From Desulfosarcinaceae bacterium (GTDB taxonomy: Bacteria > Desulfobacterota > Desulfobacteria > Desulfobacterales > Desulfosarcinaceae): a stretch of 44,078 nucleotides of DNA. Positions 1 through 44,078 of the stretch are shown here, in pieces. Each line of letters starts with the position of its first letter. Position 1 is the first letter of the stretch. The position numbers and the translations under genes were made by a program. Under the pieces are notes generated by a model. The model did no database searches, was not told where the DNA came from, and saw only the letters and a list, made by a program, of their open reading frames with translations. Location: contig JASJCL010000055.1 of the NCBI GenBank assembly GCA_030066015.1, positions 1-44,078 of the forward strand, in the 5' to 3' direction.

Positions 1-2
1 TG

Positions 3-683
3 CGCGCCGGCGGCACCTGGCTGGGCGTGACACGCAGCGGACGTTTCGCGGCAGTGACCAACTACCGGGAGGTGAGCTGCGTCTATCCCCGCGGTCCCTC
101 GCGGGGCGCACTGGTGAGTGACTATCTCACAGGCACCCAATCACCCAAGGCATTTCTGGCGGCGGCGGCCCGTCAGCGGCATCGTTTCGACGGCTACAAC
201 CTGGTGGTGGGCGACGTTCAGAGCGGACTGCACTACTACGGCAACCGCGGTCTCGATCCCGCCGACGAGGCCCAAAGCGCTCCCGTGCGGTTGGCGCCGG
301 GTCTCTATGGCCTCAGTAACCACCGCCTGAACACCCCATGGCCAAAGGTCCAGCGCGGCAAAGCGCTTCTCACCGCATGCCTCGGTCATCGCGGCCGTGA
401 CTTGGAGGATCGCCTGCTCGAAGCACTGGCGGACACCACCCTGCCGGCAGACGGCGACCTGCCGGACACCGGGGTCGGCCTCTTCTGGGAACGAATTTTG
501 GCCCCCCTCTTTATCCGGAGCCCCCATTATGGTACACGAAGCTGTTCTGTGGTTCGCCTAAACCGACGCGGACAGTTCACGGTGCTGGAGCGCAGCTTCC
601 CGCAACCTGGAACATCCGACGGGCAACCCATCGATCGGCGTTATCAATTTCGGGCTGCCGGAATCGCAGGGCAGAATGATTGA
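3..683 (+). CDS. NRDE/TANGO2 family protein, 5' end missing
   Basis: The reading frame is open from the window edge and already contains family sequence before its first Met (a GGTWLGV segment followed by GRFAAVTNYRE), so the true start lies upstream of the window. The conserved early NRDE/TANGO2 motif (GGTWLG..GRFA..TNYR) is clear, and later the FDGYNLVVGD and LSNHRLNTPWPKV segments also match the family. This family is named for an Asn-Arg-Asp-Glu motif; its biochemical role in bacteria is not settled, although eukaryotic TANGO2 has been linked to haem and lipid handling. The visible part is about 226 residues of a protein usually near 250. No operon partner is evident downstream: 251 bases precede the preferred start of the next gene. 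Family call is firm, function is open. Confidence 0.85.
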   Translation, partial: RAGGTWLGVTRSGRFAAVTNYREVSCVYPRGPSRGALVSDYLTGTQSPKAFLAAAARQRHRFDGYNLVVGDVQSGLHYYGNRGLDPADEAQSAPVRLAPGLYGLSNHRLNTPWPKVQRGKALLTACLGHRGRDLEDRLLEALADTTLPADGDLPDTGVGLFWERILAPLFIRSPHYGTRSCSVVRLNRRGQFTVLERSFPQPGTSDGQPIDRRYQFRAAGIAGQND

Positions 684-934
684 GGGCTGGCAAGCGGCCC
701 TTCACAACCGATCCGGAAATGAGAAGCGGCCTGCCCAACCCGCCTGAAAGCCAGGTCGCCAAGGATATGGCCCCCACGCGGTTGACCGTCCAGCCTGAAA
801 ACTGGGGCCGCATGACGCATGACCGTCGGAGCGAAAGACCTGTACGGGAGCCGCCCGCTGGCAGGGAAACCCTCCGGCCGTCTGCACCGCACCCATCACC
901 GCATAAGCGGAACGATGCGGGCTTAACCGAACCG

Positions 935-2737
935 ATGGCGAAAATTAGAACCACATATTTGCGCCAGTCTGTGCGACACATCCGCCCAAGGCCCCTGCTT
1001 TACTGGTTGGGAACTTGTCTGACGACCATTCTCCTGCTCATCTGCACGGATCTCTTCCTCACTACAGACCCACTTTTTGGCGAGAACGGCAGCGCCGGTC
1101 GCATCATCCGCAAGGACCTCGATCAAGACGGTCAAGTGGACCAGGTCGCCCACTACGACGCCAAGGGCAAATTGCGCCTCCTGGAGGTGGACAGCAACGG
1201 CAACGGCATCATGGATCGCTTTCAGCATTACAACGGGCCGGACATGACCCGCGTGGAGGGAGACCTGGATGACGACGGCCGTATCGACATTAAGGATTTT
1301 TATGAAAACGGACGCCGGCACCGTCAAGAGCGGCTCGATCAAAACGGCAACGTCCGTCAAATGGCCATCTTTGACGATGCGGACACACCGCTGCGGGTCG
1401 CCCAGGACACTGATACCGACGGTCGTCTGGATACCGAGTGGCAGTACCGCCGCGGTGAGATCATCACCGCTCAGCGCGATACAGACGGGGATGGAAAGGT
1501 CGATGTGTGGAACGCTTACGAGAACGGCAGGCCGGTGCGTGTCCAACTGGACCAAAACGGCGATGGCCAGCCGGACGCCGAGGTCACCTACGACGCCGAC
1601 GGCAATCCCCAACAGCGTAGCCTCGCCAACGCCGCGCCAGGCGAGGCCGCTTTCGGGGCCGGTCTATCAGTGGCGGCGTCCGCGCCGACAGAGGGGGCCC
1701 CTTCCGGGGCGGACCGTGTCCTGCGACAGGACCGCAACGACGACGGACGACCAGACGTGACCACCTGGATCTCCGCCGGTGTGCGCCGACGACAGGCGCA
1801 GGATACCAACTTCGACGGCCGGGACGACCTTTTTTTCACCTTCGACGAGAAGGGTCTGCTGGCCAAGGCCGAAGTGGACACCCGCCACGACGGGAAAATA
1901 CACCTGATCCGAACCTACGCCGACGAGGCGCCCTTCGAGGACCGGCTGGACAGCGACAATGACGGCCACCTGGATACCGTCGTCAGCTACGAAGCGGGCC
2001 GCATGGTGCGCCAGACGCGCGACAACAATCGGGACGGCAAGCCCGACCTCCACTTCTGGTTCGACCGCGATGGGCAGCGCCGCAAGGTCGAAAGCGATAG
2101 TGACACCGACGGCCGCATCGACACCCGCTATCTCTACGCCGGTGGTACCCTCCAGCAGATGGAGCGCGATGGCGACGGTAACGGTATAACCGAACTGCGC
2201 CTCCTGTATCGGCACAACGAGAAGCGCAAACTTCTCAGCGACCAAGACCAGGACGGCTATTTTGAAACCATCCAATGGTACGCCGTCGCCGGTTGGGAGC
2301 AGGTCGTGGAGGTAGACCAGAACCGGGACGGCATGGCCGAGACGCGCATCTACTACCTCGATAACCGGACAGTCCGCCGCGACCTGGACCGCAACAGCGA
2401 CGGCCGACTGGAGCGGGTGGAGTGGTTCGATCCGGCGGGGGGCGTGAACGACCACCGAGACTGGACCGCAGGGGCGGGAGCGGTGAACATCATCTGGCCG
2501 GTGGGCGACGACGGTCGACCCTTCACCAAAACCCGGGACGAAAACGCCAATGGGCACCCCGACATCTGGGAGCACTTCAGCAACCAGCGTCTCGTCGCAC
2601 GGATGGCGGACCGCAACCACGACGGCCGGCCAGATCTATGGGAACTCTACGCTCCCGCTGCCGAGGGGTCGGCCCTCATCGAGAAACGGCTGGACGAAGA
2701 TTTCGACGGGATCCCCGACGTCAGTTCGCTGCCGTGA
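935..2737 (+). CDS. Membrane-anchored protein with about 20 DxDxDG acidic repeats
   Basis: About 600 residues from the ATG at 935. This start places a single hydrophobic segment (LLYWLGTCLTTILLLICTDLF, described here by its ends LLYW and CTDLF) around residues 20-42, as an uncleaved signal or membrane anchor. The frame is open further upstream to a TTG at 680 that overlaps the previous stop, but that extension is Pro/Arg-rich with no domain features, and neither start has a strong ribosome binding site. After the anchor come about 20 copies of a 20-25 residue unit built on D-x-D/N-x-D/N-G-x-x-D/E followed by an aromatic strand (for example DLDQDGQVD, DTDGDGKVD, DRNHDGRPD). These resemble thrombospondin type 3, dockerin or EF-hand-like calcium loops. 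A likely role is a calcium-stabilised rod or beta-structured domain outside the cytoplasmic membrane. No catalytic domain is visible. Confidence 0.75.
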   Translation: MAKIRTTYLRQSVRHIRPRPLLYWLGTCLTTILLLICTDLFLTTDPLFGENGSAGRIIRKDLDQDGQVDQVAHYDAKGKLRLLEVDSNGNGIMDRFQHYNGPDMTRVEGDLDDDGRIDIKDFYENGRRHRQERLDQNGNVRQMAIFDDADTPLRVAQDTDTDGRLDTEWQYRRGEIITAQRDTDGDGKVDVWNAYENGRPVRVQLDQNGDGQPDAEVTYDADGNPQQRSLANAAPGEAAFGAGLSVAASAPTEGAPSGADRVLRQDRNDDGRPDVTTWISAGVRRRQAQDTNFDGRDDLFFTFDEKGLLAKAEVDTRHDGKIHLIRTYADEAPFEDRLDSDNDGHLDTVVSYEAGRMVRQTRDNNRDGKPDLHFWFDRDGQRRKVESDSDTDGRIDTRYLYAGGTLQQMERDGDGNGITELRLLYRHNEKRKLLSDQDQDGYFETIQWYAVAGWEQVVEVDQNRDGMAETRIYYLDNRTVRRDLDRNSDGRLERVEWFDPAGGVNDHRDWTAGAGAVNIIWPVGDDGRPFTKTRDENANGHPDIWEHFSNQRLVARMADRNHDGRPDLWELYAPAAEGSALIEKRLDEDFDGIPDVSSLP

Positions 2738-2800
2738 ACTCGCCGCAATGCCCCCCATCGCCGCCGCCGCCATCCCACCGACGCCTGTTCCGAAAAACCA

Positions 2801-2829
2801 TTGACGCCCTTTGCCCCTTGCTTTAGGCT
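2801..2829 (+). promoter_or_regulatory. Sigma-70-type promoter candidate for lgt
   Basis: TTGACG at 2801-2806 and TAGGCT at 2824-2829 are separated by 17 bases, in the gap between the repeat protein and lgt. The -35 box is strong and the -10 box matches three of six positions. It would give a leader of about 175 bases before the lgt start at 3012. Confidence 0.4.
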
Positions 2830-3011
2830 GCCATCTTTTGGTGGCACCCACATGGCATCGTGCCCTGCCGCCGTCGATGGGACCAGCCCCCGAGGCTGTC
2901 GGCAGGTGCGTGACAGCCGCATGCCACCGGCTATCAGCCAGCCGGAATCGCCGTCAGACGCGTCAATACCGCACTTGCGAACACCGTTTCTTCATGAGGT
3001 AAGGACCCGCA

Positions 3012-3860
3012 ATGGATTCCTTCTGGCAATGGTGGCAACACCTGCCGTCGACGATTGACCCCGTCATCTTTAGCATCGGCCCTTTCAAGCTGCAGTACTA
3101 CGGCATGATGTACCTGGTGGCTTTCGGCGTGACCTATCTACTGGTGCGCTATCGACTGGCGCGCGAACCGCGCTTCGACCTTTCTCTGGAGTTGGTGCAG
3201 GGGCTCCTCACCGCGATGATCGTCGGTCTCATTCTCGGTGCCCGCCTGGGCTACGTCGCCTTTTACAACGCGGCCTACTACATCGCCCATCCCCTTGAAA
3301 TCTTTCTACCGTTTGACTTTTCAAACGGAATACGCTTTACCGGCATCAGCGGCATGTCCTATCATGGCGGATTGATCGGCGTGATTCTGGCGGCCCTCTA
3401 TTTTACGCGCCGCAACCGGCTTTCCTTCCTGGAGATGGCCGACCTCTTCATCCCAGCCATACCTTTGGGCTATACCTTTGGGCGACTGGGCAATTTTATC
3501 AATGGCGAGCTCTACGGGCGCGTGACCACCGCCAAAATTGGGATGCTCTTTCCCCAGGCCGGGGACGGCCTCATGCGCCACCCGTCCCAGCTCTATGAAG
3601 CCTTCTTCGAAGGCATCGTCCTCTTTGCCCTGCTGTGGTCTCTGCGCCAGCGGGTACGGATGCCGGGCGCACTGCTGGGGATGTATCTCATCGGTTATGG
3701 TGTGGTGCGGTTCTTCATCGAGTATGTCCGGCAGCCCGATGACCACCTGGGACTGGTCTGGCAGACGCTCTCCATGGGCCAGCTGCTCTGCGCCGCGATG
3801 ATCCTGTGTGGGATCGGCGTGTTGGTCTGGGTTGCCAGACGCCGAGAATCGGACGCTTAA
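3012..3860 (+). CDS. lgt: Prolipoprotein diacylglyceryl transferase Lgt
   Basis: Lgt transfers the diacylglyceryl group from phosphatidylglycerol to the lipobox cysteine of prelipoproteins, the first step of lipoprotein maturation in the inner membrane. The 282-residue protein has several hydrophobic helices, and the family signature GRLGNFINGELYGR lies at about residues 157-170, including the functionally important Arg158. The earlier SYHGGLIG segment, with the family's conserved His-Gly, is also present. Length is normal for the family. The ATG at 3012 is preceded by TGAGGTAAGGA a few bases upstream, a reasonable ribosome binding site. cysS starts 16 bases after its stop, so the two are probably co-transcribed. 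A client is encoded in this window: the lipoprotein at 39734. Confidence 0.96.
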   Translation: MDSFWQWWQHLPSTIDPVIFSIGPFKLQYYGMMYLVAFGVTYLLVRYRLAREPRFDLSLELVQGLLTAMIVGLILGARLGYVAFYNAAYYIAHPLEIFLPFDFSNGIRFTGISGMSYHGGLIGVILAALYFTRRNRLSFLEMADLFIPAIPLGYTFGRLGNFINGELYGRVTTAKIGMLFPQAGDGLMRHPSQLYEAFFEGIVLFALLWSLRQRVRMPGALLGMYLIGYGVVRFFIEYVRQPDDHLGLVWQTLSMGQLLCAAMILCGIGVLVWVARRRESDA

Positions 3861-3876
3861 TGCGAGGGAAAGCCAT

Positions 3877-5271
3877 ATGGATCTGAAACTCTACAACACA
3901 CTGACCCGTCGGAAGGAGACCTTCGCGCCCATCATCGCCGGCGAGGTCGGTTTGTACACCTGTGGCCCGACAGTCTACAACTATGCCCATATCGGCAACT
4001 TGCGAACCTATATCTTTGAAGACATTCTCAAACGCGTGCTGTCCTACAATGGCTATCGGGTCAAGCACGTCATGAATATCACGGATGTGGGTCACCTCAC
4101 CGGCGACCGAGATATGGGTGAGGACAAGATGGAGAGAGGCGCCCTGCGGGAAGGCAAATCCGCCTGGGAGATCGCCGCGCACTTCACGGAGGCCTTTCAG
4201 GAAGACCTCAGACGTCTCAATATCGTCGATCCCACCATCTGGTGCCGGGCCACCGACTCCATTGGCGAACAGATCGGCTTGGTCCGCACGCTCGAGGAGA
4301 AGGGCTATACCTACAAAACCGCCGACGGCGTCTACTTCGACACCGCGCGCTTCGCCGACTATACCAAGCTCTCCCGCCAAAATTTGGAGGCCCTTCAGGA
4401 GGGCGCGCGGGTGGAGAAAAACCCCGAGAAGCGCAATCTCACCGATTTCGCCCTTTGGAAATTCTCACCCGAAGAGAGCCAACGTCAGATGGAGTGGAAC
4501 TCGCCGTGGGGAGTGGGCTTTCCCGGCTGGCACATCGAGTGTTCCGCCATGAGCATGAAGTACTTGGGCGATCAATTGGACATTCATTGCGGCGGCACCG
4601 ATCACATTGATGTCCACCACACCAATGAGATCGCCCAAAGCGAAGCCGCCACCGGAAAACCATTCTTCAGGTTCTGGATGCACGGCGCCTTTCTCAACAT
4701 CACCGGTGGGAAAAAAATGGCCAAGAGCAGCGGCGATTTCCTGACGCTCACGGCCACCTTCAACGATCGCGGCATCGATCCCCTGGTCTACCGCTTCGCC
4801 GCCTTTCAGACCCACTATCGAAAACCGATGGAGTACAGCGACGAGGCTGTCCAGGCGGCCCGCAACGGCTACAACCACCTCAAGAACCAGGTGCGCCAGC
4901 TGTTCGACCAAGCCGGTGAATCGACCGGTACCCTGGACAGCGCTGCAAAAAAGCGGTTCCTCACCGCCGTCAACGACGATCTCAACATGCCCCGCGCCAT
5001 GGCCGCTGTTCAGGAAACCCTCAAGAGCGATCTCTCGCCGGCAGACAAGTTGGCCACGATCCTGGATTTCGACCAGGTACTTGGTCTCGGACTGGACACG
5101 GTCGCTGCCGCTGTCGCCCTGCCGACGGAGGTAGCGGCGAAATTGGCCCAACGCCAGCAGGCCCGTGCCGAGAAGAACTGGGGGCTGGCAGACCAGTTGC
5201 GGGAGGAAATCCAGGCCCTGGGATACCAGGTGCAGGACGCCAAGGGGGAGCAGAAAGTCGTTAAAATCTGA
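3877..5271 (+). CDS. cysS: Cysteinyl-tRNA synthetase
   Basis: Charges tRNA-Cys with cysteine; class Ia aminoacyl-tRNA synthetase. The 464-residue product carries the zinc ligand Cys29 in CGPTVYN, the HIGN form of the HIGH motif at residues 38-41, a second zinc ligand Cys222 in WHIECSAMS with the following CGGTDHIDVHHTNE block, and the KMSKS loop as KMAKSSG at about 280. The frame is open further upstream into lgt, but the ATG at 3877 gives the normal family N terminus (MDLKLYNTLTR) and has a GAGGGAAAG ribosome binding site. Length is typical for bacterial CysRS. It sits directly behind lgt and 35 bases before the DisA_N-like gene, so read-through into that pair is possible. Confidence 0.97.
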   Translation: MDLKLYNTLTRRKETFAPIIAGEVGLYTCGPTVYNYAHIGNLRTYIFEDILKRVLSYNGYRVKHVMNITDVGHLTGDRDMGEDKMERGALREGKSAWEIAAHFTEAFQEDLRRLNIVDPTIWCRATDSIGEQIGLVRTLEEKGYTYKTADGVYFDTARFADYTKLSRQNLEALQEGARVEKNPEKRNLTDFALWKFSPEESQRQMEWNSPWGVGFPGWHIECSAMSMKYLGDQLDIHCGGTDHIDVHHTNEIAQSEAATGKPFFRFWMHGAFLNITGGKKMAKSSGDFLTLTATFNDRGIDPLVYRFAAFQTHYRKPMEYSDEAVQAARNGYNHLKNQVRQLFDQAGESTGTLDSAAKKRFLTAVNDDLNMPRAMAAVQETLKSDLSPADKLATILDFDQVLGLGLDTVAAAVALPTEVAAKLAQRQQARAEKNWGLADQLREEIQALGYQVQDAKGEQKVVKI

Positions 5272-5306
5272 TCGCTGAACCCAAAGGTCAGCTCACATGA
5301 GGGGCC

Positions 5307-6758
5307 ATGCCGGCATCCAACGTCAACACATTCGTCCATCAAGTCGTCAGCGACACCCTGGAGGGGTTGCGCGACGGCCTCTCCCACTTTTCCGGCACGA
5401 GCCGTGCGGCAGTGATCTACGCCCTCGAACCCGACGCGCCCCTCATGGTCTGCGATCCTCAGAACCTGCTTCACGGCCATGAGCCCAAGTTTCGGCAGCT
5501 CTATATGGAAGACGCCACTTGGCGGGCGACCGCACCGCCGGAGGAGGACCGTCTCAAATATGATCGTATCCTGGCCGAAACCAACCTGGGTCTGGCCGGC
5601 CTGATCTCATTCGGCGGCCGTTCCAGTTCCGTCTACTATCAGATGTGGTTCACTGAACACCATCCCGACATGTGTTCGGTGGGCCCGACCGAACGCTGGC
5701 TGGAGCACGCCACCTGGCGATTCTCCCATGACATCGCCAATGGCAGCGACCTCTACACCGGCATATCGGGCAGTTTTTTGCGCGAATACGCCACCCATGC
5801 GGTGCGCGATCACATCGTCGACGATATCAATCTCAAACTGGGATGGGACTCACCCATGCGGGTCTATCCGATCCTGGACGCCGTGCTGGGGATCTCAAAC
5901 GCCCGCGAGGAGGGTGCCTGGCCGCGGGGGGAGCTGCTTTTCAGTGAACCGCGTTTCCAGCACACCATCTCCTTTGTCGCCCGTTTCCGCCCCAGCGAGC
6001 AGCCCCAACTCAACAACCACAAGCACGTCTGCAAGCTGCTGCAGGCGGTCACAGGATCACCCCGCAAATTGGTCTCCGATGGGCAGACCATCCTGGGCAT
6101 CACCAACGGTGACCTGCCCCTCTTCTGCCTGCTGGCCGATTTCCGCGGTCCGCATGGGTTTCTCAAAATCAATGAAGAAATCGTCTGCAGCTTCTGCGAC
6201 GGCAGCTTCCAGTCCACCACCCACCAGGCCAAGATGGTTCAACTGGAGGAACTGCTCTTAGAGAGCAACCTCGAACCAGAAATCGGTGGGGCCCTCTTCC
6301 GCACCGTGGCCCACCTGGCGCGCCATGCCCAGACCCAGAAACACGGCTGCACCCTGGTGATCGACCTCAACGATAAGCCGGTGCGGATCTCCGGCCAGAC
6401 CCTCGAGCAGCCTCTCGATCTGCTTCAGCCCCACCTGCTCGACCTGGCCAAATCGCTCACCAAGGTGGATGGCGCCCTGCACCTCACCACCGGGTTCCGC
6501 CTCCAGGGCTTCGGCTGTCTTCTCGACGGCCGCACCATCCCCGGCGAGGATCTCTCCCGGGGCGCCCGTTACAACTCCGCCTTGCGCTTCTCCGCCGAAC
6601 ACCGCAACATCATCGTCGTGGTCGTCTCCGCCGACCGCCCGGTGGCCGTCATCCAGGAGGGCGTCGAAATTTCCGCCCAATGCGTGTGGCAACCCCTGAG
6701 CGGCTACGCTTTCGAGCCCGAACCCCTCACTTCCTTCGTGGAACGGGCCCATGGCTGA
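5307..6758 (+). CDS. DisA_N (diadenylate cyclase)-like domain protein with altered active-site motif
   Basis: A 483-residue soluble protein. The C-terminal part, roughly residues 330-475, resembles the diadenylate cyclase fold (DisA_N/DAC, makers of cyclic di-AMP). The DGA motif is present at residues 388-390. About 30 residues later comes GARYNSALRFS (419-429), where true enzymes have GTRHRAA-; the following strand IIVVVVSADRPVAVIQEG also matches the DAC core. The RHR catalytic/ATP-binding triplet is therefore RYN, so activity may be lost or changed. Residues 1-320 do not match anything I can name; they may be one of the accessory sensor modules that precede some DAC domains. The stop overlaps the start of the RNase M5-like gene by 8 bases, so the two are translationally coupled. 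Domain call is good, function uncertain. Confidence 0.7.
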   Translation: MPASNVNTFVHQVVSDTLEGLRDGLSHFSGTSRAAVIYALEPDAPLMVCDPQNLLHGHEPKFRQLYMEDATWRATAPPEEDRLKYDRILAETNLGLAGLISFGGRSSSVYYQMWFTEHHPDMCSVGPTERWLEHATWRFSHDIANGSDLYTGISGSFLREYATHAVRDHIVDDINLKLGWDSPMRVYPILDAVLGISNAREEGAWPRGELLFSEPRFQHTISFVARFRPSEQPQLNNHKHVCKLLQAVTGSPRKLVSDGQTILGITNGDLPLFCLLADFRGPHGFLKINEEIVCSFCDGSFQSTTHQAKMVQLEELLLESNLEPEIGGALFRTVAHLARHAQTQKHGCTLVIDLNDKPVRISGQTLEQPLDLLQPHLLDLAKSLTKVDGALHLTTGFRLQGFGCLLDGRTIPGEDLSRGARYNSALRFSAEHRNIIVVVVSADRPVAVIQEGVEISAQCVWQPLSGYAFEPEPLTSFVERAHG

Positions 6759-7350
6759 GCGCGGCGACTCCCGCTCCCCACGCCCACTGATGCTGGAGCA
6801 CATCGTCGTCGAAGGCCGCGCCGACGAGCGTGCCGTCAAGGCTGCCGTAGATGCCGAGGTGATCGTCACCAGCGGCTACGGCATCACGCGGGTCACCTGG
6901 GAACGCATCGCAGCCGCCGTCCATCGCACCGGTGTCATCCTCTTCACCGATCCCGATGCCGCCGGCGAACAGATCCGCCGCACCATCAACCAGCGCATCC
7001 CCGGTTGCAAGAACGCCTACCTCACCCGTGATGAAGCGTATCGCCAAGGCAACATCGGCATCGAGAATGCCCGGCCGGCCGCTATCCAAAACGCCCTGCA
7101 CAACGCCCATGGCACCGCTCTCCGGGCGGGTCGAAACGCCTTCACCCTCAGCGATCTTCAGCGCCACCAGCTCATCGCCCATCCCCGGGCGGCCCGCCGC
7201 CGGGAAGCCCTCGGCCGCCACCTGCGCATCGGCTACGCCAACGCCAAACAGCTTCTGCGGCGCCTCAACCACAGCGGCATCAGCCGCCGGCAATTCGAGG
7301 CGGCGGCAGCGGCAGTCGCAGCGGAGATCGCACCCGGCGCCAAGGGTTGA
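6751..7350 (+). CDS. rnmV: RNase M5-like Toprim protein
   Basis: RNase M5 trims the 5S rRNA precursor by cutting both strands of a flanking duplex; it is best known from Firmicutes. The 199-residue product has an N-terminal Toprim domain: the catalytic glutamate Glu21 in IVVEGRADE, a TSGYGI strand, and the DPD motif in LFTDPDAAGEQIR (Asp67, Asp69). These are followed by RIPGCKNAYL and the GNIGIENARPAAI block typical of M5 rather than of primase or topoisomerase. The C-terminal half, HQLIAHPRAARRREALGRHL onward, resembles the M5 C-terminal RNA-binding region. The start overlaps the DisA_N-like gene by 8 bases. A 5S gene lies at the other end of this window. Other small Toprim nucleases are possible but fit less well. 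Confidence 0.82.
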   Translation: MAERGDSRSPRPLMLEHIVVEGRADERAVKAAVDAEVIVTSGYGITRVTWERIAAAVHRTGVILFTDPDAAGEQIRRTINQRIPGCKNAYLTRDEAYRQGNIGIENARPAAIQNALHNAHGTALRAGRNAFTLSDLQRHQLIAHPRAARRREALGRHLRIGYANAKQLLRRLNHSGISRRQFEAAAAAVAAEIAPGAKG

Positions 7351-7749
7351 TCCAAGCCCGCCCGACGCCGTCCCATACCGCTGTCCGCCTGGCCCAGTCA
7401 CAGTCGATTCGCCACCGATACGGCGGGAGGATTGGCACAATCGGCCGCAGAGGGTGGGGAAGGCGCTCCTCTGGGTCAGGACACCCGGTCAGTGGGGGAT
7501 ATGCACGCCGTTGGGGATCCCCGTCCACACGACCAGACAATGATCAAAACATAAAAGTTATTTATATCGATTAGTTATGCCAGCCATCGCAATACTGGCA
7601 CGCTCGCTGCGTCTATATAGAATCCGTATTGGAAAGGGAAACACCCCCCAAAAGCATGTCTCCCCTGGGGGAGATCCACCCGCATTGAGGCAGCGGCGGC
7701 CAGCGAACGGGGTCAATAGCGCCGCCCGCGCACTCGGGAGTTGGACAAT
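7351..7749. other. 399-base intergenic region with sigma-54 site and leader hairpin
   Basis: No coding region is supported. The first 190 bases hold only a short GGGGATCCCC palindrome near 7512. An AT-rich stretch at about 7545-7580 precedes the sigma-54 promoter candidate at 7596 and could bend or bind IHF. A hairpin with arms TCTCCCC and GGGGAGA lies at 7659-7674 in the presumed leader of the following gene. No tRNA or known riboswitch pattern was seen. Confidence 0.5.
7596..7611 (+). promoter_or_regulatory. Sigma-54 (-24/-12) promoter candidate
   Basis: The element TGGCACGCTCGCTGCG has a perfect TGGCACG -24 box and a CTGC -12 core with the required 10-base spacing between the GG and GC doublets; two positions of the -12 box deviate from consensus. 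It points at the small membrane protein gene at 7750, giving an approximately 130-base leader. The AT-rich upstream stretch (7545-7580) would suit IHF or activator looping. An NtrC-type activator is encoded in the same window at 40375, but no direct link can be shown. Confidence 0.6.
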
Positions 7750-8007
7750 ATGATCGCAATGAACATCGATCAGATGATTTGCCAGGCCGCCATCCTATTG
7801 TTTGGTTGCTCTGCTGTTTGGCTGGTGGGCCGTACAGAGGGATGGCGTCGCTGGGGCTACATCGCTGGCCTCTGTGCCCAGCCCTTCTGGCTAATTACCA
7901 GTGTTAAGAACGGTCAGTGGGGGATTGCGCTGCTCTCCTTCTGGTATACCTATGCCTGGACCCAGGGAATCTACAACCACTGGATCCGCCGCCAGCAGTC
8001 GCCCTAG
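7750..8007 (+). CDS. Small membrane protein, unknown function
   Basis: An 85-residue hydrophobic protein with two to three membrane segments (about residues 9-25, AAILLFGCSAVWLVG; 29-48, GYIAGLCAQPFWLITS; 53-72, WGIALLSFWYTYAWTQG). The ATG at 7750 is chosen over a TTG nine bases earlier because GGGAG lies at 7736-7740 with normal spacing. The pattern with a Trp/Tyr-rich last helix is seen in short membrane proteins of phages and bacteria and faintly recalls PnuC-type helices, but I cannot name a family. The gene stands alone behind a sigma-54-type promoter. The next coding start is 361 bases downstream. Confidence 0.65.
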   Translation: MIAMNIDQMICQAAILLFGCSAVWLVGRTEGWRRWGYIAGLCAQPFWLITSVKNGQWGIALLSFWYTYAWTQGIYNHWIRRQQSP

Positions 8008-8368
8008 CGGGGGTCACCGATAGCGGGGTCCGACCCGCGGCCCGGTCTCCGAAGCGGTGGGTAGCGCGCGCGCTCCCCCTCCAAGCGACACAGGGGTCAG
8101 CCACCATGTCGGTCAGGCTGCCGACAGCTGCGCGACCCGGCGATGGGGGCGTTCCCGTGGGGATCGAACTGGGAGGTTCTCGCTGGAAGGGGCCTGGCAG
8201 ATGGGTGGCGGGCAGAATCCCAAGCATCCCGTCTCGCGCGCCGCCATCCGCATCGGCAATGTCGGTGGCAAAGGCCGTCACAGATCTGTCTGGGTTCTCA
8301 AGTCTGATGCAAAACCCCCGATATCAGGATCGAGGACAATCCCCATTCGAATCGAGACAGATATCGGT
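8008..8368. other. 361-base intergenic region, nothing assigned
   Basis: Frames are open here in several phases, as expected at this GC content. The frame of the downstream sensor gene extends back to 8057 as a Pro/Arg/Gly-rich stretch without domain features, which I regard as non-coding. No tRNA, riboswitch or strong promoter was recognised. A weak sigma-54-like match at 8195 was rejected. Confidence 0.4.
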
Positions 8369-9223
8369 ATGAGAGCAGCGTCACGACGCCTGCAGGGCTG
8401 GCTGCAGGTGTCCATCATCATTCTAATCATCGCCGGCGGCATTTTTGGGCTGCGGGTATGGACCTTTTCCTCCCCGGAAAGGGAGGCCTCGCTCCATAAT
8501 CGGGCGGCCCTTCCGGTCAGCTTTGACCTCAAGGTGCACTATCACCAGCGACCGCCCTACTACTATGATACCGCCGCGGGCGTCGTCGGATTGTGCGCCA
8601 CGCCGGTGGCACGCGCGCTTGAAGCGGCCGGCATCACGTTTCGCTGGATGCAAACACCGCCCAAGCGCCAGTTGCGCCTCCTGCGTCAGAATCCAACCAA
8701 CGACTGCATCATTGGCTGGTACAAGACCCGCGAACGCGAATCTTACGCACGCTACTCCACGACCATCTATCGCGACCAGCCGACCGTTGCCCTGGTGCGC
8801 CGCGGAGATTCACGCCTACCGGAAAGCGGCACCCTGGCGGACCTGCTGGCAGTTCCCGACATCGTCATGCTTTCCCGGGCGGGCTACTCCTACGGGACAA
8901 TGGCGGATCGCCTGCTGGAGCGGATGACGCCTCGACGCATCGACAGCGGCGCCGAATCCTCCGAATGGCTCTCGATTCTGTACACCCGCCGGGCGGATTT
9001 TCTCCTCATCGCGCCCGAGGAAGCAAACTATCTGCTGAGCCGGACCCAGTTGCCGCGCAATGCGTTTCGCTTTCTGAAACTTACCGACATGCCGCCGGGC
9101 AACCGTCGTTACATGATGTTCAGCCGAACGGTGCCGCCGCAAATCGTCGACCGCTTCAATGCCGCCTACCGCGCCAGTGTGAACCTCGCGGATGACACCG
9201 CGGCCTGGGGAGGAACGCCGTGA
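8369..9223 (+). CDS. Periplasmic solute-binding-like sensor protein
   Basis: A 284-residue protein with an N-terminal hydrophobic segment (residues 12-32, LQVSIIILIIAGGIFGLRVW), probably a signal anchor. The rest resembles the bacterial extracellular solute-binding family 3 fold: a VHYHQRPPYYYD opening strand, GLCATPVARALEAAGITFRWMQTPPKRQL as the usual lobe-1 helix, GWYKTRERESYARYS, and LVRRGDSRL at the lobe hinge. Such proteins bind small molecules without enzymatic action. The ATG at 8369 is chosen because it starts just before the membrane segment. The stop overlaps the GTG start of the kinase at 9220 (GTGA), so the two are coupled. The likely role is delivering a ligand signal to the kinase rather than serving an importer, since no permease is adjacent. 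Confidence 0.7.
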   Translation: MRAASRRLQGWLQVSIIILIIAGGIFGLRVWTFSSPEREASLHNRAALPVSFDLKVHYHQRPPYYYDTAAGVVGLCATPVARALEAAGITFRWMQTPPKRQLRLLRQNPTNDCIIGWYKTRERESYARYSTTIYRDQPTVALVRRGDSRLPESGTLADLLAVPDIVMLSRAGYSYGTMADRLLERMTPRRIDSGAESSEWLSILYTRRADFLLIAPEEANYLLSRTQLPRNAFRFLKLTDMPPGNRRYMMFSRTVPPQIVDRFNAAYRASVNLADDTAAWGGTP

Positions 9224-11367
9224 AGGGATGCGATCCAAAAACCGGTGCGGCGGCTGGCTTTGCCCGCCGATGGCAGGTGGGGCTCATCGTTGTCAGCCTC
9301 CTGTTCGGCCTCTATATTCTCATCTACGACCGGATCGCCTATCGAGCGGCCGAGAAACGGGTGGCGGCCCACGCCCGGGTCATCGCGGCGCCCCTCTGGC
9401 ATTACAATCTGGAACAATCGGCTGAATACCTAGCCCTGGCATGTGCATCGGAGCGGTATTTAGACCTGCACATCTACGACAGTCGCGGGACGACCATATT
9501 TCAGCACAGCGGTCCATCTCCCAACGCCGCCGAGCGTTGGCTGAAACGTCTCCATCTGATCCCCACCGTGACCCTGACAGCGCCGGTCCACTACGCGGAT
9601 CAATTCATCGGCACGGTCGCGGTTGAGTGGCTCTGCCGCAGCTTCTACCAGCACCTCTATCTTTTCATCGCAGTGATGCTGGGATTGGCCGTGGCCTATC
9701 TGTATACCGGGGTTTTGCAGGCCAAGCGCGAACTATCGCACCGCGTGAAAGCCCGAACCGCAGAGCTGGTGGCGTCCAACGAAAGCCTCCAATCCCAGAT
9801 TCGCGAACGTCAGCGGGCGGAGAGCGCACTGCAGTGGTCGCAGGATACCTTCCGGACCATTCTGGACAGCATCGACGCCACCATTTACGTTGCGGATATG
9901 GAGACCCATGAAATCCTCTTCATGAACCGCTTCATGAAGGAGGCCTTCGGCGGCGACAAGATCGGTCAGATCTGCTGGCAGGCCTTCCGCAGCGGTGACG
10001 GCCCCTGCCGACACTGCTCCAACGACAAGCTGCTCAAGGCCGACGGGTCTCCTGGCGAAACGCTGATCTGGGAAGGGCAAAATCCGCTCAACAAGCGATG
10101 GTATCTGAACTACGACCGCGCCGTCGCCTGGGTGGATGGCCGCATCGTTCGACTGCAGATCGCCACCGACATCACCACCAACAAACACCTCGAAGAGAAA
10201 CGCCAGCAAGCTGAGCAGCAGTTGCAGCAGGCCCAAAAGCTGGAGGCGATTGGCACCCTGGCGGGCGGCATTGCGCACGATTTCAACAACTTGATGATGG
10301 GCATGATGGGCAATGTCAACCTGGTGATGTACGAGTTGGACCCGGAACACGCCCACTACAAGAAACTTGAGCGGATCGAGCAGCAGATCGAAAGCGGCTC
10401 CAAGCTCACCCGCCAACTATTGGGCTACGCGCGCAAGGGAACCTACGAGATCCGCCCCCTCGACATCAATGCACTGGTATCCGAGTGCACCGAAACCTTT
10501 GGGCGGACCCGCAAGCAGATCCGTATCCATCTCAGCTTGGAGAAGAAGCTGTGGGGCACGCGGGCGGATTGGACCCAGGTCGAGCAAGTACTGCTCAACC
10601 TCTTCATCAATGCCAGCGACGCCATGCCCGACGGCGGTGACCTTTACTTGCGCACCGCCAATTGTCTTCATACCCAAATCACGGGCCGGCCATTTCGGCC
10701 CAAGCCGGGGCCCTATATCGCCATTAAGGTGACCGATACCGGGGTGGGAATGCCGCCCGAGGTGCGAGAGCGAATCTTCGATCCCTTCTTCACTACCAAG
10801 GAGATGGGACGCGGCACGGGGCTGGGCCTGGCATCGGCTTACGGGATCATCAAGGGACATGGCGGCTATATCGATGTCAGTTCCACGCCAGGCAAGGGCA
10901 CCGCCTTTACCCTCTATCTGCCCGCCGTGGATGCCGTCGACACGAAAACCAAGGCCGCCAAAAAACAATTGCTGCACCATGGAGAGGGGACGATTCTGCT
11001 GGTGGACGACGAGGATGTGGTCCTCAACGTGGGTCACCAGATGCTGGACAAGTTGGGCTACACCGTTCTGCCGGCGCGCAGTGGTGGGGATGCGCTGCAA
11101 TTGTTCGCCCAGCACAAGAGTTCTCTCGATCTGGTGATCCTCGACATGGTGATGCCCGACATGAACGGCGGCGATGTCTTCGATAAACTCCACGACATGC
11201 AGCCCGACGTTCCCATCCTTCTCGCCAGCGGCTATAGTCTGGAGGGAAAGGCCGAGGAGATTTTGGAACGCGGCTGCCGCGGCTTCATTCAAAAACCCTT
11301 CAGTATCACGACCCTCGGCGAAACGGTGAGCGCCATCCTGCAGGATCCGGCGAGCCTTCCCAATTGA
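9220..11367 (+). CDS. Hybrid sensor histidine kinase (PAS-HisKA-HATPase-REC)
   Basis: A 715-residue membrane kinase. TM1 is at about residues 14-34, an extracytoplasmic domain runs to about 145, and TM2 is at about 148-168 ([20 protein letters not shown]). A short coiled coil leads into a PAS domain (about 205-325) that carries the cysteine motif C..11..CRHC. The kinase core follows, with phosphoacceptor His353 in GGIAHDFNN, then the N, G1 (DTGVGMP), F (FDPFFTTK) and G2 (GTGLGLAS) boxes. The C-terminal receiver has Asp642 in VILDMVMPD and the usual DDE acidic pair. The GTG start follows GGGGAGGAAC and overlaps the stop of the solute-binding-like sensor. No DNA-binding output is fused, so an external phosphotransfer partner is expected. 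Confidence 0.93.
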
Positions 11368-11431
11368 ATCGCTTCGACAGGGGTCCGCAAAGCACTGCAG
11401 ACGCAGACCGCCGCCCGGCCCGCGACCCCAT

Positions 11432-12928
11432 CTAGCGACCGTCCGTTTCGGCCGCCTTGGGGGGCTCCACCGGCAGCATAACGATGAAAGTGGCCCCACC
11501 ATCCAGGCCATTCTCCACCCCGATGGTGCCGTGGTGCTCCTCAATGATGCCGTGGCAGATGGAGAGCCCCACCCCCATGCCCATTGTCTTTTTGCGGGTA
11601 TAGAAGGGGTCGAAGACACGCTCCAGGTCTTCAGCGGAAATCCCCGGTCCGTTGTCCGCCACCTGGAGGTAAACGGTGTCGCCGGCGCGGGCGGACCAGG
11701 TGCGCACCAAAATCTCACCGCCGAAAATGGTCCGCTGCTTCATGGCCGTATCGTGGGTGGATATGCCGGTCATGGCCTCGACGGCGTTGTTCACCAGGTT
11801 GAGCACCACCTGGCCGATCTGCTGGGAGGAAGCGATGATGGTGGGCAGGTCGTCGGCCAATTCGAGCGTCACCTTCACTTTGTAGCGCCGCAGATGGCCG
11901 CGCACCAAATCGAGTGTGTCGGCCACGAGCCGATTGAGATCCATGGGCTGTTTGAGCTCCCGGCCGGGCCGATTAAGGTCCAGCAGCTTGCGCACGGTAT
12001 CACGAATACTGTCAAATGCGCCCTTGATCAGATCGATATTCTGATGCATCTCCTCATCTTCCGGGCGGCGCGCTTTAATGACGCTCAGTAGTGCGGCCAC
12101 CCCCTGAAGCGGAGAGTTGATCTCGTGGGCGATGGAGGCGGCCAGCTGCCCTGTGGCCGCCAGCCGCTCGGAGCGGATGAGCTTGTCCTGAAAGGCTTTG
12201 CGTTCGGTGATGTCCCGCCCGACGCACAATAGACATTGACGATTGAGATAGGTGACCACCCGGGCGTTGATCTCCACGGGTAGCGTGGCCCCATCGCGGG
12301 TGAGCAGGTCCAGTTCAAAACGGGCACTGCCGAGCGCCCAAGCGTCGCCGAGGGTATTCGAGAGCGCGGGCCAGGTCTCCGCGCTGCAGAAATCGCTCCC
12401 TTTCAGCTGCAGCATCTCCTTGCGGCTGTAGCCGACCATGGCCAGGGCGGTATCGTTGCACTCCAGGACACGGCCGCGCCGCTCAAATATGATGACGCTC
12501 TCGGTGACGTTGTCGAAGAGCTCCCGGTAGCGCCGCATCTCTTCCGACTGGGCGCGTACCGTGATGTCACGGTCGATACCGCGGTAACCGGCCAACCGGC
12601 CGCCGGCACCAAAAAAGCCCACGGCACAGGTTTCCAGAATGACCCGGCGTCCATCCCGATGTCGATAGCGGTTCTCGGTGCGCAGCAGGACGCGGCCCTG
12701 CCGCACCGATTCGGCGAATTGTTGGCGGGTGCGTTCGGCGTCGGCGCTGTCCATGAAACAAAACGGGGTTTGGCCGCGGATCTCCTGCGGTCGATACCCA
12801 AGCAGGTCGCGGCAGCGAGGGCTCACATAGGTGTATACGCCATTGGCGTTAATCTCCCACATCCAGTCGCGGGCTGTCTCCACCAGGGCTTGGTAACGGT
12901 TCAAGCGATCACAGGCACTCTGCGCCAT
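11432..12928 (-). CDS. Soluble PAS-PAS sensor histidine kinase
   Basis: 498 residues without a membrane segment. Two PAS domains (about residues 10-125, with WMWEINANGVYTYVSPRC, and 135-245, with SVIIFERRGRVLECNDTAL) precede a HisKA domain with His268 in ASIAHEINSPLQG. The HATPase domain has DNGPGIS, FDPFYTRKK and GVGLSICHGIIEEH. The EINSPL form of the H box is common in cytoplasmic kinases of the NtrB/AtoS type. The ATG at 12928 is preferred over the one at 12955 because AGAGAGGA lies directly upstream. It converges with the hybrid kinase at 9220 (64 bases between stops) and follows rarA on the same strand after 162 bases. No response regulator is adjacent. Confidence 0.9.
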   Translation of the reverse strand: MAQSACDRLNRYQALVETARDWMWEINANGVYTYVSPRCRDLLGYRPQEIRGQTPFCFMDSADAERTRQQFAESVRQGRVLLRTENRYRHRDGRRVILETCAVGFFGAGGRLAGYRGIDRDITVRAQSEEMRRYRELFDNVTESVIIFERRGRVLECNDTALAMVGYSRKEMLQLKGSDFCSAETWPALSNTLGDAWALGSARFELDLLTRDGATLPVEINARVVTYLNRQCLLCVGRDITERKAFQDKLIRSERLAATGQLAASIAHEINSPLQGVAALLSVIKARRPEDEEMHQNIDLIKGAFDSIRDTVRKLLDLNRPGRELKQPMDLNRLVADTLDLVRGHLRRYKVKVTLELADDLPTIIASSQQIGQVVLNLVNNAVEAMTGISTHDTAMKQRTIFGGEILVRTWSARAGDTVYLQVADNGPGISAEDLERVFDPFYTRKKTMGMGVGLSICHGIIEEHHGTIGVENGLDGGATFIVMLPVEPPKAAETDGR

Positions 12929-13090
12929 CTCACGTCCTCTCTGCTCAGCTTGCATACCACAGGTGATCGGTCACATCGTTTAATCGCGCCGTCCGGTTCG
13001 ATCTTCGTGATCCAGACCGGTAGAAGGGCCCCTTCTGCTTCGCGACAGCGAATCCGCTCCAGCGAATAGGCGTATTGGCGACACCCTGCC

Positions 13091-14437
13091 TCAGCGGTGC
13101 TTCTCGCGCAGTCGCCGCCAATGCTCCAGACGCTGTTTGAGCTGTTTCTCGTAGCCGCCGTCAGTGGGGAAGTAGTATACATTGCCCACCAGTTTCTCGG
13201 GCAGATGGTCCTGCGCCACAAATCCCTCCTTGTAATCATGGGCGTACTTATAGCCCCGGCCATATCCCATCCGATGCATCAGGTCCGTGGGGGCGTTGCG
13301 AAGATGCAGGGGGACGGGCAAGCTGCCGTCCTTGCGGGCGGCATCGCTCGCTCGTTTGTATGCCTTGTAAACCGCGGCACTCTTGGGCGCACAGGCCAGA
13401 TAGACCGCTGCCTGGGCGAGGCAGAGCTCTCCCTCCGGGCGGCCGATGAATCGAAAGGCATCCATGGCACTCAGGGCCATTCGCAGCGCATAGGGATCGG
13501 CGTTGCCGACATCTTCACTGGCAAAGCGCACCATCCGACGGGCGACGTAGAGCGGATCCTCCCCGGCTGAGAGCATTCGTGCCAACCAATACAGCGCCGC
13601 ATCGGGATCACTGCCACGCATGCTCTTATGAAAGGCGGAGATAATGTTGTAGTGCTGCTCCCCGCCCTTGTCGTAGTTCAGAGCTTTGTGCTGAAAGGCC
13701 GCTTCAACTGCCGCCAATTCGATACGCGCCGTGGCGCCGCTGTCCGGTGTGCGGCTTCCGATCACCAGGTTGGCGGCAATCTCCAGATTGTTGATCAGGG
13801 CACGGGCGTCGCCGTCGGCGATGCGAATCAGATGGTCACGCGCATCCGAGTCAATCTCGAGGTTCAGCCGACCGAGGCCGCGGTCGGGATCGGTTAACGC
13901 CCGCTGGACCAAATCGGCCATATCCGCCTTATCAAGCGCTTCGAGTGGGATCACGCGGCACCGCGAGAGCAAGGGGGAGATCACCTCGAAGGAAGGATTC
14001 TCCGTAGTGGCACCGATGAGAGTGATCAATCCGCTTTCAACATGGGGGAGAAAGGCGTCTTGCTGCGATTTGTTGAAGCGGTGGATCTCGTCCACGAAGA
14101 GAAGGGTGCGCTGGCGGTACAGGCGGCGCTGCTCCTGGGCTGCCGAGATCACGGCGCGGATCGCTTTGACGCCGGAGAGGACGGCGGAGAAGTGGACGAA
14201 ATGCGCCTTGGTCTCACGGGCGATGATGTGGGCCAAGGTCGTCTTGCCGCAGCCTGGCGGTCCCCAGAGGATCATGGAGAAGATGCGATCGCTTTCGATC
14301 GCTTGGCGCAAAAAGCTTCCCGCACCGACGATTTTGCTTTGACCGCAGAACTCCGCCAGCGAACGCGGCCGCAGACGCTCGGCCAGGGGACGCTCATCGG
14401 CGCCGGATTGCTGGGCCTGATATTCGAAGAGGTCCAT
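13091..14437 (-). CDS. rarA: Replication-associated recombination protein A (RarA/MgsA)
   Basis: An AAA+ ATPase acting at stalled replication forks, related to clamp-loader subunits. The 448-residue product starts with the family pattern PLAERLRPRSLAEFCGQ and has Walker A GPPGCGKTT (about residues 56-64) and Walker B LLFVDEIHRFNKSQQD. Sensor 1 appears as IGATTENPSFEV and the arginine finger region as PLLSRCRVIPLE. The C-terminal HYNIISAFHKSMRGSDPDAALYWLARML block is the tetramerisation and lid region diagnostic of RarA. The gene starts 24 bases after der ends on the same strand, so they form an operon. Length is normal. Confidence 0.95.
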   Translation of the reverse strand: MDLFEYQAQQSGADERPLAERLRPRSLAEFCGQSKIVGAGSFLRQAIESDRIFSMILWGPPGCGKTTLAHIIARETKAHFVHFSAVLSGVKAIRAVISAAQEQRRLYRQRTLLFVDEIHRFNKSQQDAFLPHVESGLITLIGATTENPSFEVISPLLSRCRVIPLEALDKADMADLVQRALTDPDRGLGRLNLEIDSDARDHLIRIADGDARALINNLEIAANLVIGSRTPDSGATARIELAAVEAAFQHKALNYDKGGEQHYNIISAFHKSMRGSDPDAALYWLARMLSAGEDPLYVARRMVRFASEDVGNADPYALRMALSAMDAFRFIGRPEGELCLAQAAVYLACAPKSAAVYKAYKRASDAARKDGSLPVPLHLRNAPTDLMHRMGYGRGYKYAHDYKEGFVAQDHLPEKLVGNVYYFPTDGGYEKQLKQRLEHWRRLREKHR

Positions 14438-14461
14438 GTTCGTCCAACCAAAGGCCGGAAC

Positions 14462-15844
14462 CTATCGCTTTCGGCCTTTCTTGCGGAGGCGGGCGTCTGC
14501 CCGACGTCGCTTGGGTGCCAGAAAGGGCATCTCCCTGCTGGTGCGTTGACGGAAGAACAGCCGCAGCGGCGTTCTATCCAATCCCGTCGCCTCCCGTAGT
14601 TGATTGATCAGGTAACGTTCATAGGAGAAGTGGACGGCGCCCGGAAAATTGACGAAGGCCACGAAGGTGGGCGGTTTACTGGTGATTTGGACGGCGTAGT
14701 AAAACTTGATGCGTTTGCCTTTGTGCAGTGCCGGTTCGTTGCGTTCCACGGCGCGCGCGAGAATCCGGTTCACCTGACCGGTGCCGATGCGGGCGCTGTA
14801 CTGCGCGTAAACCTCGTCCACCAAGCGGAAGATTTTGGCCACACGCGTACCGGTGCGGGCCGAAATCGTCATGGAGGGGGCGTAGCTAAGAAATTTGGTC
14901 GCCGCCTGCAATTGGCGATGGTAGCGTTCGGCGGTGCCGCTGTCTTTCTCAACCAAGTCCCATTTGTTGAGCAGGAAAATGCAGCCGCAGCCCCGCTGGC
15001 TTGCATAACCGGCCACGCGGACATCCTGATCGGTGATGCCCGCGGCCGCATCGATGACGATAAGGGCCACGTCACAGCGATCCAAGCTTCGCAGGGCTTT
15101 AATGATGGAGAACTTCTCCAGCTTCTGGGTCACCTTGCCCTTGCGGCGAATGCCGGCAGTATCCACCAGGGTGTAGGTCTGATCTCCCAGACGCACCTCG
15201 CTGTCGATGGCGTCACGGGTGGTACCGGGAATATCGCTGACCACCAGACGCTCCTCTCCCAGGATGCGGTTGATCAGCGACGATTTTCCGGCATTGGGTT
15301 TGCCGATAACGGCGATCTGAATATGGTCCTCGGCGAATGGCGCCGCTCCCTGCGGAAGGGCGGCGACGAGGGCGTCCATAAAATCGCCGACCCCATACCC
15401 ATGTTCGGCGGAAAGCGGGTAGAGGGTGTCCACACCAAGGGCGTAGTAATCGTAGAGCTGCGCCTCCTGGGATGGGCCGTCGATTTTGTTGACCCCGTAA
15501 AAAACGGGTTTATCCGTATTCCGCAAAAGGGTGCGCATCTCCTCGTCGTAAGGGGAGGGACCATACTTGCCGTCCAGCAGCATCACGACGGCGTCGGCCT
15601 CTTCAATGGCCTGCTGAACCTGGAGACGAATATGGCTGGCGAAGGGATCGCTGTCGTCCGAGACGAAACCGCCCGTGTCCACCACCGTAAAGAGGGTATC
15701 ATCCCACTGCACGTCTCCGAAGAGACGGTCACGGGTCACGCCGGGGCGGTCGTCCACAAGGGCGCTGCGGCTCTTGGTGACGCGATTGAAAAAGGTCGAC
15801 TTGCCCACGTTGGGACGGCCGACGACGGCGACAATGGCTTTCAT
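14462..15844 (-). CDS. der: Ribosome-assembly GTPase Der (EngA)
   Basis: Der is a two-GTPase protein needed for late 50S ribosome assembly. The first G domain has GRPNVGKST (residues 8-16), DTGGF and NKID; the second has GKPNAGKSS, DTAGIRRKGK and NKWD. The C-terminal KH-like domain covers roughly the last 110 residues, ending in a basic tail typical of the family. 460 residues is the usual size. The ATG at 15844 is preceded by GAAGGA. It is followed closely by rarA (24 bases) and is divergent from the AEC permease at 16113. Confidence 0.97.
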   Translation of the reverse strand: MKAIVAVVGRPNVGKSTFFNRVTKSRSALVDDRPGVTRDRLFGDVQWDDTLFTVVDTGGFVSDDSDPFASHIRLQVQQAIEEADAVVMLLDGKYGPSPYDEEMRTLLRNTDKPVFYGVNKIDGPSQEAQLYDYYALGVDTLYPLSAEHGYGVGDFMDALVAALPQGAAPFAEDHIQIAVIGKPNAGKSSLINRILGEERLVVSDIPGTTRDAIDSEVRLGDQTYTLVDTAGIRRKGKVTQKLEKFSIIKALRSLDRCDVALIVIDAAAGITDQDVRVAGYASQRGCGCIFLLNKWDLVEKDSGTAERYHRQLQAATKFLSYAPSMTISARTGTRVAKIFRLVDEVYAQYSARIGTGQVNRILARAVERNEPALHKGKRIKFYYAVQITSKPPTFVAFVNFPGAVHFSYERYLINQLREATGLDRTPLRLFFRQRTSREMPFLAPKRRRADARLRKKGRKR

Positions 15845-16011
15845 GCTGTCCTTCGCTGTATGGTCGCTGCTGAGGCGACATTGCCAGTGCCCGCCACGGG
15901 ACGCGCCGCTGGAAGGTCCGCCAGAGGTTATGCCGGTAAGCGTTCCAGAAATAGCACCTCTTGATGGGGGTTACAAGAGGTGGCGCATGGGGGGCCGATA
16001 CCGCCCACAGC

Positions 16012-16040
16012 TTGATTTCCGGTTACAACAGGCCTATAGT
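16012..16040 (+). promoter_or_regulatory. Sigma-70-type promoter of the AEC permease gene
   Basis: TTGATT at 16012-16017 and TATAGT at 16035-16040 are separated by exactly 17 bases. Both boxes are close to consensus, and the site lies 70 bases before the permease start in the divergent gap with der. Confidence 0.6.
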
Positions 16041-16112
16041 GACCGCCGGCAAAAGCGCCCCCACTCCCACCATTGCCATCTCGCACACCCCCACAAGCCA
16101 GGGCAAACGGCG

Positions 16113-17084
16113 ATGTCGAAACTGATCACATCTTTGGCCATCATCACCCTTTCGCTGGCCTTCGGTTACCTGCTTCAGCGGCTGCTTTCGCGTGGCCGCC
16201 TGCGCCTGTCCCTGCCCCTTGCGGATCTGCGCAAATTACTTCAACGGATCGCCCTGTTGGGCGTACTGCCGCCCACCATGGCCACGGCGATCTGGGTGGT
16301 AGAGATAGACACCATCCGCATCGCCGCCCTGCCCCTCATTGGTGCCGGCGCCATTATTCTGGGGGGTCTCCTCGCGCTGGCCGGCGCGCGATTGTTGGCG
16401 CTGTCCCCCCGCCAGACAGGTGCGTTCGTGCCCTGCGGCGCCTTCACAAATCTGGGCTCCATCGGGGCCCTGGTCTGCTATCTCTATCTCGGCGAGGCGG
16501 GCTTCGCGCTGGTGCCCATCTACAAGTTGCTCGAAGAGTTGACCTATTACACGCTGGGCTTCCCCCTGGCCAAATACTACAGCACCATGGACCAGGCTGA
16601 GGACAGCGTCTCCAAACGGCTGCGCGCATTGGTGAAAGATCCGTTTATCCGGGTGACCCTCTCCAGCATCGGTCTCGGGATCACGCTCAACCTGTCCGGC
16701 CTGCCGAGACCCCACTTCTTCACGCCCCTTAACGCGGCCCTGATTCCGCTGGGGACCAGCCTCCTGCTCATCTCCATCGGTCTGGCCCTGCGCTTCAGCA
16801 AAATGGGCGCCTACAGATCCGTCTGCCTGATGGTTTGCGGCATCAAATTCATCCTCATCCCCTTGGCCGCAAGCGGCTGTGCGCTGCTGTTGGGGTATGC
16901 GGAGATCGAAGCGGGCCTGCCGTTCAAGGTGGTCCTGATCCTCTCCGCCATGCCCGTTGCGTTCACCGCGCTGATCCCCCCGTCGATCTATAACCTGGAC
17001 CTGGATCTGGCGAACGCCTGCTGGTTCGTCACCACCAGCGCCCTGGTGGTGGTCCTGCCCATTTTGCTGGTGCTTGTCGCCTGA
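16113..17084 (+). CDS. AEC-family (auxin efflux carrier-like) transporter
   Basis: A 323-residue integral membrane protein with about ten hydrophobic helices in two blocks, separated near residues 155-180 by a charged cytoplasmic stretch (STMDQAEDSVSKRLRALVKDPF). The spacing, the GAFTNLGSIGALVCYLYLGEAG segment and the late IPPSIYNLDLDLANACWFVTTS segment match the AEC family of carboxylate or malate-type permeases. The ATG at 16113 begins directly with the first helix; upstream open frame is not membrane-like. It is transcribed alone from the TTGATT/TATAGT promoter. The substrate cannot be read from sequence; organic acids are the most common for bacterial members. Confidence 0.82.
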   Translation: MSKLITSLAIITLSLAFGYLLQRLLSRGRLRLSLPLADLRKLLQRIALLGVLPPTMATAIWVVEIDTIRIAALPLIGAGAIILGGLLALAGARLLALSPRQTGAFVPCGAFTNLGSIGALVCYLYLGEAGFALVPIYKLLEELTYYTLGFPLAKYYSTMDQAEDSVSKRLRALVKDPFIRVTLSSIGLGITLNLSGLPRPHFFTPLNAALIPLGTSLLLISIGLALRFSKMGAYRSVCLMVCGIKFILIPLAASGCALLLGYAEIEAGLPFKVVLILSAMPVAFTALIPPSIYNLDLDLANACWFVTTSALVVVLPILLVLVA

Positions 17085-17089
17085 TGGGA

Positions 17090-17103
17090 TGTGGTGCACC
17101 ACA
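17090..17103. repeat. 14-base perfect palindrome after the AEC gene
   Basis: TGTGGTG followed by its exact complement CACCACA, six bases after the AEC permease stop. With no loop it is more like a protein-binding site than a terminator; no U-run follows. Confidence 0.4.
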
Positions 17104-17221
17104 GCAACGAGAACCAGGGCTGCTGCCGGCCGATGAATGGTTGGCGCCGCCATAGCGGTGGATGCGGGCGGCCCAGCAAGGCCTTGGGAAGGGTGACGAC
17201 ACCCCTCAATGCATATTTCCC

Positions 17222-17249
17222 TTGACAGAGCACGGGTGGAGCCGCTAAT
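17222..17249 (+). promoter_or_regulatory. Promoter of the GntR regulator gene
   Basis: A perfect TTGACA at 17222-17227 is followed after 16 bases by GCTAAT at 17244-17249 (four of six matches). The palindrome at 17250 begins directly after the -10 box, placing it over the expected transcription start. Confidence 0.5.
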
Positions 17250-17271
17250 TGAATTTTGCATGCAAAATTCA
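17250..17271. promoter_or_regulatory. 22-base perfect palindromic operator candidate
   Basis: The arm TGAATTTTGCA is followed immediately by its exact reverse complement, centred between 17260 and 17261. A further TGCAAT half-site lies at 17275-17280. It sits between a TTGACA promoter and the GntR/FCD gene at 17334, the usual location for autorepression. The TTGCATGCAA core resembles the inverted repeats bound by FCD-type GntR regulators. Confidence 0.65.
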
Positions 17272-17333
17272 TTATGCAATTACACTCGCTGCACAATCCC
17301 CTATCGGCCAGCGGTTCTGGAGGATGTCGTCAT

Positions 17334-18020
17334 ATGCCCAATATAGGTGAACAGCACGCCAATTTGGATCAACAAGCGTACACGACGATCAAAGAGATGA
17401 TCACGGACCGCCAACTGCTTCCCGGGGAGAAGATTCCCCAGGAAAAACTGGCCAGTGAATTGGGCATCAGCCGGACACCGCTGGTCAACGCGTTGAAGTT
17501 CCTGGAAAAAGAAAAGCTGGTCGAGGCAAAACCCCGAAGGGGATACTATGTACGCCTCTTCACACCGGCGGAGATGATCAGCATCTTCGAGTTGCGCGAA
17601 GTCCTTGAGGGTCTGGCGGCACGGCGGGCGGCCGAAAAGATCAGTGACGCGCAGATCGAACGCCTCAAGGGTTTTTTTACCGGCTTTTCCGCCGGCGAAG
17701 CGATTACCGACACGCATCTCTACAGCCAGCAAGATCGTGAATTTCACCGCTTCATCACCGATATTGGGGCCATGGAGTTTCTCAGCAGCATTTTACAAGC
17801 TTACAACATCATCAGCTTTTCTTATCAGGTGCTGGGGGCGGACGGCCTGGTCAGACCGCCGGATGAAACCATCCTTGAGCACCGTGCCATCATCGACGCC
17901 ATCAGTCGCCGCAATGCGACGACGGCAGAAGAGATGATGCGCCGCCACTTCAAACGCACGACGGCCTACATCAAGGCCCAGTTGGCGGCGGAACAGGCGG
18001 AGCAACAGCGGGCGAGCTGA
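17334..18020 (+). CDS. GntR-family transcriptional regulator, FCD subfamily
   Basis: A 228-residue regulator. The winged helix-turn-helix is at about residues 15-75 (YTTIKEMITDRQLLPGEKI, then LASELGISRTPLVNALKFLEKEKLVE). The effector domain at 85-220 is the all-helical FCD type, with the metal-binding pattern D..H (DREFHRFI), then EH (ILEHRAII) and RHF (MRRHFKRT). FCD members usually bind carboxylates or sugar acids. The ATG at 17334 follows GGAGG at 17319; an upstream in-frame ATG at 17256 would lie inside the palindrome and add unstructured residues. It precedes the TTT transporter operon on the same strand, which it probably controls together with itself. Confidence 0.88.
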   Translation: MPNIGEQHANLDQQAYTTIKEMITDRQLLPGEKIPQEKLASELGISRTPLVNALKFLEKEKLVEAKPRRGYYVRLFTPAEMISIFELREVLEGLAARRAAEKISDAQIERLKGFFTGFSAGEAITDTHLYSQQDREFHRFITDIGAMEFLSSILQAYNIISFSYQVLGADGLVRPPDETILEHRAIIDAISRRNATTAEEMMRRHFKRTTAYIKAQLAAEQAEQQRAS

Positions 18021-18129
18021 GGGGGCCGCTCCAAGGGACGGTGGGTCTGGCGGGCCTACAGATGGCCGTAGCGGCGGCCTCGGACGCTGCCCGGGCGATT
18101 GGCCAGCGCTAACCGGCAACGCCAGGGCC

Positions 18130-18251
18130 TGCACTGGCGTCGGCATCCGCAGTGCACGAGCGCAATAGCGGTCGTCACTCCGTTCGGCGGAGTCCCGCCA
18201 CTGAAACGAGGGCGGTGCTTCAATTGGCGGGAAGGGGTGGTCTCTTCCCGC
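18130..18251 (+). other. Leader of the transporter operon with three hairpins
   Basis: The 273 bases between the GntR stop and tctC contain three exact inverted repeats: 18130-18156 (arm TGCACTG, 13-base loop), 18177-18193 (arm ACTCCG, 5-base loop) and 18227-18251 (arm GCGGGAAG, 9-base loop). None is followed by a U-run. No convincing promoter was found, so the operon may be read from the GntR promoter or from an unrecognised one. Confidence 0.45.
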
Positions 18252-18293
18252 TCTGGAAAAGACGGACAGGACTTTGAGTGGAGGAGTGAAAAC

Positions 18294-19298
18294 ATGAAGA
18301 AACTTATCGTGATCGCAATGGTAGTACTACTGGCCGTGACGACAGGAACGGCCATGGCCAAAGGGTTCCCGAAACGCAACATCACCAACGTGGTGGTATG
18401 GGGCGCCGGTGGTGGCACCGATACCTGCAACCGCATCATCTCCGCTGAGATGGCCAAGATCTTGGGCGTCAACATCAATGTTATCAACAAGACCGGCGGC
18501 GTCGCGGGGTCCGTGGGAATGAGCCACGCGTTCAAACAGAAACACGACGGCTACACCCTGTGCGGACTGAGCGAATCCAACGTCACCGCCGGTGTTCAGG
18601 GCGGCTGGGACAAGAAATTTGAAGTCTGGGACACCTTCATCGTGGGCGGCTCGCCCGACATCATTTCGGTGACACCCGATACACCCTACAAAACCCTAAA
18701 AGACCTCATCGAAGCTGCCAAGGCCAATCCCAACAGCATCAAGGCGGCTGCCAGCGGCGCGGGCTCCATCCACCATCTTAACTTGCTGGCCGTTGAGAAA
18801 GGCGCCGGGGCGGAATTCAACTTCATCCCCTATAAGGGTTCCGCCCCCAGCCAGAACGCGGCCATGACCGGTGAGGTGTCCGTGGTCGTCACCTCCCTGG
18901 CCGAACAGCAGCAGCTCCTGCGGGGCGGCAAGCTGCGCGCTTTGGCGATGCTGATCCCCGAGCCCTTCGAGGTGGAGGGTCTGGGCACCATCCCCTCCTC
19001 CTTTGACAGCTATCCCAGCCTGAGCGAATACCTGCCCATTTCCCAGGCCATCGGCTTTGCCGTTCCGGCCGATGCGCCGGAGGAGGCCAAGATGGTGCTG
19101 CAGGACGCGTTCAAGCAAGCGATGGCCACGGAGAAGGTCAAGACCTGGGCCAAGGAGAACTACTACCTGCTCTCCGGCAAGACCGGTGCGGCGTCCAAGG
19201 CCGTCTTCGACGCCCTGGAAAGCAACTTCGCCTGGACCCTGTTCGAACTGGGCGCCGCCAAGGTCAACCCGGCCGACTTGGGCATTACCAAACCGTAG
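18294..19298 (+). CDS. tctC: TTT-transporter periplasmic binding protein (TctC/Bug family)
   Basis: A 334-residue secreted protein. The signal peptide (MKKLIVIAMVVLLAVTTGTAMA) is followed by the family's mature start with the VVVWGAGGGTDTCNR loop, which binds carboxylates in Bug proteins. The later NKTGGVAGSVG, TPYKTLKDLIEAAKANP, FIPYKGSAPSQNAAMTGEV and GKLRALAML segments are classic TctC. It captures an organic acid, usually a di- or tricarboxylate or a sugar acid, for the TctB/TctA membrane part encoded next. The ATG at 18294 has GGAGGAG upstream. The 277-base gap to tctB holds two strong stem-loops, which fits higher expression of the binding protein. Confidence 0.93.
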   Translation: MKKLIVIAMVVLLAVTTGTAMAKGFPKRNITNVVVWGAGGGTDTCNRIISAEMAKILGVNINVINKTGGVAGSVGMSHAFKQKHDGYTLCGLSESNVTAGVQGGWDKKFEVWDTFIVGGSPDIISVTPDTPYKTLKDLIEAAKANPNSIKAAASGAGSIHHLNLLAVEKGAGAEFNFIPYKGSAPSQNAAMTGEVSVVVTSLAEQQQLLRGGKLRALAMLIPEPFEVEGLGTIPSSFDSYPSLSEYLPISQAIGFAVPADAPEEAKMVLQDAFKQAMATEKVKTWAKENYYLLSGKTGAASKAVFDALESNFAWTLFELGAAKVNPADLGITKP

Positions 19299-19414
19299 TT
19301 GGCTTTTACAGCGTTGGCCGTTATCGGGGCGGCAAACACCGGCAGATTGGGAATGGCGGCGGCCCCCAATGGTATAGCATGCCGAATCGCCGCCCCTTCT
19401 CTACAGACGCGAGC

Positions 19415-19450
19415 GCACAAATCTGGGAGGCCGTTTGCCCAGATTTGTGC
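19415..19450 (+). repeat. 13-bp perfect stem-loop between tctC and tctB
   Basis: Arm GCACAAATCTGGG (19415-19427), 10-base loop, then the exact complement (19438-19450). No U-run follows, so it is more likely an RNA-stabilising or processing structure than a complete intrinsic terminator. Confidence 0.7.
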
Positions 19451-19504
19451 CGAGCACAAGAGAGCGGAGCACCGGCGCTCCTTAGGTGCACCAACCTCCC
19501 AAAC

Positions 19505-19526
19505 GGTGCCCCGCCGTCGGGGCACC
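19505..19526 (+). repeat. 9-bp GC-rich stem-loop before tctB
   Basis: Arm GGTGCCCCG (19505-19513), loop CCGT, then the exact complement (19518-19526). It is very stable and lies 50 bases before tctB. It could slow transcription or protect the upstream tctC message. Confidence 0.65.
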
Positions 19527-19575
19527 ACGTTCAAATGGCCAGGCTGTGTGGACGACACCATAAGGATCCTTCACC

Positions 19576-20340
19576 ATGATGGAAACAGACAAGCTTCGCA
19601 AAGCGGACATCTTCTCGGGCGGCATCATTTTCCTGCTGGGGGTGTGGATCGTCTCCCAAGCCCTAAAGATGCCCATGAAAGACTCGTGGGGTGGTGTTCA
19701 GAATGTCTGGTATGTCTCGCCCGCCCTCTTCCCTCTCTTCGTCGGCGCCATGATCAGCCTGCTGGGCGCCCTTCTGATCCGCAAGGCACTGAAAACCGTC
19801 GGCTTGGCAGGTATCACAGCGGTCATCACCTGGCTGACGAGCCGTGAATTGACCGCCTTCCTGCGAACGGGCGCCATGATGCGGTTCTACACCATCGTCA
19901 CCCTCTTTGCGAGCTTCGTTTTCATCCAGATCCCGCGGGTGGATTTCTTCTTGAGCGCTGTTCTCTTCCTGCTGGTATTCATCACCACCTTCTATTTCGA
20001 TGTGGCATCCCTTCTGAAAAAACTGCTCTATTTCTACTTGGCCGGCACCCTGATCATGCTGCTGCTCTTTGCGACAGGTTTAATGGCCGCATGGACAGGG
20101 ATACTGCCATTTGCGGCCGATTGGCTGACCCTGGTCTTCATTCTGACCTACGCCGCCTACGCCCGTCGCCAGGTGGCCGGTGACGCCCCATTGTCGCGCA
20201 AGTTTCGTCTCAGCCTAATCTTGGCCATCAGTGCGCCCTTTTTCATCGGGTCCATCTTCAAATTTCTGCTGCTGGTGCCCATGCCCACCGAAGGCCTCGT
20301 GACCATCGCCCTGGACACGCTCTGGTATAGCATCTTCTAG
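19576..20340 (+). CDS. tctB: TTT-transporter small membrane subunit (TctB family)
   Basis: Small membrane subunit of the tripartite tricarboxylate transporter. The start KADIFSGGIIFLLGVWIVSQAL followed by SPALFPLFVGAMISLLGALLIRKAL is the typical TctB pattern of two helices. The 254-residue product is longer than usual TctB proteins (about 150-190) and has about six to seven hydrophobic segments, with extra C-terminal helices (residues 165-250). The ATG at 19576 follows AAGGA; a second ATG directly after is equally usable. Position between tctC and tctA supports the assignment. Confidence 0.85.
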   Translation: MMETDKLRKADIFSGGIIFLLGVWIVSQALKMPMKDSWGGVQNVWYVSPALFPLFVGAMISLLGALLIRKALKTVGLAGITAVITWLTSRELTAFLRTGAMMRFYTIVTLFASFVFIQIPRVDFFLSAVLFLLVFITTFYFDVASLLKKLLYFYLAGTLIMLLLFATGLMAAWTGILPFAADWLTLVFILTYAAYARRQVAGDAPLSRKFRLSLILAISAPFFIGSIFKFLLLVPMPTEGLVTIALDTLWYSIF

Positions 20341-20381
20341 CGCCACCGACGGAACGGCCTTTAACAGGAGTAAACACGCGC

Positions 20382-21953
20382 ATGATGATCTTCGACCGCA
20401 TCGCCGCCTTCTTCGATATCGTTCATCATCTGGCGATGGATCCCCTGAATCTGCTTATCCTTTTCGGTTCGGTTCTGATGGGCATCATCTTCGGTGCCAT
20501 GCCCGGCCTCACCTCCACCTTGGGTGTGGCCCTGCTCACGGCGCTGACCTACGGAATGGACACCTCCCTGGCCATGATCTGCCTGCTGGCGATCTACGTG
20601 GGTGGCACCTACGGCGGCTCCTACGCGTCTATCCTGATCAACATTCCCGGCACCGCCGCAGCGGCGGCCACAGCCCTCGACGGCTACCCGCTGGCCTGTC
20701 GTGGCGAGGGCGGCCGGGCGATTGGACTTACCACCACCTCCTCGGCCATCGGCACCACCATCAGCATGCTCTTTGTGGTCAGCATTTCGCCCATCATTTC
20801 CCATTTCGCGTTGCAGTTCACCAGCTTCGAATTCTTCCTTTTGGCCTTTTTCGGAATCCTCATCAGCGGTACCTTGACCAGTCCCGACCTGGTGATCAAA
20901 GGCTGGATTTCGGGCTTCCTGGGGCTCTTTCTGGCCTGTGTGGGCCGCGACCAGTTGCAATTCTACCCGCGATACACCTTCGGCGTTCCTGAACTGGACA
21001 GCGGTATCGAAGTTGTTCCGGTCCTCATCGGCGCCTTCGGCATCCCCCAGATCATTCAAGTCCTGAAGGACCGCTTTCAGATCGGAGAGACGCAGAAACT
21101 CCAGCGCATCATTCCCGAAATTGGCACCGTGGTGCGCAATGTGCCCGCCATCGTACGCTCGGCCCTTATCGGCGTCGGCATCGGCGCGGTGCCCGGCATC
21201 GGCGAGGATATCGCCGGCTGGGTCTCTTACGGCACGGCAAAGAACACGTCCAAGCACCCGGAGACTTTCGGCACCGGTGAACTCAAGGCCGTTCTCTCCA
21301 CTGAGACGGCCAACAACGCCTGCGTCGGCGGCGCCATGATCCCGCTGCTCAACCTGGGCATCCCCGGGAGCCCGCCGGCCGCCATGCTGCTGGGCGCCCT
21401 CATGCTCCACGGCGTCACCCCCGGCCCGATGATCACCTTCGAGCATCCCACCTTTATTTTGGAGGTGGCCGCCATTCTGCTGCTGGCGTCCGTGGCAATG
21501 TGGGTGGCCGGCATGCTGCTGGCCAAGCAAGTGGTCAAAATCTTGCGCATCCCCAGCCAGATCTTCATGCCCATTATCGGCGTGCTCTGCATCATTGGCT
21601 CCTACTCGCTGGGACTGAATATCTTCAATCTCTACCTCATGCTGCCAGTCGGCATCATCTGCTACTTCCTGACCATGATGGGCTACCCCATCGCACCGCT
21701 GGTGATCGGCGTTATTCTGGGCCCCATGGCGGATGAAAACCTCCGCAGAGCGCTGATGGTCTCCCAAGGCAGCTTCATGCCCATCTTCCAGCGGCCCGTG
21801 AGCCTGATCCTATTCATCATTATCGTGTGGACCATCTGCAGCCAGTTTGACTGGTACCGCCGCGGCAAGGAGAGACTGATGGCACGACTCAGGGGGCGCA
21901 GGCGTCGCCCGGCACCGCCGGAGAGCTCGCGACGGCAAGCCGACGACGCTTAG
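20382..21953 (+). CDS. tctA: TTT-transporter large membrane subunit (TctA family)
   Basis: The substrate-translocating subunit of the TTT importer, driven by ion gradients. The 523-residue protein has about 12 hydrophobic helices. The two family signatures are present: GAMPGLTSTLGVALL near residues 35-50 and the GGTYGGSYASILINIPGTAAAAATALDGYPLA block at about 70-105. The repeated inverted motif GAVPGIGEDIAGWVSYGTAK and LGIPGSPPAAMLLGAL appear in the second half. The C terminus is Arg/Pro-rich and cytoplasmic. AGGAG precedes the ATG at 20382, 41 bases after tctB. Confidence 0.95.
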   Translation: MMIFDRIAAFFDIVHHLAMDPLNLLILFGSVLMGIIFGAMPGLTSTLGVALLTALTYGMDTSLAMICLLAIYVGGTYGGSYASILINIPGTAAAAATALDGYPLACRGEGGRAIGLTTTSSAIGTTISMLFVVSISPIISHFALQFTSFEFFLLAFFGILISGTLTSPDLVIKGWISGFLGLFLACVGRDQLQFYPRYTFGVPELDSGIEVVPVLIGAFGIPQIIQVLKDRFQIGETQKLQRIIPEIGTVVRNVPAIVRSALIGVGIGAVPGIGEDIAGWVSYGTAKNTSKHPETFGTGELKAVLSTETANNACVGGAMIPLLNLGIPGSPPAAMLLGALMLHGVTPGPMITFEHPTFILEVAAILLLASVAMWVAGMLLAKQVVKILRIPSQIFMPIIGVLCIIGSYSLGLNIFNLYLMLPVGIICYFLTMMGYPIAPLVIGVILGPMADENLRRALMVSQGSFMPIFQRPVSLILFIIIVWTICSQFDWYRRGKERLMARLRGRRRRPAPPESSRRQADDA

Positions 21954-22064
21954 GATGTCACGCCGCTGCCCGGTTCTAAGGATGGTGGCGCGGTGACCTT
22001 GAACGCACACGGTTTTTATCAACCCCACAACGCATTGCCCGTCTTGCTCGGGCAGGAGGCCTCC

Positions 22065-23042
22065 ATGCTCAAAATGGCCATTATCACCGGCTTTCTCTCA
22101 CAGACCAAAGATCGTTTTCACCAGTACAACCAGCCCCTCGACCTGGCCGAAAAGTTTGCGCTCCTGCGCCAAATCGAGGGCTATCAGGGGGTTGAAATCG
22201 TCTACCCTTACGAAGTCAAGGATCCCCAGGCGACCCGCCAGCTCTTGCAAGCGCACGACCTCTCGGTGGCAGCGGTGAATGTCAATGTCAAGGCGGAGCC
22301 CGAATTCCGCAACGGTGGGCTGACCGCCAACGACCCGGCAGTGCGGCAGCGGGCGGTGCAGTTCATCAAGGAGGCCAAGGAGTTCGCCGTGGCGGTGGGG
22401 GCCGACAAAGTCACCTGCTGTCCCTTGGGCGACGGGTATGAATTCGCCTTTCAGTACGACTACGCCAAGAGCTGGCGTAACCTAGTGGAGACGTTTGGCG
22501 ACGCCGGCGATCACTGCCGTGAGATCCCCCTCTTTATCGAGTACAAGCCCAGTGAAACGCGCGGACGCTGCTTCGTGGACACTGCCGCCAAGGCGCTCTG
22601 TCTGCTCAAGGATATCCAAAATCCCTCGATGGGCATCACCCTTGATTTCGGTCACAGTGTCTACGGCAACGAGAACCCGGCCGAGGCGGTGGCGCTCCTG
22701 GCGGAGAGCCCCTATCCGTATTACATTCACATCAACGACAACGACGGGCGCTGGGACTGGGACTACTTCTGTGGTACCAAGCACTTCCTCGATTATGTAG
22801 AATTTCTCTACTACCTGAAACGCTACGACTACCAGGACTGGCTCACCTCGGATACCAGCCCGACCCGCTGGGACATCCGTGGAACCTTCGAAGCCAACAG
22901 CCGTCTGACCCAACGGATCTGGAATCTGCTCGACCGGGTGGACGGCGGCAGGATCACCGGTCTCATGGAACGGGGCGACTATCTGGCGACCTGGCAGTTC
23001 ATCGAGACCGAAATCTTCGGCCTGGGGTCAGGAGACGGCTGA
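22065..23042 (+). CDS. Sugar isomerase/epimerase-like TIM-barrel protein
   Basis: A 325-residue member of the xylose-isomerase-like TIM-barrel superfamily (AP endonuclease 2 fold). Metal-ligand candidates are Glu159 (FIEYKPSE), Asp194/His197 (LDFGHS) and His222 (IHINDNDGRWDWD). The superfamily includes isomerases, epimerases and, in apionate catabolism, a decarboxylase, so the reaction cannot be fixed from sequence. The ATG at 22065 has AGGAGG five to six bases upstream and gives the normal first beta strand (KMAIITGFLS); the frame upstream is not family-like. The stop overlaps the kinase start (TGATG), showing coupling. Confidence 0.8.
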   Translation: MLKMAIITGFLSQTKDRFHQYNQPLDLAEKFALLRQIEGYQGVEIVYPYEVKDPQATRQLLQAHDLSVAAVNVNVKAEPEFRNGGLTANDPAVRQRAVQFIKEAKEFAVAVGADKVTCCPLGDGYEFAFQYDYAKSWRNLVETFGDAGDHCREIPLFIEYKPSETRGRCFVDTAAKALCLLKDIQNPSMGITLDFGHSVYGNENPAEAVALLAESPYPYYIHINDNDGRWDWDYFCGTKHFLDYVEFLYYLKRYDYQDWLTSDTSPTRWDIRGTFEANSRLTQRIWNLLDRVDGGRITGLMERGDYLATWQFIETEIFGLGSGDG

Positions 23043-24469
23043 TGACAACCGCCACCCCACTGCCGGTGTCGATCGCCCTTAAATCCCGTCTGGCGGCATT
23101 GGCGGCCGAATGGCCCCATGAGCTGCTACCGGAGATCCGTCAGCAGGTCGCCGATTCGGGCCGCAAAATCGTCGTGCTGGATGACGACCCCACCGGCACC
23201 CAAACGGTCCACAACATCCCCGTTTTGACCCACTGGTCGGAGGACGCCCTGGCCACCGAACTGAGCGGCTCGGCGCCGGCCCTCTATCTGTTGACCAATT
23301 CGCGCAGCCTTACCGAACCGGCGGCAGTCCGCTTGAACCGGGAGATCGGGCGTAATTTGGCCGCGGCGGCACGTCGCAGTGGCGTGCCGATCGAAGTGAT
23401 CAGTCGCAGCGACTCCACCCTGAGAGGTCATTTCCCCGCCGAGGTAACCGCACTGGCCGAGACCATCGGGTACCGTCAGCTACCCTGCCTGCTGGTACCT
23501 TTTTTTCACGAGGGGGGCCGCTACACCATCGACGACGTCCACTACGTGGCGGAGGGTGAGCGGCTCATCCCCGCTGCTGATACAGCCTACGCCCGGGACG
23601 CCGTCTTCGGGTATCAGCACTCCGATTTGCGCCAGTGGGTCGCCGAAAAGACCCGGGGCGTCATCCCCGCCGAAGCGGTGGCCACTATCGCCATTAACAC
23701 CTTGCGGCAGGAGGGCCCCAGCGCCGTTGCCGACCAGCTCTGCGTTCTTCCGCCCGGGTCGATGTGTGCCGTGAATGCAGCAAGCTATCGCGACCTGGAG
23801 GTCTTGGTGGCCGGATTGCTGATGGCCGAAGCCGCGGGACGACGATTCATCTTCCGCACGGCCGCCTCCTTTGTCCGTGTGCGGGCCGGCATCGCGCCCC
23901 GCCCGCTGCTGAGCGCGGCGGAGCTGACCACCCCTGCCGCCACCGGCGGCCTTTTCGTGGTGGGCTCGTACGTCCCCAAAACCACGGCACAGCTCAATAA
24001 ATTAACTGCGCAGACGGGCATCGAAACGGTCGCCATCGAGGTCGCAGAACTGCTGTCGCCGACGCAGGCCGCCAAGACGATTGCGATCGCCAGCCATGCG
24101 ATCAACACCCACATTGCCGCCGGTCGTGACGTCGTCCTCTATACCAGCCGCAGGCTGATCACCGCCACGGACGATGCAGGCAACCTCGATATCGGCGCCC
24201 GCGTGTCAGATGCCCTGATTCAAGTGGTCCGCGGCCTGGAGCAACCGCCGCGCTACCTGGTGGCCAAGGGCGGCATCACCTCCAGTGACGTGGCGACCCG
24301 CGGGCTGACGGTGCGCCGTGCCATGGTTCTGGGCCAGGTGCTGCCGGGCATTCCCGTGTGGCGTCTCGGGCAGGAGAGCCGCTACCCCGGCATGGCCTAT
24401 ATGGTCTTCCCCGGCAATGTTGGCAGCGACGATGCCCTGGCGGAGATCTACCACCGCCTGGCGAAGTAG
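23042..24469 (+). CDS. Four-carbon acid sugar kinase family protein (DUF1537)
   Basis: ATP-dependent kinase of the DUF1537 family, whose characterised members phosphorylate threonate, erythronate, 3-oxo-tetronates or related branched acids. In the 475-residue protein the N-terminal substrate domain has VVLDDDPTGTQTV (residues 44-56), LLTNSRSL and ISRSDSTLRGHFPAE. The C-terminal nucleotide domain has FVVGSYVPKTTAQL and the glycine-rich LVAKGGITSSDVA followed by GLTVRRAMVLGQVLPGIPVWRLG. It overlaps the TIM-barrel gene by one base. With the next-door aldolase it suggests phosphorylation followed by carbon-carbon cleavage of the imported acid. No dehydrogenase that would form a 3-oxo acid is present in the operon. 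Confidence 0.9.
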   Translation: MTTATPLPVSIALKSRLAALAAEWPHELLPEIRQQVADSGRKIVVLDDDPTGTQTVHNIPVLTHWSEDALATELSGSAPALYLLTNSRSLTEPAAVRLNREIGRNLAAAARRSGVPIEVISRSDSTLRGHFPAEVTALAETIGYRQLPCLLVPFFHEGGRYTIDDVHYVAEGERLIPAADTAYARDAVFGYQHSDLRQWVAEKTRGVIPAEAVATIAINTLRQEGPSAVADQLCVLPPGSMCAVNAASYRDLEVLVAGLLMAEAAGRRFIFRTAASFVRVRAGIAPRPLLSAAELTTPAATGGLFVVGSYVPKTTAQLNKLTAQTGIETVAIEVAELLSPTQAAKTIAIASHAINTHIAAGRDVVLYTSRRLITATDDAGNLDIGARVSDALIQVVRGLEQPPRYLVAKGGITSSDVATRGLTVRRAMVLGQVLPGIPVWRLGQESRYPGMAYMVFPGNVGSDDALAEIYHRLAK

Positions 24470-24540
24470 AGACCATTGCCCGTCTGAATTGGACCACTGC
24501 GTTCAGACCCGTTTAGCCGCACAAACGAAGCGCGATCGTA

Positions 24541-25398
24541 ATGCTGGTTCCCACACTGAAGATGCTGCAAGACGCCCGTAAGGCCGGCTACGCCGTCGGG
24601 GCTTTCAATGTCTACTCACTGGAAGGCGTGCGGGCTGTGGTAACGGCGGCCGAAGCCGCGAAGAGCCCCGCCATCCTGCAGATTCTGCCCCGGGCGCTGG
24701 AACTGGGCGGTACAGCGCTGATCGTCCTCTGTCGGGCAGCGGCCCAGGCAGCGACGGTGCCCATGGCCGTCCACCTGGATCACTGTGCCGAGGCGAAGAC
24801 TATCGCGAGCGCACTCGGGGCGGGGATCTCTTCGGTGATGGCAGACGGCTCCCACCTGCCCTTTGCGGAGAACGTGGCCTTTACGCGCGAGATGGCCAAG
24901 CTGGCCCATGCCAAAGAGGCCATGATCGAAGCCGAACTGGGACGACTCAGCGGTACGGAGGATGGTTGGTCTGTGAGGGACCGCGATGCCTGTCTGACCG
25001 ATCCCGACCAGGCCGTCGAATTCGTGGCCCTGACCGGTGTGGACACGCTGGCGGTCTGTATCGGAAATGTTCACGGAAACTACTCGCAGCCCCCGAAATT
25101 GGATTTCAGACGCTTGGCGCAGATCAGCACCGGGCTCACGATTCCACTGGTCCTCCACGCCACCTCCGGGTTGCCGGACGAGATGGTGGCCCGCAGCATC
25201 CCGCTGGGCGTCTGCAAATTCAACGTCAACACGGAGGTCCGCCACGCGGCGATTTCGGCAGCCACCCAGTACCTTCACTCGGAGAAGACGCCCGAACTGA
25301 TCGACTTGATGATGGTCCAGATCGAAGCCATGCAGACCCCTATTCTCTCAAAACTGCGCTTATTCGGCGCCGTCGGTCGCTGGACCGGGAACGAATGA
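24541..25398 (+). CDS. Class II ketose-bisphosphate aldolase (GatY/KbaY-like)
   Basis: A zinc-dependent aldolase of the fructose/tagatose-bisphosphate type, which normally releases dihydroxyacetone phosphate. In the 285-residue product, Asp80 (catalytic) and His81 (zinc) lie in HLDHC, the AELGRLSGTEDG loop follows, His178 is in GNVHG and His206 is in LHATSG. Family members usually have HGASG or HGGSG at the last site, so HATSG is a change in the phosphate/cation-binding loop. The final FNVNTEVR segment (usually KxNxxT/D) is conserved. It starts 71 bases after the kinase. Substrate is unknown; context suggests a phosphorylated acid sugar. Confidence 0.88.
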   Translation: MLVPTLKMLQDARKAGYAVGAFNVYSLEGVRAVVTAAEAAKSPAILQILPRALELGGTALIVLCRAAAQAATVPMAVHLDHCAEAKTIASALGAGISSVMADGSHLPFAENVAFTREMAKLAHAKEAMIEAELGRLSGTEDGWSVRDRDACLTDPDQAVEFVALTGVDTLAVCIGNVHGNYSQPPKLDFRRLAQISTGLTIPLVLHATSGLPDEMVARSIPLGVCKFNVNTEVRHAAISAATQYLHSEKTPELIDLMMVQIEAMQTPILSKLRLFGAVGRWTGNE

Positions 25399-25455
25399 GT
25401 CACTTTCGCATTTGAAATAAAACGGAAAGCAAATGACAACCACCAGGAGGAGAAT

Positions 25456-26313
25456 ATGACCCAGAAGAAACACACCGTCAGGACCATTCAGGCCATGCGC
25501 GACAAAGGGGAGACCATCACCATGCTGACGGCCTACGACTACCCCACCGCCAAGCAGATCAACGATGCCGGCATCGATATGATCCTGGTGGGGGACAGCT
25601 GCGCCATGGTGGTTCATGGCCACCCCAACACCCTCACCGCCACCATGGACATGATGGTCCTTCACTGCGGTTCGGTGGCCAGGGCCTGCGACCGCACCAT
25701 GGTGGTCGCCGATATGCCCTTCGGTAGCTTTCAGTACAGCATCGAAGACACCATGAAAAACGCCGCTCGTTTCGTCACCGAGGCAAAGGTGGACGCGGTC
25801 AAGTTTGAAGCCACCCCCAACCACATTGAGAAAACCAAGGCCATTGTCGAGATGGGGATCGCTGTGGTGGGTCACGTGGGCCTGCACCCGCAGGCCGTCG
25901 GCGCTTTGGGCGGCCTCACTGCCCAGGGCAAAACGGTGGACACCGCCCGCAAGGTGGTGACCGAGGCCTTGGCTCTCCAGGATGCCGGCGCTTTCGCCAT
26001 CATTTTCGAGGCAGTGCCGGCCGAGCTATCGGCCTACGTCACCCAAAAACTCGCTATCCCCACTATCAGCATCGGCGGCGGCCCGGGTTGCTCTGGCCAA
26101 TTGTTGGTAACCCCGGATGTCCTCGGCATGTTCGACGCGTTCACACCGAGCTTCGCCAAGAAATATCAGGATTTCAACGGCCTCATGAAGCAGACCTTCG
26201 CCCAGTACCGCGACGAGGTGAAGCAGGGCGTTTTTCCGGCCGATGAGCATTGCTACCAAATGTCGGCGGAGGTGATGGCGGCGATCAAAGCGGAGTTCGG
26301 CCAAGTGGCCTAG
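25456..26313 (+). CDS. panB: PanB-family ketopantoate hydroxymethyltransferase, probably a catabolic paralogue
   Basis: PanB moves a hydroxymethyl group between 5,10-methylene-tetrahydrofolate and 2-oxoisovalerate, giving ketopantoate; the aldol step is reversible. The 285-residue product keeps the key residues: Asp47-Ser48 in LVGDSCAMV, Asp in VADMPFGS, Lys and Glu in VKFEA, His in VGHVGLHPQ and the general-base Glu in FEAVPAE. Differences from biosynthetic PanB include FEATPN in place of the usual LEGG loop, GLHPQ for GLTPQ and IGGGPGC for IGAGPGC. AGGAGGAG precedes the ATG. Gene position behind a transporter, kinase and aldolase, with no panC or panD near, argues for a degradative or altered role, but plain pantothenate synthesis is not excluded. 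Confidence 0.82.
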   Translation: MTQKKHTVRTIQAMRDKGETITMLTAYDYPTAKQINDAGIDMILVGDSCAMVVHGHPNTLTATMDMMVLHCGSVARACDRTMVVADMPFGSFQYSIEDTMKNAARFVTEAKVDAVKFEATPNHIEKTKAIVEMGIAVVGHVGLHPQAVGALGGLTAQGKTVDTARKVVTEALALQDAGAFAIIFEAVPAELSAYVTQKLAIPTISIGGGPGCSGQLLVTPDVLGMFDAFTPSFAKKYQDFNGLMKQTFAQYRDEVKQGVFPADEHCYQMSAEVMAAIKAEFGQVA

Positions 26314-26475
26314 CCGAACCATTCGCCCGGCGACTGGGCAACCCCGAAGGGCTTGGCGATACGCCCGCTGTGGCCATGCCGCGGTCCCGAGCCCCCAGGA
26401 TCGTGAACGGCGGCATGGAGACCTCTATCGCCATGCCGCCGTTGCTGCAGCTGCCGACCCACTGGAGCCCCGCCC

Positions 26476-26503
26476 TTGAAGATGTGCATTTCGTGAATAG
26501 ATT
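26476..26503 (+). promoter_or_regulatory. Weak promoter candidate for the 26581 gene
   Basis: TTGAAG at 26476-26481 and TAGATT at 26498-26503 with a 16-base spacer, 77 bases before the start codon. Each box matches four of six consensus positions. Confidence 0.3.
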
Positions 26504-26580
26504 TACCTCAATCCCATCCCGCCTATCCATTGGGGATCATCGGCAATATCTCTAACCCACGCCTTCAAGGAGGTATCGAA

Positions 26581-27003
26581 ATGAAAGATCCAGCCAATGT
26601 TCACAAACAGGTTCAGGAGATGTGCGATTGCTACGCCACCAACGATCCACTCAAAGAGATGTCCACCCTGGGATCGGAAGCCGATGCAGCGGTTGGTGCC
26701 GTCAAGTGGTGGGCCCTAACCGCCCTGCATGGGGTGAACGCCAATGCCGAGAAGATCTCCATTCGAAGAGATGCTGCCGGAGCCGTGACCGTTCAGGCCA
26801 AGTACCGACCGGCCGACCTGCCCGCACCCGGGGAGGCTGTCGGCAGCCAGGTTTTCGAGGCCTTTCGCCAGATCACCCACATCGAAGGCGACAAAGGTAA
26901 AACAGCAATGGCGCTTGGCATTCGTGAAAGCAGCCTGGAACTGGGGGTGAAATTCAAGAAGAAAAAAGATTACGAACAGATCACCATCAAGTTTCCAGCG
27001 TGA
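26581..27003 (+). CDS. Small protein of unknown function
   Basis: A 140-residue, cytoplasmic-looking protein without membrane segments or signal peptide. The ATG at 26581 is set by a perfect AAGGAGG ribosome binding site eight bases upstream, which implies strong translation. The N-terminal part is acidic and helical (QVQEMCDCYATNDPLKEM), the middle has KWWALTALHGVNANAEKISIRR, and the C terminus is lysine-rich (KFKKKKDYEQITIKFPA) and strand-like. I recognise no named domain. It follows the PanB-like gene after 267 bases with a possible own promoter and ends before a long inverted repeat, so it is probably monocistronic. Confidence 0.7.
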   Translation: MKDPANVHKQVQEMCDCYATNDPLKEMSTLGSEADAAVGAVKWWALTALHGVNANAEKISIRRDAAGAVTVQAKYRPADLPAPGEAVGSQVFEAFRQITHIEGDKGKTAMALGIRESSLELGVKFKKKKDYEQITIKFPA

Positions 27004-27357
27004 TCTGCGGGGTGCCCATATCAGGGCACGCCATGGTAGCGACGATACACGTATGAAGTCTTTCCATCGACCATCGGACAATCTCTTCCGGTCCCCTGGA
27101 GGCCGTCCTGCCGAGCGTCGACCGAAGGCCGGTGCCGGGGCGCGATGCGGCATTTGCGCTGCGCGGCGTTTGGGCCCCTTCCATCCGATGGCAAGTCACC
27201 ACACCCGTTGACGGGACCTCAAGGACGCCGCCCGACGCGCGGCATCATTGCGGCGCTCGCGAAAAAAAGTTGCCGTGTCGGAATACCCACCTTGCATACG
27301 CGTCCAGCCCCCACCGAATCACGCCAACAGTGGACCTCCGACACGGCAAAAGCAGAT
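27004..27357. other. 354-base gap between converging genes, with an inverted repeat
   Basis: No gene is supported. A short hairpin (arm GTGCCC, loop ATATCA) lies just after the upstream stop, at about 27012-27029. The main structure is the long inverted repeat at 27270-27349 described separately. The two flanking genes converge here, so termination signals for both are expected. Confidence 0.5.
27270..27349. repeat. 13-bp perfect inverted repeat with 54-base spacer
   Basis: Left arm TTGCCGTGTCGGA (27270-27282) and its exact complement at 27337-27349. An A-run (27262-27268) lies just outside the left arm and an AAA just outside the right arm. Placed between converging genes, it may act as a two-way terminator or be the remnant of a small mobile or palindromic element. 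Confidence 0.6.
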
Positions 27358-28665
27358 CTACCCTTCAGCGGTCAGGGCCGTCGCTCTCGCTATTGTCGCC
27401 AGGGCGAGGTCGCGCACCTTGCCGGAAAAACGGTGACGCACGGCCGCTGCCAGCATCTCCTGTGTCAACACCCGGCCGCGGGCGGCCATGACAGCGAGGG
27501 CGGCCAAGGCCCAATCAGCAGACTTGATCTTTCCCGCTTTGAAATCCAACACCTCTACATGGGCGTTGCAGTGGGGTAGTGAGACGCCCTTGGCGGCGAT
27601 CACCATTGCATCGCTGGAGAGGCGGGGCCACATTGCCGGCCGGCGCGCCACCCCCTCTGGAGAGAGGGCCAGGACCACATCGGGCCGGTCAATGCCGGTG
27701 AACCCGATCTCCCGCGCATCGAGCACCAATTCGCTGACACTGTGACCCCGCAGCACGGTGATGGGGTAATCGTTTTTCTGGGTGACGTGCAGCCCAGCGC
27801 TAATCCCTGCCAGGCAGAGCAATTCACCGGCAGTCACAATGCGCTGACCCGCCCCGCCAAGGATAACGACCTCGCGCCGGCCGGATTGTGGCGCCTGGAA
27901 CTGGGCCGGTATATGGGTGAGGGCATCGCTATCGATCTGCCTGGCGGCTAGTTCAGCGTAGGCGTGGCTGTATTCGGAGCGCTGGTTCTCGCTGACGGGT
28001 CCATTTACGGCCGGCAGGTCCGCCAGGCGCTCGTCGATCCTCTTGGGCGTCAGCTGGTTGTGCTTGGTGTAGCGCCCCGGACAGACGCCCCAGATGTCGA
28101 CCACCGAAAAGCCGGCATAGTCGACGGCGGCGCCGATCTGTTCGCTGAGATCTTTCTGGTAGGCGCTCAATCGGGCCAGGTAAGGGGCGCCGGCGGCGCC
28201 GGCCAGGGTGCAGATATCGACGGGTTTTTCCAGGCGATTGAGAAATCCGGACCCAACCTGCGCCTCGCTGGGCGTCGTGGCCGAGCACTGTCCACCAGTC
28301 ATACCATAGTTGAAGTTGTTGAGCACCAGCAGGGTCAGATCGATGTTGCGCCGGCAGGTGGCCAGAACATGGGCACCGCCGATCCCCAGGCCACCATCGC
28401 CCATGGTGACGACCACCTTGAGGTCCGGCCGTGCCATCTTCAGCCCGGTGGCATAGGTTAACGCGCGGCCATGGAGCCCGTGGAAGGCGTGCGCGTTAAA
28501 AAAGGTGTCGAAGAGGCCGCTGCAGCCGATGTCGCTGACGATCACGAGCTGATGCCCTTGGAGGCCGCGATTGTCCAAGGCCTTGTCCAGGCTTGTGACG
28601 ACCCGCTCATGGCTGCAGCCGGGACAAAAGACCGGTGGTCGTTGGGTGTTGAGCAAGCTGGTCAT
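27358..28665 (-). CDS. 2-oxoacid:ferredoxin oxidoreductase, fused beta (TPP) and gamma subunits
   Basis: A 435-residue fusion. Residues 1-215 are the thiamine-pyrophosphate beta subunit: the iron-sulfur ligands are likely Cys14, Cys17 (CPGC), Cys48 (DIGCSG) and Cys195 (CPGRYTKHN), and the TPP/Mg motif is GDGGLGIGG followed by NNFNYGMTGGQ. Residues about 245-435 are the gamma subunit, with EVVILGGAGQRIVTAGELL and a C-terminal helical end. With the alpha subunit encoded upstream it should decarboxylate a 2-oxoacid to acyl-CoA and reduce ferredoxin. No delta (ferredoxin) subunit is nearby. The start at 28665 has AAGAGGGAG upstream. 90 bases separate it from the alpha gene. Confidence 0.88.
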   Translation of the reverse strand: MTSLLNTQRPPVFCPGCSHERVVTSLDKALDNRGLQGHQLVIVSDIGCSGLFDTFFNAHAFHGLHGRALTYATGLKMARPDLKVVVTMGDGGLGIGGAHVLATCRRNIDLTLLVLNNFNYGMTGGQCSATTPSEAQVGSGFLNRLEKPVDICTLAGAAGAPYLARLSAYQKDLSEQIGAAVDYAGFSVVDIWGVCPGRYTKHNQLTPKRIDERLADLPAVNGPVSENQRSEYSHAYAELAARQIDSDALTHIPAQFQAPQSGRREVVILGGAGQRIVTAGELLCLAGISAGLHVTQKNDYPITVLRGHSVSELVLDAREIGFTGIDRPDVVLALSPEGVARRPAMWPRLSSDAMVIAAKGVSLPHCNAHVEVLDFKAGKIKSADWALAALAVMAARGRVLTQEMLAAAVRHRFSGKVRDLALATIARATALTAEG

Positions 28666-28755
28666 GTCGCACTCCCTCTTGCGCTTGCGATCGTTTATGG
28701 GTTCATCTTTCGGTGGTTGCGGCCGTCAAATGGCACGCGGGGTCCGGCACACGCT

Positions 28756-29868
28756 TCAGAGCGCTTTGGCAATACGGCGGGGATGCAGGAGGTTGCCATC
28801 CATCTGGCCGAAGAAATCGACCCGTGTGGCGCCTGCCAACCGCTCGATTTCGCGCACGTATTGCCCCAGGTTCATCTCCACCACGACGGCACGCCGATGG
28901 GCCGCAAGGTTCTCCCGCAGCAGACCTTCGGGAACCGGCCACAGGGTCTTCAAAACCAGCAGCGACAGCTTCCGGCCCTGCTCCCGCCGGGCAGCGACGG
29001 CCTTGCGTACAGCCCTGGCGGAGACACCGTAGGCGATCACCAGTGTATCGGCCGCGGGATCGATGTCAGCATCGTAGAGGGCCAGCGCATCGGCAGCCGA
29101 ATGGATCTTGGCCCGCAGGCGCTTCTGCATGGCGTCGATGATGCCAGCGTCCGTTGTGATGTAACCGTCCGGTCCGTGGGTGGAGGATGTCTGACGGACC
29201 AGTCGCTGCCCGCCGATGGGCAAAAAGCGCGGCACCAACTCGCCGTCGGCGGTGGCAAAGGGCAGAAATGGATTCCGCGCATCGGCGGTTCGGCGCTCCA
29301 CCGGCGCGGGCAGCGGCAGACGGTCCAGGTCGACGCTTTCCCGCGTCATGGCGATCTCCTTGTTGGCAGCCAAGAAGACAGGACAGCGAAAGCGCTCGGC
29401 CAGGTTGAAGGCATGCGCCGTTAGCGTATAGCAATCCCGGATATCCACTGGTGCGAGAACGATGACCGGTTGGCCACCGCTGTTGCCCCACTGCATGAAC
29501 TGAATATCGCCATCGGCCCCCCGCGTGGCCGATCCGGTGGAGGGCCCCAGACGTTGGATGTTGACGATGACCAGGGGGATCTCGCTGCCGATGGCAAAGG
29601 AGATCTGCTCGCTGTAGAGGCTGATGCCGGGACCGGAGGTGGCGGTAAGGGCCTTGGCACCGGTCATGGCGGCGCCTAAGCAGAAACCGATGGAGGCAAT
29701 TTCGTCCTCTCCTTGGAGACAGATGCCGCCCAGCGGCGGCAGCAGGCGCAGCATATTGTTGTACACGGTGGTGGCCGGTGTAATGGGATAGCCGGCGAAG
29801 AAGCGGCAGCCTGCAGCGACAGCACCCCGGGCGATGGCTTCATTGCCCTCCATAAATTGCATGGCCAT
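28756..29868 (-). CDS. 2-oxoacid:ferredoxin oxidoreductase, alpha subunit
   Basis: 370 residues of the KorA/VorB type. The opening FMEGNEAIARGAVAAGCRFFAGYPITPATTVYNNM is the pyrimidine-binding domain with the YPITP motif; QGEDEIASIGFCLGAAMTGAKALTATSGPGISLYSEQI is the family core. The C-terminal domain II has TLVIAYGVSARAVRKAVAARREQGRKLSLLVLKTLWPVPE. It makes a complex with the beta-gamma fusion encoded next. The ATG at 29868 has GGAGAG upstream and lies 12 bases after the GntR stop, so regulator and enzyme share a transcript. Branched-chain, aromatic or 2-oxoglutarate substrates are all possible. Confidence 0.9.
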   Translation of the reverse strand: MAMQFMEGNEAIARGAVAAGCRFFAGYPITPATTVYNNMLRLLPPLGGICLQGEDEIASIGFCLGAAMTGAKALTATSGPGISLYSEQISFAIGSEIPLVIVNIQRLGPSTGSATRGADGDIQFMQWGNSGGQPVIVLAPVDIRDCYTLTAHAFNLAERFRCPVFLAANKEIAMTRESVDLDRLPLPAPVERRTADARNPFLPFATADGELVPRFLPIGGQRLVRQTSSTHGPDGYITTDAGIIDAMQKRLRAKIHSAADALALYDADIDPAADTLVIAYGVSARAVRKAVAARREQGRKLSLLVLKTLWPVPEGLLRENLAAHRRAVVVEMNLGQYVREIERLAGATRVDFFGQMDGNLLHPRRIAKAL

Positions 29869-29880
29869 GATGCTACTCTC

Positions 29881-30558
29881 CTACAGTGGGTTGAGTTCTC
29901 GGGCCGCGACCAATCGGCGGACCCCCGCGAGGACATGTTTCTTGACGGCCCGGATATGACGCCGCAGTGCGTGTACGGCCCGCCGCCGATCGGCGGACAG
30001 AATCGCTTCGAACAATTCCTGATGGGCGGCGCCGGCGGCGCGCATATCGGTGGCAAAGAGCACATTGGCGCCGTACTTCAAGTAGAGAAGATCGAAGAGG
30101 TTGTGCAGGCTTTGCTGATGGACGCGGGTACCGGCACAATCGGCGAGGGCCAGGTGAAAGTGCATATCCTTGGCCAGCCGGGCATGCAGATCCCTGCCGG
30201 CGGTCGCGGTCAAGTGATCTTCCAAGGCGGCCCGAATTCGCCGCGTATCGGCGGCCGTCATTCGGGTGAGGCTTCTGCGCAGAAGATCGACTTCCAATAA
30301 TTCCCGCAGGTCATATATCTCGCCCACTTCCTGCAGGCTGATGGGTTCGGTGAAATAGCCGCGATGACGCTCATTGCGCACCAGTCCCTGGAACTCCAGC
30401 CACTTGAGTGCCTGAATCACCGGCGTCTGACTCATCCCCAGACGTTCGGCCAGCTCGCGGTATGCGATTTTTTGACCAGGCACGATCTCATTGTGGAACA
30501 TGAGACGACGGATACCGTCGTAGGCTTTTTGCGGTTGGCTGCGGGCGGCGCTCGTCAA
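29881..30558 (-). CDS. GntR-family regulator, FCD subfamily, upstream of the oxidoreductase
   Basis: 225 residues. The winged HTH is at about residues 8-65 (AYDGIRRLMFHNEIVPGQKI and LAERLGMSQTPVIQALKWLE). The FCD effector domain is at 75-215, with DMHFHLALADCAG, AAHQELFEAI and LRRHIRAVKKH supplying the usual metal or carboxylate-binding Asp/His residues. The frame starts with TTG at 30558, preceded by AAGAGTGA; no in-frame ATG lies before the HTH, so this non-standard start is accepted. It has its own promoter with an adjoining palindrome and runs directly into the oxidoreductase genes, whose expression it probably controls in response to an acid substrate or product. Confidence 0.85.
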   Translation of the reverse strand: MTSAARSQPQKAYDGIRRLMFHNEIVPGQKIAYRELAERLGMSQTPVIQALKWLEFQGLVRNERHRGYFTEPISLQEVGEIYDLRELLEVDLLRRSLTRMTAADTRRIRAALEDHLTATAGRDLHARLAKDMHFHLALADCAGTRVHQQSLHNLFDLLYLKYGANVLFATDMRAAGAAHQELFEAILSADRRRAVHALRRHIRAVKKHVLAGVRRLVAARELNPL

Positions 30559-30610
30559 AAGTTCACTCTTATTCGGTCAAACGGGATCCCTGCGGGAATA
30601 ATTAGATCTT

Positions 30611-30626
30611 AAATTTGATCAAATTT
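30611..30626. promoter_or_regulatory. 16-base perfect palindromic operator candidate
   Basis: Arm AAATTTGA followed directly by its complement TCAAATTT. It abuts the -10 box of the regulator's promoter on the - strand, so a bound dimer would block initiation. Confidence 0.6.
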
Positions 30627-30655
30627 CGAATATCATCCACCTTGCCGCCTGTCAA
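30627..30655 (-). promoter_or_regulatory. Promoter of the second GntR gene and oxidoreductase operon
   Basis: On the - strand, a perfect TTGACA (30650-30655), a 17-base spacer and TATTCG (30627-30632), directly followed by the palindrome. The -10 box matches three of six positions. Confidence 0.5.
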
Positions 30656-30679
30656 TTGCAGATCGTCGCTGTTTGGAAT

Positions 30680-32029
30680 TTAGGTCGGGGAGGACGGGGC
30701 GACGATTCGGCGACCGGCGCTGTGGTCCCGGTGAAATTGCACCAAACGCGCTTCAAGGGTGTCGAAGCGAGACGCATCGGTAAGGGAGACACAGGCGCGG
30801 ATCCCTTCATGGCGATCGCTGCCGGTGGTGGTCAATGAGATAGCGCTGATGCCGTAGTAGAGCAGCTCCTCCACCAATTGAACACCACTGAAGCCGGGGT
30901 AGGCGACCGTGAAGTAGAATCCATCGGCCAGCGGTTGGCCGAGATCCTGATCATAGACCAGCGTGAACCCATTCTGCAGAAAGAGCGCTTTCATGGTCCG
31001 CGCGCGATCACCGTAGACGCGCACTGCATCGACAAAGTCGTAGACGCCCGAATTGACGGCCCTGAGCAGCGCCGTAAGGCCGTATTGGGCGCTGTGGCTT
31101 ACCCCGGCGCACATGGCGTATACGGCGCCGAAGATATACGCATAGCCGAACTGGTCGCTGCCAAACCAGCGCTTGAGGTTGTTCCCGCGGCTGCGGAAAA
31201 GGCTGTCCGCTATGGCCGTCATGCCGATGCGCTGACCGGCCAGGCTGAAGGATTTGGACGCACTGATGATGAGCACGTAGTTGTTCGTGTAGCGCGCCAC
31301 GGTGGGGATCCAGGGGGCTTCGCCCGGTCGGCCGTAATCCTGTCGAAAGTCCATGCCGATGTAGGCCAAATCTTCTATGACCACGACATCGTGGCGCGTG
31401 GCCAGTTCACCGATGATGCCGAGCTCGGTTTCATCGAAACAGATCCAGGCGGGATTGTTGGGATTGGAATATAGTATGGCGGCCACATCGCCCCTCTCCA
31501 GCACGGCGGAGAGTCGCGAGCGCAGGGCCTCACCACGATGGTCGTACACATCGAAACGCTCCTGGGGCAGCCCGAGGACTTGGGCCTGGAGCTTGTTCAC
31601 CGGAAAACCCGGATCGATGAACACCATCTTCTCGCGCCCTTTGATGCGGCGCCCGGCCATCATCATGGCAAGAAAGCAGCCCTGCATGGCCCCGACAGTG
31701 GGCAGGCAGTGCTGGGCATCGACAGCCACATTGAGAAAGTTGCGGAGAAAGCGAGCGATCTCTTTTTTAAGCGCGGGCACGCCGTCGAAGGGCGGGTAGA
31801 CGGCGCCCACGCCGTCGGTCAGGGCCTGCTTCTCCGCCTCGACCGCAATAGCGGGGGGGTCAAGTCCCGGAATGCCCATCTCCATGCGGATGAAGGTCTC
31901 ACCGGTTTGGGCTTCTATCCGGCCGACCAGACGGTTGAGTTCCCGAATGTTGGCCATTCCGACCGGTGAGAGTCCGGATGTCTCGATACAGTGACGCACG
32001 ACCGCCGGCGCCATAGGGGTAGAATGCAT
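30680..32029 (-). CDS. Class I/II PLP-dependent aminotransferase
   Basis: 449 residues of the aspartate aminotransferase fold (type I). The PLP Schiff-base lysine is Lys259 in IISASKSFSLAGQRIG. The YPPFDGVPALKKEIARFL helix, YSNPNNPAWICF (cofactor-stacking and substrate loop with the conserved NPNNP) and VVIEDLAYIGMDF (PLP pyridine-binding Asp, then Tyr) are present. It interconverts an amino acid and its 2-oxoacid. Upstream on the same strand is the PAS hybrid kinase (96-base gap); downstream are the GntR gene and the 2-oxoacid oxidoreductase, which would consume its product. The ATG at 32029 follows AGAGAGGG. Amino-acid preference cannot be read with confidence. Confidence 0.9.
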   Translation of the reverse strand: MHSTPMAPAVVRHCIETSGLSPVGMANIRELNRLVGRIEAQTGETFIRMEMGIPGLDPPAIAVEAEKQALTDGVGAVYPPFDGVPALKKEIARFLRNFLNVAVDAQHCLPTVGAMQGCFLAMMMAGRRIKGREKMVFIDPGFPVNKLQAQVLGLPQERFDVYDHRGEALRSRLSAVLERGDVAAILYSNPNNPAWICFDETELGIIGELATRHDVVVIEDLAYIGMDFRQDYGRPGEAPWIPTVARYTNNYVLIISASKSFSLAGQRIGMTAIADSLFRSRGNNLKRWFGSDQFGYAYIFGAVYAMCAGVSHSAQYGLTALLRAVNSGVYDFVDAVRVYGDRARTMKALFLQNGFTLVYDQDLGQPLADGFYFTVAYPGFSGVQLVEELLYYGISAISLTTTGSDRHEGIRACVSLTDASRFDTLEARLVQFHRDHSAGRRIVAPSSPT

Positions 32030-32125
32030 GCTGTCGTGTCCCTCTCTTCTGTGAGCGCGTCTTCAAATTGGCGCGCAGGAATCACGCCTCGCATAGCGAA
32101 TGCGATCGGGCTTGAAAAGCTTTTT

Positions 32126-34558
32126 CTACACCTCACTGGCATGGCGATAGGATTGGGGGGCGGGGGCGGCCCTGGGCAGGAGGCGCTCCAGCAGACCGGT
32201 TAGCTCCTTGAGCGCATAGGGTTTTGGCAATACGGCGGCGAAACCATAGCGTTGGGGATCGGTCATAACCGGATCCTCATTGAATCCGCTGGAGACCACC
32301 GCCGCAACTGTGGGATCCAACCTGCGCAGTTCGCGCAAGGCGTCCTTGCCCCCCATACCGGATTTAACGGTCAGGTCCAGGATCACCAATCCGTAGGCAT
32401 GTCCGGCGTTCATGGCACGCTCATAGGCGGTGATGGCCGCCGCGCCGTCAGCCACCGTCTCCACCTCGTATCCCAAATGTTCCAACATCTGAGCGGTGAG
32501 GAGGCGCAATTGGGCCTCGTCGTCCATCAAGAGGATGCGCTTGGTGGGTGCCGCTGTGCGCCGCTTGCGACTGGGTGCGCTTGGTGCAAAGCCGATGGGC
32601 ATCAACAGGGTGAAGCAGCTCCCCCGGCCCACCGTTGTATCGGCATCGATCCAACCACCATGCTTTCGAACGATCGCATGGGAGAGGGTCAACCCCAATC
32701 CGCGGCCTTTTTTGGCGCCGAGCGGTTTGGTGGTGAAGTAGGGATCAAAAATTTGCGGGTAGACCGAGGCTGGGATGCCGGGGCCTTGGTCGGCGATGCT
32801 CAATTTGAGAAAGCGGCTGCCGTTCCCCGACAGGAGCGCGTCTTCATCAATACCGGACAAGTGGTGGGACGCTGCGGTGATGGTTATCTCCCCACCGTCG
32901 GGCATCGCTTCGACGGCATTGCGAAGAATGTTGCCGATGGCGGTCTCAATCTGCAGCGGGTCGACGATAATGGTTTCCACTTCTGGTGCCACATCGATTC
33001 GCGTTTGCATACGGGAATCCGGTACGTGGTGAGAGATGGCGCGCGTGATGATCGACATGAGGCTGCTGGGCTGCTTGACCGGATCACCGCCTTTGGCGAA
33101 GGCCAGGAGTTGATGGGTCAAATCCCGCGCTCGCAAGGTGGCTTCCCGGGCGGACGTCAGATAGGGGTCCCCGTGGGGCGTGGACCTGGCGGCCGGGGGG
33201 GCGCCGCCGCCTTCGGCCATCATTTCGAGGTTGCCCAGAATGACGGAGAGCAGATTGTTGAAGTCGTGGGCCAGGCCACCGGCCAAAACCCCGACGGCCT
33301 CCAGCTTATAGGCTCTGCGCAGGGCCTCCTCCCGCCGCTGTCGTTCGGTGATATCCCGTGAAACACCGATAAAGTAGCAAAAGGCCCCCTCCCGATCAAA
33401 GACCTTGTTGACCACGACTTCGGTGATGACGGACTGGCCATCTCGGCTGCGATGGGCCATCTCCAGCCGGACCGGCGATTCATCGCGTTGGCCGGCGTCG
33501 AGACGGCTGCGGAATCGTTTCAGCTCCGCCATCGCCTTTGCGTAGGCGTCTGGCAGGAGCACGCTGGAGAGCGGCTGGCCGATCAACTCGTCGGGGGTAT
33601 ATCCGAGGAGACGTTCTACGGCCGGATTGATGTAAATCAAGCGTGCATCGGCATCCATGGTCCAGATGGTATCGTCGCTGTTTTCGGCCAGCAGACGAAA
33701 CTGCCGTTCGGAGGCCTCCAAATCGCGCCGTGCGATCATATCCCGGGTAATATTGCGGGAGAACTCAATCAGCCGTGTGACCCGACCGCTGGTATCCTTC
33801 AAGGGAATGCCCACATTGTGCCACCAGACACCGCGCGGGTGATCGTTCGTGGCCGGACGACGGTTGATACGGCTGACCATTTCTCCGGCGTGCAGGGCTT
33901 CCTGGAGGACACAGTCGTCACAGGGTGCGTTTCCGCCGGTGGGGCCAAAAACGGTAAAACATGGTTTGCCGACGGCGTGGGGATTCACCGCCAGGGCCGC
34001 CCGATTGGCCCAGATGGTATTGTGATCGGTGTCGGTTTCGATGATCATATCGGGCAAGGCGTCCAGGATGGTGCGCAAGCGCTTCTCACTGGCGGCCAAT
34101 TGTTCCCGCATGCGAACTTGCTCGGTGATGTCATCGGCGATGTGGATCACCTTTTTCAATTCACCGCTGTCGTCAAACACGGGGGTGCAGGAAACCCACA
34201 TATGACGATCGATACTCTCCACGTACATGGTACCGGTGGCGTATCGCCCGGTTTCCAAGACGGCCGTCAGCGGGCATCCCTCCGGCGGCGTGTCTCGGCA
34301 ATGCATCACGGTATGGCAGGCGTGTCCGCGCAGGGACTCTGCGGTGGTGCCCAGCAATCTGGCCGCGGCGCGATTGATATCGAGAAAACGATGCTGGGAA
34401 TCGAGGATGAAGACGACCGCACCGATGGCGTTGAAGAGGTTGGCATGCAGTGCCCGATCTGCCTCTAAACGCCGGATCTCCGCCTGCTGACGGCGAATTC
34501 GAGCCTCCGCCAACTGTAAGCGCAGCTGCAGGCCCTGATTTTCCGTGACCGTGGACAT
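32126..34558 (-). CDS. Soluble hybrid histidine kinase (3 PAS-HisKA-HATPase-REC)
   Basis: 810 residues without membrane segments. Three PAS domains cover about residues 35-160, 160-285 and 290-415; the first has CHTVMHCRDTPPEGC and the second CFTVFGPTGGNAPCDDC, a cysteine pattern seen in many PAS domains of this lineage. The kinase core has His431 in GGLAHDFNNLLS, DQGPGIP, FDPYFTTKP and GRGLGLTLS. The C-terminal receiver has Asp728 in VILDLTVKSG and the paired acidic residues in LLMDDEAQ. Asp-Leu-Thr-Val replaces the usual Asp-x-x-Met/Pro, a mild oddity. It lies between the aap operon and the aminotransferase. Its own promoter is well defined at 34743. Confidence 0.93.
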   Translation of the reverse strand: MSTVTENQGLQLRLQLAEARIRRQQAEIRRLEADRALHANLFNAIGAVVFILDSQHRFLDINRAAARLLGTTAESLRGHACHTVMHCRDTPPEGCPLTAVLETGRYATGTMYVESIDRHMWVSCTPVFDDSGELKKVIHIADDITEQVRMREQLAASEKRLRTILDALPDMIIETDTDHNTIWANRAALAVNPHAVGKPCFTVFGPTGGNAPCDDCVLQEALHAGEMVSRINRRPATNDHPRGVWWHNVGIPLKDTSGRVTRLIEFSRNITRDMIARRDLEASERQFRLLAENSDDTIWTMDADARLIYINPAVERLLGYTPDELIGQPLSSVLLPDAYAKAMAELKRFRSRLDAGQRDESPVRLEMAHRSRDGQSVITEVVVNKVFDREGAFCYFIGVSRDITERQRREEALRRAYKLEAVGVLAGGLAHDFNNLLSVILGNLEMMAEGGGAPPAARSTPHGDPYLTSAREATLRARDLTHQLLAFAKGGDPVKQPSSLMSIITRAISHHVPDSRMQTRIDVAPEVETIIVDPLQIETAIGNILRNAVEAMPDGGEITITAASHHLSGIDEDALLSGNGSRFLKLSIADQGPGIPASVYPQIFDPYFTTKPLGAKKGRGLGLTLSHAIVRKHGGWIDADTTVGRGSCFTLLMPIGFAPSAPSRKRRTAAPTKRILLMDDEAQLRLLTAQMLEHLGYEVETVADGAAAITAYERAMNAGHAYGLVILDLTVKSGMGGKDALRELRRLDPTVAAVVSSGFNEDPVMTDPQRYGFAAVLPKPYALKELTGLLERLLPRAAPAPQSYRHASEV

Positions 34559-34742
34559 AAATTGGCGATCCTCTCCGCGGGGGAATTGGGACGGGTGCCG
34601 AATGCAGCCAGAATCCTTGGCTTGAAGGAGGGGTGACCTGTCACGGCGGGGAGAGGAGAGGTGTCAGCGAACCCAGCGGGAAGGTGGAACAGATTTAACG
34701 GGTCAGGTCGTCCTCCGGTATGCCTCGTTTCTCATTGAGGTG

Positions 34743-34772
34743 ATTATGCGTCAGCCCGCTTTGGCGTGTCAA
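34743..34772 (-). promoter_or_regulatory. Strong sigma-70 promoter of the hybrid kinase gene
   Basis: On the - strand a perfect TTGACA (34767-34772), an 18-base spacer and CATAAT (34743-34748, five of six). It is the best sigma-70 match in the window. Transcription would give a leader of about 175 bases. Confidence 0.7.
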
Positions 34773-34932
34773 GCAAGCCGCGCTAGCGGTCTACGGGAGC
34801 AGCCCATCACGACGGTGGTCGCCCCATACCGGCTAGGCCGTGTAATTTGAATATAACCATATGATATTAAATTAAATATCGATCAGACAACTCGCTGGGC
34901 TCGATATTCGTCTCCACCTGGTGGGGGTCAAG

Positions 34933-34948
34933 TGGTGAATATTCACCA
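34933..34948. repeat. 16-base perfect palindrome
   Basis: TGGTGAAT followed by ATTCACCA, about 160 bases upstream of the hybrid kinase promoter and 77 bases after the aapP stop. An operator is possible; no terminator U-run follows. Confidence 0.5.
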
Positions 34949-35024
34949 TTTCAGCGCACTCCAGGCAGGCAGCGCGTTGGGTTGACGACGAAGGAATCGG
35001 ATAGGACAGGGGCAGGCGATCGGA

Positions 35025-35813
35025 TCAATGAAGAATCTGGCTGAGAAACAGCTGGGTGCGCTCATGCTCGGGGTTCTCAAAGAAGGCCTTGGGCACGTTC
35101 TCTTCCAGAATCTGACCATAGTCCATGAAGAGCACCCGATGGGCAACGCTTTTGGCAAAGCCCATTTCATGGGTGACCACCAGCATGGTCATCCCCTCCT
35201 CGGCGAGGCTGATCATCACGTCGAGGACCTCCTTGACCATCTCTGGATCCAGAGCCGAGGTGGGTTCGTCAAAGAGCATGACGTTGGGCTTCATGCACAG
35301 GCTGCGGGCGATGGCCACGCGCTGTTGCTGACCGCCGGACAATTGGCCTGGGTATTTCTTGGCCTGTTCGGCGATGTGAACCTTCTCGAGGTAGTACATG
35401 GCCGTCTCTTCGGCCTCTTTCTTGGGGGTTTTGCGCACCCAGATGGGCCCCAGCGTGAGATTGTCGACAATGGTCAAATGGGGGAAGAGATTGAAATGCT
35501 GGAATACCATGCCCACTTCGGCGCGGATACGCTCAATGTTCTTCAAGTCGTTGGTCAACTCGATACCGTCAACGATGATCTTGCCGCGCTGGTGCTCCTC
35601 CAGGCGGTTGATGCAGCGGATCATGGTGGATTTGCCCGAACCCGACGGGCCACAGATGACGATGCGTTCACCGCGCGTTACGCGCAGGTTGATATCCTTG
35701 AGGACGTGAAATTCACCGAACCATTTGTGCATGGCGATGATCTCGATGATGGGGTCGTCATCTTGCTGCGGTTTTTCGGAAATTGGCTGGGTCACGGGTT
35801 CTGAGGTTGTCAT
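35025..35813 (-). CDS. aapP: Amino-acid ABC transporter ATP-binding protein (AapP/GlnQ type)
   Basis: ATPase of a polar amino-acid importer. In the 262-residue product Walker A is GPSGSGKST, the Q-loop is [12 protein letters not shown], the signature is LSGGQQQR, Walker B is [12 protein letters not shown] and the H-loop is VVTHEMGF. The sequence [20 protein letters not shown] is typical of the GlnQ/AapP group. The ATG at 35813 gives a short acidic tail before the domain and has GGAAG upstream; a longer frame exists to 35861 but lacks a ribosome binding site. Last gene of the aapJQMP operon, 61 bases after aapM. Confidence 0.95.
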
Positions 35814-35874
35814 TGGGCTTCCATTCTTGCAGTCTGTTTTTCGTTGCGCCGGCCAGGCCATCGACGGCCGCCCA

Positions 35875-36966
35875 TCAGAGGCTGGTATCCAGCTCCTTCT
35901 CCAGGCGGCGGGAATAATTGGACATGAAGAAACAGCAAACGAAATAGACCACCGCCACGAAGATGTAGGCTTCGGCGGAGAATCCCATCCACTGGGGATC
36001 GGACAGCACCGATTTGGTGGTCTTGAGCAGGTCGAACAAGGCGATGATCACCACCAGGCTGGTATCCTTGAAGGCGGAGATCAAGATGCTGACCGAGGGC
36101 GGAATGACGATCTTTAGCGCCTGGGGCAGGATCACCAGCCGCATGGTCTGCCAATAGTTGAGCCCCATGGATTCGGCCGCCTCGTATTGGCCTCGCGGAA
36201 TGGCCTGCAGCCCGCCGCGGACCACCTCGGCAATATAAGCGGCGGTGAAGAGGATGATGGCCACCTGGGCTCTCAGGATTTTGTTGAGGGTCACCCCTTC
36301 GGGCAGAAAGAGGGGAAACACCACCGAAGACATGAAGAGCAGACTGATGAGGGGCACCCCGCGGATGAGTTCGATATAGATCACACAGAGGGTTTGGACC
36401 ACTCGCATGCGCGATTGGCGCCCGAGGGCCAGGACCACCCCCAGGGGATAGGCGGCGGTGAGGCCAAAGACGCTCAGCAGAAGGGTCAAGGGCAATCCGC
36501 CCCACTGGGTGCTCTCCACGGCCGTGAGACCGAGAAGGCCCCCTTTGAGCAGGATCCCCATGGATATCAAGCCGACGAGCCAGGCCCAGGCCAAGGGTTT
36601 GTTCCAGCGGGACCGGTTTTGGGAGTAGAAGAGCAGGCCCACCAACAGCAGCATGGCCAACAGGGGCCGCCACTGTTCAGGATGGGGGTAGAATCCGAAG
36701 ACAATAAAACGGAGATTGTTGGAGATCACCGACCAGCAGGCCCCATCGGCTCCCCGGCAGGCGTCGCCACTGAGCCAGTGCGCGTCGATAAAGGCCCATT
36801 TGATGAAGGGCGGCAGGGTCTGAAAGAGGAGAATGAGCGTCAGCACGGTGAGGATGGAGTTGAACACCCCATTAAAGAGGTTTGCCCGCATCCATCCCAC
36901 CACGCCGACGCTGGTCGCCGGCGGCTTCAGGTTCTCTGCTGCTGGATCAATCACATGAACGGTCAT
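35875..36966 (-). CDS. aapM: General L-amino acid ABC transporter permease AapM
   Basis: 363 residues with about eight hydrophobic segments. The long N-terminal part with the [26 protein letters not shown] loop is characteristic of AapM. The binding-protein-dependent permease domain is in the second half, with the EAA-type coupling loop near [31 protein letters not shown], which contacts the ATPase. It pairs with AapQ, encoded 54 bases upstream, to form the channel for a broad range of L-amino acids. Confidence 0.93.
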
Positions 36967-37020
36967 AGGCGGCGCTCGTTTTCATTGGATATGGGTACCG
37001 TCGCTGCTGGCCAGATGCCG

Positions 37021-38211
37021 CTATCGCTCAACAAGGGCGATCTTTTTATTGTACCAGTTCATGAAGGCCGATGTGAGCAGGCTGAAACACAAATAGACGA
37101 TCATGATCATGGCCACCCCTTCGATGGCCTGACCGGTCTGGTTGATGGTGGTATTGGCCACCGAAACAAAATCGGGGTAGCCGATGGCCACCGCCAGAGA
37201 GCTGTTCTTGGTCAGATTGAGCATCTGACTGGTCAGCGGTGGGATGATCACCCGCAGCGCCTGTGGCAGCACCACCAGGTTGAGCACCAGCCCCGGCCGC
37301 AAACCGAGGGATTTTGCCGCTTCGGTCTGTCCCTTGCTGACCGACTGGATGCCGGCACGGACAATCTCGGCCACGAAGGCGGCCGTGTAGAGCACGAGGC
37401 CCAGCAGAAGGGCCGCAAACTCAGGACTGATGCCAATCCCGCCCTTGAAATTGAAGCCCGCCAGGTGGGGCACGTCCATCTCTGTGGGGGCGCCCCAGAG
37501 CAGCCAAACCAGCAAAGGCAGCCCCAGCAGCAGCCCCACCCCAGACCAGAACACCGGGAAGCCCTGACCCGTGCGCGCCTGACGTTTGCGGGCCCAACGC
37601 CGCAGCAGCCAGACGAGCCCGACGGCCGCCAACAGCGCCCAGCCCATGAAGTCCCAGGCGGGGTGGCTGGCCGGAACCGCCATCATCAGACCGCGGTTGC
37701 TCAGAAATATCCCAGCGATGGGGTTGAGAGCCTGCCGTGGCGACGGCAGCATTTCGTAGAAAAAAGCGTACCAGAAGAAGAGCTGTAGCAGGACGGGGAT
37801 GTCCTGCAGCACCTCGATGTAGACGGCCGCCATCCGGGACACCAGCCAGTTGGTCGACAAGCGCGCAATCCCCACCAGGGTTCCCAGGAGAACGGTCAGC
37901 ACGATCCCGATGAAGGATACCTTCAGGGTGTTGAGAACGCCAACCCAGAGCGCGCGGGCGTAAGTGTCGGCCGCTGAGTAGGGGACCAGGGATTCGCCAA
38001 TCTCAAAGGAGGCTTCCTTCTCCAGAAAGCCAAAACCGGTGGCGATGGACTGGCGCTCCACATTGGCCAAGGTATTGGAGATGAGGTAGTAGGCGAGGAG
38101 CGCCACCATCAACAACACCCCCGCCTGATAGATGAGGGAACGTTTGGCCGGATCGTTGTAGAAGCGGGAAGCCGATAGATCGGTATCGGGTGGGGATGCG
38201 GAAGCAGCCAT
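37021..38211 (-). CDS. aapQ: General L-amino acid ABC transporter permease AapQ
   Basis: 396 residues. The N terminus FYNDPAKRSLIYQAGVLLMVALLAYYLISNTLANVERQSIATGFGFLEKEASFEIGE is described here by its ends; the NVERQSIATGFGFL motif is a hallmark of AapQ/BztB proteins. The permease core ends with the coupling loop around GQTEAAKSLGLRPGLVLNLVVLPQALRVIIPPLTSQ. About eight hydrophobic segments are visible. A 137-base gap with a strong hairpin separates it from aapJ. Confidence 0.94.
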   Translation of the reverse strand: MAASASPPDTDLSASRFYNDPAKRSLIYQAGVLLMVALLAYYLISNTLANVERQSIATGFGFLEKEASFEIGESLVPYSAADTYARALWVGVLNTLKVSFIGIVLTVLLGTLVGIARLSTNWLVSRMAAVYIEVLQDIPVLLQLFFWYAFFYEMLPSPRQALNPIAGIFLSNRGLMMAVPASHPAWDFMGWALLAAVGLVWLLRRWARKRQARTGQGFPVFWSGVGLLLGLPLLVWLLWGAPTEMDVPHLAGFNFKGGIGISPEFAALLLGLVLYTAAFVAEIVRAGIQSVSKGQTEAAKSLGLRPGLVLNLVVLPQALRVIIPPLTSQMLNLTKNSSLAVAIGYPDFVSVANTTINQTGQAIEGVAMIMIVYLCFSLLTSAFMNWYNKKIALVER

Positions 38212-38281
38212 GGTCAGCAGTGATCCTTCCAGAATATGGCGGCGATAAAGCAGGGTGATGTCGATGTCGAGCGCAATGAAG

Positions 38282-38324
38282 GCACAGGGCGGGCCACGAC
38301 CGACGGCCGGGACGCGCCCTGTGC
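38282..38324 (-). repeat. 10-bp perfect stem-loop between aapJ and aapQ
   Basis: Arm GCACAGGGCG (38282-38291) and its exact complement (38315-38324); the 23-base loop can form a further GGCC pairing. It sits 25 bases after the aapJ stop with no U-run, matching the usual place of hairpins that leave more binding-protein mRNA than permease mRNA. Confidence 0.65.
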
Positions 38325-38348
38325 GAAGGGCTCAGATTCGGATTGCGT

Positions 38349-39368
38349 TTACTTAAAAGGTGGCGAATACATCAGCCCGCCATCGGTCCAGAGTGCATTG
38401 AGCCCGCGCTCGATACCGAGAGGGGTGTTTTTGCCCACGTTGCGCTCGAAGATTTCCCCGTAGTTCCCCACCTGCTTGATGATGTTGTAAGCAAATTTCT
38501 CATCCAGACCGAGGGCTTTGCCGTTGCCCGGACTCACGCCGAGAAAGCGCTGAACCTTGGGGTCTTTGCTCTTGAGCATCTCGTCCACGTTCTGGCTGGT
38601 GATGCCCAGTTCTTCTGCATTGATGAGGGCCAGCACGGTCATATTGACCACGTCGTACCATTGATCGTCGCCATGCCGCACGGCGGGGGCCAATGGCTCC
38701 TTGCTGATGATCTCTGGCAGAATGATGTAATCGTCGGGATTGGGCGCCACGGCACGGGTACCGGCCAGCTGGGAGGCATCCGAGGTGAGGCAGTCGCATC
38801 GGCCAGCGAAAAAGGCCTTGGCCAGTTCGGCCGTGTTCTCAATGACCACCGGTTTCATTTTGAGCCCATTGGAGCGGAAATAGTCGGCCACGTTGAGCTC
38901 GGTGGTGGTTCCGGGCAGTACGCATACAGCGGCGCCGTCGAGTTCCTTGGCACTTTTAACGCCCAGGCTTTTTGGAATCAGAAAACCCTGCCCGTCATAA
39001 TAATTGGGCTGGGCGAAATTGAGTCCCAAGGCGGTCTCCCGCCCAAGGGTGCGAGTGGCGTTGCGGCAAAGGACGTCAATCTCACCCGATTGAAGGGCGG
39101 TAAAGCGGGTGACCGCGGTCAAAGGAATGAATTTCACCTTGCTGGGATCGCCGAATATGGCCGTTGCAATGGCACGCCCGGTATCGACATCGAGTCCTTT
39201 CCAGACCCCTTTGGCATCCGGTTTGCCAAATCCGAAGAGATCACCGTTGACACCGACCTGGACAAAGCCTTTGGCCCGGACATCATCCAGCGTTCCGGCC
39301 CAGAGGGTACCCGTCAGGCCCAACACCAGCGCACACACCAACAATGCAATAAGTTTCCGTAGCAGCAT
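38349..39368 (-). CDS. aapJ: General L-amino acid ABC transporter binding protein AapJ
   Basis: A 339-residue periplasmic binding protein. The signal peptide is about residues 1-24 (KLIALLVCALVLGLTGTLWA). The mature part has TLDDVRAKGFVQVGVNGDLFGFG, KGLDVDTGRAIATAIFG, VKFIPLTAVTRFTALQSGEIDVLCRNATRT and YYDGQGFLIPKSLGVKSAKEL, all typical of AapJ rather than narrower family 3 proteins. GGAGGAGG lies just upstream of the ATG. First gene of aapJQMP; the products together import L-amino acids. Confidence 0.95.
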   Translation of the reverse strand: MLLRKLIALLVCALVLGLTGTLWAGTLDDVRAKGFVQVGVNGDLFGFGKPDAKGVWKGLDVDTGRAIATAIFGDPSKVKFIPLTAVTRFTALQSGEIDVLCRNATRTLGRETALGLNFAQPNYYDGQGFLIPKSLGVKSAKELDGAAVCVLPGTTTELNVADYFRSNGLKMKPVVIENTAELAKAFFAGRCDCLTSDASQLAGTRAVAPNPDDYIILPEIISKEPLAPAVRHGDDQWYDVVNMTVLALINAEELGITSQNVDEMLKSKDPKVQRFLGVSPGNGKALGLDEKFAYNIIKQVGNYGEIFERNVGKNTPLGIERGLNALWTDGGLMYSPPFK

Positions 39369-39733
39369 CTGAATACTCCTCCTCCATGTTCAATTCGTTG
39401 CAAGGTTCTACATCGCAGACCCACACGGTCTCCGACGGTCATGCCAGCGTTTAGGATTGGGGAAGAAACAGAGAATGCAAAACCGTCAAAAAATAACACG
39501 GAAACCTTTAAAAATGCAAGCTTCGCGCTGATTCTCGGCGCTCAGCAGCACGGTGGCGCCAGCCAACGCTTGACAGCTGAAAGGGTCAACCGGTAGAGAT
39601 CAGCAGCACCGCATCTATCGTCAGAGGGAGTTGACTTTTGCGGCGACCGTCGGGCAATGATCGAAGGGCAGCCGGACAATACACCCAATTTCACAACACC
39701 AACCATTTGGAATCGACGCAAGGAGAGAACCGA
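39369..39733. other. 365-base divergent region between aapJ and the lipoprotein gene
   Basis: No gene is supported. The half next to aapJ is AT-rich (39480-39520) and carries a weak sigma-54-like element on the - strand at 39515-39530. The half next to the lipoprotein gene contains TTGACA at 39570-39575 with TAGAGA 18 bases on, a weak + strand promoter candidate. No palindrome longer than 10 bases was noticed. Confidence 0.4.
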
Positions 39734-40339
39734 ATGAAATGTTTCAGCCACCATCTTGCCATGATCGCCCTGGTCTGCATCCTGGCCGGCTGCGGCGGGC
39801 GGTCCTACGTGAATGTGGCCTATCAATTGCCGGAAGCCTATAAGGGCTTTCCCGATCAGCCAGTCTACCTCGAGGTGACCGATGCGCGCACGGATGCGGA
39901 TATGTTCACGCCCGATGCCAAAGCGGCATTCCGGCACTTCGGCGGGCTCTTCTCGCTGGAGATTATCGGCGTCAACGGAGCTTCCGAGGTGGCCGGTGCC
40001 TACGACTTGGCAGGACTCTTCGAAGCTGCGTTAGGGGAGCGGTTGAAACGCCAGGGGGTCACCGTTCTGGATGCACCGCAAGCTGACGCCGATCGGCTGG
40101 CCGTCACCGTGGACAGCTTTCGCATCGACCTGAAACAGCATAAGTGGTTGGCCGAGGTGGGCTACGCCGTGGCCCTGCACAAGCCTTCAGGCACCATTAT
40201 CAAGGAGAAAATCCGGGGCAACGCTGAAAGAGTGAAACTGATGGGCAGGCGCGACATCGAAAAGGTGATCGGTGAGATTTTCAGCGACACGGTGAACCGC
40301 CTGGATCTGAAGCGCCTGCTGGATCCTGCGCGGCGCTAA
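39734..40339 (+). CDS. Putative lipoprotein, YajG-like in layout
   Basis: 201 residues with a lipoprotein signal: hydrophobic HHLAMIALVCILAGC, the lipobox LAGC with Cys20 as lipid site, then GGRSYV. It should be lipidated by Lgt. The mature part has a VYLEVTDARTDADMF strand, a helix LAGLFEAALGERLKRQGVTVLD and a late IEKVIGEIFSDTVNRLD helix, an arrangement like YajG or other small outer-membrane lipoproteins of mixed alpha/beta fold. No function is known to me. The ATG at 39734 has AAGGAGAG upstream. It stands alone, convergent with the response regulator gene. Confidence 0.75.
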   Translation: MKCFSHHLAMIALVCILAGCGGRSYVNVAYQLPEAYKGFPDQPVYLEVTDARTDADMFTPDAKAAFRHFGGLFSLEIIGVNGASEVAGAYDLAGLFEAALGERLKRQGVTVLDAPQADADRLAVTVDSFRIDLKQHKWLAEVGYAVALHKPSGTIIKEKIRGNAERVKLMGRRDIEKVIGEIFSDTVNRLDLKRLLDPARR

Positions 40340-40374
40340 GGACTTACGGTCGCCCAATGGCCGTTCATGCGCGG

Positions 40375-41778
40375 TCAGATCCCTATTTTGTAGGTCTTGA
40401 TTTTGCTCAAGAGGGATGGATGGCTGATCTCCAGCAGCTTGGCCGCCCGGGTTCGGTTGCCACCGGTCTCCACGAGCGCCTTGGTGATCAGGCGGCGCTC
40501 CAGATCCCGCTGGGCCTTCTTGAGGGAGAAACCGATATCCGCCTCCGGCAGACGGGCGTCTCCCTCTGTGTTAAGGAGCTCCGGCGGAAAGCACTCCCTG
40601 CCGAGCAGCTCGCCTTCGCTCAATACCATCGCACGTTCGATCATATTCTCCAATTGGCGAACATTGCCCGGCCAATCGTAGCGCAGGAGGCAGCCCATGG
40701 CTGCCGGTGAGACACCGCGCACGGCGGTTCCCAGAGAGGTGTTGAACTTCTCGATGAAATGGGCGGCCAGCAGGGGGATATCCTCGCTGCGTCGGCGCAG
40801 GGGCGGCATCTCAATGGGCATCACGTTCAGACGATAGTACAGATCTTCGCGAAATCGTCCCTCAGCCATCTCGGCCGGCAGATCTTTGGAGGTGGCGGCG
40901 ATCACCCGAACATCGATGGCCGTGGTGGTGGTGGATCCGACCGGACGGATCTCCGCCTCCTGGAGCACCCGCAGCAGTTTGACCTGCAGGGCCACCGGCA
41001 GTTCGCCGATCTCGTCGAGAAAGAGGGTGCCCCCTTCGGCCTCCATGAAGAGCCCGGGTTTGTTGCGATCCGCCCCGGTGAAGGCGCCCTTGAGATGGCC
41101 GAAGAGCTCGCTCTCCATGAGCTGCTCGGGGATGCCGCCGCAGTTGACGGCAACCAGGGGCTTGGCGCTACGGTCGCCGGCGTCATGAATCGCCCGGGCA
41201 ACCAGCTCCTTGCCCGTGCCGCTTTCCCCCGTAATCAACACGGTCGTGTCGAACTTGGCCACCTTGGTGGCCAACCCGCCGACGAGCTGCATCGCTTTGC
41301 TTTTGGCGACGACTTCGCCAAACAGATAGCGGGATGCCATCCCTTCGATGCGGGCCCGCAAACGGGTATTTTCTGCTCGCAGCCGCTCACGCTCCTCCGC
41401 CTTGCGGATGGTCAACCGGATCTCGTCGTTCTTGAATGGTTTGGAGATGAAATCGTAGGCACCGAGCTTCATCGCCTCGATGGCCAGATCGATGGTGCCG
41501 TAAGCCGACATCATAATCACGGTGCTGCCGGTCAGATACGCCTCGGCTTCCTGAAGGAAAGCGATACCGTTCATGCGGGGCATCTTAACATCGCATAGGA
41601 TCACGGCAAACTGCTGCGCCGCCACCTTTTGCAGAGCGTCCCGGCCGTCCTCCGCCGTCACCACCTCATAGCCAAAGGTGCCCAACATGGCCGCGAGCAT
41701 GTGGCGCATGTTGGCCTCGTCATCGACCACCAAGACATGCGGCTTGGTGGGCTGTCCCTTTGTGGCGTCCGCCGTCAC
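40375..41778 (-). CDS. Sigma-54-dependent response regulator, NtrC family
   Basis: About 467 residues. The receiver domain has the DDE pair and phosphoacceptor Asp63 in ILCDVKMPRMNG. The AAA+ domain has Walker A GESGTGKE, the sigma-54-contacting GAFTGA loop, LFLDEIGELP and the arginine-rich MPPLRRRSEDIP. The C-terminal Fis-type HTH is GNRTRAAKLLEISHPSLLSK. A GTG at 41778 with AAAGGG upstream, 10 bases after the kinase stop, is preferred over the ATG at 41820, which would overlap the kinase by 32 bases; the choice is not certain. It should activate sigma-54 promoters when phosphorylated by the kinase encoded just upstream. Confidence 0.93.
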   Translation of the reverse strand: MTADATKGQPTKPHVLVVDDEANMRHMLAAMLGTFGYEVVTAEDGRDALQKVAAQQFAVILCDVKMPRMNGIAFLQEAEAYLTGSTVIMMSAYGTIDLAIEAMKLGAYDFISKPFKNDEIRLTIRKAEERERLRAENTRLRARIEGMASRYLFGEVVAKSKAMQLVGGLATKVAKFDTTVLITGESGTGKELVARAIHDAGDRSAKPLVAVNCGGIPEQLMESELFGHLKGAFTGADRNKPGLFMEAEGGTLFLDEIGELPVALQVKLLRVLQEAEIRPVGSTTTTAIDVRVIAATSKDLPAEMAEGRFREDLYYRLNVMPIEMPPLRRRSEDIPLLAAHFIEKFNTSLGTAVRGVSPAAMGCLLRYDWPGNVRQLENMIERAMVLSEGELLGRECFPPELLNTEGDARLPEADIGFSLKKAQRDLERRLITKALVETGGNRTRAAKLLEISHPSLLSKIKTYKIGI

Positions 41779-41788
41779 GTCAGCCCTT

Positions 41789-43354
41789 TCATGTTGTCGA
41801 CACCGGTGCTTCACCCGCATAGAGCGGCAGCCGTATGCGCATCCGCGTGCCGCCCCCTTCGAGTGTCTCCGCCGTCAGCTGCCCGTTCAGACTCTCGATA
41901 ATCATGAAACTCACCGACAGCCCGAGACCGGTCCCCTTGCCCGGCTCCTTGGTGGTGAAGAACGGTTCGAAAATGTGACCTTTCAGTTCGGGGGGGATCC
42001 CCGGCCCATCGTCTTCGAAGAGCAGCTCAATCGTCTCCGCCTCCGATGGGGCGGAGGGATTTCCATTGGTGATCAATTGACTTTTGATCAGTATGCTCCC
42101 CGGTCGCTCATCGGTGGCCGCGATGGCATCGGCGGCATTGAGCAGCAGGTTCAAGAAGACTTGGCGAAGCTGTTCCGGGGCCGCCAGGACACTGTCATGA
42201 TTGGCGTCTAACTGGGTCGTGATGGTGATGTTCTTTAAGAGTGGCTGCGGTCCAACCATGGCCACCGTATCCTCCAGCACCGGGTGCAGATGGATGAGAT
42301 CCACCTGGGAATCCCCCGGCCGTGACAGGTCGAGCAGTTGACGGATGATGCCGTTGATGCGCTGAATCTCCATTTCCGTCCGCTTGAGGTAATCCTGACG
42401 CACCGAATCGCCGAGCTTTGGATTGGCGAGGAGGTCCAGGTAGCCTAAGACAATGCCGAGGGGATTGCCAATCTCGTGGGCAACGCCGGAGGCCAGCCGT
42501 CCAACGGAGGCCAGGGTTTCCGCGCGGACGACCTCGTCCTGGGCCCGTTTGAGGTTGGTATTGGCCACCTCCAGCTCGTCAACGGTCTGCTGTAGCTGGC
42601 GTTTGTCCTCGGAGATGCGTCTGAGCAGAAGGTTCAGGGATTTGGAGAGGTGGTTGATCTCGTCGTCACCGCTGCGGGCGGCGAAGAAAATTGCGTCTTC
42701 TTCGCGGAAATCTTCAGCACGCTTCACCATGCGCTGGATAGGCCGCATGTAGATCCGGTTGAGACGGTAGGCCCCAATGAGGCTGAACACCACCAGATTC
42801 ACCAGTATGTAGGTCAGCAGGAGATTGTTGAGTTTGACGATCTCTTTGCGGATCGGCTTCAGATCCACCAGGAGGGCGATGGCCTTGTAGGCGCTGGTAT
42901 CGCTCAGCGGCTGACAGACGAGCAGGAAGTGGTCGAATCGGCCCGGAAAGAGCCATTGACCGCCGAATCGGCGTTGAATCGGACGCTTCTCTACGGTGGC
43001 CTTGATCATGTGGGCCCGTACCCGCTTGGGCCGAATTTGGGGAATTTTCGGGTGTTGAGCGAGGAGCAGACTATCGGTTTTTAACAGGTAGGCATTGGAA
43101 AGGGAGAGGCCATGGTACGGAGAGAGCGCATTATAGAGCCGTTTCCAGATCTCGTCGGGCGGATATTCGACGCTTGTCTGAAAAAAGGGTCCCGCCGCCT
43201 GCCATAAAACGGTTTTGGCCAACCCCTCCACTTGGCTCAACCGCTCTTTGCGGTAGTAGCTGGTCACCACCAGCAATATCAGGACCATGCCCAGCGACAG
43301 GGAGACGGCAAATGTGGTGAGGATATTGGCTCTGAACCCGCGAATGAGGCCCAC
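41789..43354 (-). CDS. Membrane sensor histidine kinase, partner of the NtrC-type regulator
   Basis: 521 residues. TM1 is at about residues 8-30, an extracytoplasmic sensor region at 31-180, and TM2 at about 183-203 (LLTYILVNLVVFSLIGAYRL). A HAMP-like linker and coiled coil lead to His293 in SGVAHEIGNPLGIVLGY. The HATPase domain has FEDDGPGIP, FEPFFTTKE and GTGLGLSVS. The GTG at 43354 has GGAGGAG upstream, and no in-frame ATG with a better site precedes TM1. It is followed after 10 bases by the response regulator, a cognate pair. A sigma-54-like element at 43391 lies just upstream, suggesting possible self-activation. Confidence 0.93.
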   Translation of the reverse strand: MGLIRGFRANILTTFAVSLSLGMVLILLVVTSYYRKERLSQVEGLAKTVLWQAAGPFFQTSVEYPPDEIWKRLYNALSPYHGLSLSNAYLLKTDSLLLAQHPKIPQIRPKRVRAHMIKATVEKRPIQRRFGGQWLFPGRFDHFLLVCQPLSDTSAYKAIALLVDLKPIRKEIVKLNNLLLTYILVNLVVFSLIGAYRLNRIYMRPIQRMVKRAEDFREEDAIFFAARSGDDEINHLSKSLNLLLRRISEDKRQLQQTVDELEVANTNLKRAQDEVVRAETLASVGRLASGVAHEIGNPLGIVLGYLDLLANPKLGDSVRQDYLKRTEMEIQRINGIIRQLLDLSRPGDSQVDLIHLHPVLEDTVAMVGPQPLLKNITITTQLDANHDSVLAAPEQLRQVFLNLLLNAADAIAATDERPGSILIKSQLITNGNPSAPSEAETIELLFEDDGPGIPPELKGHIFEPFFTTKEPGKGTGLGLSVSFMIIESLNGQLTAETLEGGGTRMRIRLPLYAGEAPVSTT

Positions 43355-43528
43355 GCATCTCCTCCCGATCGGGTATCAATTGTGGAATCCTGCAACGGAA
43401 GCGCTGTCCGTTGGATCGACCCTTTGTTCTAATTTATCTCATGATATCAATAGGCTAATTTCTGAGGAGATGCAACCATTGTCTTTATCTGCATCGGGAT
43501 GACGGCGCATATCCACCTGCGGGCACAA

Positions 43529-43569
43529 ATAAAAAAGCCCGGAACCGGTTAAAACCGGATCCGGGCTTT
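43529..43569 (-). terminator. Intrinsic terminator of the rRNA operon
   Basis: On the - strand, AAAGCCCGG (from 43569) pairs with CCGGGCTTT (to 43534), with an inner CCGG/CCGG pairing and a U-run (+ strand A-run at 43531-43536). It starts a few bases after the 5S gene, as expected for the end of an rRNA operon. Confidence 0.92.
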
Positions 43570-43575
43570 AATGAT

Positions 43576-43691
<116 letters not shown>

Positions 43692-43768
43692 AATAGCATC
43701 TTTTCGGCATTCAATTTGAATCAGATGAAAGCGTTACTTGGTCTAAGCGCTTATGTTACTTATTTTGT

Positions 43769-44078
<310 letters not shown>

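Follow-up and report, generated by a model that had tools for sequence, protein, structure and literature searches.

Does a protein of the diadenylate cyclase (DAC) type still act on nucleotides when it reads RYN where ordinary DACs read RHR, and does it belong functionally with the ribonuclease M5 (RNase M5) whose gene overlaps its own? These questions are raised by a locus in 44,078 nucleotides of DNA from a Desulfosarcinaceae bacterium (GCA_030066015.1, contig JASJCL010000055.1), the whole of which is called the window here. RHR is treated as a requirement for the synthesis of cyclic di-AMP (c-di-AMP). Our analysis identifies the window protein as a DAC of the R-[YF]-N type, the N-terminal domains of which are catalogued and probably sensory. 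Its motif leads to a group with members in phage defence, and the M5 story fails.

Domain architecture and predicted fold

The list of open reading frames of the window contains two overlapping frames on the forward strand, 5307-6758 with 483 aa and 6751-7350 with 199 aa. The features of the locus are as follows.

3808..5271, + strand: cysteinyl-tRNA synthetase (CysS), ending 35 nt before the DAC gene (context)
5307..6758, + strand: DACND-DACNH-DAC protein with an R-[YF]-N-type DAC, 483 aa (open reading frame and Pfam domains)
5331..5846, + strand: DACND, N-terminal, residues 9-180, probable sensor domain (Pfam PF21749, 273.8 bits)
5865..6188, + strand: DACNH, middle, residues 187-294, probable sensor domain (Pfam PF21750, 100.7 bits)
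6324..6662, + strand: DAC domain, residues 340-452 (Pfam PF02457, 42.5 bits, cut-off 27; predicted DAC fold, Z 13.3 to 8c4n_B)
6468..6476, + strand: DGA motif, residues 388-390 (sequence; kept in 81 of 83 distinct sequences)
6558..6590, + strand: RGARYNSALRF, residues 418-428, in place of the canonical xGTRHRAA (sequence and alignment)
6627..6635, + strand: S441-x-D443, where CdaA has SEE (S-x-D in all 83 distinct sequences)
6751..6758, + strand: 8-nt overlap ATGGCTGA of the DAC stop and the M5 start (sequence)
6751..7350, + strand: RNase M5 with Toprim and DUF4093, 199 aa (TIGR00334, 128.3 bits; Pfam)

A Pfam scan of the 483-aa protein (E 1) showed no domain beyond DACND, DACNH and DAC. This architecture is already catalogued in Pfam, and the window protein is a member. 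It was probably described under the title All DACs in a row (Galperin 2023). Our literature search on the domain names gave no match. The original prediction had not included the two N-terminal domains, DACND and DACNH. Its motif readings were confirmed in the sequence of the open reading frame, with DGA at 388-390 and GARYNSA (residues 419-425) standing for GTRHRAA, and the DAC-like C-terminal domain that it had proposed is borne out by both the Pfam profile (42.5 bits) and the predicted fold (Z 13.3).

The fold was taken from an AlphaFold2 model built from the window protein and 23 homologues (mean pLDDT 78.7). The best 50 of 427 Foldseek matches of this model were all DAC structures, with E-values from 6.0e-05 to 1.2e-03. 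Among the Foldseek matches was 2fb5, which is described as a DAC structure in PMC8573169. Similarly, in the VIA-align listing of 50 entries, ranks 1 to 40 were DAC structures with Z from 10.5 to 13.3, followed by an entry at Z 7.9. Residues 321-456 of the model were matched to 8c4n_B at Z 13.3 (rmsd 3.9, 124 aligned), and residues 317-456 to 7dfx_B at Z 12.9 (rmsd 2.8, 128 aligned). As modelled, the C-terminal domain has the DAC fold. A profile search of the PDB sequences with the family alignment returned nothing relevant (best E 0.79), the fold matches notwithstanding. The loop 410-419 in front of the motif has a pLDDT below 50, so that the pocket cannot be judged from the model. Modelled alone as residues 1-185, DACND was predicted to be an alpha/beta domain resembling MglB, Rag roadblock and DosS GAF structures (best Z 7.8), and within the whole model the roadblock/GAF likeness reached Z 7.9. 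With Z below 8 throughout, this likeness is a hint, and it may reflect a common arrangement alone.

Conservation of the R-[YF]-N motif

Homologues were collected by a scan of genome contigs, which contributed 26 loci, and by searches and retrieval from genome collections, giving 96 loci in all. The 26 loci of the contig scan showed 38-63% identity in the best segment and came mostly from Desulfo-/Deltaproteobacteria, with one from Candidatus Tectomicrobia. From the 98 matching open frames in the 96 loci, 92 contain the motif, as read with a pattern that demands G-x-R and a later R-[FY]; all 92 also pass a stricter pattern, and no long frame failed. The remaining 6 frames do not extend as far as the motif and were left out (L026, L030, L038, the first frame of L092, L098 and L102). 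The 92 frames represent 83 distinct sequences, including that of the window. RFN was found in 43 and RYN in 40 of these, and RHR in none of the 83. Hence, RYN for RHR is a real departure, as the original prediction had supposed, and R-[YF]-N is shared by the whole family surveyed. Searches with phrases for the RYN and RFN motifs gave no match in the papers covered, to which Galperin 2023 and He 2020 do not belong.

Conservation extends to the surroundings of the triplet. An Arg directly in front of the motif's Gly (R418 in the window protein) and S-x-D at the place of the CdaA SEE are present in 83 of 83 distinct sequences, and S441 and D443 are invariant in all 24 aligned sequences. The first motif is DGA in 81 of the 83, DGG in one and DGS in one. 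The window protein retains the Asp of DGA, R421, N423, S441 and D443. R427, an Arg eight places after the Gly, is not special to this family, since it also occurs in a DisA-type sequence and in L136.

With DisA and CdaA (PF02457) the window protein has in common the DAC fold and the DGA motif. It differs from them in reading R-[YF]-N instead of RHR and in carrying its DAC domain C-terminally, behind DACND and DACNH. Of the marks of canonical c-di-AMP synthases it thus bears DGA, and RYN stands at the place of RHR. Two other DAC genes of the same genome, on contigs C68 and C90, read GTRHRAA and GMRHRAA. The genome therefore has three DAC genes, and the R-[YF]-N protein is an extra DAC beside two ordinary ones. 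This also agrees with the sample of 118 genomes from the phylum, 104 of which have a DAC: all 10 DACND genomes in it hold a stronger DAC match elsewhere. Neither Asn at the third place of the triplet nor Arg before the Gly was found in any of 36 aligned DACs without DACNH (29 CdaA-type, 1 DisA-type, 1 DACNV, 2 DacZ_P, 1 phosphoribosyltransferase-linked and 2 divergent), the 29 CdaA-type ones having been chosen by a pattern that demands RHR. When the 30 top DAC loci were reread without this demand, all 30 showed G-[TA]-R-H-R. The third RHR place does vary elsewhere, with RHM and RHH in the two DacZ_P-linked DACs and RHQ in the two divergent DACs.

Plasmid relatives and phage defence

The only match of the window protein in NCBIfam, apart from one at chance level, was NF053872 (DS2_3_antiphage, the third DS-2 protein), with 70.7 bits and the best score over residues 333-449. 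The window protein was rejected as a DS-2 DAC on this basis, the cut-off of NF053872 being 630. Profile scores of versions of the window DAC domain with exchanged motifs revealed opposed preferences. NF053872 favoured RYN over RHR (RYN 57.1, RFN 55.7, RHN 53.3, RYR 51.7 and RHR 47.9 bits), whereas Pfam DAC favoured RHR over RYN (RHR 50.7, RHN 49.1, RYR 47.5 and RYN 45.9 bits).

A tblastn search with the DAC domain against 72,556 plasmid records returned 5 records at E up to 10, and searches with three plasmid proteins so obtained returned 7, 7 and 8 records. The resulting set comprises seven proteins, one Rhizobium record (15% of the query) having been left out. No phage record was matched by the DAC domain. 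Six of the seven plasmid proteins read R-[YF]-N and one, from Phycisphaera (L160), R-L-N; all seven have the Arg before the Gly, and 5 are annotated as 'diadenylate cyclase'. Pfam analysis of all but L161 found the DACNH domain of the window protein in all six (P0001-P0004, L159 and L160), preceded by DACNG in four. Pfam DAC was above its cut-off in four of the six, with L159 and L160 unmatched at E 0.01.

Two of the plasmid proteins, from Gluconobacter (L155) and Citrobacter (L159), pass the NF053872 cut-off of 630 with 712.2 and 803.8 bits. They read RGARYNSAVRY and RGSRYNSGVRY, and both have DGT instead of DGA. The adjoining nucleotidyltransferases pass NF053871 (454.3 and 468.2 bits, cut-off 350), and the Citrobacter phospholipase passes NF053870 (509.6 bits, cut-off 400); the neighbouring phospholipase in Gluconobacter was identified by Pfam only, as a patatin. 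In Citrobacter the three genes share one strand, and in Gluconobacter the DAC gene lies on the opposite strand. A SMODS nucleotidyltransferase was also found near the DAC of a Priestia plasmid (L158). No annotated nucleotidyltransferase is present in the stretches fetched for L156, L157, L160 and L161.

DS-2 has been described in the DefensePredictor study (PMC13092281), in which two predicted catalytic positions of its DAC were mutated and each change eliminated defence. This implies an in vivo requirement for a DAC of this family. In the same report 15 of 30 homologues lie by CBASS, and Galperin 2023 is cited there for the association of DACs with CBASS. Our comparison involves relatives of the published DAC and not its own sequence, and the text available to us names neither the mutated residues nor the product. 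Since R-[YF]-N is common to the plasmid DACNH-DAC proteins, two of which are encoded in DS-2-type CBASS loci, the motif group is linked to phage defence. The DS-2 DACs resemble the window protein, with which they group, in that a DAC-like region reading R-Y-N comes after DACNH. In contrast, their N-terminal domain is DACNG (L155 and L159) where the window protein has DACND, and the two members above the cut-off combine DGT with a neighbouring patatin phospholipase and nucleotidyltransferase, whereas the window protein has DGA.

By Pfam and NCBIfam the nearest neighbours of the window DAC gene are Lgt, CysS and M5, and no CBASS partner genes lie beside it. The genome gave no match at E 0.001 to SMODS, the one CD-NTase family searched for. 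Because of this and the Lgt, CysS and M5 neighbourhood, the chromosomal DACND form does not look like a part of CBASS.

The relationship of these proteins was analyzed in trees computed with the motif columns left out. When the very long rows L141 and L002 and 14 CdaA rows were excluded, a branch supported at 97/89 separated the 36 R-[YFL]-N rows from the rest. In the tree of all 72 rows they again stood together, except that L141, which reads RHR, fell inside on a branch of 4.44 changes. DACNH together with R-G-x-R-[YFL]-N characterizes 36 of 36 rows of the group. Kept outside the trees were L138, which has no readable motif, and L139, L118 and L119, which read RHR and were not caught by the selection of rows. 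Judged from these trees a single origin of the R-[YFL]-N group is likely but not proved, because the trees are unrooted and the tree program issued a warning about meeting long branches. The fixation of R-[YF]-N, its presence in the DS-2-type proteins and the need for DAC residues in DS-2 defence argue that the motif marks a maintained variant pocket rather than decay, and that this pocket is probably working.

Function of the variant pocket

In M. tuberculosis DacA, replacement of RHR by AAA stops both the binding of ATP and the synthesis of c-di-AMP (PMC3328451), and the same exchange in B. thuringiensis CdaS abolishes c-di-AMP synthesis (PMC4568413). CdaA of L. interrogans requires D172 (in DGA) and R203 (in GXRHRXA) individually and S222 in part (PMC12974146). 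The triplet of B. subtilis CdaA is numbered R203-H-R (PMC8573169). By motif position D388 is the counterpart of Leptospira D172, and R421 is probably that of Leptospira R203, which we take to be the first Arg of the triplet. The residues replaced in the window protein are the His and the second Arg, and the AAA mutants, as described in the passages available to us, changed the whole triplet only. Because two of the three RHR residues differ, c-di-AMP synthesis may be lost. Nevertheless, since the residues singly required in CdaA are kept and the replaced ones have been tested as a whole triplet, catalysis appears somewhat more likely than a dead receptor, by a small margin.

Thus, we favour with moderate confidence a variant DAC-type protein with N-terminal sensing, nucleotide binding and probably dinucleotide synthesis, whose gene overlaps that of M5 probably without a shared pathway. 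DACND and DACNH would sense a cue and control the pairing of the C-terminal DAC domains. RHR would have become R-[YF]-N with an added Arg (R418) just before it, with retention of the DGA Asp, the first Arg of the triplet and the putative metal-site acid. Such a pocket has most likely kept its ability to bind nucleotide and is probably still able to link nucleotides into a dinucleotide signal, either c-di-AMP or a related molecule, beside the two ordinary DACs of the genome. CBASS phage-defence loci of the DS-2 type contain members of the same group. Against this explanation stand two plasmid members that Pfam DAC leaves unmatched, one of them the Citrobacter DS-2 protein, and the DGT of both DS-2 proteins. 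Furthermore, no partner gene common to the family was found. In a comparison of 25 loci plus the window, which gave a long listing full of antisense frames, and in a stricter search of 24 loci, conserved partners of the DAC were sought and rejected; the most widespread neighbour family of the stricter search occurred in 10 of 24 loci, and the neighbour families listed were confined to a single overlapping set of loci.

A possible but less probable explanation is that the DAC domain has become a receptor for ATP, c-di-AMP or another nucleotide supplied by the canonical DACs and signals through its N-terminal domains or a partner. The inactive nucleotide sensor of the original prediction corresponds to this. 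The change of two of three RHR residues agrees with it, given that the whole RHR was needed in the DACs tested (PMC3328451, PMC4568413), and so does the presence in the genome of two further DAC genes that read GTRHR and GMRHR. The strong conservation of the pocket would be expected of a receptor as well. The idea is weakened by the retention of D388, R421, N423, S441 and D443, among them the Asp and probably the first Arg that are singly required in CdaA (PMC12974146), and by the need for predicted catalytic DAC residues in DS-2 defence (PMC13092281), although a loss of ligand binding would fit the latter, too.

Two further proposals, both of which we regard as rather unlikely, concern the product. 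The protein could be an ordinary c-di-AMP synthase whose product is unaffected by the substitution of Y/F and N for H and R, in line with the variation of the third RHR place in other DACs (RHM, RHH, RHQ). However, here both the His and the second Arg are changed and fixed, and the RHM, RHH and RHQ DACs are known to us as sequences alone. With a similarly low probability, the R-[YF]-N pocket may define a separate class of signal synthases making a dinucleotide other than c-di-AMP. The chromosomal DACND form would then act as a resident signalling enzyme in sulfate reducers, and the DACNG form would have been recruited as a second cyclase of DS-2, so that two different signals would be made.

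A group with fixed R-[YF]-N, one branch of which takes part in DAC-dependent phage defence, means either that the full RHR is dispensable or that proteins with the DAC fold synthesize or sense a different nucleotide. The product of R-[YF]-N DACs bears on signalling in sulfate reducers and on the question of two cyclases in one CBASS system posed in PMC13092281.

The RNase M5 neighbour

The RNase M5-like gene and its 8-base overlap with the DAC gene had been recognized in the original prediction, and both were verified. The second frame is a full member of TIGR00334 (ribonuclease M5) with 128.3 bits at a cut-off of 110.65, contains Toprim and DUF4093, and shares positions 6751-6758 with the DAC gene. 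RNase M5 is patchy in the sampled phylum. It exceeded the cut-off in 4 of the 247 genomes sampled from the phylum, in 7 of 194 from the order and in 2 of 30 from the family. DACND was found at E 0.001 in 17 of 247, 57 of 194 (56 over the cut-off) and 12 of 30 genomes, respectively. Among the 30 genomes sampled from the family both genes occur in the window's genome only. This is also the only genome in which they are adjacent among the DACND-bearing genomes sampled in family, order and phylum, many of the sampled genomes being incomplete, so that a rare second pair could be missed. In the order sample three other genomes have both genes. They lie about 473 kb apart in G161, about 1.0 Mb apart in G406 and on different contigs in G422, whose DAC gene is followed by an open frame other than M5. 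In G258 an M5 match that is partial and does not attain the cut-off is located on a contig other than that of the DAC gene.

A tblastn search of the 26 related loci revealed no M5, although some of them stop shortly behind the DAC gene, and phmmer found none in 20 further loci. L005, L026 and L030 end soon after the gene and are uninformative on what follows it. Conversely, eight other M5 loci, two of them on contigs below 4 kb, gave no DAC match, and a 14-kb stretch around the M5 of G452, a genome without DACND, gave no match to cysS, lgt or DAC. An open frame of at least 90 aa follows the DAC gene within reach in 39 of 89 loci, a set in which the same place can occur more than once (e.g. WIN and L034). 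From inspection of their first residues by eye these frames are of many kinds.

On this genome context the DAC-M5 pairing was rejected as a module. A functional pair tying 5S rRNA maturation to a nucleotide signal, as originally suggested, is highly improbable, because the same-strand 8-nt overlap and the full family membership of the M5 are outweighed by the absence of the pairing from the sampled relatives, in which the genes are not adjacent even where both are present and the following frames vary. The overlap is probably incidental. It constitutes a local join that may allow co-translation, probably in this lineage only. The statement that such a pair had not been described holds in so far as none of the papers searched deals with RNase M5 together with diadenylate, and does not extend to the domain architecture, which is present in Pfam. 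A PADLOC search left the DAC protein unmatched and gave a match of the M5 to mad4 with an E-value of 0.00057.

rRNA genes at the contig end

Two rRNA genes lie about 36 kb from the RNase M5 gene within the window:

43576-43692, minus strand: 5S rRNA gene
43767-44078, minus strand: 3' end of the 23S rRNA gene, at the end of the contig

When the 5S gene was folded together with 40 nt on each side, its flanks paired over a short stretch of 4 bp that lengthens the terminal stem. The fold also places a strong hairpin after the gene.

Motif variants and interrupted frames

Both DACs scoring above the cut-off of the profile for the CBASS-type system DS-2 (NF053872, 630 bits), encoded on Gluconobacter (L155, 3873-5645) and Citrobacter (L159, 4596-6341) plasmids, carry DGT instead of DGA together with R-Y-N. 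A Priestia plasmid encodes an R-F-N DAC (L156, 1858-3372) whose neighbours are a cytosine methyltransferase gene and restriction genes, not CBASS genes. The motif reads R-L-N in a DACNG-DACNH protein of a Phycisphaera plasmid (L160, 3989-5815), which was not matched by the Pfam DAC model at an E-value of 0.01; copper-resistance genes follow its gene.

Other variants were found in sampled genomes. RHR is replaced by RHM and RHH in the DacZ_P-linked DACs of loci L142 and L143 (genomes G013 and G056), and a single frame in G039 (L136, 419-2179) joins a phosphoribosyltransferase-like domain to a DAC domain with the motif reading R-K-E. The DACND frames of G281 (contig C101) and G393 (contig C150) are each interrupted by one in-frame stop.
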